Below, in pieces: positions 1 to 64,000 of a DNA stretch of 64,000 bases. Position numbers and translations under genes: made by a program. The stretch spans positions 124,001-188,000 of the forward strand of contig WHVA01000064.1 of NCBI GenBank assembly GCA_015179125.1, read 5' to 3'. Position 1 is the stretch's first letter, and each line of letters opens with the position of its first letter. Source of the stretch: Gautieria morchelliformis (taxonomy: Eukaryota > Basidiomycota > Agaricomycetes > Gomphales > Gomphaceae). The notes under the pieces are model-generated. The model worked only from the letters and a program-made list of their open reading frames with translations. It was not told the origin of the DNA and did not search any database.

Positions 1-44
1 TTGAACTACAATATCCTTCGTTCTACTCTGATTTCTACCTACAG

Positions 45-208
45 TTGCTCGAGCAGGTCTTTGGACAGAATTCGCGGCGGTCCTCGGTGGACTATCTGGG
101 TATGCTGTTGGAAACGGGGCTATTGAAGAGTACGAGGAGGAACATGAAGTACGGAAGGCAGTTGCAGATGTCCTGGGTGACTTGCCAACTAGCAACTTGG
201 AGCACTGA
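45..208 (+). CDS. C-terminal exon of a plus-strand gene of unknown function (partial)
   Basis: An open stretch follows a good intron end (a CTGAT branch-like sequence and a pyrimidine tract ending in ACAG at 44). It runs to a TGA at 206-208. The encoded tail reads ARAGLWTEFAAVLGGLSGYA and then a charged helix rich in Glu, ending in SNLEH. The N-terminal part lies outside the window. The Gly/Ala-rich segment could be a membrane or dimerisation helix, but I recognise no family. The gene is tail-to-tail with the reductase gene on the minus strand, whose stop lies about 340 bp away. Exon and frame are inferred from the splice site and amino-acid composition only. Confidence 0.5.
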
Positions 209-548
209 TACGGGGCCATATTGAGGGGTTTCCCAAGGAAGGAACGGTACGCAAGTGGTTGGCAGATGGGGCCAAGTCACAGGGAGACATCTAATTAGGT
301 GGCCTAAGGAACCCTATGGTACACTTGAATAACTCGTAATGTCATGCCCGAAATGGCTCTGGAGGGAAACGCAGGTTCGTATAAGTATATAATAGAATAG
401 AATAAATTGTATGACGATGGTGATCCATATATATGTTGCGGGTCATAGTAACAGGATATCACCAGATGGGAAAGGGTGAGAGCATTGCAATGAGTCAGCT
501 CCGCAACTGTACAAGTTCATGCCGCTGGTAGATATACAGTGAAACATA
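209..548. other. Intergenic stretch between two convergent genes
   Basis: This interval separates the convergent stops of the upstream exon and the reductase gene. I see no coding signal. The AT-rich stretch at about 380-415 would fit the 3' ends of either transcript. Confidence 0.5.
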
Positions 549-3500
549 TCAGCCTTCAAGAAACCCGACACCTCTCCAATACCCCACCCATTGTTCAATG
601 CATTGTTTGTCTAAGCAATCGACATTTGCCAGAGTTGCCGATACTTGGCAGGCATAACTGCTCTGGAGCGATGGTGTGAACCTTTGATAGCGGCCCGATC
701 CATCAGGCAAGAGTTCTGAACCTGTCCGGAAGAAGTCCAACAGTCTGAGAGCGGGATTGCTGTCTATATGATCTGTTCCAGACCGATGCAAAGCCTCAAG
801 GCGCGACAGCCACTCCGTATACGGAATAAGAGGCAGCTGAAGAATATTGGCAGCTGTCATAAATATGTCCGACCATTCCACCGGTTTTGGATGTACGAGA
901 TGAAGATGTCCATGATCAACGTTCCGCATCTCCACCAGAGACGCCGCTGCCACGTCTAATGGAATCCAAGCCACTTCCTACTCGTAAGATGAGAACCGTG
1001 CGTTTTGGAATGAAGTACTGATCGCCAACCTCGTCTCTCAATGGCAAGCAGCCGATTATTTGTCCTCCCCGGATTATGGCAGGAACCCATTCCTTTACAT
1101 TCCATGCTCCGTTCTTGCTGCCTCCGCTTAATTGGCCAATCCGGACGACGGTAGTCCGCATAGTTGTTTTCTGGGAGGCAGCCTCAAGAATCCGCTCGGT
1201 AACCCATTTACTCTCAGAATATCCTGTCCCAACTGCCATGCAAGGCTCAGGGATTGAAGTCTCCTCAGCTGGCTCTGGTGAGGTAAAGTCTGGACAGCAT
1301 ATGTAAGGAAAAGACGCAAGGCGGTTGGATCAACTTACTCCTTAGAACAGATATCGAGCTGGTGAACAGGAAGTAAGGGGGATTAGCCCTGGGAGAACTT
1401 AAAGATAAGTTAATTAATTCCATAGTGCTTTTAATCAAAGGCTCAAACGAAGCCAATGATAAATTAAAATCAACACGCCAGGCTGAACGAGACGACATCA
1501 ATGTCCGACCACGGTTCTAGCCCACAAACGGCGTACCATTGTGGATTACTCCCGTGATAGAGTTTTGGATCTTCGGGGAGCTTCAGTGACATTCTGCCCT
1601 GATTCAAAAATGCTAAAAATACCGACCTGGTCAAAAACACGCTTCTGTAATCCCAAGTACGGGCTTTCAGTGTTCATTTCCAATAATTGCAGCTTAGGAG
1701 AAGATAGTAACATTAGATCCAGACCACACGACAAGAAGGCCTCCCGCTGCCTCTCATATACTCCGATGCCGGGGGAAGTGGACGGCCTGTTCAGTGCAAA
1801 TATCTGGACGACAGTGGGAAGCGCTAGGAGCTGTGCAAGTAAGTAACAACCAAGGTGACCAGTGCTCCCAGTGAGGAGAATGACTTCGGTGTCTTCTGAC
1901 GTCGTGGTGAAATCAACTGACTTGGATGGGCGCTGGTCAGGAATACTAGCGGTGTATTTGGCAACAAGGGCCTCCATCTCGTGTAATTTGGATTGCCCCA
2001 TGTTGCCATTGCTTGCTTTGCCATCTTCACCGACAAGACAAACGCTACTGATGAACGCACTGAGACTCGATACGGAAGGGTGAGCGTAAACAAAGTTCTG
2101 GGGTATGGGACGCCAGTTAACCGCATTGGAAAACGTGGGAGCTTCCCGAAGCGCTTGCATGAGAATATTATGAATTCTGGTAGCCTGCAGACTAGGCGGA
2201 AACACTTCTAAGTGAGGGACGCCAGAGCATTTCGTGACTCACCTATCGCACCCATACTGGAAAATATCGTCAACATCGCGAACAGACATCACCAATGCCT
2301 GCTTCACTACCATCCTGACAAACTTCAAGACCGCTTCAGAGGTCCATTCCTCAGGAAGCTTGACATTAGTCTGTGCAGATTCCTTCACCGCCGCATATGC
2401 AGCTTCAATCTCTTCGGCGTATATCTTCAGGGCAGCGCGGCGGCGAGGGGTACCTTTTGCGGTATATTCCAAGGGCTTTTGAGCGCTTGTGACTATTATC
2501 ATCTAGAAAGTTAGACTGAGATGGTATGAAGGGACATATGTTAGCAATTTCGACTGACCTCTTTGAAGAGTCGAGAATGGGACGGGGCAAATGCATTTAG
2601 CCTCTCCACACTCTTCCTAAGAATCGACATGAATCTATGAGTTGTGTTGCGAAATTTTGATAACGAACCATATAGCGTTCTTGAAGCTCTCTAATTTTGT
2701 TTCATTGTTCACTTCGAATAGATACTCTTTCTTCGGTTCAATCAATACTCCGTTTTGAACTCTCTCGCGCCCAAACATGACTGCAGCAGATATGTGAGGG
2801 TCACGCAGGAGGATAGCCTCTGGCGGAGATATCGTTATTAACATCACAGTGACATGGAAGATAATATTGGAAACCAACCGAGTGGGCCCGGGTTAGTCTG
2901 CACGTTATGAATGTCAGTCCATGTAAGCTCCTCCCAGGTCATGAAAGGTACCTTTTCGCCCGTGGAAAGCATTATCTGATCATCGACACGTCCGTAGATC
3001 TTCCATCGCGTCGGATCTGTTGGGTGCTGTACAAGGAGATCACCAACCGCATAGGCGTTTCGCTTATTGATCGTGGTATTGTACATTGCCGGGGTGAAGG
3101 CATCCGTCCCCTAGAATGATAATGTAAATTCTGTAAATAATCGAACAGAGCGTGCGTTAGGTATAGCACAACAACATACCAGCATAAATACTTCGTATAC
3201 GTTGGTGATACCATCATAAGGAAGGCTCTTCATTTCGACGTGGGGAGAGAATTTGAAATACTCCCACTCGTCAACACTGGGCTTTCCTGCGGGGAGCAAC
3301 ATGCTCATATTTCCAGCTTCCGTGCTGAGGCCCGTAAAAGTGTTAGAGGTTTCTTTTCAGTTGTGAATAGAACTTCTGAACTCACCAGCCATAAATTGGA
3401 ACGAGGGGTACACCTTGTTGTGTGAGTTGATCACCTGCGGACTTTGACATGGGAGCCCCTGCATAGACCTAACATCGCGCGTAAAAATCTGGACATTGGA

Positions 3501-4817
3501 GAATGGCGAGACAAACAATTGCAGTCAATGCCTTCAGGAATGCGATGTTGTTCGGGTCCTGAGTCCAATGCTGCGATAAACAGTTCATTTCAACACCGTA
3601 CCGCATGTGGGGCCTTTGCTTACCTCGACGAATGAAGGAACGCAGAAAACAATATCACTATTTGTGTTAATTATTCCTTTGAGAACTGATTCTGGGGTAG
3701 GGATAGTGGGTGGTAAAATTGGCTCAAAACAGCCTAGTATAACCCCGTGCAGCACTATACATATCATGACCTAATGAACGGCTGGAAAGAGAGAGTGAGA
3801 AAGAGAAACGTACGGTCCATAGAAGCGTGCTTACGCCCATCCCGTCTATAATGGCGCCGTGGAGAGCGGAACGAGTAAAGTATGAAAAGAAGCTTACGAA
3901 ACATCGGCAAGGCATGCACTGCTAGTGTCTTCGAGCATATATCGATTTGCCCATAATCTAAGGGTTAGTTAGTAAATTTAAGAGAGCAAGAGTTAAAGGA
4001 ACTCACAAGGAACACTCCCCCATTGCAAGAGCATTCGATGGGTCAAAGTGATCGGTTTCGGAAAGGCCGTAGAACCTGGATAGCAGCTGTATAAAAGGAA
4101 GATCATAATCACAAAGACAGCTTGCCTGATGAGTGTAGAATTAGCCCTGGTCGGTCAATTTGTAGTGGTTGGATTGCAACGGGCGCGGTCTGCTTTCCTT
4201 CCATTCCGAGAAATAGTTCCTCAAACCGGGGAATTGGAAGGATCTCGACGCTATGGCCATCTCTCGCAAGAAGGTCAAGAGATTCCCGGGACAAACGTTG
4301 CATTGCTGGGTCAGGGCTGACGAAGAGCTGGATGACACCCATCTTTGAAATCAGATGTGCGATGGCTGGGGGTGAATTTCGGGTCGAGATTGGGAACGCC
4401 GTGCATCCCAGACTCATAATGCCCGCAGTCAAGCAGGAATAGCTTATTGTGTCTGCATGCGTCCATCATTTCAATGAGCGGTCCACCCTAAACAATATTA
4501 TACTGCATTATCATACCTGTTGTGGCGAGGATTCCAAACGTAGGTCCAAGATCGTTGGCCTGTTTCTGAGATATGTACCGGCCTTTGCAGCGCGAATAGT
4601 GGGATTCGACGATGCGGGCTGCATTACGCATTGCTTGTACACCCTCAGGGTAATACACGGTCCTAACATGCCTTGAAGCGTCAGCGAAGACGAAGAGAGG
4701 ATGATTCGGACTATTCTTGGCATGAGCCTCGTATATCTCTGGGATCATAAGTGACCCGTCAAGAGGAGGCGCAGTGAAAGTTACGGAATCAACGCCTTGT
4801 GGTGTTAAGAATTGCAT
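549..4817 (-). CDS. Adenylate-forming reductase (NRPS-like, A-T-R, alpha-aminoadipate-reductase type)
   Basis: This cytosolic multidomain enzyme type activates a carboxylic acid as its adenylate, transfers it to a phosphopantetheine arm and reduces the thioester with NADPH. The start is the ATG at 4817 (MQFLTPQGVDSV). The A domain has HSSG/STAFPKPIT (4060-4150), a YGCTEAGNM segment (3290-3400), YAVGDLLVQHP with GRVDDQIMLSTGEK (2960-3060) and YTAKGTPRR (2440). The carrier domain has GCDSLQATRIHN near 2170-2260; its serine codon is split AG/T by an intron. The reductase domain has the nucleotide loop TGSTGHLGCYL (about 1865) and YSESKWVTERIL with the catalytic Tyr and Lys (about 1190-1220), and ends at 549. 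About a dozen introns of 45-60 nt are needed, one apparently GC-AG (4076-4125). No disabling change was seen. The substrate cannot be read from the sequence. Confidence 0.88.
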
Positions 4818-6341
4818 CTTGGAAGGGGGCTACAACCTGAGGCGCCAGACCCATAAACTGAAACAGAGTGCTATTTCTCACTCATCCAAAGCGGTTACTT
4901 ATAATGAATTACATGGTCAAAAACAAAAGCAAACAATCAAAACGGGTGAATAGAACGTCACCCCTATGTGACTGTGACCGTAGGCCTACGTTTCGACCAA
5001 TACGTTCTGGCTGGTTGTGCAAGGTGCGAGGACGTCCTAATGCACGCCGCGATGACTGACGGTTCACGAATACTTGAACTTTCGTTATCATACCTGATTT
5101 TTTAACAGGCACGCTGTTCAGTTGAGCTAATATGACTGACTCTCCGTGACTGACGAACTATTTGAAATCATCTTGGTAACAGTACAGCTCCCATGGTGTT
5201 CTTCCGTAATATTCGTATTTCAGAGATCTTGATATCATCCCATTGCAAGGGTTGACGCTCGATTCACAGCCATGCGCTAGTACACCCTATTACTAAACAC
5301 AAATTGTCGGAAGTGCGTTGAGCTCTCAGTGGCCAGCGCCAAACGCAAGAAGAGGGCTAAATCGCAATGGTTATTAAACCTCGTTCGCTGCCGAAAGCCT
5401 GAAGCGGTGCCATGGAGTTCCACTGTCATTGGAGCTTATATATACCTTTTTCAAGCCGAGTTAGAGTACCAGGGAACAATTGCTCGTCCTGTAAAAGATA
5501 TTTCAACCCACTCTTTTTTTATAGTTAATGTAAGTGTTATAACTATTTGTATCGCCAGGCACTCACACCATCTTGGGTCCCGACTCAGCAGAGAGCTCAG
5601 CAAAGACCGTCAGATCTACTTACTGATGTGCTAGGCATTACTGCCGCCCCGCTTGCCCAGTCCTCCAGCCCAAGCCCGCTCATAACATAATAACGTATAC
5701 AACAGCGTACCTAGCTTCACAGGTCTAGGTACACAAAGCAATGGTCCGGGTCAGGCTGCAGAAATCAGCGGGTAGGGCAAATTGCCCTTGAAATGGAAAT
5801 TGTCTAGAGGGCCGCAGTGCCGGCAGGCCCCTTGCTCGCGTTAGTGTGGAGATTGGCCAGAGGGGCGCGGTGCGTATGCGCGAAATCACGGCAAAGGTGT
5901 CGGGTTTCTTACGATTTCTCAGTTCACCGCCCTTGACGAGCTCGGGGATCAAGAATCCATGAAACTGGAGAAACACTGCACGTTCCTCGTGCAGCGCAGC
6001 TTTGAGTTTGCGCCCGAGAACCGGCTGGAAGACAAAACATCATCCTGTACCAACCCTGTTGAGGTGCGTCCCCCCGCCACCTATTGTCGACGTCAATACT
6101 ACACATTGGCTTCAGCGTATAGTTTCCAATATCGCGGACTCCAAACAGCCGGATTAGCGTGTCGGAATCCGTCGGTGATAATCAAGATTGGTACTCTCTT
6201 AATCACTAAGTAGCGCCATGTGCGACCTGTACGTACGCGCAATTGATGTTTCTGATATGATGAAATGTCGGGTTTTCTCAGTCGTCCGCATAAGCATTTG
6301 ACCTATGTGGTTATCTATCTACAGTAGCGCGCGCTGCATAG
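4818..6341. other. Intergenic region with unresolved coding scraps
   Basis: This is the divergent upstream region of the reductase gene and the first 7-TM gene. A minus-strand open stretch at about 5725-5976 (AALHEERAVFLQFHGFLIPE) looks coding in composition but has no start or recognisable domain and may be a gene fragment. The missing 5' exons of the 7-TM gene probably lie in its right half. An open frame at 5329-5634 begins with GTG, not ATG, and shows no family features. Confidence 0.35.
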
Positions 6342-7608
6342 CCTTTTAAGACAAAAATGCATCGTGTCATGTTCGCGATTGTCATCAGTTTGGTCCTTCT
6401 GGTCACTGTGGTAAGCTCTTTCACTAGACTTATGAGGACGTGATACCAATTAGAAGTAAACCAGCATATTACATTTGACTTCGTCAGAATTTTAGAAGCG
6501 TTCATTTTCTTGCGCGATTCAATACCAGGTGGTCCAATCGGTATGTCAGACGTTTGGTCTAAAAGGATACTCGGGGAATGTCTCTGACCCTCTTCTTGTC
6601 GCGAAGACTGCAATTTATATTACTCAAACGTTGATAGGTGACTGTCTTGTGGTGTGTTGAATCTAGTAACCACGCTCCCCTGAGATAGGAACAGTGGGCA
6701 ATGCTGTTTCCTACAGAGCTGGAGATATTACGCAGTTCACCGGGAAAACAAGTACGTCATCATTTATCCAGCATTGAGTGTCGCTTTGTGTGCTGGTAAG
6801 TTTTCCACTTGCATAACCCGTCTGCTCTGTAGTTTAAACGTATGTGCTCTAGCTACTGGTTATTTCGTCACCTGGAACCTAACCCAAGTGACGCCTGGTT
6901 CAACCATATTTCAGGCAGGTGGATCTTGGAAACTTGTCCTTACCATGTCCACGAATGTTTACTGCACAAGCAAGTCACATATCCACTGACGCGGGCACGT
7001 CACTATTCTGACCATTCGCATAGGCCTGTTTGTGTACCGAATTTGGACCTTGAGTCGATCTGTGGCGTCCTACCATCAGAGTAATCTCATACCAGTAATC
7101 TTAGCGCGGTGGTAGAAAGTGCCCGGCTGTATTCTTCTGCGCTTCTCGCACTGCTCATCCCATATCTGTCCAATTCCAAAGGACAATACCCTGCTCTTGA
7201 CACGGTGGTGCCACTCATCGTAAGTCGTGTTTCCAAAACTTATTAGCCTCGAATTTGACCTTTGACGACTGAATTCAGAGCACAGTATTTAGCCTGCAGA
7301 TCAGCTTTGGCAGGTCTGGCGTTAAAGGGAGCGCCGGAAATTATTCCCCCAGTGAGCATGTGGGCAGCCGACATGGATTTTCCAGCACAGTCCCGAGCTA
7401 CCTTCTACAAGCCATTTCGGTCGAAATATCCCGGGTTACGAATTCCGACGATGCAAGTGTACCAAAATTCAATAAGGATCGGAAGCAAAGCAAATGTGGG
7501 GGCAAGCTTGACGATTGGATCTTAATACTTATATATTCTCTGGTCAATGTCGCACATGACGCTACAGTTTATGAGGGACCTTTGTGCGTAACTTATGCGT
7601 GGATGTAA
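6342..7608 (+). CDS. Basidiomycete 7-TM integral membrane protein (5' end unresolved, possible frameshift)
   Basis: Spliced exons give the family pattern of a basidiomycete-specific seven-helix membrane protein of unknown role: AIVISLVLLVTV, then HITFDFVRILEAFIFLRDS, then TAIYITQTLIGD, then SWRYYAVHRENKYVIIYPAL, then GYFVTWNLTQVTPGSTIF, then a helix ending YCTSLFVYRIWTL, then NLIPVIL and VVESARLYSSALLALLIPYL, and a polar tail ending at the TAA of 7606-7608. The first visible exon begins after an AG at 6341; exons for the first helix are not identified. The intron 6970-7023 has a GC donor. At 7104-7107 the frame shifts inside the conserved NLIPV...VVESARLYS segment. Either there is a 2-nt insertion or a 38-nt intron (7067-7104) removes part of the segment. 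Plasma-membrane location is inferred from family type. Confidence 0.6.
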
Positions 7609-8798
7609 GCACCACAGTCCCTAAATGCTGGCTGCCTAACTCCTGCACAGAACTTGTTCAAGACTGAAAAAATTCAAGTCTTCCGACGAGCCAGCCGGCA
7701 ACACAAACCATATCTTTACGACGCCCTTTGTGTCAACGTAAAAGCACATTTGCATGCGTCAACGAGTGCAGAATAACATAGCAGCTCCAGCATCTGCATT
7801 GGTATTTTTAAATCATGATTTCAAACTTCAAAACAGTAATGAAATGCTCATACTGAACAAGTAGTTAGGAGAAAAAGACCAGTAGCATAATCTTTAGAGC
7901 TGAGTCTATCACCAAGATTTTTCAAATCGATTGATAAGAATGGTAAAAACTGCGGTATGCGGAGTAGATAAGAAGTCTATGGTGGCAGAGTATGGGGGAC
8001 GGTGTAGCACATGGAGACACGAGGGATGCAACGGATATAAAAAGCGGAATACAATGTGATTTTGTTAGTTTTTTTTTTTTCGATAGAACGCGTCCATATA
8101 TAGACATCCACGTACGTACCATGTATCCGGGACCTGTGGGTTCGTGGCGTCTGAGGTCTGGGCCGTTCTATGAATCCAAAAGCAAGCAAAACTTACCCTA
8201 TTCCAGATGAGCGGCTCTTAGAGTCATTTCGACATTGTAAATGAATTTAGCGCGTCCGACTCGTTCACCAAGGACTCGTTGAATTCTGAGCAGAAAGACC
8301 CATAAACGGGGAAACTCGGTGGAGCAGTACTCGAGATATGGGCGGTTCTGCCGGTGCAAGGCACAGGCAGACAGGAGGAGATTGATATTACCCTGAATGT
8401 GCGGTTATCTAAGCATAGCAGCCATATGGACAAGCTGTTAAAGACCAGAAGCCAGAAGACCATGAAACAGTCGTGTAAGTAATCCTAGGGTGCGTGCTAC
8501 TGTGAGTGAGACAGTTTGAGAAATTTGTCCTCTCGAGATCGCTTCAAAAGTTGCGGCGCCGGATGCCGGCCTCATCGACAGCATGTGACTCATCTCAGTT
8601 GTAGCTGATGGCACGCGGATCGGAAAATCATTCGGAAGCGCCCGGTATAGTAAACACAGGCGCAGATGTATACTTTATGAGGACCTCGCTTCCTATCTCT
8701 CTAGCTCTCTCTCTCTCTCTCCTCCACTATAATTGAATATATATCTCTTCCAACCTGGAAACATCACGATCCAGCTCCCGCTGCCACTGAGATCCCGA
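7609..8798. other. Intergenic region upstream of the DUF6533 gene
   Basis: It contains a T10 tract near 8070, a CT dinucleotide microsatellite at 8705-8722 and, 50 to 100 bp before the next start codon, an AT-rich stretch with TATATAT near 8735 that could be the core promoter of the DUF6533 gene. No other confident feature was seen. Confidence 0.4.
8224..8463 (-). CDS. Possible small secreted protein, 79 aa (doubtful)
   Basis: An ATG-initiated frame begins with a hydrophobic stretch (MVFWLLVFNSLSIWLLCL) that could be a signal peptide. A short cysteine-containing tail follows (four Cys in total) and ends in a stop at 8224. No homologous family is recognised, and the frame is short enough to be accidental. 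It lies opposite to, and upstream of, the DUF6533 gene. Confidence 0.2.
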   Translation of the reverse strand: MVFWLLVFNSLSIWLLCLDNRTFRVISISSCLPVPCTGRTAHISSTAPPSFPVYGSFCSEFNESLVNESDALNSFTMSK

Positions 8799-10460
8799 AT
8801 GAATACCGCTCCTGAAACTGTCATCGCCGTCTGTACGCTAATACCAATCAGGGTCAGCTTTCTGATCTACTGACTACGCTTGAATACAGATTCCCCTGCG
8901 AGGTATGCCGCAGTTTCAGCGCTGGCCATGTTAGTGTATGACTATGGTGAGTTTCCCGCCCCTGTGGTCCAACTTCCAAGCCTTTTGATATCTGACATCA
9001 GCCCAATAGCCATTACATTTGATATGGAGGCACGTTTTTCCTTGAGTGACTGAACATCTTAGATATTTTGTCAACAGGTTGAGTTTGTATGGATGCGCAC
9101 CTGGTGTTTCGGAAAGGCGATATTCTTGTTTGCAAGTATGCCTAGCAAATCACATTTCAATACTGACGGTGTGATTTCTAGAATCGCTACTTTGGTTTAT
9201 CTGCGCTTCTTTCCCTTGTATTCGGTATTTTTTCCTCTGATTTCTAAGCTAATAATCTATACATTCATTCTAACTCAGGATTTGTGTCAAGTTCCCTGTC
9301 ACTCCAGGTATGCATTGTCATATTACAATGTCCTTACAGAGCTCACCGGATTTCCATAGTCGTAAGGCTCACTAGCTCAGCGTGTTGCTGTGTCGCTATT
9401 CTGATGCCACGTTTGTAACATAAGTTGTGAAAATTACATATGGTGGAAGATCACATCGTAGGTCTGAACATCTTCAAATCATGGGCACCCTCGACCCTCG
9501 TGACTGAGGTCGAGGTCTGCCTGCATAGCCAGTCTCGAGTCTACTTTTTATCATGCTAATGGACTAAGTTGTGTTAGAACGCTCATTTCTATCATTACCG
9601 TAGAAGGTGTAGCAGATCCATGATTATTGGTATATATGGCTGATTGACTTGGAATCTAGTCATCCTCATAATGAGGGTGTGTGCTTCTTTCTCCTCCCGA
9701 TTCTAAAGGGTTAACAGTCTCACACTTGTCGTTTCAGATACACGCAGTTTATGATTGTAATAAAAAACTGCTATTATTAATGGTCGCGCTGTTATTGGTG
9801 GAGGCAATCATGACTTTCGCACTTTCGGCTCCGACGCAGGGAGCCCCGAGTGAGAATGGGACCTATGCTGAACTCCTTGGAAAGTACTCACACTATCCCA
9901 GGCTCGCCTCATATAATTGTGACAAGCTCGACGGGCTGCCCAAACTATACACTGTCATCACGGGCCTTTATCAGTTGGATCCCTGCGATTCTCTTCGAAA
10001 CATTTCTCATGTTTCTCATGTTGAGAAAAGGCTGGGAGATATACAAGAGCGGCCCAAGCTCCAAGCTATTGCGTTTGATCATTAGAGACAGGTTCGGAAC
10101 GTTGTACTCCCCTCGATTAATTCTAGCTGATGTTACATAAAGCTTAGTATACTATCTGGCGTAAGACTTTGAATGCTGTCATGTGTCCTGTGCTTACCAA
10201 GTCTATCAGAATGGTCATGACTCTCGTGGCAAATTGCTGTATCTGGGCTTTGTCTCCCGGGCGACATCTCAGTGCTGAAATTATTTCCACGTGAGTCGCA
10301 ACCCAATCAGAGTCTGAATTGAAATCCAGATGACACCATCATGATGTTCCACAGCTTGGCCTTTGCCATGCCCTGTGTACTGGGAAGTCGCCTACTCCTC
10401 AACATGCGTGAAAGATTTTTCAAAGAGACGACGGTGGACTTGTCCCCAGGGGGATATTGA
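8799..10460 (+). CDS. DUF6533 domain 7-TM protein
   Basis: DUF6533 proteins are multicopy basidiomycete membrane proteins without an assigned function. The start is the ATG at 8799-8801 (MNTAPETVIAVY). After a 50-nt-class intron comes the DUF6533 core SPARYAAVSALAMLVYDYAI, TFDMEVEFVWMRTWCFGKAI and NRYFGLSALLSLVFG. Later exons give LIMRIHAVYDCNKKLLLLMV, a long loop, WIPAILFETFLMFLMLRKGW, LLRLIIRDR, MVMTLVANCCIWALSPG and the tail LAFAMPCVLGSRLLLNMRER, ending in DLSPGGY and the TGA at 10458-10460. Two neighbouring introns (9030-9077 and 9132-9181) need GC donors to keep the conserved motif intact. The exon between about 9300 and 9660 is not resolved. It sits 1.2 kb downstream of another 7-TM gene on the same strand. 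Confidence 0.8.
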
Positions 10461-10808
10461 GGGTGCGGAATCTATAGGCAATATTGTATTGTGTTCTGTT
10501 GTGTCAGCGCAGGAGTGCCGAACAAAGTGTGATGGCTACACAGTATAAATCATTGTTATTTCTCTTGTAATACTGGGGTTAGGAATATATATGGGTTTCA
10601 CAGAATGTAAATGTAAACGTCTTTAAAGTTTAACGTTGTCCACCGGCGTCTGGGGATTAGGTAATCCGTAGACGGCGGCCTGCATGGACCCTCCCTCCGT
10701 CCTTCTCCGGTCGCGACCCTTCGCAGTGCTTGCGCTGTCGACGCTAATGGCCGGCATGTCGCATCGTTTTGGTTTATCGCGTCATCGAGGCTTGTCGACA
10801 GCGTGTTC

Positions 10809-10972
10809 TGTTGCGATTTCGGGGAGAGAGGACGCAAGCGAGGGGGACAGCACCGACTTGGTGTTGTGGCAGGTTACAAACGGATAAGTAAATACATGTA
10901 AACTACTGCGTATTTGTAAGCTACGCGTTATGGCGGTCACTCGATGCCGCTCGCAAATCCGGAATATCAACA
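10809..10972 (-). repeat. 3' LTR of the Gag-only element
   Basis: 164 bp, TG...CA, identical to 11993-12156. On the minus strand it follows the gag stop codon by about 40 nt; the purine-rich GAGAAGGTG just before it may be the polypurine tract. Confidence 0.9.
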
Positions 10973-11014
10973 CACCTTCTCGAGCGGGAGAGAGTCCGAG
11001 GCACCTCCTGAAGC

Positions 11015-11776
11015 CTAGAACGCAAAGCCCTCGTCATCCTCTACTCCAGCATCTGCTACATTGGCCGTGCCACGCCTCGCAGAAGGACAGTCGGACTGGT
11101 AGTGGCCCTTACCGTCGCAGTTGTAGCAGGTAATGTCCTCTACCGGCCTCTTCTTCTTGGCAACAGCAGCGAGTGCGCCCTCCATTCGCTCGGTCTCCGA
11201 CTTGGCTGCTTGGACCTGGCGCACCTCCTCGTTCAATAGGCGAGTGATAACGATGTCGAGGGTGAGATCGTCGGCCGGAATGCTGTCGAGTGCGACGATG
11301 AAGGTGGAGTACGATTCTGGGAGCCCTTCGGTGAGTGCAAGAATGACATCCTCATCTATGATGCTAACTCCAGCAGCTTCAAGCTGGAAGGCAGCATTCT
11401 TGACGTCAGAGATCCATGAGACCATTGGCTGGTCGTCGCGCTTGCGCATGTAAAGGAAATGGCGGCGGAGTGAAAGGCGTGTGGCAAATCCACGAGCCCG
11501 GTGGACCTTCTCCAGGCTCTCCCAAATCTCCTTTGGGTCATCGTAGCGCGTGTGCGGAAGCTGGGGTTTGTCGATGTTAAGGATGATCTTTGCGTGGGCA
11601 AGCTGTTGCTTTTTCGTAAACGCGTGGACGGCTTTTGAGTTCGGGGAGCCAGTGGGTTGTGTCTCAGTGCCATCAACAACGTCCCACAGATCCTTCTCGA
11701 CCAGTAGGGCAGCCATTACGTAGCGCCAGTTATTGTAGTTCATCTCGTTGAGTTTTTCGAGGTGTGGGTCGGGCAT
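11015..11776 (-). CDS. Copia-type Gag (UBN2-like) with zinc knuckle
   Basis: This is the structural capsid/nucleocapsid protein of a Copia-type retrotransposon. The start is the ATG at 11776 in an ACCATG context (MPDPHLEKLNEMNYNNWRYV). The UBN2-like part includes NYNNWRYVMAALLVEKDLWDVV, LPHTRYDDPKEIWESLEKVH and ALTEGLPESYSTFIVALDSI. It is followed by KKKRP and one CCHC knuckle, CYNCDGKGHYQSDC, near the C terminus, and ends in an acidic tail. It is about 253 aa, usual for gag, and the frame is intact although no pol follows. Similar N-terminal motifs occur in the gag remnant at 37656. Continued integrity of the frame suggests selection on the Gag product or a very recent origin. Confidence 0.88.
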   Translation of the reverse strand: MPDPHLEKLNEMNYNNWRYVMAALLVEKDLWDVVDGTETQPTGSPNSKAVHAFTKKQQLAHAKIILNIDKPQLPHTRYDDPKEIWESLEKVHRARGFATRLSLRRHFLYMRKRDDQPMVSWISDVKNAAFQLEAAGVSIIDEDVILALTEGLPESYSTFIVALDSIPADDLTLDIVITRLLNEEVRQVQAAKSETERMEGALAAVAKKKRPVEDITCYNCDGKGHYQSDCPSARRGTANVADAGVEDDEGFAF

Positions 11777-11797
11777 GGTGGACAAAATGGGGTGGGT

Positions 11798-11949
11798 ACA
11801 CTTTCGGTAGGTGTGTGCAGAGCTTTCGGTAGGCTCAGATTCAGTGCGCTTTCGGTAGGCGCAGTCGACGTGCTTTCACTAGGCACGGGTATGGTCAACG
11901 GTCGGTTCGGCACGCTTTCGTTACGCGTGGCGCACTTCCAGTAGGTGCG
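11798..11949 (-). promoter_or_regulatory. Array of six hairpins with a constant loop and covarying stems in the gag leader
   Basis: Six inverted repeats of 4-5 bp each surround a 9-nt loop (plus-strand consensus TTTCGGTAG; variants TTTCACTAG, TTTCGTTAC, TTCCAGTAG). Stems: ACAC/GTGT (11798-11814), GAGC/GCTC (11820-11836), TGCGC/GCGCA (11845-11863), CGTGC/GCACG (11869-11887), CACGC/GCGTG (11911-11929) and CGCAC/GTGCG (11931-11949). Every stem sequence differs, yet each is complementary. The array lies between the 5' LTR and the gag ATG, where retroelement packaging and dimerisation signals usually lie. Function is inferred. Confidence 0.75.
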
Positions 11950-11992
11950 ACTTTTGGCAGGCAGTGCCTAGACAGATGTTGTGATCTGTTTG

Positions 11993-12156
11993 TGTTGCGA
12001 TTTCGGGGAGAGAGGACGCAAGCGAGGGGGACAGCACCGACTTGGTGTTGTGGCAGGTTACAAACGGATAAGTAAATACATGTAAACTACTGCGTATTTG
12101 TAAGCTACGCGTTATGGCGGTCACTCGATGCCGCTCGCAAATCCGGAATATCAACA
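11993..12156 (-). repeat. 5' LTR of the Gag-only element
   Basis: 164 bp, identical to the other LTR. The sequence immediately inside it does not contain the GGTTATGGGCCCC primer site used by the two other Copia elements of this window, so its primer is unknown. Confidence 0.9.
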
Positions 12157-12161
12157 TGTTC

Positions 12162-13079
12162 TGTTTTTCTTCTATTAAGTTCGTCTTCTCAAGGGGCGCG
12201 GGTCGTGAAGCCACCAGGCAGACATCACTCGGTTCCCCTTTCCTACTTCGCGTGGCAGCCAGCACTAGTGGCCGTTCTCCGCTCGCGCCTTTGTTCAATT
12301 AGCGTCACTTCCCCTATTCCTTTCATACCCTTCGCACCCTGCTTCCTCCCCCTATATGACAACCTTAAAGCTTAACCCCGCATCTCGCTATCCCTGATTC
12401 TGCGCTGTCTCTTCCTCTTCCCTCGTGCTTCCCCTTCCTTCACCCATTGCGTGTGGTTACTCCCTGTCTAGTTCCGTGACTCTCCACTTCCCCACATCCG
12501 CTGCTTTTGTCCACTTCCCGTCCTCGCCCTTTCAGCTTGCGTATTCTTATTCATGTTATTTTCTCTGTCACTTTCATCGCTGTCATCGTGTACCATCTGC
12601 TCAGCGCCTCTGCCGTCAACCTTCACCTTCGTCTCGCCCAATGCTTTCTCTTCTATTCTGTCCAGAACCTGCCGACTAACGCTAACCCCCGTCCCCCCAG
12701 AATATTTAGGCCTCAGGTACGTCCTCGAGCAGCCCGCCATCGGCTCCGCATGCACCCCCGACATTGTCTTCTGAGTCTATCAGCTCATGTTTGCTGCTAT
12801 CACGTGAGTTTTTGTGCAAAAGTGGTGGAAATATTCAGCTTTAGTGTATGTGTGGTCTGCTAATGCTTGCAGAAATCCGACACTCTTCTGTCGTACGTCG
12901 TGTCGTTGTTGGCGAGGTCACACAAACAAAGGAGTCCAGCACGCCGGTAATACTTATACCAGTTGTCCCCAAGTTAGTCAGTCCTCCTTCCACCTTCCGT
13001 CCCCCCATGGTCACCGCGCTAACGTATGAGACCTGACTTCGAAGTTTGCGCTATAGCTGTGCTGTGCATCTATTTTCAT
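12162..13079. other. Pyrimidine-rich region without a supported gene
   Basis: The plus strand is strongly CT-rich from about 12300 to 12700. Short open frames on both strands lack family motifs. A plus-strand ATG frame at 12553-12774 encodes a Ser/Leu/Pro-rich peptide that looks like a by-product of the CT bias. Confidence 0.4.
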
Positions 13080-13095
13080 TGATCAGAATTCTTTT

Positions 13096-13181
13096 TTTTT
13101 TTTTTTTTTTTTTTTTTTCTTTTTTAATCCAATTTTTCGTCTTTTGGGGCGGGCCCTATGTAAGACGCTTGTACATTAGCC
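13096..13181 (-). mobile_element. Short poly(A)-tailed retroposon, 86 bp, with 16-bp target duplication
   Basis: The 16-bp sequence TGATCAGAATTCTTTT occurs at 13080-13095 and 13182-13197 and flanks an insert. The insert starts with a T-run (a poly(A) tail on the minus strand) followed by about 60 bp of unique sequence. This is the structure left by target-primed reverse transcription of a short or 5'-truncated RNA. The body does not match the 3' end of the LINE at 47115. The source RNA is unknown. Confidence 0.65.
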
Positions 13182-13311
13182 TGATCAGAATTCTTTTGCA
13201 TCAATGTCCGACAGTGAATTCGTGACCAGTGCCGGACATACTCAATGGGCTCAAGATTACATTTCACTCCCTTTCAGTGTCGCCAATTCATATGAGTCTT
13301 CAATGCCATAC

Positions 13312-13348
13312 AGAGTTACCACTACAATACTATTGTAGTGGTAACTCT
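13312..13348. repeat. Perfect 18-bp-arm palindrome
   Basis: AGAGTTACCACTACAATA is followed by one base (C, 13330) and then by its exact reverse complement. The two arms can form a cruciform or an almost loopless hairpin. It is not part of a recognised element. Confidence 0.85.
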
Positions 13349-13534
13349 CGACCTTTCCTATTACTGATTAATCTTCGCTTGTGGAGGTATGTTATAAGGC
13401 CTTCAAGCTTTGCTTTCTTCCTCTCATGTTACGTGGAGTACGCCAGTTTGTTTAGTCCAGAACACACCCTTTCGCCCTCTAGTTTCACTAGCCAGCCATC
13501 ATGTCCAATCAACTCTGTCCCTGAGATGACAGTA

Positions 13535-13991
13535 TTACAGCTGTTCCGGGTACATAAGGCGGAGTCTGAATTTTGACTCCATGACAGCCGTTCAGAAAGA
13601 AACATGTATACCTCGATAACTAGTGGATAATAAGACCTGATGTTTTGTAATAACTATATATGATATAGTATCTACCATTTAGTACAAGATATATAGCTTA
13701 TTATGCAGATTCTAATATTCGAAAAAATAGGCTTATATGCACCATTATGATACCAATATAGCATAAGCAGAGGATGTAGCATTCTCAGACTAGAGTAATA
13801 TACATGTATAAATGTTTGAAAACTAATGGAATTGTATACTGAATGGTTTAGGGAAGGGGAGGGCTGCATACTAATTGAGCACCTTTCCAGCCTTTTAGCT
13901 GTCTACAAGGCCATAAATGCTGATTGTAACACTCTAAACTATTGTATATAACGTATATTTACAATAATTACATGTAACGTATTTTTTCAGG
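13535..13991. repeat. Dispersed AT-rich repeat, copy A (about 457 bp)
   Basis: Nearly identical to 36877-37334. Both begin TTACAGCTGTTCCGGG and end ATTTTTTCAGG; a small GGAGTC/GACTCC inverted repeat lies near the start. No open frame, terminal inverted repeat or clear target duplication was found, so the class is unassigned. Confidence 0.8.
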
Positions 13992-14182
13992 CTTTCCTTG
14001 ACTTCATAAACCTGCTGGCGGCCATGCGGCACTTGTGACATCACACGATGTAGCGCGATTAAGTCACGTGACCGCACGAAGCCTCGTGCTGAAACGTGGC
14101 CTTGCCGCCTTCCTCTTACTTCCTGTTTTCCCCACCCATCGTTTCTCTGCTCAGCTTCTATCAGACCACATTTTTCTGTCTA

Positions 14183-16759
14183 ATGGCCCGTCAAAAGGGC
14201 AAAGTAACCACCAAACCACCCGGGGAGCCGCCTCCCAGCAAACCGAAAACCCATGAGCGGGACGTGGTAGATCCCTCACACATAGTCGAGGGACATCGAT
14301 CCAGGACCCCTTCCAGTCGTTTACTCCAGTCAAGTGATGCAAAACCGGTCTCCAAGGGAGGATGTTCACATTGACAACAATGTACATTCTTCTAGGATAT
14401 ATTAGATATCTTTTAAAATATCAACCCTAACCAAATTCATAGTCCATCATTTTGAGCAACTTGTATATTGTGGATATCCTAAATTTTTTTGAATGTTCTG
14501 ATATTTTAAAAATATGGTTGTATGTGCTAAAGGATGGTGTGTATTGATATAACAGAGCAATTTCAGAGAGGATGTGGATGACTATATATTAAAAGTATAC
14601 ATGAAACATGTTAGATGTACAATCACAGAATATAGAAGCAAGTATGGACAATACCTGTACTATATTATTATATATGGTTGAGAGATCTGATTAGAAGGTG
14701 TGTTTAAAATAATATGCATGTATTAGTACAAAGATATGTAACTATTGATGTTTAGACAATGGGGTATACACCTTTTCCTGGGGGAGCAGCAGACTGTGAG
14801 AAAGAACTTTGGGGCTAGGATTAAGCATGCCTTACAGGTGCTGGCAACTGCCTCAATTTTGATATATTTTATGAAATATAGATGAGCTAAGCTATATATA
14901 CATATATATGACAGTTATAAACATCCTCCAAGCCGGCGACCCGCTCAGAGACAGCGAGGATACCATCTAAGCCCCCTCCAGTTCGTCCCTCTACTGCTCC
15001 CAAGGCCACGACCGCTGCTCCCAAGGCCACGACCACTGCTCCCAAGGCCGCAACCGCTGCTCCCAAGGCCATGACCGCTGCCCCTGCCCCCGCGCCCGCC
15101 ACGACCGCTGCCCCTGTCCCCGCCCCTGCCGTGACCGCTGCCGCTGCCGCTGCCCCCGCCCCTGCCCCTGCCGCTGCCCCTGGCCCTGTTACTACTGCGG
15201 CACTCAGTACGAGTCTAGAGGAACAGGAGTCCCAAATCGAAACTGATGCGGATGACGAGGATCTTTACGTGGACCACCCCTCAGTGAGCAGCGACGAAGA
15301 TCTATTTTCAGGTTCTGACCAGTCGTCAAAGGCTAGAGTGGCGAGAAAGGTTGGCAAAAGGCAGCAGTTGCCTTGCCTCACAGTATGTTTCTTATTCTCA
15401 CTTTTTTTCTGCACACTAACAATTTATATACAGCTATTAAGTTTAGTATCCCCTCCCGTTTCGGACTCAAACAGCTCATATGGCGTACACACCATGTTGA
15501 GCCGACAACGACCATAGCCGACCTGAAGGAGACCATTCACCTCATCCTCGGCCTGGATGCGATACCAGCCGTGAAGCGCCCTCCCCTTGTTACGCATATC
15601 AAACACGATACGGCCAAGCTTTGTTTCGCTCTCGACACTGACGATGACTGGGAGGCCCTTAAGGACGAATGGAGGAAACGGGCAGCAAAACGGGGTGAAG
15701 ATACCTGCATTGAGATTGTAACTGGTCCTAAAGTAAGTTTTATTTTCTTTTGTTCTTCTACAGCTAAATTTTTGATAGTTTTTTGACTTTCTGGAGGAGG
15801 CCGTTGCGGCACACGCTGCATCCTCTAAAGGAAAGGCCAAGGGCAATGCCAAGCCTGCCGTTAACCCCTTTCTTCCGGACGACGCAGCCATTGAGTCTGA
15901 GTTGGTGGCAAAGCTAGGTGCAGCTGATATGGCCAGGTCAGCATGATTCCAGGAGGAACTCGGGAAGCTCAGGGAAGCCTGGTCCTGTGACCAGCACCCC
16001 AAGTCAATATATATGGCGCGTGCATTGAGGGGCCACCACAAGGTACTGAACTTCGAGGGCGAACTTTCCTGGGTATTAGAGCTCGTAAGGTTTTCTCTGA
16101 TCTCTTTTTTATTTCATGTGCTAACATTTTAATAGATAGGTGGTACAAGCGGCGTGGACATCAACACCCCTCCCAAGATTGAGTATTTCAAGTTCTTCCA
16201 CACCCAAGATGGCGGCAGTGCCCCAGTCCTTCGTCGAGGTGGCGCGCGGCATTATAGCGAGCCACCCACTAGCATGCATCGTGACGCCGCTCCTCCTGTT
16301 ATGCCTTCTGTTCCCCCCATCCACATCAATTTCCCTGCCGACATCTTTCAGCATCTCCAGGCGTCTCACCACTCTCGTCCCAAACGGGGCCGCTCCCCAT
16401 CACCCAGTGATCGTGTGGCAAGTCCGGACGACAATGCACCAGTGGACGACTCGCCTACCCCCACCATCTGGGAGTGGATCACGCACTTGGAGATGCAGCA
16501 CCTCGCGTACAAGAGGTGGGATTTTCTGCGACAGAAGTTTGCCGAGGAAGAGTCAATGGATATGCTCATTAGCAGCCTCGCGAGACTATCGCTTGCGAAC
16601 TTGAAGGTTGGGTATAGTCTCAAGATGGTTGATGCAGTGTTTATCTTGGAACAGCTTGAAGTGGCGGGGAAGTGGTATGGTTTTGCGGTAGGTGCTCAGG
16701 CAGTATTAAAGTGGAAGGTGACTCACGTGAGTGGCGCCGGGCCTGCCGTCACACCGTGA
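14183..16759 (+). pseudogene. Agaricomycete-specific multicopy family protein, broken by a MITE and a stop
   Basis: The start is the ATG at 14183 (MARQKGKVTTKPPGEPPPSK). If the MITE at 14357-14929 is skipped, the frame continues without a shift into a Pro/Ala-rich linker and an acidic stretch. Exons separated by three short introns then give TTTIADLKETIHLILGLDAI, AKLCFALDTDDDWEALKDEW, FQEELGKLREAWSCDQH, LSWVLELIGGTSGVDINTPP and a C-terminal part (MLISSLARLSLANLKVGYSL) ending at 16759. This order matches a large uncharacterised Agaricomycete family often found near transposons. An in-frame TGA at 15944-15946 (between MARSA and FQEE) could derive from CGA by one transition. With the MITE and this stop, the copy is presumably dead. 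Its original role is unknown. Confidence 0.72.
14357..14929. mobile_element. MITE, 573 bp, 10-bp terminal inverted repeats
   Basis: Ends are GGAGGATGTT and AACATCCTCC, an exact inverted pair, flanked by AAG on both sides (14354-14356 and 14930-14932). Removing the insert and one AAG restores the reading frame of the host pseudogene. The interior is AT-rich with no open frame. A 3-bp duplication fits PIF/Harbinger- or CMC-type transposition; because CTCCAAG also occurs on both sides, the exact target duplication is ambiguous. Confidence 0.75.
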
Positions 16760-17262
16760 GCCTTGAAGCTTGGGCACTGAGGATTATGGACAATCAGATT
16801 GGTGGCCTTACTGTGAGTCCGATTGGAGTCACCAAGTAAGCACCTGTACTTACTTTCATCACACGCCACAGTTTTCCACAAGAGATGTGCCAGACACCAT
16901 CCTGATGATCAAGCAATGGACAGCGACCATGATCGCCCAGAGCACACAGAAACCATATGGTCACTTGTGGCTTCTAGGCTGATCAATCTAGAATTCGATC
17001 AGAGAAATTCCAAATACTAAATAGTCTGACAAGCGTTCCGAAACTTGCAAGTAAGGCAGATGCACAATGGAGTTTTTCTTCCTCAAGTTTGTCTTACAGC
17101 TGGCAAAGTACTCCATACTACATATTTTTCCCATTATTGAACTCGATCCTATGGTACTTGTGCCTTATTCCCGAGGCGGTAATGTGCATGTGGCGCTCAG
17201 CACTTTGCATATCACCTCAGGAGCTTATTATAAGTATGTCGTCAAGTTTTTAAAATAGGAAC
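16760..17262. other. No supported feature
   Basis: Short open frames on the plus strand (for example 17067-17258) have no family features. No repeat shared with the rest of the window was noticed. Confidence 0.35.
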
Positions 17263-17532
17263 TCATACCTTTCTTCTTTCACGACTAGGACTGGCACCCT
17301 TTGTTTTCATGTTTTCTGCCCTTGCCCTGGCCTGGGTGACGCTCAACATAGCCAGACAATGGTGCATGCTCCTCCTCACAACTGATCCCAGCTTTGTGTG
17401 ACTGGATTGAGATTTTGTGCGATCATTCTGGATTGCATTGTCCAGAGCATCTACATGCTCTAAGAAGACTTTGAGATTTCCAATTTCGTCTCTGACAATC
17501 AGAAGACATCGGTCATTCTGAAACAGTTGCAT
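17263..17532 (-). CDS. Hypothetical open frame, 89 aa, possibly the tail of the gene at 18967-19734
   Basis: An ATG frame (MQLFQNDRCLLIVRDEIGNL) with a helix-forming, charged composition ends at 17263. No domain is recognised. It lies on the same strand as, and 1.4 kb beyond, the unknown gene at 18967-19734. A solo LTR (17761-18791) sits between them, so the two may be parts of one gene split by that insertion. This link is an inference. Confidence 0.3.
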   Translation of the reverse strand: MQLFQNDRCLLIVRDEIGNLKVFLEHVDALDNAIQNDRTKSQSSHTKLGSVVRRSMHHCLAMLSVTQARARAENMKTKGASPSRERRKV

Positions 17533-17760
17533 ATGACTTGAAAAAAAATTAGAAGTCTAATTGTCACACGATAATCTGGAGGTTGAAATGAACCCAATAT
17601 AATGTCCAACCGGTAGCGAGAATTTCGGGGGATGGGGGCGAAACTGTGGGCGAGGAGCGTAGTCATATCCGGTGTCAAGAGAAAAGTTTATGTTTGTCAT
17701 CTGCTGTCAAGGCTAGGAGGTAGGCAGTATAATGCAGACGCACTGGGGTCTGGACCCTTT

Positions 17761-18791
17761 TGTCAAGATTGGTTTTTAGGCGTTAATATCGTGTATTAGT
17801 GAACACAGCGAATGCCCGAATAACTTGTGCGAATAAGTATGCCGTTCGGCGAATAAGTGAACCGATGGATGTTCACGAAACAAGAGGGTAGCCCGAACGG
17901 GGCTCGCCCTATCTACAGTCGTAGCGAAATAGCTCGCAGCACTTGACGACGTAACGTGCAAGATATCGCAGAAGGGCTGTCTAAGTTTCAATGGTCCCTT
18001 CGCTGGCGAAGGTGCTCCTTCAGAGCCCTTCGCCAACAGCACAGAAAGTAGTTCAAAGGGTAAGGTAATGAAGATGAAGTATGAGAACTCACCAGTGATG
18101 CCTAAGTCCTTGGCTGGTTGAAGATAGAAATCTTCAAGGGGAGGCTCAAGACAATGATCACAGCAAGGTCAAGTTTGCACAAGATGGACGACGTATGATA
18201 ATTGAACTGGGGAATATACATGCGAATGGAAACTACTTATATCGAATGCTCGTAAGGTATCAGCGAATAGGAAAGAGGCCGTCACAAGTCAGGGTTGGAT
18301 AGGGGTGCGCAGTCATGATACTAGGTAGATGGAATAAACATACAATAGAGTGAGGGGAGAATGCGAACATGAAACGACGGAGGGTAAAGGGAGCGAAGGC
18401 ACTTATGGACAAAACCATGTCTTGGGACCCGCATACATGCTACCCTGCACGGGCTCTTCGTTTACTGGGTTGATCCCACACGGCCTATGGAATAGATGTC
18501 CTGCGATCACACTTTGGCCATACGAACACCCAATGGGGTTGGATTAAGAAGATGATGGGGTTAATGATGAACCATCATTCTGGGTGAATGGTATCGATCA
18601 TATTCGATGGCGTGCCTGCTGACGAAATGTGCGAGCAGTGAATAGCGGTTCGGAGAATGGGGCGAACAGCGGATAGAGTGGACGTAGAGGGGAAGTGGTC
18701 GGTAGGTGCGGCGAACTCTGGCGAAGATGCTAGGGAGTGACGAGGGGGAACATAGAGGTAGCGCGGTAGGAGAAATAAACCGGTCATGACA
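17761..18791 (-). mobile_element. Solo LTR, 1031 bp, with CCTTT target duplication
   Basis: On the minus strand it begins TGTCATGACC and ends CCAATCTTGACA. The 5-bp CCTTT flanks both sides (17756-17760 and 18792-18796). A second copy of the same length lies in the opposite orientation at 43997-45027. No internal region remains, so it is the product of LTR-LTR recombination. Confidence 0.85.
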
Positions 18792-18966
18792 CCTTTCTTT
18801 CCAAGATACCTCATAGCCTTTATCTGCAAACCCGGTCAATGAACAATTCTACCTTAGCGTAAGGCATCACTTACTCCAGCCGGAACCACATGCTACTGAA
18901 ATATTCTCCAAGGTGACACCAGCACTGTTGAGTGTTATCTCACGCAACTCAATATTAAATGAAAAC

Positions 18967-19734
18967 CTACGTGGGCTCTGAACCGTATGACTGGTTGATC
19001 TCCTGCATAAGAACAGCACGGGAGGAGCGTTTCTCATTGTCAGCTGTAATCTTGGCTTCCAGACGTAGTTGATCTCGGATTAGATCTAATTCCGTGCGGT
19101 GCAGCTCAGCGTATACCTTACGCACGGCCTTTTCGACCATCCATTTCAAGTTGTCCACCAACCATCTGGGAAGCACAGCTCGGAGCTCATCCTGATCACA
19201 AATAGCGGCCACAAGCTTCTGTTTCTCCGAGTCAGTCCATCTATCATCAGAATCTAGAATGTGAGTGGCAATCAGGAACTTATTCTTGCACCACTTGTAT
19301 AGAGACTCGTCCGGCAACTGCTGAGGCTTTATGTTTTGAAGTCCGTCGATTTTCACCTTATGAAGTTGTGGGGACATTTTACCAAGCGATCCTAAGAGTT
19401 CTATAGCATTGATATCAAGGATCAGAAAGAATAAGGAGCACAACGAAAACTAGTCACCCATTGACGCATTGACCTCTTCTTGATTGAGTTTCCATAGTGT
19501 ATCACTGAGGTCCCTTGCGCTGAAGACATCACTGAGGAGGAGTTTAGACAGGCAGTAACCCTCTTTTCTGCACACGCACCCGTAGCCTTTGAGAATCTGC
19601 TGAATAGCAGTATTCTCCAGCCCAACTTCAACCTTTCCACAATGTTCATGGAGTTTAGATTCTGCTTCAGCGCGCTTGGTAACGTCTTTCAATCTCGAAT
19701 TCGATTCTTCATTTTGCTGCTTCCATTTCGTCAC
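18967..19734 (-). CDS. Unknown intron-containing gene (partial model)
   Basis: Two exons join cleanly across a 57-nt intron with GT and AG ends (about 19402-19458): VNASM, then ELLGSLGKMSPQLHKVKIDG. The first part has a Cys-containing segment (LKGYGCVCRKEGYC). The second is helical and charged (MVEKAVRKVYAELHRTELDL and so on), ending YGSEPT. Upstream, acidic coding-like sequence at 19740-19830 may be a further exon. I recognise no family. The Cys segment and its position next to a transposase could mean a TE-associated protein, but this is a guess. Confidence 0.45.
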
Positions 19735-19968
19735 GGCGGCGGAGAATCATCGTCCGAGGCCAAGATCTGAAAGAATTCCTAGGCCCTCATCATCAAGCTC
19801 TTCCCCAAGGTGAATGTTCCTGTCCCAGTCTGTGTCTTAGAAAGAGGCGACATGTCGTCATATCTATGACAGCAAAACTCGTCATATACTGCTCAGATAA
19901 CATGAGCGAATACAACAAAGATCGAGTACACTGCAGTTACAGACTCATAGTAGCATATCCTCCAGTCC

Positions 19969-21162
19969 TTACAGATAACCCGGGTCCTTCATCCACCCTT
20001 GCGCATGTCTCGGTGTAATCTGATCCAGTGCCTCATACAGAAACATAAATGGTCGAGCCTTCTCTTTACTTGCAATGCAGGCGCGGAACTCAGCGCCGTG
20101 ACATCTGAGGTGAGCTTTGATAAAGGAAAATGATTCTTCTATGGGGTTGAGATCGGGTGAGTATGGCAGAAGATATACTAGCTTGACTCTGCGACCATAT
20201 GATGTTATTAGACATGCACAAACGGACAGTCGGTAAGATACCTTTTGGCACACAGGACCTCGACCTCTGGTACGTGGTGTATGGCGCAATTATCCATGAC
20301 AAGAACACTTCGAGGTGTGGGATAAGGGTTCATGACCTCTAACAGACCTTCAAGAAACGCAAGAAATGTGTCGCCATCGTATGCGCCCAACTTAATGTCA
20401 CTATATATAATGCTGTCTTGGGATAGTGCCGGAAGGATTGAAAATCTAAAGCAATGTCAGTGATACATAAAAGAGAAGTGTATACAGATTGTGACCTTTC
20501 GCCTCTTTGGAAGCGTGCCCGAACCTGAGGTCTGCAGCCCTTAGGAGCCCATCCCATTAGCCTGTAAGTTGTGCAAAGATCTATCGCACTTTCATCTGTA
20601 AAAACTATGTATTCGGGTGGCTCAGCACCGATGCATAACTGGAAAGCCGTCTGTGAACCTTTGCAGTGCTCTGATGCTGCTCAGGAAAGCTGGATTGGAA
20701 GCAATAAAGATTGTGAGCTCCTGCAAGATTTAAGAACTCACCTTTCTTTGCAAACCACGGTTATGGAGTGTCCTCCATACAGTTGAAATACTTACTGTAA
20801 TGCCATGCTGCACTTCTAGCTCTTCAACGAGCTCATCAAGGTAAAGGTCCGGTGAGCATTCAAGAAGTGTGAGAAGAAACTATTATAAAATAAGCTATAG
20901 TTAAACTCAGGTACAAACAGCTTACTTCGATCTGAGTTGGTGACATCTTTGGACCACGAGAGAGCCGTCTTGGCTCTGTTACAACATCTCCGATATCGTG
21001 CCAGAGCTTGATTGTGCGCTTAACTACGTGCAATGACATGTCAAGGTCAATTGCAATCTGAGTTGATTTCTTTTGAAGCGTGAATTTCTGGTGTATGACC
21101 CGATCCCGCAAGTCCTTGCTGTAGTGGTGGCGAACAGGATGAGGGTTGAGAGGGCGAGGCAT
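19969..21162 (-). CDS. Tc1/mariner-type (DDE_3) transposase with introns
   Basis: This is the cut-and-paste transposase family widespread in basidiomycetes. The start is the ATG at 21162 (MPRPLNPHPVRHHYSKDLRD). An HTH follows (STQIAIDLDMSLHVVKRTIK), with DLYLDELVEELEVQHGITVS and STVWRTLHNRGLQRK. The catalytic core shows all three acidic residues: D in IVFTDESAID (about 20590), D in SVLVMDNCAIHH (about 20295) and E in LLPYSPDLNPIEESF (about 20150). It ends WMKDPGYL before 19969. At least four introns are needed; a TGA near 20680 falls at a likely intron boundary. No terminal inverted repeats could be placed, so whether it is a mobile copy or a stranded gene is open. Confidence 0.75.
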
Positions 21163-21519
21163 GACTGTTTCCGGAAGTTCCCGAAACAATGATCAAACTT
21201 TGATTTCAAAGAGCTATGTATCATCAATGACTAGCCATTACTCTATCTAGACTGGTACCTATGAAAAATATGTAGTTATTTATTAATGCAAACCTTGGAT
21301 GCTCACAAAAGGGTGTTTGATCACCCAGCCTAGTGGCCAAAAATCCAAAACTCAAAAGATTGTTTTGCTTGGATTTCATAGTTCTGTGCCCTAGCTATGG
21401 TCAACTTATGTTCAGGTACAAGATCTCAAGGCAATCTGAGCAGAAACTGGCGAGAAATCCTTGTTCAAGTTTTGCGCGCTAAAACGGAGGCAAACTTGAC
21501 GCGCGCCTTACATACTGGA

Positions 21520-21612
21520 AACAGGTGTAAATTTCCATCCAATTTCCTGCACTGGGAAATTTTGAAGAAATGATTTTCAAGGTCAGGAAATTTTGCCATG
21601 TCTCCAGTGTAA
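21520..21612. repeat. Right end of a CACTGG-terminal MITE (diverged copy)
   Basis: The sequence ending CCATGTCTCCAGTG and the TTTCC/GGAAA-rich stretch before it match the right end of the complete palindromic element at 62480-63056. No matching left end was found nearby, so this copy is truncated or rearranged. Confidence 0.6.
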
Positions 21613-21762
21613 TGCCATACAATATCATAGTCTATGTGGATCGGTCTCTAACCGATCCTCCAATAGCTTGACCGTATAATATTGCCGTCAACTGTAATAT
21701 GGCCAGTACAGTACCTGTACTGTACTGTCAGAGGGGTGAGGTACCGATCATATGGACAGTAT

Positions 21763-22323
21763 TGTAAGGACCCAGCCTTTGGCCGGTTACTTACCGGTAA
21801 AACCTTCTTCTGAGCCTGAGCCGTGTGATATTCGTGCCCAAGTACATATGATCCTTATCCATGCCCGAGCCCGAGCCCGAGCTTGAGTTCATATCCGACC
21901 TTGATCCCATGCCCGTATCCCCTTAGTTACTGGTTCCGCTCCATCACGCATCATTCGTATATTACCTCGCCCTGACCTCGGTCTCCTGACCTCGCCCTGA
22001 CCTCCACTAATATGTTTGCCCCTGACTCGTACCCTCGCTCATATATAACCCCCTTGTATGCATTCCTACTCCTCAGTCTGAAAATCAACTATCGTATCCC
22101 TTCGATCCCTAGCTAGTTTCTAAGCCTCGCCTCTTAAGCCAAACCTCGCCTCTTATTCGTTTGCCTCCAAAGTTGGGACTTGTGCGTAGGGTCGGCGCAG
22201 CACATAAGCTGAAGCCAAGTCCCTCTCCGACTTCCCCATCCAGACCTCGCCCCGTAACCTCGGACCTTGCCTCAGGTTTCGTTCCCAACCTCGGCCAACC
22301 TTACGATGGATCGTATCGTAACA
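21763..22323 (+). mobile_element. Solo LTR of the self-priming Gypsy family, 561 bp
   Basis: It has the same ends (TGTAAGGACC...CGTATCGTAACA) and exactly the same length as the LTRs of the complete element at 53733-61228, but is visibly more diverged. Flanks are AGTAT and GGTAT, a target duplication with one difference. Just upstream (21707-21728) AGTACAGTA and TACTGTACT form a short inverted repeat. Confidence 0.85.
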
Positions 22324-22840
22324 GGTATATGGTCTGCAGTATCCATCAACTTGCCGTATATTATATGGCCTTAGCCATATACGGACAGTGTGCATCTGTA
22401 CTGTGTCCTAATTTGACGAAAATGTGAAAACTTCCCCATCACATCTGGACTTCAAGCAGAGATGTCAGAGTTTAAATTGGGCTGACTCATCAAGCCATGG
22501 GGTGCTTCCTTACATTGAGACCCATCATGCTCCCTGTCCCAATTCTGGTGAATATCTGGATGATTACATAAGTGGCCAAAAAACGGTATTTTAGATTTAC
22601 TAGCCAGTAGACCGGTGCTTTGCATGGGGTTAGTTAAGGTTCACATCGCACAGTGGTAGTTAAGAGTATCACAGAATTATCTGGCAAAATGAAACTACCT
22701 ATTTTGTGTACATTAAATATGAAAATACATATTTAATTAGCCTTTAGAAAGACCTCTTTGTATACAACATTAGATGTTTTGTTCCCCTCCTCTAAAATAA
22801 CATGGACTCCACTCCAATTAGTGCCTCTTGATACTGCAAC
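22324..22840. other. Spacer between two solo LTRs
   Basis: AT-rich sequence with no open frame of note, lying between LTRs of two different families. Bases 22836-22840 (GCAAC) are the left target duplication of the next LTR. Confidence 0.5.
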
Positions 22841-23578
22841 TGTTATGACCATGCTGCTTGAGTAACAGCACCACTTCTGCACAACCTCTGACCCTCACCC
22901 GCAACCTCTGCAACCTCCAACCTTTGCCCCTTGTTCTTTCCTCATCATCTATGTCCCCCTTACTACTCCATTAATCAGACCCCTTGGACTCGACTCAAAG
23001 AACAGCAAGACCCTAAGTCCAAACATCAGGAGTCCCATTGTACCATTGTCACTTAGACTTACAATCCCCTTGTTCTTTGCCCATTGTTCTTTACCCTACC
23101 CTGCACCCCCTTGTAGTTTTTTTTTCCAGATTAGTTACTTACTCCGTTTATCATAGTTACTTCCGCTCACATTGGAATTGCTTACTTCCACCTCTTGACA
23201 TGTTGTCCCAGCTCTTTGTATAAAACCCAGTCATGTATGCTCTCTGTTTCGGCAATCAGATAATCAACTTTGATACTTGACTTCTTTGCATTGTCTCCTG
23301 TTCTTAGCACAGTGAGTACTTGCAAGAACTCTATGCCTCTGTCTTCCTATCTGTCTTCCAACTTCCGACTTCTGACCTCTGACTTCCAACTCAACTTCCA
23401 ACATTTCAACTTAGATCAATTCTTGAACCCTTATCTACCTCAGTTACAATAGTTCAACATCTTCTGACTTCCAACTTCTGATCTCTGAAATACTTAGGAC
23501 GATATTGGGGGGGCACAACATATACATTTGAGCCACCATCCTCTCAGATCTGATCTCCAGGATTTGCAATAGGTAACA
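22841..23578 (+). mobile_element. Solo LTR, 738 bp, with GCAAC target duplication
   Basis: Begins TGTTATGACC and ends AATAGGTAACA. GCAAC occurs at 22836-22840 and 23579-23583. It contains a TATA-like GTATAAAACCC (about 23219). It shares several blocks (GTATAAAACCC, TCTCCTGTTCTTAGCACAG, TAGGACGATA) with the solo LTR at 61659-62341, so both belong to one family. Confidence 0.85.
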
Positions 23579-24640
23579 GCAACATAAGACTGACCATGGG
23601 AAAATCTTGCATATCACAAGTCTATTCCTACCTTGCCAAGAGACTGCCCTTGGACTTGTTGATAGTCATGGCAAAGGCCAGTCTGATAGGAAACTGGCAA
23701 TGCTGGAGCTCAAATGGCAATTGGTCTGAGGTGGGTGGCACTGTATGTAAATCAGTAGGGATCTTAGAACCTTGCATCACAAGGGCAAGCAGAACTCGAC
23801 CAATATGTGGTTATTCCATATGCTACGTAGTGACCATGTAAGGTAAGATGATCTGGGGAACCGTGGCATGGTTCCCATGCAAGAACTATACAGTGGATCC
23901 ACAGGGATCCACTGGCATTGACTAATCCATCCAGTAGCATGCATTGCCTTAAGGGCGATGTGGGTAAATAGGGTATTTACACAAGGGGAGGGGTGTACCC
24001 ACAGGAGAGAGTTAGCGAGTGAGAGGGGATTGAATGAGGCTAGAAAGAAATAATGAAAATGAAAAATAACACGTCGATCCTACAGACAGCGTGGACAGTG
24101 TCCTCCCCGAATTGGCTGCTCAGATGTCAGATCGCCATCCTGTTCTCAGTGCTCAGGAAGATGTTCTGACGTACTCGATCACATCAAATACAGATTCCTC
24201 GTCACTGGATGACCCTTACTGCCAAGGTGGTCCCATTGGGGAAATTGGAGTCCGAGGCATGATTCCCTACAGCCGCGTACTTCACCATGGTGTTACCCCA
24301 TACCGGTGATGGATTTGGGCACCTGTGCACCACATTGTTCCTATAAATTCCAGCGTATTGGTGTCCATTCACATGAACACCATAATGCGCCGAGAAGCAT
24401 GAAGCGGACATACAAACAGACAAACTGCCGATTGGTGTAACTTTGCTTGCACGCCAACAAACACAGCCTTTAGCATTGCATCGAGGGTACATCAACAACG
24501 GTCAAGATACAAAGCCAGAGCAGACAAAGATACGGTCAAGAAACGGTCAAGAAAAAGGCCAAAACAAGAAAGAGACTCAGACTGAGACAAAGACAAAATA
24601 CTGAAACACTACAGGACACTTGACTTTACATCAGAAAACA
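23579..24640. other. No supported gene; one short perfect inverted repeat
   Basis: CAGTGGATCC at 23891-23900 and GGATCCACTG at 23905-23914 form a 10-bp hairpin with a 4-nt loop. Open frames such as 24091-24309 have no family features. Confidence 0.4.
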
Positions 24641-24991
24641 CTATCTGGATTCGGGCGGTACGGCATTGGACGACGAAGAACGGTCACGCAGGTGGGCTGG
24701 CGTAGTAGGTAAAGCCACACCTTGCGAGATGGTGCCTGGGTCCACAGCTGCCTCTAATTTTGAGGGTTCGCCCAACATCGGGGTAGCGAACTGAGCTGAC
24801 CCCTCCAGGATGTCATGTGGGTTGGAAGGCATGGTAGGGATCAGCGGGAAGGGGAGGAGAGAACGAGGCATATAGGAAGGGGTGGGGGTGGGAGGCTGTA
24901 AGAGTTGCTCATCTCGTGAGCTGCCAGTAACACCGTTAAGCGGAGATATAGGGCGGGCTGAGAAGAGTCGTGTCACTAAGTCAGATTCCAT
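24641..24991 (-). pseudogene. Rearranged partial copy of the neighbouring SAP-domain gene
   Basis: The frame opens with MESDLVTRLFSARPISPLNG, matching MESDIATRLSSAHRIAPING of the SAP gene (27540). It then jumps to a segment like the C-terminal exon (PTMPSNPHDILEGSAQFATP against PTTPSNGQDIPERSAQFGTP, and AVPPES). It is therefore a scrambled duplicate in which the middle exons are missing. It ends ESR at 24641. Confidence 0.75.
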
Positions 24992-25009
24992 CGTTGTCGG
25001 GTAGATAAG

Positions 25010-25445
25010 ACCGATAATACCGTTGTCTGTGTTGGTGCGCTTGGGGTTTTGACCCGATAAACACTACGGATCCAGCCCCCTCGGCTACCAATAAGAAAAG
25101 CGTCAGCTATATTCCACTGGTGTGGGGAAGATGAGACCGTACCTGTGTCTGTGTTGGTGCGCTTGGGGTTTTGACCCGATAAACACTACGGATCCAGCCC
25201 CCTCGGCTACCAATAAGAAAAGCGTCAGCTATATTCCACTAGTGTGGGGTAGATGAGACCGTACCTGTGTCTGTGTTCGTGCGCTTGGGGTTTTGATCCG
25301 ATAAAACACTACGGATCCAGCCCCCTCGGCTACCGATAAGAAAAGCGTCATCTAATATTCCACTCGTGTGGGGTAGATGAGAGCGATAATACCTGTGTCT
25401 GTGTTGGTGCGCTTGGGGTTGAGACCCGATAAATAGTGCCAAACC
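25010..25445 (-). repeat. Tandem array of an exon-plus-intron unit (about 122 bp period)
   Basis: Copies are anchored by GTCTGTGTT at 25025, 25147, 25269 and 25397 (periods 122, 122 and 128 bp). On the minus strand each full copy has a 3' splice site (TTATTGGTAG), a 64-nt exon-like block ending CACCAACACAGACACAG, and a donor GTACGG, that is, a complete exon with its introns. The unit resembles the exon of the SAP gene at 27588-27620 (GCCAACACAGACAAAG and GTACTATCG). It lies between that gene's 3' end and its scrambled partial copy. Confidence 0.7.
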
Positions 25446-25448
25446 GCA

Positions 25449-28128
25449 TTACCGCGGGATAGCCTTTCCCCAATCATGTCGACCGACATCCCTCCCGTAA
25501 TCCCCAAACCTAGTATGACCAGCAAGCTCTGTCCCGTAAAGGGTTCTCAGCGGGGGCGGAGAACGGGCGATCCCATCCTCATCCACCTCGGGCCTGCCGG
25601 GCTCCGTGCTCTCCTCTTCCACTGTCGGCAGCCTCGGGGAACCCTGCAAGGAGAGCGAGAGTCCACGGGCCGGGGTTATAGCCGTGCGATGTCTGGAACC
25701 AGAACCCCGCTGAGGCGTGGAGAAGGGATCATACGTGTCGTTACGTTCCCTACGGCCACCGGCACGGGAGGTGGTGCTCCCTGGGGATTCGGGTGGTACG
25801 GCATTGAACGACGGTAGACGGTCACGAATGTGGGTGGGCGTTCGAGGTAAAGGCACCCCTTGCGAGATGGTGCCTGGGCTCCCAGCTGCCTCTAATTTCC
25901 AGGGTGAGCCCACCACCGGGGTACCGAACTGAGCTGACCGCTCCGGGATGTCCTGTCCGTTGGAAGGCGTGGTAGGGACCAGCGGGATGGGGAGGAAAGA
26001 ATGCTGCTCATAGTGAGCAGGCGGCGGCAGGGCATCGAAAAACCACTGGTACCGCGTAGGGCCCACCGAGTCACGGGGGTTCCTCGTGTTGGAGGACGGG
26101 CCCGCATCTGCTCGTCTGGGTGGCGGAGTGCATGGCGCACCCTCAGCAGGCGTCATCGCTCGGGTATTCGAAGGTCCAGCGATGTTGGTCGGTGTCGATG
26201 TGCCAGCCCTTGGCATGGCCAAATCGTCACCTTCCAGGCGGAGGTACACATCGGCATCACCCGTTCTCGCAAGCGGCGGGGGAGCTTGGCTGCCAGCGGT
26301 GAAAAATCCCGCAGGCGATTTCGACCGATGCTGTGGCGTAGACGTTGACCACGGACCGTCGGGCCCTGGCCTCATCAAAGGATATGCCCCTGCGTCCTCT
26401 TCAGGGTCGAGATCAAGCCGACGTCGCTTTCTCAAAGGCTTAGTCATACGATCGGCGGCTGCGAGGTCACCCCCCTCGTGCTCTTGCGCGGCATCTCCCG
26501 TCGCGCTGACATCAGGCGTATCCACAAGCCCGCGTGTGCGCTTCCCAAGGATAGGCTGCGACGGTGAAGGGTCCGTGAGCTCGGCGGGGTCAATCACTTT
26601 GGCCCTGGCAAAATCACGACAGTTAGTAATGCCCGCCGGGTGACAGCGGAAACAACTCACGGAGCAGCCACGCCAGACCCCCCAGCGGCTCCGGGGATTG
26701 CATTCGTTTGTGAATCATCCCAAGTGCTCGTGTCGAATTCCGAGGGAAAAGGTGGAAGCTCGCTACACGGTGACGACTGGCTGTCGGGCCCTGGCCTAAC
26801 CAAAGGAGATGGCCCTGCGTCCTCTTCAGGGTTGATATCAAGCCGACGTCGCTTTCTCAAGGGCCTAGTCGCACGATCGGCGGCTGCGAGGTCACCCCCC
26901 TCGTGCAGTTGCTCGCCGTCTTCCATAACGCTCACATCAGGCGTATCCACAAGGGGGCGTGTGCGCTTGCCCAGTGTAGGCCGCGATGGTGACGGATTAG
27001 GCAGCTCACAGGCATCAATAACTTTGGCTCTGGCAAAAGCACGACAGTTAGTAATGGCCGCCGTGTGGTAGCGGAAACAACTCACGGAACAGCCACGCCA
27101 GAGGCGGCAACGACTTGGGGGTTTGCATCTGTCTCGCCATCCTTCCCATGGTCACTCGTGTCGTTGTCTTCGGGAGGATGACTAATCTCGATGGCCATGG
27201 AGGGGTCCCGGGCCTCCTCGCGATTAAGCAGCATCGTCTCGAGTTCACTGATACTATGCTTCAAATTTCCATTCTCCACCGCCATCTCTTTCGCTTGTAT
27301 CTCCAGGCGAGCGACTCGAGCCTGCAATTCTGCATGAGACACATCCGCCTGGGATTTCTGAACTTTGGCCTCGTCCTCGAGCTGAGTGATCCGTGACTGA
27401 ATTGCAGCGAGTTGGGCGGAGGGAGTTGCGTAGGACGGGTGGGAACCGGTGGGGGTGTGAACCTGTAGGCGCGGCTCATCTCGTGACCCGCGAGCAACAC
27501 CGTTAATCGGAGCAATACGGTGGGCTGAGGAGAGTCGCGTCGCTATGTCAGATTCCATTGTTGTCGGGTAGATGCGATCGATAGTACCTTTGTCTGTGTT
27601 GGCGTGCTCGGCGGCCTCGTCTACCAATAAAAAAAGCGTCAGCTTATGTCGAGGTAGAGCTTGCCGTCAACGTACCTGTTTCCTCGGTGATGTGCTCTTC
27701 CTGCAGTGTGGCACTGGCTCTAGTCCGGCGTCCTGTGCTACGCGTGATGGCCTTGCTCACGTTCCTGGCCCCCCTGGCACGCGCCAGGACCGGTACGGAG
27801 GCGACACGGCCTTTGGGGGGTGGCTGGGAGGCGACACGCTCCGATGCTGCACGAAGCGGGCGCGGAACGTCCTTCCCACTGGGAATAGGATGAGCGGATG
27901 CGTCGTTAAAGGATAACACGAAGATTAGCTTACTTCACGAGGTCACAAAGAGCGTTGATCATGTCATCGGTTTTCATGTTGGCCTTGATGTTATTGTCCT
28001 AGAAGGTATATCACGGTTCAGGACGATGATCCTGTTGCACAAGAGAAATCGACGTCTACCTTGCATAGTGTCTGGATCTGCATCCGCGACAGCGACTGGA
28101 GGTTTTTACGGTCGGGTATTTGATTCAT
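25449..28128 (-). CDS. SAP-domain, coiled-coil nuclear protein with internally duplicated exons
   Basis: The start is the ATG at 28128. The first two exons (28060-28128 and 27934-27998) encode a SAP motif, LQSLSRMQIQTLCK then NNIKANMKTDDMINALCDLV, a DNA/chromatin-binding fold. Exon 3 (27676-27878) is basic (TRSTGRRTRASATLQ). The exon 4/5 region has a coiled coil (AQLAAIQSRITQLEDEAKVQ and what follows, 27300-27430). Exon 6 (26661-27029) and the start of exon 7 (25449-26604) are repeats of each other: both open AKVID, contain GKRTR, LVDTPDVS and EGGDLAAADR, and carry the basic PLRKRRRLD nuclear signal. The introns before them are also near-identical. The last exon is Pro/Ser-rich and ends GKAIPR. 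This domain order belongs to a common Agaricomycete family without known function. Confidence 0.75.
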
Positions 28129-28420
28129 CGTAGTAGCTGGGGGGCTGTTGATGGTAAGAGGTGGTGGAGGTTTCGACTAGCAAGCGTTTCGATGTGTGTC
28201 TTGTTCGACACGGTGGAGCGTTGGTGGTGATGGTGGTGGTTGAAAGACAAGAGTCGAAACAAAGGCGAACAGTCACGTGAGCCTATTTAAACATCAAACA
28301 ATTGTTGCAACTCCGCTGACATCGGTTACTGTAAGAAGAATGATTGGTTCTCCTCATAAAATGTTACTTTTATCCGCGTATTGTCCACTCTCTTTTTCTG
28401 AATTTTAAACGTACAACTAG
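28129..28420. other. Probable promoter region of the SAP gene
   Basis: Sequence upstream of the minus-strand start codon. The only core-promoter-like motif is TTTAAATAGG (minus strand, near 28277). A GGTGGTGATGG-type purine/T tract at 28200-28250 is low-complexity. Confidence 0.35.
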
Positions 28421-28631
28421 GAGGTACAGCAGAAAGTTGTGGATGTGCCCCGCTAATTTTCATTTCAGGCCGTTACTACAGTAAAACGTAACAGCGATCT
28501 GTACCGGATTAGCGTTTGGGAGCCATCGAGGTACAGCAGAAAGTTGTGGATGTGTCCCGCCAATTTTCATTTCAGGCCGTTACAGTAAAACGTAACAGCG
28601 ATCCGTACCGGATTAGCGTTTGCCAGCCATC
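28421..28631. repeat. Two-copy tandem repeat, about 106 bp per unit
   Basis: 28421-28527 and 28528-28631 are near-identical. Both start GAGGTACAGCAGAAAGTTGT and contain GTAAAACGTAACAGCGAT; they differ by a few substitutions and a small indel. Non-coding. Confidence 0.85.
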
Positions 28632-29619
28632 GTCTTGGTTCCCTCCAGAAAGTGAGCAAGTACAAGTTCACACTGTAAATTAATGATCCAGTGACGCAGT
28701 GATACTTTCGAGGAGTGCTCCCTAATAATGTACCATTCGGTATGGCCATTGTCTTTCTTTCGAGGCCTGGTCTAGTATAGTGAACCACGAACCAACATGC
28801 TCCCAGCTAACGGGATCTGCCTTTGATCGCCCATGTTCGGCCGAATTTTCCGCGCTTTCAGGTACAATTAATCTTGGGGATCAAATTTATCTGGAAGCCT
28901 GTTGCTTTCCTTTGTGATCCCGGCAATCTCCACGTACGCGATATCGCACTTCTACATTTCTGCCGGCACTGTGACTTCAATCCCTATCAGCGCCACGGTT
29001 CCAATCCACAGTGTAAGACCTTATTAGAGGTATATTGGTTTGATTTATAGTCGGACGGCTTCGTTATCGACATCCTGCCATTTCGTGTTGAACATTGAGT
29101 TACGAAAGTGCGCCCCTTTTACCAATAATCCAAGCCATGCCGTATCCTCGTGTTGTCCAAGTTGCGCAGGTCGCGGCCCACCTCCAGGGCCAGAGGAACC
29201 CCAGGTGGGGAAGCACTCATTAGAACTCATCGAGCGTTGGAATCTCATCAATCTGCATTCATCTGAATAGAATACTGGAGAGTGCCATGTAACGGCTTTT
29301 GTCCTGGTAGATGTTTGATGTTCGTGTAGCGGCCACAATAGGTGATATGCGTCCGGTCTTGCGCCCAGTAAAGCCATGTTCATGACTGGCGGCCTTCATC
29401 TCATCTCGCCTCGTCACGCCTCCGATCCTCGGCATCAGGGTATTATTTCAACAGTCAATTGCAACGTGTCTGTGTGCCATCCAAGCGGAGCCTTCTATTG
29501 TTGGCCTGATCCGTACTCGCTTGGAGTTTCGCCCACAATTCTGTGCGCTGTTTCCACACCGCGTGTTGATCTATCTATGCTCAGAAACCTTTGGACGCTC
29601 CGATCATACTCCAGACAGT
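28632..29619. other. No supported gene
   Basis: A minus-strand frame at 29045-29383 and overlapping plus-strand frames show no family features. The last five bases before the next element (29620-29624, GATAG) are its target duplication. Confidence 0.35.
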
Positions 29620-29624
29620 GATAG

Positions 29625-29799
29625 TGTTGCTGCAGTAACGTGACGCAGTACATCACGTGATCGTATCGATATGGTGTCTGAGTTCGAAGAAGGAACTATA
29701 CATTTTCCTTCTTCGAACTCAGGTGAGACCCTCCAAGATTTACTTGTACTCAGACTAAACTATACATTTTCCTTCTTCGAACTCAGCTTAATTGTATCA
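29625..29799 (+). repeat. 5' LTR of the Copia element
   Basis: 175 bp. It contains a 17-bp perfect inverted repeat (29678-29694 with 29706-29722, arms CTGAGTTCGAAGAAGGA and complement) and a second direct copy of the right arm plus its ACTATACATTT leader at about 29758-29786. Confidence 0.9.
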
Positions 29800-29813
29800 G
29801 GTTATGGGCCCCG
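29800..29813 (+). promoter_or_regulatory. Primer-binding site complementary to the initiator tRNA anticodon arm
   Basis: GGTTATGGGCCCCG follows the 5' LTR directly. The complement contains GGGCCCATAACC, that is, a CAT anticodon flanked by a GC stem, as in initiator tRNA-Met. Drosophila copia uses an almost identical site primed by a cleaved half of initiator tRNA-Met. The same 13-mer follows the LTR of the unrelated Copia remnant at 37566. Confidence 0.75.
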
Positions 29814-29878
29814 TGCCTTGATCGAAGGAGAAGAGCATCATTGCGTGTCTAAACCGAGGAAAGAGATTCCAAAACACA

Positions 29879-31099
29879 ATGTCCGGCTCAGAAGCCGAAA
29901 ACAGCGCGAGAGGCATAAAGCTCACAAGCTCCAACTACAACACATGGATAGTTGTGATGCAAGGGAAGCTAATGACCATCAACGCGTGGCGAATAATCAC
30001 CGAGGACTCGAAAATGCCAACGGACGCAGCGCAGATAGAAAAGTGGCAGCTGAAAAGGGAAGAAGCGGCGGGCATCATACTGAAATCTCTAAATCCTACG
30101 CAGTACGTCCATATCGAAGGAGTTATGGACGATCCCGTCGAGATGTGGAAGAGATTGAGGGCCGCACACCGATCCCAAATCGCAAACAGCCGTTTCCATG
30201 CCATGCATAAATTACTGAGCGTACACAAGGAAGACGAAGAATCCCTCACAGACTACATCACCCGCATAAACTCGGCCACTAACGACCTCATTGCGCTCGC
30301 ACCGAGCACGCTCACTACCCAAAACATTATCGATGAAATCGGGATACACGCAGCGATCGCGGGACTTGATCACGTCGAATACGGCGCCTTCACCTCATCC
30401 ATTCTCCTCCTCAGTACCCTTGATCGTGCGACTATCGCCACGGCCTTTCGAAACGAGGACCTAAAACGCCAGACCTCCTTGAGCTCATCAACAGCAGCAC
30501 TATCAGTGGCCTCAAAGAAGAGGAACAACACCACAACTTGCGCTGTCTGCAAGAAGAGAGGTCACACGGCGGATCAATGCTGGATCGCGCATCCAGAACT
30601 GCGACCAGCACGCCGAGGTGAAGCGAATCGAAAAGAGATGGGTGCGAATCAAGCAATGGTGCCTATTCAGAACGAAGCCACGCAGGAGCTCGCTGGAAAC
30701 GCAAGTCTACGACCCTCGTCACCTTCCTACACAGGCAGCGACACTGACCTACGTTGGAACACAGATACAGGGGCCACAAGCCATATGACGCCCCATCGTC
30801 ATTGGCTCCGAGACTATGAAGTTTACCGAGTACCCATCCGGTTAGCGACAAACGAGGTCGTATATTCGGCAGGAAGGGGCAAAGTCTTGTTTATTCCCAA
30901 AATAGACGGGAAATTAGCACACAATGTTATTTTCTCCCAAGTCTTGCACGTACCAGCACTCCAGAATAATTTACTCGCAGTCCTCCATCTAACTACCCAT
31001 CACGGATTCTCAGTCAACATCGTGAAAAATCGCATATCATTGCCCAAGACGGAAAACTGCGTTTCTGCGCTACCGTGCAGAACGGGATGGGATTCCTAA
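29879..31099 (+). CDS. Copia Gag-protease
   Basis: Starts at ATG 29879 (MSGSEAENSARGIKLTSSNY). The UBN2-type Gag domain includes YNTWIVVMQGKLMTINAWRI, DDPVEMWKRLRAAHRSQIAN and SFHAM-like motifs. It is followed by the CCHC knuckle CAVCKKRGHTADQC (about residue 221) and the aspartic protease with WNTDTGATSHMT (about residue 297) and FSQVLHVPALQNNLLAVLHL. The frame continues about 25 codons past the homologous region and stops at 31099. The true continuation is in the -1 frame from about 31030 (SHIIAQDGKLRFCATVQNG). The reading is normally one long polyprotein in Copia elements. Confidence 0.85.
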   Translation: MSGSEAENSARGIKLTSSNYNTWIVVMQGKLMTINAWRIITEDSKMPTDAAQIEKWQLKREEAAGIILKSLNPTQYVHIEGVMDDPVEMWKRLRAAHRSQIANSRFHAMHKLLSVHKEDEESLTDYITRINSATNDLIALAPSTLTTQNIIDEIGIHAAIAGLDHVEYGAFTSSILLLSTLDRATIATAFRNEDLKRQTSLSSSTAALSVASKKRNNTTTCAVCKKRGHTADQCWIAHPELRPARRGEANRKEMGANQAMVPIQNEATQELAGNASLRPSSPSYTGSDTDLRWNTDTGATSHMTPHRHWLRDYEVYRVPIRLATNEVVYSAGRGKVLFIPKIDGKLAHNVIFSQVLHVPALQNNLLAVLHLTTHHGFSVNIVKNRISLPKTENCVSALPCRTGWDS

Positions 31100-34083
31100 C
31101 TGGGGATACAGTACCAAACCCTGTACACGCCCTCGCTACCTCATCACCAGCTGTGGACCGTCAGTTGCTGCACAAACGACTCGCGCATATAGGTCGAGCA
31201 CGCCTAGAAAGACTTCTAAAGGATGATATGGCAAGCGGAATACACGCGAGTGAAAGTACTGAGATCCCCCAAGTCTGTGAGCCCTGCATTGCTGCAAAAC
31301 AACACCGTCTCCCCTTTCCAAAAAGGAGCGAAAATCGTGCATCCAGACCACTCGATTTGGTCGTTTCCGATGTACACGGTCCCCTTCCAGTTCGCACATC
31401 ATCTGGGTACCGATACTGGATTACATTCACAGATGACTGCACGAGATATAGATGCGTCTACCTACTCAGAACAAAGGACGAAGCGTTTGACGCCTATCGG
31501 TCTTATGAGGCACTCGCAGAAAACCAGACCAATTCGCGGGTGCGAAGATTTAGGGATGATAAAGGGGGGGAATACATTGGCCACAAATGGACGCAACACT
31601 TCCAACACCGAGGTATAATACACGAGCACACAACAAAGGGAACACCGCAACAGAATGGGATCTCAGAACGGACAAATCGGACCCTCACCGAAGGAATAGT
31701 CGCCTTACTGCAGCAAGCCCGCCTACCAGCATCAATGTGGGGTGATGCCCTAAAATTGTTAGTCAGAATCATCAATGCGACTCCAACTTCCGCTCTCCCA
31801 GACAAGACACCCTACCAAGCCTGGTACGGTAACAAACCGGATCTCGGAATGCTTCGTACTTTTGGCTGTGCTGCATATGTCCACATCCAGAAAAATGAGA
31901 GGAACAGCCTACAACCAAAATCCCAAAAGTGCATCTACCTTGGCTTTGAGAACGGTTACAAAGGTTGGCGCTGCCTTGACCCCCTCACGAAACACATCTT
32001 CATATCCCGCGATGTCACTTTCGATGAATCTGATTTTCCAGGTCTCTCAATGACTACAAATACAAATGATGCAGCGACCCCACTGCCTGCCCTCTTGCCT
32101 GCCCAAGCTACTGCCGTACCAAATGCACAGCCCATTCCAGTCCCCGCACCCCTCGAAGACCATCAGCCCCCCCCAGCCCCAGCACCCCCCGAAGACCACC
32201 TTGACATCCTCCCACCCCCTCCTGAACTGATTCCAGAGCCAGATCCGGATCCCCCTGGACACCCTGAGCCGTCGCCACCGCCTCGCCGCTCCGGCCGAAC
32301 CACGATCCGCCAAGATTACCGCCAACTCCACGACCCGTTCCTCAGACCACGCCCCGCTCCTGACCATGAAGATCCAGGCCCTGAAGGGGGCGCCGCAGCT
32401 AGCGCATCAACCATCCAGGCCCTGGAGTTCATTTATGACAACTCGAATGGCCTCAGCATGAACAAGATCTCACCGGACGCCATCGAGCTAGTGTTCAATG
32501 CGACCATTAAGGATGATCGGGTGCCCAAAACATTTGCCGAGGCAATGCGACGTTCAGATGCGCCACTGTGGAGAGACTCAACAGACGTGGAAATCCAGGC
32601 ACTACTAGAAAATGGAACATGGGTATTAGAAAAACTACCACCCGGAGAAAAGGCAATTGGCTCACGCTGGGTATTTCGGATAAAACTCCACTCTGATGGA
32701 TCTCTGGATAAATACAAGAGTCGCCTAGTCGCAAAGGGTTACACCCAGCGTCCAGGTATTGATTACGACGAGGTGTTCGCCCCTACTGCACGATGGGCGG
32801 CACTACGTGCAATATTAGCTCAGGGGGCGCTCCAAGGAGCACATATTGAATCCATAGACATATCAAATGCGTACCTAAACGGAATCCTGGACAACGACGC
32901 GCGCATATACATGCAGCAGCCAGAAGGCTATCATCAGGGAGGGGCGGATTGGGTATGCAGATTGAAGAGAGGGCTCTATGGCTTGAAACAGAGTGGAAGA
33001 CTATGGTACGAACGACTCGGAACAGCCCTCGAGGGTATAGGATTCAAACGTCTCCAATCTGATCCGAGTGTTTACGTCTGGATGAACAACTCAACCAGGA
33101 TCGTCATCCCCGTATTTGTTGACGATCTCACCTTAGTGTCGGACTCGAAGCGAGAACTGGATCGAGTGAAGAGCGAACTAGGCAAGATCTTCAAGCTGAA
33201 GGATCTGGGACCGACAACGTCATTGTTGGGTGTGGAAGTGGAGTATGACCGCTCACAAAAGACATTGAAACTATCACAAAAGCAATATATTCGGGAAATC
33301 TTGGAGCGATTCCAAATGTCGGATTGCCGACCAGTATTCACGCCGATGACCCCGGGTCTGAACCTGAGCTCGAGCATGGGACCTTCAACCCCAGAAGAGA
33401 TAGAAGAGATGCAGAACGTACCGTATTTGAACGCTGTCGGCGCACTGAATTACCTGGCAATTGCAACCTGCCCTGATATCGCGTACGCTGTTGGTCGCCT
33501 TGCGCGATTCAATTCGAACCCCGGACCGACGCATTGGGCAGCAGTAAAGCACCTTTTGCGCTATCTACAGGGTACCATTGACCTAACCCTCACATTTGCG
33601 CCTGACCACTCCGCTGAGTCGTTCCGGACATGGACGGATGCAGACCATGGAGGAAATCCCGATAGCGGCCGATCTACCTCGGGATTCCTTACTAAGATTG
33701 GGACTGGAGCAGTTAGTTGGGCCAGCAAGTTACAAAACTTCGTTACCTTATCCACCACCGAGGCCGAATTCGTGGCCTCAGTCTTTGCAGGGACGGAAAT
33801 CATATGGCTACGAAACCTCTTCAGTGAACTTGGCTCAAAACTGGACAAACCATCTCACCTCTACATCGATAATCAATCCGCCCTCTCAGTCGCGAAGAAC
33901 CCAGAGCATCACGGGCGAATGAAACACCTGGACCTTAGATACTTCTGGTTGCGAGAGAAAGTAGTCCAGAAACTCATTCAGATCGGATACGTACCTACGA
34001 ACAGCATGCCAGCGGACCTACTGACGAAGGCTCTCCCTCGCGAACTAGTGGAACGCCATCGACGTACCATGGGTCTTTATTGA
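31075..34083 (+). CDS. Copia Pol: integrase, reverse transcriptase, RNase H
   Basis: Read from the -1 frame relative to gag; homology begins upstream of the listed start, near 31030. The GAG-pre-integrase zinc region has LLHKRLAHIGRARLERLL and CEPCIAAKQH. The integrase core has VVSDVHGPLP, DDKGGEY and GIIHEHTTKGTPQQNGISER with the DDE residues. A Pro-rich linker carries PPRRSGR. Reverse transcriptase has WVFRIKLHSDGSLDKYKSRL, KRGLYGLKQSGRLWYERL and VFVDDLTLVSDS (active site FVDD, about residue 680). RNase H has WTDADHGGNPDSGRSTSGFL and STTEAEFVA. It ends RRTMGLY at the stop 34081-34083, just before the polypurine tract. No internal stop; probably catalytically competent if the frame is joined. 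Confidence 0.9.
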   Translation: MQNGMGFLTGDTVPNPVHALATSSPAVDRQLLHKRLAHIGRARLERLLKDDMASGIHASESTEIPQVCEPCIAAKQHRLPFPKRSENRASRPLDLVVSDVHGPLPVRTSSGYRYWITFTDDCTRYRCVYLLRTKDEAFDAYRSYEALAENQTNSRVRRFRDDKGGEYIGHKWTQHFQHRGIIHEHTTKGTPQQNGISERTNRTLTEGIVALLQQARLPASMWGDALKLLVRIINATPTSALPDKTPYQAWYGNKPDLGMLRTFGCAAYVHIQKNERNSLQPKSQKCIYLGFENGYKGWRCLDPLTKHIFISRDVTFDESDFPGLSMTTNTNDAATPLPALLPAQATAVPNAQPIPVPAPLEDHQPPPAPAPPEDHLDILPPPPELIPEPDPDPPGHPEPSPPPRRSGRTTIRQDYRQLHDPFLRPRPAPDHEDPGPEGGAAASASTIQALEFIYDNSNGLSMNKISPDAIELVFNATIKDDRVPKTFAEAMRRSDAPLWRDSTDVEIQALLENGTWVLEKLPPGEKAIGSRWVFRIKLHSDGSLDKYKSRLVAKGYTQRPGIDYDEVFAPTARWAALRAILAQGALQGAHIESIDISNAYLNGILDNDARIYMQQPEGYHQGGADWVCRLKRGLYGLKQSGRLWYERLGTALEGIGFKRLQSDPSVYVWMNNSTRIVIPVFVDDLTLVSDSKRELDRVKSELGKIFKLKDLGPTTSLLGVEVEYDRSQKTLKLSQKQYIREILERFQMSDCRPVFTPMTPGLNLSSSMGPSTPEEIEEMQNVPYLNAVGALNYLAIATCPDIAYAVGRLARFNSNPGPTHWAAVKHLLRYLQGTIDLTLTFAPDHSAESFRTWTDADHGGNPDSGRSTSGFLTKIGTGAVSWASKLQNFVTLSTTEAEFVASVFAGTEIIWLRNLFSELGSKLDKPSHLYIDNQSALSVAKNPEHHGRMKHLDLRYFWLREKVVQKLIQIGYVPTNSMPADLLTKALPRELVERHRRTMGLY

Positions 34084-34110
34084 TCGCCGATATACTGCGT
34101 CAAGGGGGTG

Positions 34111-34285
34111 TGTTGCTGCAGTAACGTGACGCAGTACATCACGTGATCGTATCGATATGGTGTCTGAGTTCGAAGAAGGAACTATACATTTTCCTTCTTC
34201 GAACTCAGGTGAGACCCTCGAAGATTTACTTGTACTCAGACTAAACTATACATTTTCCTTCTTCGAACTCAGCTTAATTGTATCA
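34111..34285 (+). repeat. 3' LTR of the Copia element
   Basis: 175 bp, one difference from the 5' LTR; target duplication GATAG follows at 34286-34290. Confidence 0.9.
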
Positions 34286-34290
34286 GATAG

Positions 34291-35294
34291 TACGGTAGCT
34301 ATCGATGCATCGCAACCTCGGAGCTTATCTTGAAGCGCATACGATTCAACATCAATTTTTCGCTTCAGATGCTTCACAACGCACTTCACCGGACTTGACA
34401 CCGGTAGCGGGTTCTTAATATAGGTTGCTGTCAGTGTTTCCGGCCCGGTCCCCACGGAATATCGTTACGCGTTCGTCGTATATACCTAGATTTTTGTTAA
34501 ATAACTGCAGCTACTGTGGGCTCGTCGACGGTACTGTCTCAACGCACAGGACACTTTCTGAGCGCACGTCCCTCTGTGCCATTGGCAAGACGCCGTGGAT
34601 CTTTCCGACTAGCCATGACTGTAGTCGCACTTACGCTTATCAGATCCTGGGAGAATCGTGAATTAGCCGGCAGATCATTGGCACACCCGGCAAAATACGG
34701 TAACTCAACTATTCACCGATGGATCAAGCAGGGTCAATGATGGAATGGAGGGCGAAGATCGCCGATGCGGGGTTTGCTGAGGGCACGTGGAGGTGAGCGT
34801 CGAGGTTCGATCTGGCCGGGAGGCTGGCGGTGCGGGCGGGTCGGAGCGCGGCGGTACGAGATGGACCAGAATGAGTGGAAGCGACGCTTCGAACGCGGCG
34901 AACTAAACACGCCGCATAGGAATGGGACTAACCTCAAAATTACAGACACTAGGCAGAAGCGTCGCGTGGGATGGCGAATTGATCGAGCGCGGAAGCGCTC
35001 TTGGCGCACATGGCGAAGCAGTGACGTGTTGGACACGTGCTAGTGTCAGGCACCCGCATTCGCCGCCAGACCCCGGGATGCGGGGAGCAGATATTGAATG
35101 TTAGGATTTAGCGCGTCAGGATCGAGGATTAGTCTAGTGTGCGTAATTGGTCTATTTATAACCACATCCTCGCAACTCTTCTCTCGCTCACTCTGTTCTG
35201 CCTCTCTCTACACTCGCTGCCCATGCGCCACAACTCAAGTGTAGATCACACGCCACATATTGTGTAATGGCCTCCTTCCTTCCTCCTCCCACCG
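34291..35294. other. No supported gene
   Basis: Open frames at 34425-34661 and 34765-35043 are Arg/Ser-rich or of random composition with no recognised motif. Confidence 0.35.
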
Positions 35295-35762
35295 TCATCC
35301 CCTCCGCGCGTCCATCACGCTCCGCCACACGTCCCTCACCAGCGTCGCCTCCACCCAGTCTCCCCGGCTCCCACCCCGGACCAGGATCAGGCGGCGTGCG
35401 CGCGGGACCCCCCCTCCCGCCGCCGCGAGGAAGCTGACGACATTGTATCGTCCCGCGCCGACTTCTCCCCACTCGCACGACTCGGTTCTATCGAGTGGGC
35501 AGACACGGTTAGCCATCTCAGACCAAGCCACGGCTTCAAGGATATCTTTTACACGAGTCTCCTTGTCGACATCCTCACTTGTGGATAGAGACGTTGTAGT
35601 TTGAGACATGATGGACGGCGTCTGATCGGTAAGAAGCCAAGGTGAAACAGACTTTGAAGCGACTTCGCATTCAAGAGATGACAAGTGGATAACCAGTCGT
35701 AGTTCGGGTTCAAGAAGGCTACGATCAAAGTAATCTGCCTTATAGCGGCGGGCGCGAATCAA
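35295..35762 (-). CDS. Doubtful open frame, 155 aa
   Basis: A minus-strand frame opens MIRARRYKADYFDRSLLEPE; an internal Met gives MSQTTTSLSTSEDVDKETRV. The segment VKDILEAVAWSEMANRVCPL followed by GRYNVVSFL and RRLILVR recalls the N-terminal lobe of basidiomycete aminoglycoside-phosphotransferase-like kinases, but no catalytic motif follows before the stop. It may be a truncated fragment. The plus strand here is CT/Pro-rich, so chance openness is also possible. Confidence 0.25.
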   Translation of the reverse strand: MIRARRYKADYFDRSLLEPELRLVIHLSSLECEVASKSVSPWLLTDQTPSIMSQTTTSLSTSEDVDKETRVKDILEAVAWSEMANRVCPLDRTESCEWGEVGAGRYNVVSFLAAAGGGVPRARRLILVRGGSRGDWVEATLVRDVWRSVMDARRG

Positions 35763-36876
35763 CCCAAAACCGGCGAGCCAGGTGACCGGCTACAGCCCCT
35801 AAAGTACTGTCACCGCGTGAAACGCAAGTTCGCGTTCTTTTTTATGATTAAAAAAATATCGATGCATGCTGAAAACTACCCCTTTAATCCTCGTTAGACT
35901 TCCCGAACTGGGTGGACCGTACCTATAACAGTTGCACGTGTGTACATAGGTCCGGAGCTGTACTTCATATTGATCTCGCATGCATAAAGACTGTTGCTTT
36001 ACATACTGGTTACCCTAATAAGATGGTAAGAATTAAGAAGCAGGCTGGGGGTCAAATAAAGAAATACGCACGACGAAAGTGATGGCAGTTGCGATTGAGG
36101 GGTTAACACCGGCAACAGCGATGAATGAACACGGCGACAAATTTCGCAGCTAGGGATACATTGCATAGTAAGATGGCGTATCCGACAATACATAATAACA
36201 TCCTGATTAAGGGTCAACCAAGAAAGTGGTTATATGATGAAGGTATTTGACTGGTCAGCAAGATATACAGCAGTGGAATCAGACAATAATGTAGGGCGCG
36301 GCCAAGAGAAGATTCGCACCGGCATTGGTAAAGCCTAGCGCGGTAACTTCCGGGGAAAGATTGATTGGTATCCGCGTACAAGCCGGGGGATAACTTACTG
36401 ATAGAAGGGACAAACAAGGAAAGGGCGTAAAATGGTTGCGCAACAGCTAATATTTACTGTCATGGGAATATGTGAGAAATACATACAGAGCAATATGGTT
36501 CCGTGGACGTAGGTCTTCCAGTCAGTCAGAGAATAACCACCACCTGATGGCCTTGCTAGAGCCCCCTTGGGTCTGGGAATTGTTTCTTCGTTGAATCTGT
36601 CTTCTTGGTTCGGGGACTGTGGCTTAAGTGTGCCTTTGAAGGTTCCTGTACTATTTCCTAAGGTACACTTGTCGTGTCCTTATTATTCACCTGAACGTCA
36701 CTCAAGTCATTTTCAGTTAACCCTAGATCTCTGCTCCGCGTACCTCTGATTGGTGTTGATTTTACTCAATGATGCGGCCCTGCGGAAGACAATTACTGTT
36801 AAGCTCCTTCGGGTCCTGACTTCTGTACATTACCCACGTGATCGACGGGAGCTTGAGGTATTTCGCTGAGTAACCT
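35763..36876. other. No supported gene
   Basis: AT-rich, with only short frames on both strands and no shared repeat apart from the copy starting at 36877. Confidence 0.35.
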
Positions 36877-37334
36877 TTACAGCTGTTCCGGGTACATAAG
36901 GCGGAGTCTGAATTTTGACTCCGTGACAGCCGTTCAGAAAGAAACATGTATACCTCGATAACTAGTGGATAATAAGACCTGATGTTTTGTAATAACTATA
37001 TATGATATAGTATATACCATTTAGTACAAGATATATAGCTTATTATTCAGATTCTAATATTCGAAAAAATAGGCTTATATGCACCATTATGATACCAATA
37101 TAGCATAAGCAGAGGATGTAGCATTCTCAGACTAGAGTAATATACATGTATAAATGTTTGAAAACTAATGGAATTGTATACTGAATGGTTTAGGGAAGGG
37201 GGAGGGCTGCATACTAATTTGGCACCTTTCCAGCCTTTTAGCTTTCTACAAGGCCATAAATGCTGATTGTGACACTCTAAACTATTGTATATAACGTATA
37301 TTTACAATAATTACATGTAATGTATTTTTTCAGG
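36877..37334. repeat. Dispersed AT-rich repeat, copy B (458 bp)
   Basis: Nearly identical to 13535-13991, in the same orientation. It ends 8 bp before the LTR of the Copia remnant at 37343, which may have inserted beside it. Confidence 0.8.
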
Positions 37335-37342
37335 GCTACCTG

Positions 37343-37565
37343 TGTTAGTAATCGGGACGATGACACCGCCGAGGCAGAGCCGGCACGCACTTAGCCGGAG
37401 GTTCGAGATCGCTCTCGACCCCGGGTTGCTGGTGCACCGGCATCGCATCGGCACAGCAGCTCGAAGAGATTGGTAATACAATGAACATCATATTTTGTAT
37501 ATAAAGGCAGAACGATCTACTTGAGATCGTAGTATATCAGATTATTATATCTCCTTCGTTCCACA
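37343..37565 (+). repeat. 5' LTR of a truncated Copia element
   Basis: Begins TGTTAGTAATCGG and ends CGTTCCACA, followed at once by GGTTATGGGCCCC, the same half-tRNA-type primer site as the Copia at 29625. A TATA-like TTGTATATAAAGG occurs near 37495. No 3' LTR was found within the window. Confidence 0.75.
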
Positions 37566-37655
37566 GGTTATGGGCCCCGGCCATAACTAAACTATTACAC
37601 ATCTAGCTTACTCCAACTACACTCTATACTCCAACGACTCAATAACCGATCGACG

Positions 37656-37984
37656 ATGTTGAGTAGCAACAACACGTACAAGATCGACCCCTTGAACTGG
37701 GATAATTACGCGGCGTGGCGCCGGCGGCTCGAGTGGATACTCGATGATTTAGATCTGTGGGACGTGGCTATCGGCAGGGAGACGGAACCGAGACTGGCAG
37801 ATGCCGACAACATCACTGCGACCGAGCAGCAGGAAATCGACGATTGGAGAAGGAAGGACAAGAAAGCTAGAAAAGAGATTTGCCTCAGAGTTGCCGATGA
37901 ACAACTAGTTTACATCAATCAGACGATGTCTGCGTTTGCTGTATGGACTAGTCTACAAGCAATATTTGAATCAAAGGGAGAAGT
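37656..37984 (+). pseudogene. Copia gag remnant (N-terminal part)
   Basis: The ATG frame MLSSNNTYKIDPLNWDNYAA encodes the start of a UBN2-type Gag (WRRRLEWILDDLDLWDVAIG, ARKEICLRVADEQLVYINQT, VWTSLQAIFESKGE). The similarity ends near 37980, where the sequence changes into an alpha-kinase remnant. It is of the same Gag type as the intact protein at 11015-11776. Confidence 0.75.
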
Positions 37985-38500
37985 GGGGATTCAAAGCAAC
38001 CAAGGCCTTGCTCTTGGAAGAGTTGGTTGATGCCAGCCAGGGATCATTTCATAAATTCGTCCACAATGGCTCTGCCAAACCCTTACCCGATTGCACAAGC
38101 AAAGATTACAATTTGGCATGCTTCCTGTGTTTTGCGCAGCACGTGCAATGGACAAAGACAGGTGGATTGGCTTTCGTATCTGATTTCCAAGGCATGATTT
38201 GGAATCTCCCTAGGTGTGCAATGCTAATGCATATCCTTGGTAACAGGTGGCAACACTTTACTTTCAGACCCACAGATCATGACACACCCATGAGGCCATC
38301 ATTAATATGCTGAGGCTAGCGCTAACACAGATACTCTTGGTGAACTGATCAGGGCACTGGCAGCAATCTTCAGTCAGGGAAATGTAGCTGCAGCGTTCCG
38401 ATCATTTCCAGACCAACATGAGTGCAATCACTTTTGCACTCACTTTGGACTGCTCACCCCAGAGCCTTTCGAAGAAGAAGCTGGCCGAGATCTGCAGTAG
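37985..38500 (+). pseudogene. Alpha-kinase (MHCK/EF2K-type) domain remnant
   Basis: Alpha-kinases phosphorylate Ser/Thr in helical contexts; Agaricomycetes carry many copies. The visible exons are ATKALLLEELVDASQGSFHK, FLCFAQHVQWTKTGGLAFVS with DFQG, NTLLSDPQIMTHP, and after another intron QGNVAAAFRSFPDQHECNHF with CTHFGLLTPEPF, ending at TAG 38498-38500. These are the C-terminal half motifs of the family, including the zinc-binding HxxCxxFC type ending. The N-terminal, nucleotide-binding half is missing and replaced by gag sequence. The intron at 38192-38246 has a GC donor. Confidence 0.75.
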
Positions 38501-40711
38501 AACAAGACCTCGGATTTTTGTTTCACACCACACTGAATTTCACTTAGCCATATTTTTTGTGATGGCTTATAATGCAACCGGACCTTTTTTTTTCATCACA
38601 CAGTTTTAAATGCACTTGACATACAGTTTAATATTTACTTAGCGAAGCTTTTTATAATGGAGTGGCATATGTTCACTTAGGACCTGTTTTTTTTTTTGGA
38701 TCCTCGAATTGAATTCCACACTACGACCAACCACGTGGGATATTGCTCCGCCCCCTCAGTTAAGTGCACCCGAGGCACCAACGTGAGCGCTGCCGATCAG
38801 CTGAAATCAAACCAAAGCTATGTGTGTCTGAATTGGGTACTCATCATGACGATAGAAGAACACAGCCACCTGAACAATCAATGCACACATGGCTGTGTCC
38901 ATCATCGCCTGAGCTCCGGAGGCAAGTGCTTCTTGAGTCAAGCACTCCTGGTGGAGTGGATGAATGGAAGAGTGGCTTGAAAAAATAGAGTTGCTGGTCC
39001 TAAACGGTATAGCCTGACGTATCTCGTAGTGAAGTGCTATGACCCAAAATGCATTTGACTCACCCGACAGAGAAAGTCACGCCGGAAAATATCCATGTGA
39101 AACATAAGAAATGTAAGATCCCTGTGCGCCGTTTGGGAAAAGATAGAGAAAAGGAGGAGGATAGGAAGTCCAATGTGACCACCGATTATCTGTAGCGCCT
39201 GCCGTTTGTGAATATGCAGCGCTCGGAGATAGGCAGGTGAGCATGACCGACTTGATGTATATTACCCACGCCTCGAAGGAGGAGAGCTGTGCAAGGAGGG
39301 TCTCCACGTCCTCCCCTATGCTGTTCTGGACCCCAAATGCAAAGGCATCCTTCTGCCTCTCGAGCTGCATGACGCGGATAGCAGACATGGGTGCCGTGAG
39401 CGGCAGGTGGAGGAGGTGAAGCGGTTCAGTGGCAGGGATGCCAGTAAAGCCACACACAGGGTCGAGCTGAGTGGTCGTTGTCAACACGCTGCGCAAGAGT
39501 TGCAGGAATGGAGACACACATAAGAGGAGGCGGAGTGTGTACAGCATGTGCGATGAGGATAGGAAGTCCAATGTGACCACCGATTATCTGTAGCGCAATG
39601 TATATGGCCTGCTGTCGTCTCAGCTCTACAAAAGATCCTAACTAAGCAGACGAAGAGGGCAGTAAGTGAAATCAATGAGTGTCACATACCTTCATCTTGT
39701 CGATTCAGGCTGTCCAGGAAAGCCAAGGCATTCACTGTGAGCCAGAGTTGCACGTTGTCAGCACTGCATCCATCAAAATGGCACAAGGCCGTTTGGACTA
39801 GTACAGCTACATGTCAGAGGCTTCTGCGAAGTAGCAATTTGTGACCGACATTACTGTTCAGATGATGCTGGACCCTTGCATAATTCAATTGCCCCACGAT
39901 ATATTTCATTTGAGCAGCAGCCACGAATTTTAAAAGGAGACAGCGGTACAACGATGTAGCAGTCGGCATGGCGTCACTGTTGTGCAACAGTGACGCGTCA
40001 ACAACACATTGAGGTAATGACACCGGCCTGCAAGAAGTATAGAATTATGTATACATATGATGTATTACTGTCTGGGGTCTAAGGCCCATGTCGACTCATC
40101 CGCTGATAAATCGTGCCCGGAACGGTGGCGTGGCAGCTAAAAATGGAGTGTCCAGTCTGGCTTTCCATAATCCTAGTACTCTTGCGCTGATACTCGTGCA
40201 CATACGCATTACCGACAGGATCTACTGCATGCGCATGCATTATCAGATGCACGCGCATCTAGCCGGCCCCTTTAACCCTGAGCTGGGTTCTGGGGCCACT
40301 CGAGGCACAGATCCGAGATGGAGCACGGGAGGCACTCCATCGTTCTTGAATGCATATATTAGCTCCACAATAGTATAGGAAGCTCCACAAATCAAGGCAC
40401 TAGTACCTAAATGATCAGATAGGTACATAGCCCAGCACTGGTGCACATATCATGCACTGGCGGCACCTGCTTGCTCCACAAGCATCTTTCATAGCATAGC
40501 TTCGTTCCAAGCTAGTTAAATAGCTAGGAAACATGTATAGAACTTTAGACAGTAAGAAACTCCATTTGTGCTATTGTAGCTGGCTGTACTGAAGCCACAG
40601 TTCTCATCGTATTGGCCCCAGACTCACTTCAGCCCTTAATTGGTGCTTGAATCTATTTCTCCTTAGCTCCCTTCCCCCTCATCATATACATATGCAGTAG
40701 CTTGTGTGCCG
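38501..40711. other. Unassigned region with a 42-bp direct repeat
   Basis: A 42-bp sequence starting GAGGATAGGAAGTCCAATG occurs identically at 39157-39198 and 39555-39596. T-runs flank 38585-38698. A minus-strand frame at 39077-39580 contains a coding-like stretch (MSAIRVMQLERQKDAFAFGV, SIGEDVETLLAQLSSFEAWV) of unknown family, bounded by the two repeat copies; it may be an exon of a decayed gene. Nothing else is supported up to the Gypsy remnant. Confidence 0.35.
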
Positions 40712-43147
40712 TGACTTACAACATTGAGGAGCATCGCCGACTTCTGCAAATAGTGCTTGAGCGCCTACAGCAGCACAAGCTCTATCTTCGCCCTGAGAAA
40801 TGCGAGCTTGAGTGAACAAATATTGAGTACCTTGGGCTCATTGTGTCACATGGCAAGGTGGAGATGGACCCTGTCAAGGTCGCAGGTTTCATGGACTGGC
40901 CAACCCCAGCAAATCACAAGGAGGTGCAGGCCTTCCTGGGGTTTGCCAACTTTTATCGCCGGTTCATCGAGGGCTTCTCACATCATGCATGACCCCTGTT
41001 CAAGCTCACCAAGAAGGACGTACAATGGTAGTGGGGTGATCACGAACAGCAGGCATTTGATGGGCTAAAGCGGTGATTCACATCAACACCGATCCTGCAC
41101 TTTGCAGATGACAATCAACCCTACCGGGTGGAGGAGTTCAGATGTCGCCACTGGTGCAGTCCTGTCCCAGCGATCTCCAGATGACGACAAATGGCATCCA
41201 ATTGTGTTTTACTCCAAGAGTCTCACTCCTGTGGAGCGAAATTATGAGATTCATGACAAGGAGATGCTGGCAATTTTTCACACCCTAGAGGAATGGCAAC
41301 ATTTCTTTGAAGGCACTAAGCATTGCATTGAAATCTGGACAGACCACAAGAACCTGGAGTATTTTCGCACTGCAAAGAAGCTTAATCGCAGGCAGGCCAG
41401 ATGGTCCCTCTACTTGTCGTGTTTTGATTTCAAGCTTCACCATCGGCCTGGTGTCACAATGGGCAAGTCGGATACACTGTCGTGGCGCTCAGACCATGGG
41501 TCAGGATCAGGTGACAACAGCAATTTGACGCTCCTATGCCCAGAGCTGTTCATTGTTCACGCCCTGGAGGGGCTCACCCTAGTGGGGGAAGAACGTGGGA
41601 TTATTTGTGACGTGAAGAAGGCATTTGGGGATAGGTCACTGGAGGATGAGGTCGCAGGGGCGGCCAAGAAGCTGCGAGAGTCTGGTGGGAAATCACTGGT
41701 GTCTGCAGAGTGGGCCGAGATGGATGGGTTGCTCACATTCCGAGGTAAAGTTTACGTTCCAGATGTCCAGGACCTCAGGCAACGGATTGTCGCCCAGCAC
41801 CACGATTTGTGGGTCGCTGGTCATCCTGGGCAATGGAAGACCCTTGAGCTTGTCTCACGGAATTACTGGTGGCCCCACATGTCACAGTATATTGGTGAGT
41901 ACTCCAAGAGGTGCGATTTGTGCCTGCGAACAAAGGCACAAAGGCAGCCACCCCTTGGTGGACTCCATCCGCTCCCTGTCCCAGAAGCGCGCTGGGACAC
42001 GATCAGTGTTGACTTTGTTGTGGAACTGCGTGACACACATGGCTATGATGCTGTGATGAATGTAGTGGATTCGGTCTCCAAGTGGGCACACTTCATCCCC
42101 ACCAACACCATGATCACTGCAGCTGGAGCAGCGCGACCTTTCCTACACCATGTCTGGAAGCTGCATGGCCTCCCACGAACAGTGGTGTCGGATCGTGGGG
42201 TCCAGTTTGTTTGCGAATTCACTCATGAGCTTTATCACCTGCTGGGAATTCGCATCGCAGCCTCCACGGCATACCCCCGCAGACTGATGGACAGAAGGAG
42301 CGACTCAATCAAGAGCTAGAGCAGGACCTTTGACTCTTTGTCAATGAGTGACAAGACGACTGGGATGACCTCTTGCCCATGGCTGAGTTCCAGTACAATA
42401 ACCATGTGCATGCTTCCACTCATCGATCACCCTTCATGCTGGGCACTGGGCGGCACCCACAAATGGGCTTTGAACCGTATCAACCCCCATTGAACCTTGA
42501 GTCTGTCAATGAATTCAAGGAACACATGGAGGAATTGCTGTCAGAAGTGAAGTCAGCACTGGCGAAGTCAAAGGAAGACATGGTGACATACTATAATCGC
42601 CGATGTGAGCCAGCACCTACATTTTCGCCAGGTGACAAGGTTTACCTCAATGCAAGTGATATACACACCACCTGTCCTTCGAAAAAGCTAGCTCATCGGC
42701 GACTTGGCCCTTACATTGTCGAACACCAAGTTGGGTCACAAGCCTACTGTCTCCACCTCCCAAGGTCTCTGAGTCACCTCCACTCTGTCTTCCCTGTCAT
42801 TAAGCTGACTCCTGCTCCATCTGATCCAATCCCAGGTCAGCGACCATCCCCACCACCTCCACCCATCCTTAGAGAGGGCGATGAGCACTTCGAAGTCGAA
42901 CAGGTGTTAGACAGTCGCATGCGAGCAAATCGCCTGCAGCTCCTCATCAAGTGGAAGGGGTATGGCTATGAAGAGAATTCATGAGAAAATGAGTGTGATG
43001 TCCAAGCTCATCGCCGATTTATACCATTCGCATCCAGGTGCCCTTGATTGCATCCGCTCCTTGGAGGCTGTCACCTTTCAGAATCACATCCCTGTTCCAC
43101 CAGTGGGACTTCATGCGTCGGGTCGCCACATTCTAGAGGGGGGGTGA
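40712..43147 (+). pseudogene. Decayed Ty3/Gypsy chromovirus pol (5'-truncated)
   Basis: Starts within RT (NIEEHRRLLQIVLERLQQHK, FLGFANFYRRFIEGF), after the catalytic motif. It continues into RNase H (DVATGAVLSQRS, NYEIHDKEMLAIFHTLEEWQ, TDHKNLEYF), integrase (VAGHPGQWKTLELVSRNYWW, CDLCLRTKAQ, SVDFVVELRD, VVSDRGVQFV) and a chromodomain (VEQVLDSRMRANRLQLLIKW, KGYGYEENS). Several frameshifts and stops interrupt it: TGA at about 40814, TGA at about 40990, TAG near 41030, TGA near 41075 and TGA where the chromodomain Trp is expected (about 42982). The polypurine tract AGGGGGGGTGA precedes an LTR start (TGTCAGGGGAACA, 43148). Confidence 0.85.
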
Positions 43148-43290
43148 TGTCAGGGGAACACCACTCACACACTGCTTTATCGCGATATGCATTATCACAG
43201 TGTGCATTATCGCGATATGCATTATCGCAGTGTGCATTATCACAATGTGCATATTACCGTGGCATGCACATGATCGCAGCGTGTTGTTGG
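43148..43290 (+). repeat. Start of the decayed Gypsy LTR with a 15-bp minisatellite
   Basis: TGTCAGGGGAACACC follows the polypurine tract. At 43176-43267 a 15-bp unit (ATTATCGCGATATGC and variants such as ATTATCACAGTGTGC) is repeated six times; each unit is itself close to a palindrome around TCGCGA. The LTR end could not be located. Confidence 0.65.
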
Positions 43291-43299
43291 TGACCCCTG

Positions 43300-45650
43300 A
43301 GCTTCTCCTAGCCTTCGGCATCCTTCTGTCTTGTGTTCCGTTTATTTCCCTTCCTGTTCCGGCCCCTTCCGACATCATTCCTTCCTTATATGTCCAGCCC
43401 TGTTATCGCTGGCGTGATCGCTTATGTAACTCAGGCATTTGGTGATCAGGCTAGCATGCCCAAGTTTACTTATAGTCGTAGTTAGGTGGCAAAGGGGTTC
43501 CTTAGAGTTTTCTCTTTGGATCCCCCTTCGCCAGTTCGCCGCTTGAGTGTAGAGCATCTGCCTAGGTTTCCCTTATACTGGCATGATGGTTCATCACTGA
43601 CCCCATCCCCTTTGGGTGTTCCTATGGCCGGAATGCATTCACAGGACATCCTACCCGTAGATCGTGTGGGATCAACCCAGCAGACCAAGAGTCTGTGCAG
43701 GGTAACATGTATGCAGGTCTCAAGGTGTGTTTTTGTACATAGGTACCTTCATCCTCTTGTCATGACGCATCTATTTCCCATACTCAGATGCTCAGTTCTC
43801 CTATTTTCCCACTCCACCTTTGTGTTCGTTCTGACCGCCCTTGCTGTGTTCGGCAACCGATCCTCGCTGTTCGTGCCATTTACCATGGCCACACCGTCGA
43901 AGCATGATCGACATCCCTGAACTAACTTAGCAGTCATCGCTGGGCCTATCACCTCCTCTGCTCAACCCTCTTTCGATGGTGTTCCTATGATCGGACTGTC
44001 ATGACTTGTGTATTTCCTGGACCTTGTTATCCCCATTTCCCCTTTCGCCACTCCTCTCCCGTGTTCGCTCGGCTTTGCCCTCCACTTCAACCACTTATCC
44101 CCTATGTCATTCCGTTCGCCATTCCTTGCATTTCTCCGAACCGCTATTCGCTGCTCGTGCATTTCGCCAGCAGGCACGCCATCAAAAAATGATCAATACC
44201 ATTTACCCGGCAAGATGGTTCATCACTAACCCCATCACCTTAATCCAACCCCTTTGGGTGTTCATATGGCCAAAGTGTGTTCGCAGGACGTCCCTTCCAT
44301 AGGTCGTGCGGGATCAACCCAGTAGACGAAGAGTCCGTGCAGGGTAGCATGTATGCGGGTCCCAAGACATGGTTTTGTACATGAATGCCTTTGCCACCTT
44401 TACTCTCTGTCGTTTCATGTTCGCACCCTTCCCTCACTCTATTGTATGTTTATTCCATCTACTTAGTATCATGACTGCGCACCCCTATCCAACCCTGACT
44501 CGTGACGGCCTCTTTCCTATTCGCTGATGCCTTACGAGCATTCGATATAAGTAGTTTACATTCGCATATATATTCTCCAGTTCAATTATCATACGTCGTC
44601 CATCTTGTGCAAACTTGACCTCACTGTGATCATCGTCTTAAGCCTTCTCTTGGAGATTTCTATCTTCAACCAGCAGAGGACTTAGGCATCACTGGTGAGT
44701 TCTCATACTTCATCTTCATTACCTTAAGCCTTCGAACTATTTTCTGCACTGTTGGCGAAGGGCTCCGAAGGAGCACCTTCACTGGCGAAGGGATTGTCGC
44801 TACTTAGACAGCCCTTCCGTGACACCTTGCACGTTGTATCGTCAAGTGCCACGGGCCATTTCGCTACGACTGTAGATAGGGTGCGCCCCGTTCGGGCAAC
44901 CCTCCTATCTTGTGAACATTCATTGGTTCACGCATTCGCCGAACGGCATACTTATTCGCACAAGTCATTCGGGCATTCGCTGTGTTCACTAATACACGAT
45001 ATTAACGCCTAAAAACCAATCTTGACACCTCTCTCCCTCTGCTGTTTCATGTTCACACTCCTCCCTTCTTCCATTGTATATGTTTCACCTATTTGTATCC
45101 TGACTGCACACCCCTATCCAACCCTGACTCATGACAGCCTCTTTCCTATTCACTAGCCTCATATGAGCATTTGGTATAAGTAGTTTACATTCACATGTAT
45201 ATTCCCCAGTTCAATTATCATATGCCTATCTTGTGCAAAACTTGACCTCACTGTGACTATCATCTTGAGCCCTCTTCTATAGACTACTACCTTAGACCAG
45301 AAGAGGACTCAAGCACCACTGGTGAGTTTTCATACTTCACCTTCACTACTCTAGTCTTCATATCATTGTCGGTGCTGTCAGTGAAGGGCTCCGAAGGAGC
45401 ACCTTCGCCGGAGAAAGGATTGTTACAACTAGACAACCTTTCCGTGAGACCTTGCACGTCACATCGTCAAGTATCATGGGCTATTTCACTACGACTGTAG
45501 ATAGGGCGAGCCCTGTTTGGGCAGCCCTCTTACCTTCTAAACATTTATTCACGCATCTCGTTTGCTGAACTACACACTTCATTGCACAAGCCATTTGGGC
45601 ATTCACTAATACACGATATCAACACCTAAAACCCAATCTTGACAGTGAGA
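43300..45650 (+). repeat. Cluster of LTR copies and fragments of the 1031-bp family
   Basis: A full-length LTR copy at 43997-45027 (TGTCATGACT...CCAATCTTGACA, 1031 bp) matches the solo LTR at 17761-18791 in the opposite orientation. Before it, about 43580-43750 repeats its middle part and 43758 onward repeats its start. After it, 45028-45650 repeats its 3' 620 bp in diverged form with the same ending. No matching 5-bp duplication flanks the full copy, so the cluster probably arose by recombination between several insertions. Confidence 0.7.
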
Positions 45651-45769
45651 TTGAAAATATCCTGTGCAGCTTACACAAGCCTATACACTTAAATATAGTT
45701 TTACAATATAACAGGAGGCGATTCTGATTCTATCCAATCTAGCAATCTACTTCTGTCCTACACATGACT

Positions 45770-46235
45770 GTTTTGGAACCCTTCAAGACTTTGGTGTTAT
45801 TTCTAACACCTCAATCTATCAGAACATGTCGTTTACGAGACTTCAAGAATATTAAACAATGCTGCAGCACAACTCTGGAAATAATTTAATATTTGTACCT
45901 TGGTTGCAATCCACGTAAAAACTAGTCCTAGTTAATACAGATGGAAGGCAATACATTTCTTAGCAGCACTGAACAATAAACTAAAAGACTGTAGGTTCAA
46001 GGACACTATCAGGGTCCAAGCATATTCCAAAATATAAAGGAATGTACTTAGCAGGTGAGTTTATAAATGGACTGCCCTGATAATCTACCAGCGCACTGCA
46101 ATAAAACGAGGGACGAGTTTTGTGGAAGTGACTTGTGAAAGTCTCTAATCAGGAAAATCGACTGATCAGATCATCTCGGGTATTGGAGTGCAAATGGCAA
46201 GACTTAGTAAGATACAAGTCACACGAGGTCAGGTG
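45770..46235 (-). repeat. Inverted counterpart of the repeat at 61250-62440
   Basis: Blocks such as GTTTTGGAACCCTTCAA, CAACTCTGGAAATAA, AGCAGCACTGAACAATAAAC and GTGAGTTTATAAATGGACTG recur in reverse orientation at 61250-62440. Here the sequence is uninterrupted, whereas the other copy carries a solo LTR. Element class unknown. Confidence 0.7.
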
Positions 46236-47100
46236 ATAGAAGATGTTAGATTGCTAGAATGATTCAAGGGGGTCAGAATGGCCTCCTTTTATATTGTAAA
46301 TTACACAGGATTACATAAAATGGGGTTCTTCTATCTATTAGGTGAGTGATGTCATATGTAAATATTTGCACTGCTAAAACACACCCTCGTAACTATTGCA
46401 GTGTGTTTGTGCAAAGAAACTGAAAATAGATAGCGAATCACTTTCCCTGGTTTGCACAGCCTTGCACTGCCCTGCACAGCCCCTATGACATCAAGGGACC
46501 TGTTTGGTGCCGTAGCATTGTGTTTGGAGGATCCCTTCATCCAATAGGCTTTGCTAAACTTGCACCCTAGTTTTGGCTGTGTACATCTTTGTGTGGCTTT
46601 ATATGCAGCCTTGCACAGCCATGGTTGCTATGATGCAAGTCACATGACTGCTGGGTTTGAACTATATTTAAGTGCACAGGCTTGTGTAAGCGGCAAAGGA
46701 CACATTCAGTCTCAGTGGCTGAGTTTTAAGTGAGCCAAGGTGCCGGAGTTGTAGGTGCTTGAGTGCCTGTAACTCCGAATTCGCGGTTCGTGGATAGCTC
46801 CAGTCGGAGTTTGAAATTGAGCGGCTGTGGCAGAGTTGTGGATGTGCATGGGTTCGTAACTCTGTCTGACAGAATAGAGTGCTTTTTGAGCCAGGGAAGC
46901 CAAATTAAATGACGAAAAAATAAGAAGAAAATCGAGGAATATTTGAACAGTGATTTCCCCATAATAGCCATGTATATTTGCTGCTAACAGCTGAGAAAAA
47001 CAGGGTTTTAAAGCAATTTTAATCGTTTTTTCATGAGGTTTTCATCAGCAAGGGTTCCCACACAATGACTTGTGTGACTTGTCCATTACTAAGCTGCTAA
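46236..47100. other. No supported gene
   Basis: AT-rich. Short motifs such as CCTTGCACAGCC are repeated a few times near 46450 and 46610. Bases 47101-47114 are the LINE target duplication. Confidence 0.4.
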
Positions 47101-47110
47101 CCCCAGCTAG

Positions 47111-47141
<31 letters not shown>

Positions 47142-47797
47142 GTCATTTTATTCAACCTCAGGATAAACCTATGATGGTCGCTACACGCGCTGTACCTATG
47201 AAAGGTGGGCCTTTCCCCTCCTCTCTCCCTGGGACTCCCAACCCCTGCATCCTCGAGTGGGCGGATGCACTGCCGACGAGCTCCATGCCCCCCGGCAGCC
47301 CGACTCCTTGAGTCGTTTTCCGCCCCCCTCTCTTGTGAGGTAAGGTACTCACTCTCCCCGGGTGGTCTATCCCTAACGTGTGTGGTCTAGCTTCATAAGT
47401 GCTCGGCCGCCGAGGCGGTCTAGCATGACGGGAGTGAGCGCCGCAGGCAAAGAATAAAAAGTGGTCCTAGGGTCTTCATGGTCTTGCTGCGACGAGTCGG
47501 TTCCCGCCGTTGCCTGAGCTTGTAAGGTGAGGGTGATATAGTATGATCATGTTCGTGTCGAAGAGCCGGTTGTACGTATCCGTGTCTAATAGAGGTCTTG
47601 TTGGTGCCCGAAACTCGTGCGTGTTACACTCCTCAGATGTGTTTCCCTGCCCTAGTTGGTGGGTTATCTCTCTGTCATATGAGTGGGGGGGATACATCAC
47701 CGAATGTAGCCTTCAAACGGCCTGTAGCAGCCACGTAGTTCAGTAGTTCCAGCATGCCCGCCGGCTTCCCTAGCAATTCACTGATCGACGTTGCTTT

Positions 47798-50700
47798 TCA
47801 CCCTAGCTTCCTCCTTAGCTTATGTCTGGCGTACTCATATGTCCGGCATTCGAACAGGAAGTGGTGGACCGACTCGTTGGCCCTAGTGCAAGCGGGACAG
47901 ATTGGCGTGGGCAATCTCTTGATCCTGTGGAGGTGCTTGTTGAGCGGGGCGTGGCTGGTTCTCAACTGGGTGATTAGGCTGCATTGTGCTCTGGTCAACC
48001 TGGCCATGTCTGCGATATAGTTGCTGGAGGGCATCTTGCCGTCTATCTTTGATAGTCTCGCATACCGGGGGGATCGCTGCCACCGTAACCTCCAGTTCTG
48101 TTTCGTCCCCGTCCTAAAGGCTTGTCTCGCGGCCGCCATGCTGCACGGAAGGGGTTCAGCCTCCAGGAGGGGCGGGAGATCACTTAGCTGGTGAGTAGCG
48201 TCTAACGCTGCCTTTTTTGCCTCAGTGTCTGCCTCCTCGTTGCCTCCCACCCCGTCATGTCCCGATATCCAGGCTACGGCTAGGTCTATCTTGCGTCGTC
48301 GTGTCGGTGTCGCCATCCTGGTGGCCGTGTCGTGTATCTGGCTCAGGATGTGTTGTCCCGGCCTCGGACGTATCTTCTCTATCGCCTGTATCACCCCCTG
48401 ATTGTCGAGGAGGATTGTGGCCTTTCTGACTTCATTCTCGCGCCTCAGTAGTTCTAGCCCCAGAAGTACTCCGATCGCCTCTGCCTCGTAGGTGGTGTGC
48501 TCTGTCAGCGGGCCGAGGTGGTATCCCAAGATAGCTTTCCTCCTGCCTTCCCTGTATAATACTGCCACGGCTCCTGCTCCACCCTCTGTGCCTGATCCGT
48601 CCGTGTATATCATCACGTCGGCCGTGCTGGTCGCCTCGCCCTCCTTGGACTCTAACCTTCGGTCGTGTATCGCCGCGGTGCGTCGGGAACTTGTGTGAAG
48701 GGTAGTATTTCCTCGTAGGTGTCGGGTGCGATGTCGAAGATATGGGTCAGTGTGTGCAGTGGGGACGCATGTCTCTTTACTAGACGGCGGGCGCACGTGC
48801 GAAGTGGCTGGTGGAGAGGGTGTGCCCTTGGGAGGGTTGCCATGCGGCTGACCGCCTTGTAGCATACGTTCAGTAGTAGGAGTTCTATCGGCATTATGTT
48901 GGCATGTGCCTCGAGGACGTCGCTGGCAGTCGTTCTCATGGCTCCAGTGATAGCGATAGTGGCAATGCGCTGTATTGACGTTAGCTTACGCACTATTTTC
49001 ACTGAACCTGTGGACCTCTTCTTCGCTTCCACTCTCTGAATTGGCGTGTACCACACATCTGCCGCGTATGTGAATTTTGGTATGGCCACTGCGCAGTATA
49101 ATTGTCTCATGTACGTTGCTCGGACACCTGTGGAGGGCTTGGTCAGTCTGCGTGCTAGGAGTGTCCACTTTACTGCCTTGGCTGTAACTTTCTCCGCATG
49201 CTCGCTCCACCTCAGTTCCTTGTCCAGGAGTACGCCCAGGAATTTATGTGATGTCGAGGGCTGGATGACCACGTCCTCGTATACAAAGCCTGGTCTTGGT
49301 TCGCGTATGGTCTTGCATGGTCTGGTGGGGTCGGGGACTCTGCGGCGCGAGAAACCAATCACGGCGAATTTGTTCTTTTCGAACCTGGACTGGTGAGTGC
49401 ACGTCCATTCACCCACCCCACCTTCTTTGAGTAGCATTTCTCTGATGCCCTCGTACGCCTCCTCATATGTGTCCCCTTCCGCGTATAGGTTGGCGTCGTC
49501 CACGTATGCCGTCGCCGCCCTTCCTTTCCCCGACGCCACCTCTACTAGATCCGCGTTGTAGTAGAGATAGAGTATCATCAATAGCGGGTCGCCTTGCCCT
49601 ATCCCATTGTCTATGTTGACCCAGTCCGATAGATAGTAGTCGAATTTCAGCCTGGTGCGTCTGTCTGCCAACATCCTCTCGACGAAGAGCACGTAAGGCT
49701 CTGGCACCTTGCGTTTCCTCATGTTGTGGAGCAGGCGGTCCGTGACTGCGTTCGGGAATGCGCCTTCAATGTCGAGGAATAACATGGCCGCTACCTTCTT
49801 CCTCCTCCACGCCCCTTTTATCTTGTTGACCATTAGGTGGAGGGAGTCAGTTGTCGTCCTACCAGGCCTCCCTCCGAAGTGGGTGGCTGGGATGAGCTGG
49901 TGCTTCTCCGTCAGGTACGTGATGTCTTCCGCCACTATTGCCGTGAGGAGTTTACCGATCGTGTTGTACAGGGCGATGGGACGGTATGATTTTGGCGCCT
50001 CATAGTTGGCCTTTCCCGGTTTCCGTAGTACAATTGTGATCCAGGTCCTCCAGTTGTCACTGTATGTGTTCAATGCAAATGTTGCTCGGAATATGCACAG
50101 AAGATACTCAGCGAGTAAGTCCACCGATTCCTTCAGGACAACATTAGGGATTCCGTCATCGCCAGGCGCTTTGTGCGGCTTTAGCTTGTCCAGTTGTCGC
50201 CTCAGCTGCGCCTCGTGGATCTGGAACCCGTGTTTGATGCGTTTCGGATATTTGTAGTTGGCTGGGATCTGGGACTCGGCTGGTTTGGGCGGAAAGAAGG
50301 CCGCTGCGAGGGCGGCGCTTTTGTCCTCATTTGTTTCTGCTGTGCGGCCGGTTCCATCGGTCCCAGGGATATGCAGTGTCGGGATCCTCGATCTGCCCCC
50401 ATCCGTGGTCGGGTGGGATATGTACCTGTTTGCCGTCCACAGTAGTCCATCGTTGAGGTCCTCCAGGTATTCGGCCCAGTGTTGAGATTTGGCCTTGCTA
50501 ATCGCCTTGCTGTATCTGTCGGTGATCTCCCTGTGTTCTTCGTGGGTCGGGTGGTCAGCGATGGCACGATGTATATATGATAGATGGTTTAGCCTATTTT
50601 TTGCTTTCTTGAGGTCTGTGAGCTCTTTGCACCACCATCTGCGGGAGTGTGGTGTTGGCTTCGATAGTGGGACCACGGTGTCGATAGTGTCCTGGATGGC

Positions 50701-51602
50701 AGCCGTCAGCGCATTGACCATGTCATTGTACTCACCTATGTCTTCCAACTCCTTCGCCTCTGGCACTTCCACCAGTCGCTCTGCTAGCTGCTCTCTGAAC
50801 TCGCCCCAGTCCACCATCTTGAAGTTGCGATATGGTTCCGGGTTCTGGATTTCCACTCCAACGTCGATAGTCGTGAGGATGGGAACATGGTCAGTGCCTG
50901 GTCCCCTTCTGTCGGGGGAGGTGTTGCAGCCGATGATGGTGTCGATGATGTTGTCTGTGCAGAAGACATTGTCGACCCTCGTCCAGTTTTTGGTTGACAT
51001 CGATTGCAGGGTGGGGAGCCGCTTAGGAAGTGCCATTACCATATTGTAGTCAGCCAGCATAGAGATCAGCTCTTCCGCCGCCTTGGTCGCGTCGGCCGTG
51101 AATAAATGGTGGTTTCTCTCTTCGTCCCACATGGGATGGTGTCTGTTGAAGTCGCCACACCAGACCATGGAGTCTGTTTCGCGGTGAATTAGGTTTCGTC
51201 TCCCAGCTCTGACAAAGTCGTCTAAGGTCTGTAGCGTCGCTGAGTGTTCGCAGTCGTTGTATATATTGAAGATTGTTATCTTTCCCTGACGGTGTCGAAT
51301 CTGTATTGCTGTGATGTCGTTTGTCCCTTCGACTGAAACCTGTGACCATGCATTAGTATCCATTAGGACATTTACCAGTATGATAGAGCGCTTTGTGGCT
51401 CCATTGCTTAGGTGAGATGTAGGGTAAGCATGCGCCAGTTGTGGTTCGCCTTGGTGTTGCCTAGCGTGTTGATGTACGGCTCCTGTAGCAGAATGATGTC
51501 CCATTCCTTGTGCGCATCCGAATTGATGAGATCATACTGAGCCTTGTCAGATTTGTTCAGGTTCTGTTGGTATATTCTCAGCCTCGCCGGTGTTGGTTCC
51601 AT
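47798..51602 (-). pseudogene. LINE ORF2: endonuclease, reverse transcriptase, RNase H (two frame breaks)
   Basis: The ATG at 51602 (MEPTPARLRIYQQNLNKSDK) lies about 11 nt after the ORF1 stop. The AP-type endonuclease has IILLQEPYIN, MVWCGDFNRHHPMWD and GTDHVPILTTID. The RT has LDKLKPHKAPGDDGIPNVVL, YRPIALYNTIGKL, FGGRPGRTTTDSLHLMVNKI, MLFLDIEGAFPNAV, GIGQGDPLLMILYLYYNADL and the active site AYVDDANLYAEG. RNase H has VMIYTDGSGTEGGAGAVAVL, YEAEAIGVLLGLELL and WISGHDGVGGNEEAD. A terminal Cys-rich tail (CPACTRANESVHHFLFEC) ends at 47798. Frame breaks lie near 51420 (HNWRM/AYPTSHLSNGA) and near 48660 (RRYTT/RLESKEGEA); each is a single-base change in phase. Confidence 0.88.
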
Positions 51603-51613
51603 TGTGTATGACA

Positions 51614-53524
51614 TCAGCGAGGGGAAGGGAGAGGCGGCCCACTGTGTCCATCTGTGTCGCCCCACCTGGTGGTGGGGCCCAGGGCGATGCTGTTGGAGGA
51701 TGTTGTCGGGCTCTCATGCGGTCGTGCTTGCTGCGATGGACCTGCGTTTGGATGTCCTGCAGTTTTCGGGTCTGGGGTTCGCCTTCCATATGGTAGCATG
51801 GTCTTTCTGAGCCCTCCCGCGCGTCGCGTGACTGTCTCCCAGCCTCCGCTGTGTTGCGTCATGGGCTGTTGCTCGGTCTGTAGGGGCAGTAGGGCCTGCG
51901 CCTTAGAGGGTTGTGAGACGCGGGTCCATGCTTCTTCGGTCGGGAAGTATGGCAGTTGGTTTTCGAGCAGTCTGGCATCGAGCTCTGCGCATTTGCGTAG
52001 GAAGACGGGGCAGGTTCTGGCCCAGCTGGCGTGCTCATCCGACCTGCACAAGACGCATCGACATTCGGTCTGGTCGCACGTGGCCGTTTTGTGTCGCCCA
52101 CCGCAGGTCCCACAAGTGTCGTATTCCTGTGGGCATCCATATGACAGGTGGTTCCACCCCTGGCATTTGAGGCATCGGGTTGGTTCCTTCCTGCATTTCT
52201 CTGCGTATACTCTTTTCTGACATATTATTATTCCGTCGGTGAGCGCTTTGTTGGCAGTCTCCGGTGCAGTGAATGTGATGATGACGTGTCCGCAGGTTTG
52301 GCTGGCTGCTCGCCGATGCTTAGGTTTGATCCATCTTGCTTTGTCGATTGCGCCCCTCGGGAGCCTGTTAACCACCTCTATGCCCCGTAGGTCGCCCTCC
52401 CTTTCCAGTTCAAAGTGTAGGGGCACGAATTGGATTACGAGCGGGTATGACCTCGCCTTCATCCTGGCGTCAGGTGATAGGGCTTCCGTGAATTGGGTCC
52501 TGCATTCCGCCTCGTTGAGCCATCTTGCCGCTTCCTCCGTGTTGAGCTCGAACAGCACTCCGCCGTTGACGAGTCGCTTCGCGCTGACCACAATTCTCTC
52601 GCCCTCTGCGTCTAGGTCGCTGATAGCCTCGTTTGCTTTGAGCGCCAGCCCGGTATCGTCCAGGTCAGTCAGGACCCGTTCTCCTGCGTTCGGGGCATCC
52701 ACTAGTACCTGTCGCTGCTTTATGCCTTCTCGGGCACGGACTCTGGCATCAAGTGTGGTGGCACCAGGCGACATGTGCTGGGTCGCCGTTGCTGCTTTCA
52801 TTGCGGCGTCCCTGTATGTTGTTGAGGTCTCGTTGAGCTGCGTTGCCAAGGAGGCGACGGTGTTCGACACCGATTGGATTGTTTGTATTGCCGCTGCCGC
52901 GTCCTCGGCAACTTGGTGGGATAGTCTGGCCGCGGTCTCTGCTGCAGCCGTGGCCTTGTCTATCAGTGTCGTCGCTTCTAGGACCTTGGCTGATAGGGCG
53001 TTTCCTTCCGCTGCGAGGCCCTCCCTGACCTGGCTCACTATTCTCTCGCATCTGGCGTCATCCTCGACCTCTTCTAGAATGAACGCAATAGACCTCAACG
53101 CGTTTATTGCCTGGCGCGGTACCCCTTTGTATTGCGTTACCTGTAATATGGCGGTGGACAGCGCATCGACTGTCCAGGGCGCGCCCGGTACCGTTAGCAA
53201 GGTGCATTCCAAATAGAGCTTACCTGCATCTACATCTGATATCTCCTGTCCCTGAAAGCTTCTTATCTCCTCTCCTGTGAGCGTCTCCTGGTCTGTGGCT
53301 ATTCCTCTGGTGGCTGGCCTGGTCGCTGGCGCCTTTTTATCAGCTGGGTTCTCACTTCTTTTCAGTGGTTCCGTCTGCTTCTCTCATGTAGGGCCCGTTG
53401 CTGCCCTAGGCTGGATTCTTCCCTGAGCGTCGAGCTTGGCCTGTGCCATGGACGGTGTCGTGACTGGGCGCTGCGTAGGCGTGTTCCTGCCCTTTGCCCC
53501 GCTAGCCGACGTGTCGTTCGACAT
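51614..53524 (-). pseudogene. LINE ORF1 (Gag-like, zinc knuckles; one in-frame stop)
   Basis: The ATG at 53524 (MSNDTSASGAKGRNTPTQRP) opens a frame that meets TGA at 53384-53386 (GPT, stop, EKQTEPLKRSE) and then continues in the same frame to 51614. The stop could derive from CGA by one transition. The central part is helical (VSQVREGLAAEGNALSAKVL, TAAAETAARLSHQVAEDAAA). The C-terminal part has knuckles CLKCQGWNHLSYGC, CGTCGGRHKTATC and CVLCRSDEHASWARTC. The protein would bind LINE RNA. Total length about 636 codons. Confidence 0.82.
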
Positions 53525-53732
53525 GAGGCCGGATTTCGTGGCAGGCGTGTGCAGGGCGCTCAGAGTGTGTATGTACGTAGATAGATAAAGTAGTAGCAGT
53601 AGTATGAGTATGGAGGTGAGAGGAAGAGTAAAATAAGGAAAGAACTAAAAATGCGCCCAGGCGATGGTGGTGGTCAGAGTGCAAAAGGAGTTCCCCCAGC
53701 TAGGGTTATTCACTTACTTTAGTGTCTAATTC

Positions 53733-54293
53733 TGTAAGGACCCGGCCTTTGGCCGGCTACTTACCGGTAGAACCTTCTTCCGAGCCCGAGCCTTGTGATA
53801 TTCATGCCCGAGTACATATGATACTTATCCGTGCCCGAGCCCGATCCCGAGCTTGAACTCATATCCGACCTTGATCCCATGCCCGTATCCCCTTAGTTAC
53901 TGATTCCGCTCCATCACGCATCATTCGTATATTACCTCGCCCTGACCTCGGTCTCCTGACCACGCCCTGACCTTCACTAATCTGTTCGCCCCTGACTTGC
54001 ACCTCGTCCGTATATAACCCCCTTGTATGCATTCCTACTCCTCAGTCTGAAAATCAACTATCGTATCCCTTCGATCCCTAGCTAGTTTCTACGCCTCGCC
54101 TCTTAAGCCAGAACCTCGCCTCTTATTCGTTTACCTCCGAAGTTGGGACTCGTGCGTAGGGTCGGCGCAGCACATAAGCTGAAGCCAAGTCCCTCTCCGA
54201 CTTCCCCATCCAAACCTCGCCCTGTAACCTCGGACCTTGACTCGGGTTTCGTCCCCGACCTCGGTCAACCTTACGACGGATCGTATCGTAACA
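53733..54293 (+). repeat. 5' LTR of the chromovirus
   Basis: 561 bp. It includes TATATAA at 54011-54017 and a likely RNA start at CAGTCTGAAAAT, 54043-54054, about 32 nt downstream. Confidence 0.93.
54011..54054 (+). promoter_or_regulatory. LTR core promoter and predicted 5' end of the genomic RNA
   Basis: TATATAA (54011-54017) is followed at the usual distance by CAGTCTGAAAAT (54043-54054). The latter is complementary over 12 nt to the primer-binding site, as expected if it forms the very 5' end of a self-priming RNA. The start site itself is inferred. Confidence 0.65.
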
Positions 54294-54295
54294 GT

Positions 54296-54307
54296 ATTTT
54301 CAGACTG
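54296..54307 (+). promoter_or_regulatory. Self-priming primer-binding site
   Basis: ATTTTCAGACTG, beginning 2 nt after the 5' LTR, is the exact reverse complement of LTR bases 54043-54054. In the fission yeast element Tf1 the first 11 nt of the mRNA pair with the PBS and, after cleavage, prime reverse transcription. Confidence 0.75.
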
Positions 54308-54336
54308 CTTACACCCTACGTATCCCTTTTTTCACG

Positions 54337-55569
54337 ATGTCCATGATAACTCGTTCTCGCACCCTTCGGGGTATCTCAGAACAGCGACGTTTCTCGGAAG
54401 CCCCCGATGACTCACCCCCGTCCCCGGGGATACCCCTCGCAGACCCCGCCGAGCCTAGTAACAAAGGCAAAGGTAGGGCTAACCTCGGTGACCCTTCAGG
54501 TGATCCAGGTGATGGCTCTAGAAGTTCTGACAACGATCGGGACCTCCCCAACCTTCCGCCCGAGGACCTCGGTGACCTCGAGGACAACGAGCTTATGCGT
54601 CGAGTGTTCATCAAACTCGCGAAACCTCGCGAATCCGAAGCACGAGCCAAGGTCAAGGAACCGGATAGTTATGACGGTACTGACCAAGCCAAGCTTCGCA
54701 CTTTCTTCCTTCAATGTGTACTCAACTTCAGAGATCGCCCCACCGCGTTCAAGACTGGGGCCTCAAAGGTGCAGTATGCTATTTTTTACCTGTCCGGCTC
54801 GGCTCTGCAATATTTCGAGCCGGCGATCCTCGGCGAAGTCCAACCCGAGCCAGATTGGCTCGAGGACTGGGACAGCTTCAAGGCCGAGCTCGAGCTTAAC
54901 TTCGGCCCATACGACAACGCGGCCCAAGCCGAGATTGACCTCGAGAAGATCGTTATGAAAGAGCACCACAAGGCCGCGCGATTCTTTATCGATTTCGCCC
55001 GAGCTTCGACTCGGACTCAGTGGAACGACGCGGCCCTCCGACACTTTGCCTATAAGGGCTTGGCCAAACGAATCAAGGACGACTTACTTCACTTCCCTCG
55101 ATTCCGCAGCCTCGCCGAGCTTAGGAACTTCGCGCTGGAATGCGATAGCCGTTACTGGGAGCGAAAGGAATACGACGCCATGATCAATGGTCGTAGCTCC
55201 CAGCCTGCACGCACCCCTAATCAGTCCAGTAGCAATGCCACTAACAACCACCAGCCTTCCAGTGGTTCCAATAACAATAAGAACCGCAACAAGACTAACA
55301 ACAGCGGCAAGGGTTCCAACAACAACAACTCTTCGAACAACAAGAGCCAGCCCGACATTTCGAGCAAACTCGGGAAGGATGGCAAACTGCTTCCCGAGGA
55401 GCGCCAACGTCGGGTCGACCAAGGCCTTTGTCTGCTTTGCGGCACCAAAGGTCACGTCGTCAAGGACTGCCCGAAGAACAAGTCTACCAATAGTAGCGGT
55501 TCTAAAGGTCGGGCAACGAAGACCCCTAACGAGGGGACTTCGGCCTCCATTACGGAGGTGAAAAAATAG
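54337..55569 (+). CDS. Chromovirus Gag
   Basis: ATG 54337 (MSMITRSRTLRGISEQRRFS), 410 aa. An acidic, Pro-rich N terminus is followed by the retrotransposon Gag domain (KVKEPDSYDGTDQAKLRTFF, FYLSGSALQYFEPAIL, DSFKAELELNFGPYDNAAQA, ALRHFAYKGLAKRIKDDLL). A long Asn/Ser-rich linker follows (about residues 285-345), then one CCHC knuckle CLLCGTKGHVVKDC (about 367-380) and a basic tail ending TEVKK. The stop is preceded by GTG AAA AAA, a likely -1 slip site into pol. Gag assembles the particle and binds the RNA. Confidence 0.93.
   Translation: MSMITRSRTLRGISEQRRFSEAPDDSPPSPGIPLADPAEPSNKGKGRANLGDPSGDPGDGSRSSDNDRDLPNLPPEDLGDLEDNELMRRVFIKLAKPRESEARAKVKEPDSYDGTDQAKLRTFFLQCVLNFRDRPTAFKTGASKVQYAIFYLSGSALQYFEPAILGEVQPEPDWLEDWDSFKAELELNFGPYDNAAQAEIDLEKIVMKEHHKAARFFIDFARASTRTQWNDAALRHFAYKGLAKRIKDDLLHFPRFRSLAELRNFALECDSRYWERKEYDAMINGRSSQPARTPNQSSSNATNNHQPSSGSNNNKNRNKTNNSGKGSNNNNSSNNKSQPDISSKLGKDGKLLPEERQRRVDQGLCLLCGTKGHVVKDCPKNKSTNSSGSKGRATKTPNEGTSASITEVKK
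55557..55569 (+). promoter_or_regulatory. Predicted -1 ribosomal frameshift site at the gag stop
   Basis: Sequence GGTGAAAAAATAG, gag-frame codons GTG AAA AAA TAG. Slipping back one base on the A6 run gives ATA GGT AGC and so on, which is the open pol frame. The pol frame is closed upstream by TAA at 55527-55529, so the shift must occur within 55530-55569; this is the only homopolymeric run there. The pol frame has no ATG near its start. Confidence 0.65.
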
Positions 55570-58500
55570 GTAGCAACCTCGGAACCACACGATCCGAGGA
55601 TTGCGGTAACCTCACCCGTGTGCTCAGACTCAGCGCCGCTTCTCATTCATTGTCCAAAGATTCCCTTAATGTAGATCTAACCTCGCCTTCGCTTCCCAAC
55701 GTCGCTTTTGTTGCATTAGTTGACTGCGGGTCCTCAGACTGTTTTATTGAATCCAGATTTGTCCAGAAGTACTCCATGCCTGCTTATCCTGTCTCTCCTA
55801 TACCCTTGAAACTATTTGACGGTAGTACTAACACTACCATTACCCAAGCTCTAGACCTCTGCATTTGCTTTCCGACCGGCGAACAACAATGGGTTACCTT
55901 CTACGTAACCTCGCTCAACTCAAGTTGCTCGATGGTACTTGGCCACAACTGGCTCACCCGCTACAATCCGTCGATTGACTGGGTATTGGGCAGTATTACT
56001 TTCAAGACCATCGACCTAACAACGGCTCCAGCGACCCCGGCGACGTCAGCCCGCTCAGCTTCGGCTACGACTTCGACCTCGCCTACGGCATCTTCGCCCC
56101 CGCCTCCGACCTCGTCTCCGAAGTTGCAAGCACCCCTCGTTTCCCTAATCAATGCACCCGCTTTCATGCGCGCATCTAGATTGGAAGGGTCCGAAGTGTT
56201 TCAGCTCAATTTGGCTTCGCCTGAGCTCCTCGCCAGAGGGGCAACATCGGGAGGAAGCTCTTCCGAGCTTCCTGAGAACGTTAAGAAACATGTTCCCGAA
56301 GTATATCACGAATTTGCAGATGTGTTCAGCAAAGCACGCGCTGACACTCTAGCTCCCCACCGACCTCACGATATCAAAATCAACCTCGAAGAAGGGACCT
56401 CGCCACCTATCGGTCCCATCTACTCTCTCTCAGCTTCCGAACTCAAAGCACTTCGCGAGTTCATCGACGAGCATTTAAACATCGGTTTCATCCGACCTTC
56501 ACGCTCACCTCATGGTGCACCGGTATTGTTCGTTCGCAAAAAAGATGGCTCACTTCGGTTGTGTGTCGACTTCCGAGGTTTGAACAAAATCTCAAAAAAA
56601 GATCGGTATCCATTGCCATTGATTGCTGACTTACTTGATGCTCCAAAGAATGCTCGCATCTATACGAAAATTGACCTTCGTCACGCTTACCACCTCGTAC
56701 GGGTGGCCGAGGGTGACGAATGGAAGACCGCCTTCAGGACTCGCTATGGGTCTTTCGAATGGTTGGTCATGCCATTTGGTCTCACTAATGGCCCTGCTGC
56801 CTTCCAGAGATTCATGAACGAGGTGTTCGCCGACCTTTTGGACGTTTGTGTGGTGGTATACTTGGATGACATTCTAATCTACTCCAGTGACCCCTCCAAA
56901 CATGTTGAACATGTCAAGGAAGTCTTGCGACGACTACGACTCAACAACCTCTTCGCCAAAGAAGACAAATGCGAGTTCCATCGCGACTCGGTTGAATTCC
57001 TCGGCTACATACTCTCTCCCGAGGGCCTCACTATGGCGGATGACAAGGTAAAGGTCATTCAAGACTGGCCTGAACCTCGCAAAGTTCGTGACATCCAATC
57101 TTTCCTCGGCTTCGCCAACTTCTACCGACGGTTCATTCACAACTACTCCGACATCACCATTCCTCTCACCCGACTTACCCGCAAGGGTACCCCTTGGAAT
57201 TTTTCCGAGGATTGTCGACGGGCTTTCAACCTGTTGAAGAGGGCGTTCACTACCGCCCCTATCCTTACTCACTGGATTCCTGACCTTCCACTGATCGTAG
57301 AGACTGATGCATCAGATTATGCCTTAGCAGCAATCTTATCTCTACGAACCTCGGAAGGCGAACTTCATCCCATCGCTTTCCACTCCCGCACATTCACCTC
57401 TACCGAGCTCAACTACGATGTTCACGACAAGGAGCTCCTCGCCATTTTTGAAGCTTTTCAACGCTGGCGACACTACCTAGAGGGCTCAGGCGAACCAGTC
57501 GACGTTATCACCGATCACAAGAACCTCGAATACTTTTCAACTACGAAGCTCTTGACCCGTCGACAAGCTCGGTGGTCGGAATACCTTTCCCAGTTCAACC
57601 TCGCCATACGCTTCCGACCTGGTCGCCTCGGAACGAAGCCTGACTCTCTCACTAGACGATGGGACGTCTACCTTAAAGAGGGGAATAGCGACTATGCCAC
57701 CATAAACCCGCAGAACCTACGGCCAGTGTTTACTCAGCACCAGCTGGCATCGTCCCTTAGAGCTACTAACCTCGCTCCCATCGTACTTCGAGCCGCTTCA
57801 CTGCTTGATACCGAGCAGATCCGAGCTGACATACTAGCAAACCTCCCCTCGGACCCCATAGCCAAGTCGCACCTCGGCTTGGTTAATGACCCGAGGTGGA
57901 CCACAGACCCCGAGGGTTTTCTCAAACTTGACAACCGAACCTATGTTCCTGCGGCCCAAGACCTTCGACTTCGCATCCTGCAATACAAGCACGATCACAT
58001 TCTCTCGGGACACTTCAGGGTCAACAAGACCTTGGAGCTGATCCGACGAGACTATACTTGGCCGGGGATTAGATCCTTTGTCAAGGATTATTGCAAGACG
58101 TGTACCACTTGTATGCGAAGCAAGCCACAACGTCACAAACCCTATGGTCTCCTCAAGCAACTTCCTGTTCCCGAGAAACCTTGGAATTCCATCTCTATGG
58201 ATTTCATTGAGCAACTCCCCCCTTCATCCGAGTTCACCTCCATCCTAGTGATTGTTGACCGCTTCACTAAGCAGGTTATCTTCATTCCAACCACAGACAA
58301 GATAACCTCGCAAGAGCTCGCTCACCTCTTCGTTCTTCATGTCTTTTCAAAGCATGGAGTCCCCTCGCACGTCACCTCGGACAGGGGTTCCGAGTTTGTC
58401 TCCCATTTCTGGCGTTCCCTAGGGAAAGCTTTGGACATGCGGTTGCATTTCACCTCGGGATATCATCCCGAGGGTGACGGTCAGACCGAGCGTGCTAACC

Positions 58501-59279
58501 AAACTTTGGAACAGTACCTCAGGATCTATTGCAACTATCAGCAGTCAAATTGGGCTTCGCTCCTTCCCCTAGCCGAGTTCGCCTACAACAACGCGCCTAG
58601 CGCAACCACCGGCATCTCCCCATTCTTTGCCAATAAAGGCTACCATCCGAACCTCGCAGTTCACCCCGAGCGCGACCTCGCCTCGGCACGAGCCCGAGAC
58701 TTCGTGGTCGACCTGGACGAACTTCACCAGGAACTCCGCCGCGCCATCCTCGAGGCTCAGACAACCTACCAAGCCTCGGCCGATGTTCGTCGCAAGCCCG
58801 CTCCTGATTTCCAAGTAGGATCCCTCGCCTTTGTAAAGGCACAGTACTTCCGAACCACTCGGCCTACCAAGAAGCTCGCCGAGAAGTTCTTGGGTCCTTT
58901 TGAGATTATTTCCCGAGTGGGTACTCACTCCTTCACCCTTCGACTTCCAGAACACATGCATTCAGTCCATCCAGTCTTCCACGTATCTATGCTCGAACCA
59001 GCCTCGCCCAACACCATACCAAACCGATTTCAGCCGCCTCCTCCCCCAGTCGTTATCGACGGCGAACCTGAGTTCGAGGTTTCCGAAATCCTCGACTCGA
59101 AGATCGATAATAGACGCAAGAGCTGCAAATTACTCTACCTTGTTAGGTGGACTGGTTACGAAGGTACCGACGAAGAAACCTCGTGGATCCTCGCTTCCGA
59201 GCTCGATCATGCCTCGGAGCTGGTCACTGATTTCCACGAATCTTACCCGGGCAAGCCGGGCCCCTTGACTGCTCTATGA
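55566..59279 (+). CDS. Chromovirus Pol: protease, RT, RNase H, integrase, chromodomain
   Basis: Open from the -1 shift site to TGA at 59277-59279. The protease shows ALVDCGSSDCFIESRF (DCGS in place of DTG/DSG). RT: GPIYSLSASELKALREFIDE, SPHGAPVLFVRKKDGSLRLC, LRHAYHLVRVAEGDEWKTAF, VVVYLDDILIYS (active site YLDD, about 56860). RNase H: VETDASDYALAAILS, NYDVHDKELLAIFEAFQRWR, TDHKNLEYF. Integrase: zinc domain H-H-CKTCTTC (about 57990-58110), SMDFIEQLPPSSEFTSILVI, TSDRGSEFVSHFWRSLGKAL, PEGDGQTERANQTLEQYLR with the catalytic D, D, E. The chromodomain (EVSEILDSKI, YLVRWTGYEGTDEETSW, ELDHASELV) lies at 59070-59220 and in other chromoviruses guides insertion to heterochromatin. No inactivating change seen. 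Confidence 0.95.
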   Translation: MGSNLGTTRSEDCGNLTRVLRLSAASHSLSKDSLNVDLTSPSLPNVAFVALVDCGSSDCFIESRFVQKYSMPAYPVSPIPLKLFDGSTNTTITQALDLCICFPTGEQQWVTFYVTSLNSSCSMVLGHNWLTRYNPSIDWVLGSITFKTIDLTTAPATPATSARSASATTSTSPTASSPPPPTSSPKLQAPLVSLINAPAFMRASRLEGSEVFQLNLASPELLARGATSGGSSSELPENVKKHVPEVYHEFADVFSKARADTLAPHRPHDIKINLEEGTSPPIGPIYSLSASELKALREFIDEHLNIGFIRPSRSPHGAPVLFVRKKDGSLRLCVDFRGLNKISKKDRYPLPLIADLLDAPKNARIYTKIDLRHAYHLVRVAEGDEWKTAFRTRYGSFEWLVMPFGLTNGPAAFQRFMNEVFADLLDVCVVVYLDDILIYSSDPSKHVEHVKEVLRRLRLNNLFAKEDKCEFHRDSVEFLGYILSPEGLTMADDKVKVIQDWPEPRKVRDIQSFLGFANFYRRFIHNYSDITIPLTRLTRKGTPWNFSEDCRRAFNLLKRAFTTAPILTHWIPDLPLIVETDASDYALAAILSLRTSEGELHPIAFHSRTFTSTELNYDVHDKELLAIFEAFQRWRHYLEGSGEPVDVITDHKNLEYFSTTKLLTRRQARWSEYLSQFNLAIRFRPGRLGTKPDSLTRRWDVYLKEGNSDYATINPQNLRPVFTQHQLASSLRATNLAPIVLRAASLLDTEQIRADILANLPSDPIAKSHLGLVNDPRWTTDPEGFLKLDNRTYVPAAQDLRLRILQYKHDHILSGHFRVNKTLELIRRDYTWPGIRSFVKDYCKTCTTCMRSKPQRHKPYGLLKQLPVPEKPWNSISMDFIEQLPPSSEFTSILVIVDRFTKQVIFIPTTDKITSQELAHLFVLHVFSKHGVPSHVTSDRGSEFVSHFWRSLGKALDMRLHFTSGYHPEGDGQTERANQTLEQYLRIYCNYQQSNWASLLPLAEFAYNNAPSATTGISPFFANKGYHPNLAVHPERDLASARARDFVVDLDELHQELRRAILEAQTTYQASADVRRKPAPDFQVGSLAFVKAQYFRTTRPTKKLAEKFLGPFEIISRVGTHSFTLRLPEHMHSVHPVFHVSMLEPASPNTIPNRFQPPPPPVVIDGEPEFEVSEILDSKIDNRRKSCKLLYLVRWTGYEGTDEETSWILASELDHASELVTDFHESYPGKPGPLTAL

Positions 59280-59382
59280 TCGTTTTCCTTGTTAATCCCC
59301 ATGACCCCAGTAGTTAGATAACAAAAACCCTCCAAAACAAAATCGATAAAATCCAAGAAAAGCCTATTATTCCATTTACTAG

Positions 59383-60495
59383 TTATTCAACCATCCTCAT
59401 ATCCTCTCCCTCGTTCTCCTCGCTCCCCTCGCCTGACTCCTCCTCATTACTGCTACTACTTCGCTCCACCAGACCCCCATGTCCCCCATAATCCGCCAAG
59501 TCTCTCGCCCCCTGCATCCGCTTCAAATAATTCCGCCTCCTCCTTATCCTCATGAACTCCACATCCGCCCTGTTCATCCTGTCATTCGCAGCCCTAAACT
59601 CCCCTAGCAACTCGCACACCCTCTCCCCAACCTCGCCAACCTTCTGTCCCACATCCCTCACCGCCGCTATCAACTCCCTCATTTCCGCACTTCGCTCCGA
59701 CCTTTTCGTCTTCTTGTCCTTCTTCGCCCCCCGACCTTCCACCTCGGTTTCCTCCACGTCGGATTCCTTCCCCTCACTCTGTCTGTTCCCTTTCCCTTCC
59801 CCTCGCTCAGCCTCGCTTCCATCTTCTCCACCCTCGTCTCGAGGTTACGCTCGACCCAGTCGCTCGAGTCGTTATCATCCTCAACCTCGTCCGGAACCTT
59901 GGCCCCTTTCCTCGGCCTCGGCCCATCCTCGTCCTCCTCGCTCCTCGCTCGCTTCTTGCTCGCTGTACCCGCCTGACCCTTGCCTGGGGTTGCCTTGCTG
60001 CGGCGACCTTGGGCGATACTACAGCCCAAGGAACGGGTCCTGCACCACACGCAGGCACCCTGGTCGGCGAGGCCGAAGTCGAGACTAACGGCCTGAAGGC
60101 ACGTATAGTTGCGCTCTTCGCAGCGCGCGCACCTCGCCTCGGCCTTGGTCGCGAGCTGCCACTCGCGAGGTCCCCCGTCGGCGAGCTTGTACCCGTATAG
60201 GGACAAGTCGGTCGGGTGGTAGGAGAATAACATGCGCTTATACTAGACGAATCAGCAGCGTCCATGGCTAGACAACAAGGGTACTCACCTTCTTTCCACT
60301 CGGCCCTTCCTGCCACGGCTGCCGCATGTCGATGGCACCAGTGTCATCGATTTGCAGGACGCCAACCTTGGGTCGATCCTCGGGCATAACCTTGCCCGAG
60401 GCTCCGTTCTCCTCAGACAACAAAGTCTGGTCGAACGCGTTGTTCACGCTGTTCTCGTCGACGGCTGAGCTGAAGAGGGCTTGAGGGCGCACCAT
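59383..60495 (-). CDS. Antisense spliced gene inside the chromovirus: Zn2Cys6-like, coiled-coil protein
   Basis: Model: exons 60289-60495, 59778-60242 and 59383-59742 on the minus strand, about 343 aa. Start ATG 60495 (MVRPQALFSSAVDENSVNNA), about 40 nt after GATAAAAGGG (60531-60540). Intron 1 (46 nt) has GTGAGT and CTAG ends and splices SGKK to YKRM in frame. Exon 2 holds six cysteines, C107-x2-C110-x6-C117-x15-C133-x2-C136-x6-C143, the spacing of fungal binuclear zinc clusters. A basic/acidic stretch follows (KKRARSEEDEDG, PRPRKGAK). Intron 2 (35 nt, GTGAGG...CCGAG) is less certain; without it the frame ends about 33 codons later. Exon 3 gives a charged helix (RELIAAVRDVGQKVGEVGER and MNRADVEFMRIRRRRNYLKR) and an acidic end. 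It is convergent with pol; stops are about 100 bp apart. Likely nuclear; function unknown. Confidence 0.65.
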
Positions 60496-60530
60496 ATTAG
60501 TTGGCAATGGGGTTCGCTGCCTCCTACCCA

Positions 60531-60540
60531 CCCTTTTATC
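60531..60540 (-). promoter_or_regulatory. TATA-like element of the antisense gene
   Basis: GATAAAAGGG on the minus strand lies 36-45 nt before the antisense ATG, between it and the 3' LTR. This implies a dedicated promoter inside the element rather than read-through from outside. Confidence 0.45.
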
Positions 60541-60667
60541 CAACCTCGGCTACGATTTAAGCTTCGCCTTTCCGGCTACTTAACATCGGACTGAGATCTA
60601 GATTCGAGGATAGGCGAACCTTGTTCACATTACGGCCTCGAGGGTCTCGGCCATAAGGGGGGAATAC

Positions 60668-61228
60668 TGTAAGGACCCGGCCTTTGGCCGGCTACTTACC
60701 GGTAGAACCTTCTTCCGAGCCCGAGCCTTGTGATATTCATGCCTGAGTACATATGATACTTATCCGTGCCCGAGCCCGATCCCGAGCTTGAACTCATATC
60801 CGACCTTGATCCCATGCCCGTATCCCCTTAGTTACTGATTCCGCTCCATCACGCATCATTCGTATATTACCTCGCCCTGACCTCGGTCTCCTGACCACGC
60901 CCTGACCTTCACTAATCTGTTCGCCCCTGACTTGCACCTCGTCCGTATATAACCCCCTTGTATGCATTCCTACTCCTCAGTCTGAAAATCAACTATCATA
61001 TCCCTTTGATCCCTAGCTAGTTTCTACGCCTCGCCTCTTAAGCCAGAACCTCGCCTCTTATTCGTTTACCTCCGAAGTTGGGACTCGTGCGTAGGGTCGG
61101 CGCAGCACATAAGCTGAAGCCAAGTCCCTCTCCGACTTCCCCATCCAAACCTCGCCCTGTAACCTCGGACCTTGACTCGGGTTTCGTCCCCGACCTCGGT
61201 CAACCTTACGACGGATCGTATCGTAACA
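60668..61228 (+). repeat. 3' LTR of the chromovirus
   Basis: 561 bp. It differs from the 5' LTR by CCCGAG/CCTGAG, ATCGTA/ATCATA and TTCGAT/TTTGAT; all three are CpG to TpG or CpA in this copy. Confidence 0.93.
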
Positions 61229-61249
61229 AATTCTCAGTTAAATAGTTAC

Positions 61250-62453
61250 TTTACTGCTTAGCCACCTAGACTAATCCTCCAGGTGAAATTCTACAGAGTG
61301 AGTCTGTCAATTGATAGTCTTGCCATTCACACTTCAATACCCGAGAGAGTTGATCAGTTGATTTTCCTGGTTAATATCTTTCACAAGTCAAGTCTTGTTG
61401 CTTGTAAAAGCTGCCTTAGATTCTATTCTTTGCCTCTTATTAATTGCAGTGCATTGGTAGATTATCAGGTCAGTCCATTTATAAACTCACCTGCTCAGCA
61501 TATTCCCTCATATTTTGAAATATGCTGGGACCCCGATAGTGCCCTCGAACCTACAGTCTTTTAGTTTATTGTTCAGTGCTGCTAAGAAATGCATTGCCTT
61601 CCAGCTGTATCAACTTGGACTAGTTTATGTACAAATATTTATTTCCAGAGTTGTGCTGTGTTACGACTGTTCCGATCAATCATCTCCGCCACCTCTGCAT
61701 ATCCTCCGTGCCACCTCCACACCACCTCCGACTCTATTTCGACATCCACAACATCCGCAACATCCGCAACCCTCCTCCCTTGTTCTTTCAGCACCCCTGG
61801 CCACCTCCAGATACCGGCCCCCGTACTCGACCCTGAGCACAGCAAGATACGATTTCCGTAGTTCTGTTTCTTCCGATGCCTATTGTACTTACCCGCCTTG
61901 TTCTTTGCCATTGTACTTACCCTATCCTGCACCCCCCTTGTCAACCATTGTTCCGTATTAGTTACTTACCCCGTATGTCTATCTGATTCCTGCACTCTCC
62001 GGAACTTGCTTAGTACCATACCCTTACTTGTTGTTTCTGCGTTTTGTATAAAACCCTCTCATGTATGTCTGTTAATCTGCAATCAGATAATCGCCTTCAA
62101 TACTTGATTTCCTTCGCTCCATCTCCTGTTCTTAGCACAGCGAGTCTAGCAAGATCTCAGTCTCTCTCCGCCTTCCACCTCAGTTCTGACTGAAGTTCTG
62201 ACCAAAACTTTGGTTCAGTACTTTCCGACTTCCGACTCATTTCCGAAATACCTAGGACGATAGTTCATTGGGGGCGCAACCTACAAGTTGAAGCCGCTGC
62301 CCTTTCCAGTTCCGACTTAGCGGAAATCTCGATACGTAACATGCTGCAGCATTGTTTGATATTCTTGAAGTCTCGTAAATGACACATTCTGATAGATTGA
62401 GGTGTTAGCAATAACAAAGTATTGAAGGGTTCCAAAACAGTGTTCCCCTGACA
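61250..62453 (+). repeat. Dispersed repeat interrupted by a solo LTR
   Basis: Outside the LTR at 61659-62341 the sequence is the inverted counterpart of 45770-46235. Its right end, TGTTCCCCTGACA (62441-62453), is the exact reverse complement of the LTR start TGTCAGGGGAACA of the decayed Gypsy at 43148, suggesting that this repeat may be related to the LTR of that family. The last point is tentative. Confidence 0.6.
61659..62341 (+). mobile_element. Solo LTR, 683 bp, with TGCTG target duplication
   Basis: Begins TGTTACG and ends CGTAACA (7-bp inverted ends). TGCTG lies at 61654-61658 and 62342-62346. The uninterrupted homologous site at 45850-45880 reads ATGCTGCAGCACAAC in inverse, confirming the empty site. 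A TATA-like TGTATAAAACCC occurs near 62045. Same family as 22841-23578. Confidence 0.88.
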
Positions 62454-62479
62454 GTCACCACTGAGGCTGAAGTTGCCTA

Positions 62480-63056
62480 CACTGGAGACATGGCAAAACT
62501 TCCTGACTTTGGAAATCTACTAGAAATCCTAAGGATATTCCATATTTCTTCAAAATTTCCCAGTTCAGAAAATTGGATGAGAATTTAATGTTTTGTCAGA
62601 GTTTTTTTGGCTGCTGGAAATCCTTCAGAAATTGTAAAATTAGTACCTACAAATCTTCAAGAAACGCTTAGGAAACATTGAATTTCCTCTTTCATGAAAC
62701 TAAATTCTTAGTAAAGTTTCCCCAGCTGGGAAATTCTATAGAAACACTGTTTTCCACAAAGTTTCCCTGTCAAATGTTCAGGAAACCAACATTTTCGTAG
62801 AATTTCCAAAACTGAGGAAAGTTTAATAAAGATTTAGTTTCATAGCGGAGGAAATTCAATGTTTCCTGAGAGTTTCTTGAAGATTTTGAGGTGATAATCT
62901 TACAATTTTTGAAAGATTTCCTGAAGCCAAAAAACTCTGATAAAACATTAAATTTTCAACCAATTTCCTGAACTGGGAAATTTTGAAGAAACATGGAATA
63001 TCCTTAGGATTTCCAGTAGATTTCCAAAGTCAGGAAATTTTGCCATGTCTCCAGTG
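62480..63056. mobile_element. Fully palindromic foldback MITE, 577 bp, CACTGG ends
   Basis: Left end CACTGGAGACATGGCAAAA and right end TTTTGCCATGTCTCCAGTG are inverted repeats. The complementarity continues through almost the whole element, giving arms of about 285 bp (for example GAATTTAATGTTTT with AAAACATTAAATTT, and AGGAAACATTGAATTTCC with GGAAATTCAATGTTTCCT). The 3-bp CTA flanks both sides (62477-62479 and 63057-63059). CACTG-type ends with a 3-bp duplication fit the CMC (CACTA) superfamily. A related right end lies at 21520-21612. Confidence 0.85.
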
Positions 63057-63426
63057 CTATGGTGATACTGTGCAGCCTGACTGCCAGTCCTTTAGGAGAG
63101 CTTTTCCTGCTGTGTGGACAACTCCTTGAGACAGCAGAATGTCATGCAATCTGGCAGAGTGTCAGAACTGTCCACACTGGGCATAAGATCCCAATGTTGA
63201 AGACCCTGCACTAAGAAGGGGTGCCTGTTCTGGTTGGTCAAAAGAGATAAGAAGAAGGACAAGTTTGAAGTAGACAAGCCTTGAATTAAGAGATTGAGAG
63301 AAGAGACGATGAGCAAGGTATCCTCAAGTGCTTAAGGGCACAGGGGACAGCATAATGTATATGATAACCAAACTGGCGAAATACATGAAGCAAGCTCTGG
63401 TATTTATCTACTTTGGAAAAGGGGGA

Positions 63427-63602
63427 TGAGTCAGAATGAGTCAGAATGAGTCAGAACAAGTCAGAGTGAGTCAGGTGAGTCATGAAGAGGGGTCAGGACA
63501 ATAAAGCTGATATGGTACATAATAGGGGAGCTGAGTCATAATGAATCAATGAAAACAAGAAGAGTGAGTCATGAGGAATACTGGTAAATCAAGAGTGACT
63601 CA
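63427..63602. promoter_or_regulatory. Cluster of eight TGASTCA motifs
   Basis: The palindromic 7-mer TGA(G/C)TCA starts at 63427, 63437, 63447, 63467, 63476, 63532, 63565 and 63596. The first three are in a 10-bp tandem repeat. TGASTCA is the core site of Gcn4/AP-1-type bZIP factors. Whether it regulates anything is unknown; the nearest possible gene is the minus-strand fragment to its right. Confidence 0.5.
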
Positions 63603-64000
63603 TGGAGACAATAATGAATCGTCCTAACCCCTGAGCCAACCAACAATCCAGAACCACACATCTCTGCTCCAGACACACAGCCTCTGATGCAATGCTTGAC
63701 TTTCCAAGTCAATTGAAGGGGGTGGTGTAGGGTTAGGTGGTTCAGAGGGTTGGAATAGATCGAAACAATATGGGTCATAGCTGGTGCTAACCCCGCTTTC
63801 CAATATCTGAATCTCTACACTTCTCTTGCCCTCATGCACAAAGGGAATATAGTGCATAGGCATGTCAACTCATCCTGAGGAAGGGTTGAAGAAGAGTTCA
63901 TAGGGATCAAGGCTTCCCAAATCCATGCTGTCAGTACTCATCCGGCCAGATCGTCGCCTGGTGTGGACCGGTGATGGTGCCCGAATGCTTGGCGAGATCT
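63603..64000 (-). CDS. Possible 5' part of a minus-strand gene running in from the right edge (doubtful)
   Basis: Between 63890 and 64000 the minus strand is open and coding-like: PSPVHTRRRSGRMSTDSMDL then GSLDPYELFFNPSSG and a stop. A second open stretch follows at 63624-63863 (VHEGKRSVEIQILESGVSTS, YDPYCFDLFQPSEPPN). They could be exons of one gene joined by an intron around 63865-63890. No family is recognised and the TGASTCA cluster lies downstream of it. Confidence 0.3.

Follow-up and report, generated by a model that had tools for sequence, protein, structure and literature searches.

A multi-hairpin array in the 5' leader of small Copia-type LTR elements of Gautieria morchelliformis as a candidate Gag-recruitment site

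RNA selection by LTR retrotransposons is poorly understood; Ty1 Gag is reported to bind RNA tightly but with little specificity (PMC8396678). A 64,000-nucleotide stretch of the genome of Gautieria morchelliformis (contig WHVA01000064.1, positions 124,001 to 188,000; hereafter the window) contains a short LTR element, the leader of which carries a row of six small hairpins with different stems around nearly the same loop. Is this row a product of chance or of copying, or is it a selected signal, and which molecule would then read it?

The window element and its six hairpins

The element extends over 1,348 nt and its features are collected in Table 1. Both LTRs are 164 nt long and identical, the sole mismatch of the LTR-LTR alignment lying outside the LTR, and together with the TGTTC duplication that flanks both of them this identity indicates that the insertion is probably young. 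The Gag product matches PF14223 (Copia gag, 6e-33), PF13961 (DUF4219) and PF00098 (zf-CCHC). Gag is the only long sense frame with a domain match, and pol is absent, as the length of the element leaves no space for one. The assignment of the hairpins to the leader of a Gag-only LTR element, made earlier from the letters alone, is therefore borne out by the LTR pair and by the three Pfam domains. A search of the genome (122 Mb) with the element returned at least 53 whole or partial matches, and a search with the leader returned 52 (E up to 0.1). The Gag protein search yielded 97 relatives, of which the named ones came from Hypsizygus and Phanerochaete; most of the listed contigs were shorter than 5 kb, and no Gag relatives were found in the viral contigs searched. 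Elsewhere in the window, two perfectly complementary 18-nt arms separated by 1 nt form an inverted repeat at 13312-13348, and tandem repeats lie inside an alanine- and proline-rich frame at 14994-15189.

Table 1. Features of the Gag-only element in window coordinates (the element reads on the minus strand; hairpins, self-primer, primer site and purine tract are given in element sense)
Feature	Position	Strand	Details
Target-site duplication, 5 bp	12157..12161 and 10804-10808	.	TGTTC; direct reading of sequence
5' LTR	11993..12156	-	ends TGTTGATATT...GCAACA; 164/164 nt equal to the copy at 10809-10972
Putative self-primer in 5' LTR	12061..12069	-	ATCCGTTTG; presumed start of R and RNA 5' end; complementary to primer site
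Putative primer-binding site, directly after 5' LTR	11984..11992	-	CAAACAGAT; CAAACGGAT in other copies
Leader, 216 nt	11777..11992	-	no ATG in the window copy
Hairpin 1, nearest LTR	11931..11949	-	CGCAC-CUACUGGAA-GUGCG
Hairpin 2	11911..11929	-	CACGC-GUAACGAAA-GCGUG
Hairpin 3	11869..11887	-	CGUGC-CUAGUGAAA-GCACG
Hairpin 4	11845..11863	-	UGCGC-CUACCGAAA-GCGCA
Hairpin 5	11820..11836	-	GAGC-CUACCGAAA-GCUC
Hairpin 6, nearest gag	11798..11814	-	ACAC-CUACCGAAA-GUGU; weak when folded alone
gag	11015..11776	-	253 aa, Copia-type with zinc knuckle; Pfam
Putative polypurine tract	10973..10981	-	GAGAAGGTG; short, purine-rich, before 3' LTR; read from sequence
3' LTR	10809..10972	-	aligned with 5' LTR

All six inverted repeats that the sequence-only reading had listed are present within 11798-11949, with stems of 4-5 bp, loops of 9 nt and arms that on the plus strand read, from 11798 to 11949, ACAC/GTGT, GAGC/GCTC, TGCGC/GCGCA, CGTGC/GCACG, CACGC/GCGTG and CGCAC/GTGCG. 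The same reading had called the loop constant, which is exact for three of the six hairpins (TTTCGGTAG on the plus strand) and does not hold for the others, which carry TTTCACTAG, TTTCGTTAC and TTCCAGTAG. In element sense (CUACCGAAA three times, CUAGUGAAA, GUAACGAAA and CUACUGGAA) the loop is CUANYGAAA, with drift in two of the six window loops.

Six such hairpins, each with a 9-nt loop and at least four Watson-Crick pairs, arose in 3 of 1,236,135 dinucleotide shuffles of the 216-nt leader, while three hairpins with similar loops (at most two mismatches) arose in none of the 1,236,135 and in none of 20,000 shuffles of a separate run. When the six left and right 5-nt arms of the window were re-paired in all combinations, the observed 28 of 30 pairs were reached by one arrangement in 720, the real one. 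The same test in 12 other loci ranged from 0/100,000 (L090) to 2/24 (L063, L064), the outcome in the latter two being weaker because their stems repeat; L060 is also weak (12/720). The folding energy of the whole leader was ordinary in the window (z -0.28) and mildly low in L090 (z -1.33), and is uninformative as evidence for the array. Single-hairpin folds, informative for five of the six with the GAGC hairpin excluded, gave -4.8 to -6.3 kcal/mol for four window hairpins and -1.6 kcal/mol with a shifted stem for the ACAC hairpin. An Rfam covariance-model search of 10700-12300 produced no matches at E up to 1.

Stems in other copies and in a second family

Other copies do not lose the complementarity of the stems, the outcome that had been named in advance as counting against a structured leader: 97.6% of stem cells are paired in 15 aligned family-A leaders, and the stems of other subfamilies are likewise paired. 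The 15 leaders show four double changes, and 4 of 500 shuffles yield as many. Each of these changes replaces CG with UA or GC with AU, as a pair of CpG decays could do, and CpG transitions account for 71 of the 123 family-A changes. The non-CpG changes comprise 4 over 56 stem columns, 16 over 54 loop columns and 32 over 106 spacer columns. By these counts the family-A stems look constrained, the non-CpG count being also lowered by CpG-rich stem columns, and the loops are no better conserved than the spacers.

A second family, the LTRs of which were read in L061-L065 and L067, has LTRs and leaders that are not alignable to those of family A, and only part of its gag matches the window element (query 446-959; C14, C304, C342, C403). 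Its Gags are 54-65% identical to the window Gag, and 10 of 13 leaders carry 3-6 strict hairpins, in which stems other than those of family A, for example CGCGC, CACGC or UUGAGC, are complementary around CUANYGAAA. The earlier claim of changing yet complementary stems is thus confirmed in other copies as well as in other subfamilies, with the loop largely kept. The second family (L061, L062, L063, L065, L067) and L090 also carry another small hairpin, with the loop GGCCGAAG on stems CUGG/CCAG or UGUCGA/UCGACA; it is present as well in L069, L070 and L104 (Gag 49%), the latter three being without the CUANYGAAA array.

Covariation among paralogous hairpins, as distinct from hairpin frequency, was assessed on 16 distinct hairpin units hand-picked from the window, L059, L061 and L090. 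Paired cells amounted to 93.8% against 73.3% in shuffles, 21 cells had changed on both sides against 6.4 expected, and the covariation score was 0.700 against 0.280, each of these values being reached by none of 500 shuffles. Two cruder measures were not above the shuffles, namely pairs with a double change (185/500) and further pair types (460/500). Sliding the units by one column lowered the pairing to 3.8-4.7%, and sliding them by +2 columns left 75.0% paired. The third pair occurs as CG, UA, AU and GC, a set that CpG decay alone could not produce. Stem mismatches in the copies included 38 G-U and 52 A-C with no preference for G-U; this asymmetry, tried as a strand test, is without bias and does not show which strand is selected.

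A genome-wide pattern of two loops CCTANNGAAAG spaced 9-39 nt, in which the stems were ignored, matched at 188 places, and the reversed pattern used as a control matched at none. The loop-picked sites were examined in 42 loci chosen because they resemble the leader or Gag, leaving out the duplicates L040, L057 and L084 as well as L050 and L087, which have one strict loop each. At least four of five stem pairs were found at 163 of the 183 sites and all five at 88, and at least two different paired stems were present in 41 of the 42 loci. A loop triplet searched in viral and prokaryote contigs gave 55 loci, with 26 of 235 sites paired, 39 loci without a paired site and two different paired stems in a single locus; among the matches listed, the flanks mostly repeat unchanged, like ordinary repeats. 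CUAAC accounted for 26 and CUACC for 85 of 188 loops in a tally in which the search pattern itself fixed 7/9 positions, and on these numbers a likeness of the CUAAC loops to splice branch sites was dropped.

Gag-less derivatives, priming and the distribution of the array

The array also occurs in elements without gag. L090 (L090:592-1497) is 906 bp long, with LTRs identical at 126/126 positions and the duplication AAAAC; its interior consists of a primer site, loop motifs, a gag-end-like piece (by eye; no Pfam match) and a purine tract, and holds no frame of at least 80 aa. It carries 14 strict loop motifs and, by a looser count, 13 sites with at least 4/5 pairs. L118 (706 bp, duplication ATAGC) has 7 paired sites and, judged from its LTRs (117/123), is an older copy. 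L121 (883 bp, duplication ATCTG) has 8 paired sites between LTRs that belong to a third type and are identical over 166 nt, and L123 has 9 paired sites between LTRs of the same type (159/167). Neither the 116-aa frame of L121 nor the 87-aa frame of L118, the longest in sense direction in each, was matched by a Pfam domain at E up to 1, and GAGGAGGTG stands at the position of the polypurine tract in L090, L118 and L121. Among the seven loci L117-L123, LTR pairs are found in L118, L121 and L123, whereas L120 has two partial LTRs, L117 has one LTR, L119 has one LTR of each type and L122 is rearranged. Another locus, L091 (C304:247600-249900), seems to be an LTR element of greater age, in which the hairpins have decayed and the interior is long and non-coding.

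Apart from the primer site, the array of 7-13 hairpins and a short tail, the Gag-less derivatives retain little. Their LTR pairs and target duplications imply that RNAs lacking gag, with arrays of at least equal length, have been mobile, and in the two cases with identical LTRs recently so. Read in this way, the derivatives can be regarded as a natural deletion experiment in which gag was lost and the array was kept and even lengthened. The interior of L121 matches L090 closely over its 3' part and not over its 5' part, and the near-identical 3' interior was found between two LTR families; the Gag-less interiors have thus probably been exchanged between LTR families and are recombinant, a pattern that co-packaging of such RNAs followed by recombination would produce.

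Directly after the 5' LTR, a 9-mer is complementary to a stretch of the LTR located 41-85 nt upstream, at 9/9 positions in 9 of 20 rows and at 8/9 in 11, with LTR junctions taken from a pattern fixing CAA (one from a pattern built for L094) and many rows from one family. The window copy pairs at 8/9 positions and L032, L034, L036 and L045 at 9/9. Of the other interior 9-mers, 0 to 2.1% match as well as the primer site does, and complementarity ends with the 9-mer (8-10 of 12). A blind exact scan detected the self-primer match in 4 of 40 leaders, none of them at Gag 29-32%. The primer/site pairs differ by family (ATCCGTTTG/CAAACGGAT, ACGCAGTTG/CAACTGCGT and ATGCGTTTG/CAAACGCAT), and further pairs were read by eye in L121 (GTGCGGTTG/CAACCGCAC) and L123 (GTGTGGTTG/CAACCACAC). 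With the RNA 5' end presumed, the arrangement matches putative self-priming of the Tf1 type. The Tf1 self-primer has 11 nt; the present one has 9 nt and goes with a Copia-type Gag and Gag-only elements. As a separate observation, the self-primer pair covaries between LTR families (window, L032, L065, L070, L071, L121, L123) in a Tf1-like manner alongside a Copia-type Gag. A site after the LTR that is complementary to an LTR stretch at the presumed RNA 5' end is shared with Tf1/Sushi elements and the plant TAR lineage (PMC6317226, PMC5445492); self-priming of the Tf1 type is predicted for the plant Copia TAR lineage (PMC6317226), and a complementary U5 repeat was sought and not found in fungal GalEa elements (PMC5445492).

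The distribution of the array was followed in 40 leaders that precede Gag matches not belonging to family A, the gag start being estimated for some partial matches. Among the 13 leaders with a Gag at least 54% identical, 10 have at least three strict hairpins and three have fewer (one in L113, none in L115 and L099). None of the 27 leaders with a Gag less than 54% identical has any hairpin, and the array is absent from all 15 distant Copia leaders of the genome (Gag 29-32% identical), several of which precede open frames of 1,358-1,466 aa; elements with such frames we take for autonomous Copia, judging from frame length. Across these leaders the array accompanies close Gags and is not a general property of Copia elements, an association that may reflect plain descent. 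Its absence from the distant leaders argues against helper Gags of that type using the array as a handle. A primer motif that we take to be half-tRNA-Met-like is present in 15 of the 40 leaders and in none of the 10 with the array. Among 100 of the 188 loop-pair places listed (C1 to C417), none lies by eye beside a Gag copy with a frame longer than 1,000 aa; several listed arrays have no listed Gag alongside, and, although copies of the element are many in the genome, no autonomous partner with a like LTR or leader was found among these places.

Candidate readers of the loop and known systems

The hairpins exceed chance, the loop is largely kept while the stems change on both sides, and the array occurs in several LTR families and is retained in Gag-less derivatives that have moved. 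We favour, with moderate confidence, the view that selection maintains the array as a cis-acting RNA signal, which small non-autonomous LTR elements of the Copia type carry in their 5' leader and which Gag would read as a packaging site in RNAs copied by a helper. It would most likely be a multivalent Gag-recruitment (packaging) site, binding by Gag being what we infer from the pattern. A loop largely kept on varying stems suggests that whatever reads it recognises single-stranded RNA; the stems would merely present this loop, and several weak sites might sum to a strong landing site. Since the array accompanies close Gags and is missing from other Copia leaders in the same genome, the best candidate for its reader is this group's own Gag, acting most probably at packaging. 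The zinc-knuckle Gag of the Gag-only group would bring array-bearing RNAs into particles, whether they come from its own elements or from Gag-less ones, and there the reverse transcriptase and integrase of a putative Copia helper would copy them, starting from the 9-nt self-primer. Inspected by eye, the loop is not self-complementary, which makes a loop-loop dimer site improbable.

Retention of the array without gag fits a host RNA-binding protein as well as it fits Gag acting in trans. The hairpins would then be needed by Gag-less RNA for export, localisation, stability or escape from silencing, and a loop that is short and conserved (7/9 positions being fixed by the search pattern) is like a typical RNA-protein site; we nevertheless consider such a host factor rather unlikely, because the 15 distant Copia leaders of the same host do without the array, which is thus not demanded of Copia generally, and because its presence tracks close Gags. 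The array could also have grown without selection as a by-product of copying: a short repeat would have multiplied, and template switching in the course of reverse transcription would have turned imperfect palindromes into perfect ones. The variable array length, the duplicated blocks and the recombinant look of the Gag-less interiors would agree with this origin, which nonetheless leaves unexplained why the loop is conserved across families with different stems, and we hold it to be quite improbable.

Control of gag translation, by hairpins that slow or steer scanning in the 5' leader, is suggested by the position of the array directly before gag and by the window leader being free of ATG. 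We judge it very unlikely: the longest array sits in a derivative without gag, and retention of the array in such derivatives speaks against a role in gag translation only; moreover, the hairpins are weak and 14 of 22 other leaders have acquired an ATG. Equally unlikely would be a feature of the DNA itself, such as sites for a DNA-binding protein or parts of a promoter. The inverted repeats are equally present in DNA, and their mismatches show no strand bias; proteins that bind palindromes, however, keep the arms, whereas here it is the intervening spacer that stays and the arms that differ, which points again to a single-stranded loop.

Known elements offer partial parallels. Terminal-repeat retrotransposons with a GAG domain (TR-GAG) are short LTR elements with Gag as the sole gene. 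By this definition, the window element resembles them in being a short LTR element with Gag as its only gene and sole coding domain, two LTRs with TG..CA ends, a primer site, a purine tract and a target duplication, and it differs in being fungal, in its multi-hairpin leader array and in having a self-primer instead of a tRNA site. L090, L118 and L121 are like TRIM elements, being shorter than 1 kb, with two LTRs and target duplications and with no Gag domain and no complete Gag or Pol gene; in contrast to TRIM, their Gag-less interior is largely hairpin array, like that of their Gag-only relatives. TRIM elements are reported from three of five Boletales genomes (PMC5689174).

For Ty1, the cis packaging signals are placed within the first 580 nt and include a pseudoknot (PMC8396678). 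Retroviral and Ty1 packaging signals share with the present array a structured 5' leader beside gag, which would be needed in cis if our reading is right, and the conserved RNA structure expected of such a leader was found here by the re-pairing and covariation tests. The array differs from these signals in presenting one loop many times on varied stems, and a row of same-loop hairpins is more like coat-protein operator hairpins. The GalEa Conserved Hairpin Site likewise places a hairpin at the leader start of a fungal Copia element without a tRNA primer site; its 9-mer at the LTR junction is palindromic (PMC5445492), whereas the junction 9-mers here (CAAACGGAT, CAACTGCGT and CAAACGCAT) are not palindromic and match the LTR, and the hairpins are many, so that this type of site was rejected as a candidate. 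A limited search of the open literature, including accessible parts of PMC5445492, PMC6317226, PMC3248453, PMC5689174, PMC4905642 and PMC8396678, found no comparable leader array.

More tentatively, it is possible that the array functions as a tradeable multivalent RNA 'address', in which Gag-only and Gag-less elements of one genome exchange and extend their rows of same-loop hairpins and compete for a shared Gag independently of LTR type, each LTR family keeping its own self-primer; the hairpin number is 6 in the window element and 13-14 in one Gag-less element (L090). If Gag is the reader, the loop would also be a candidate for an RNA-tagging pair. The natural series of Gag-only and Gag-less elements, of several array lengths and of LTR swaps offers a compact, testable RNA-protein pair, and lets one ask whether non-autonomous elements compete by valency. 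Were the proposal true, a three-tier parasitism of helper, Gag-only and Gag-less elements would be readable from the number of hairpins.
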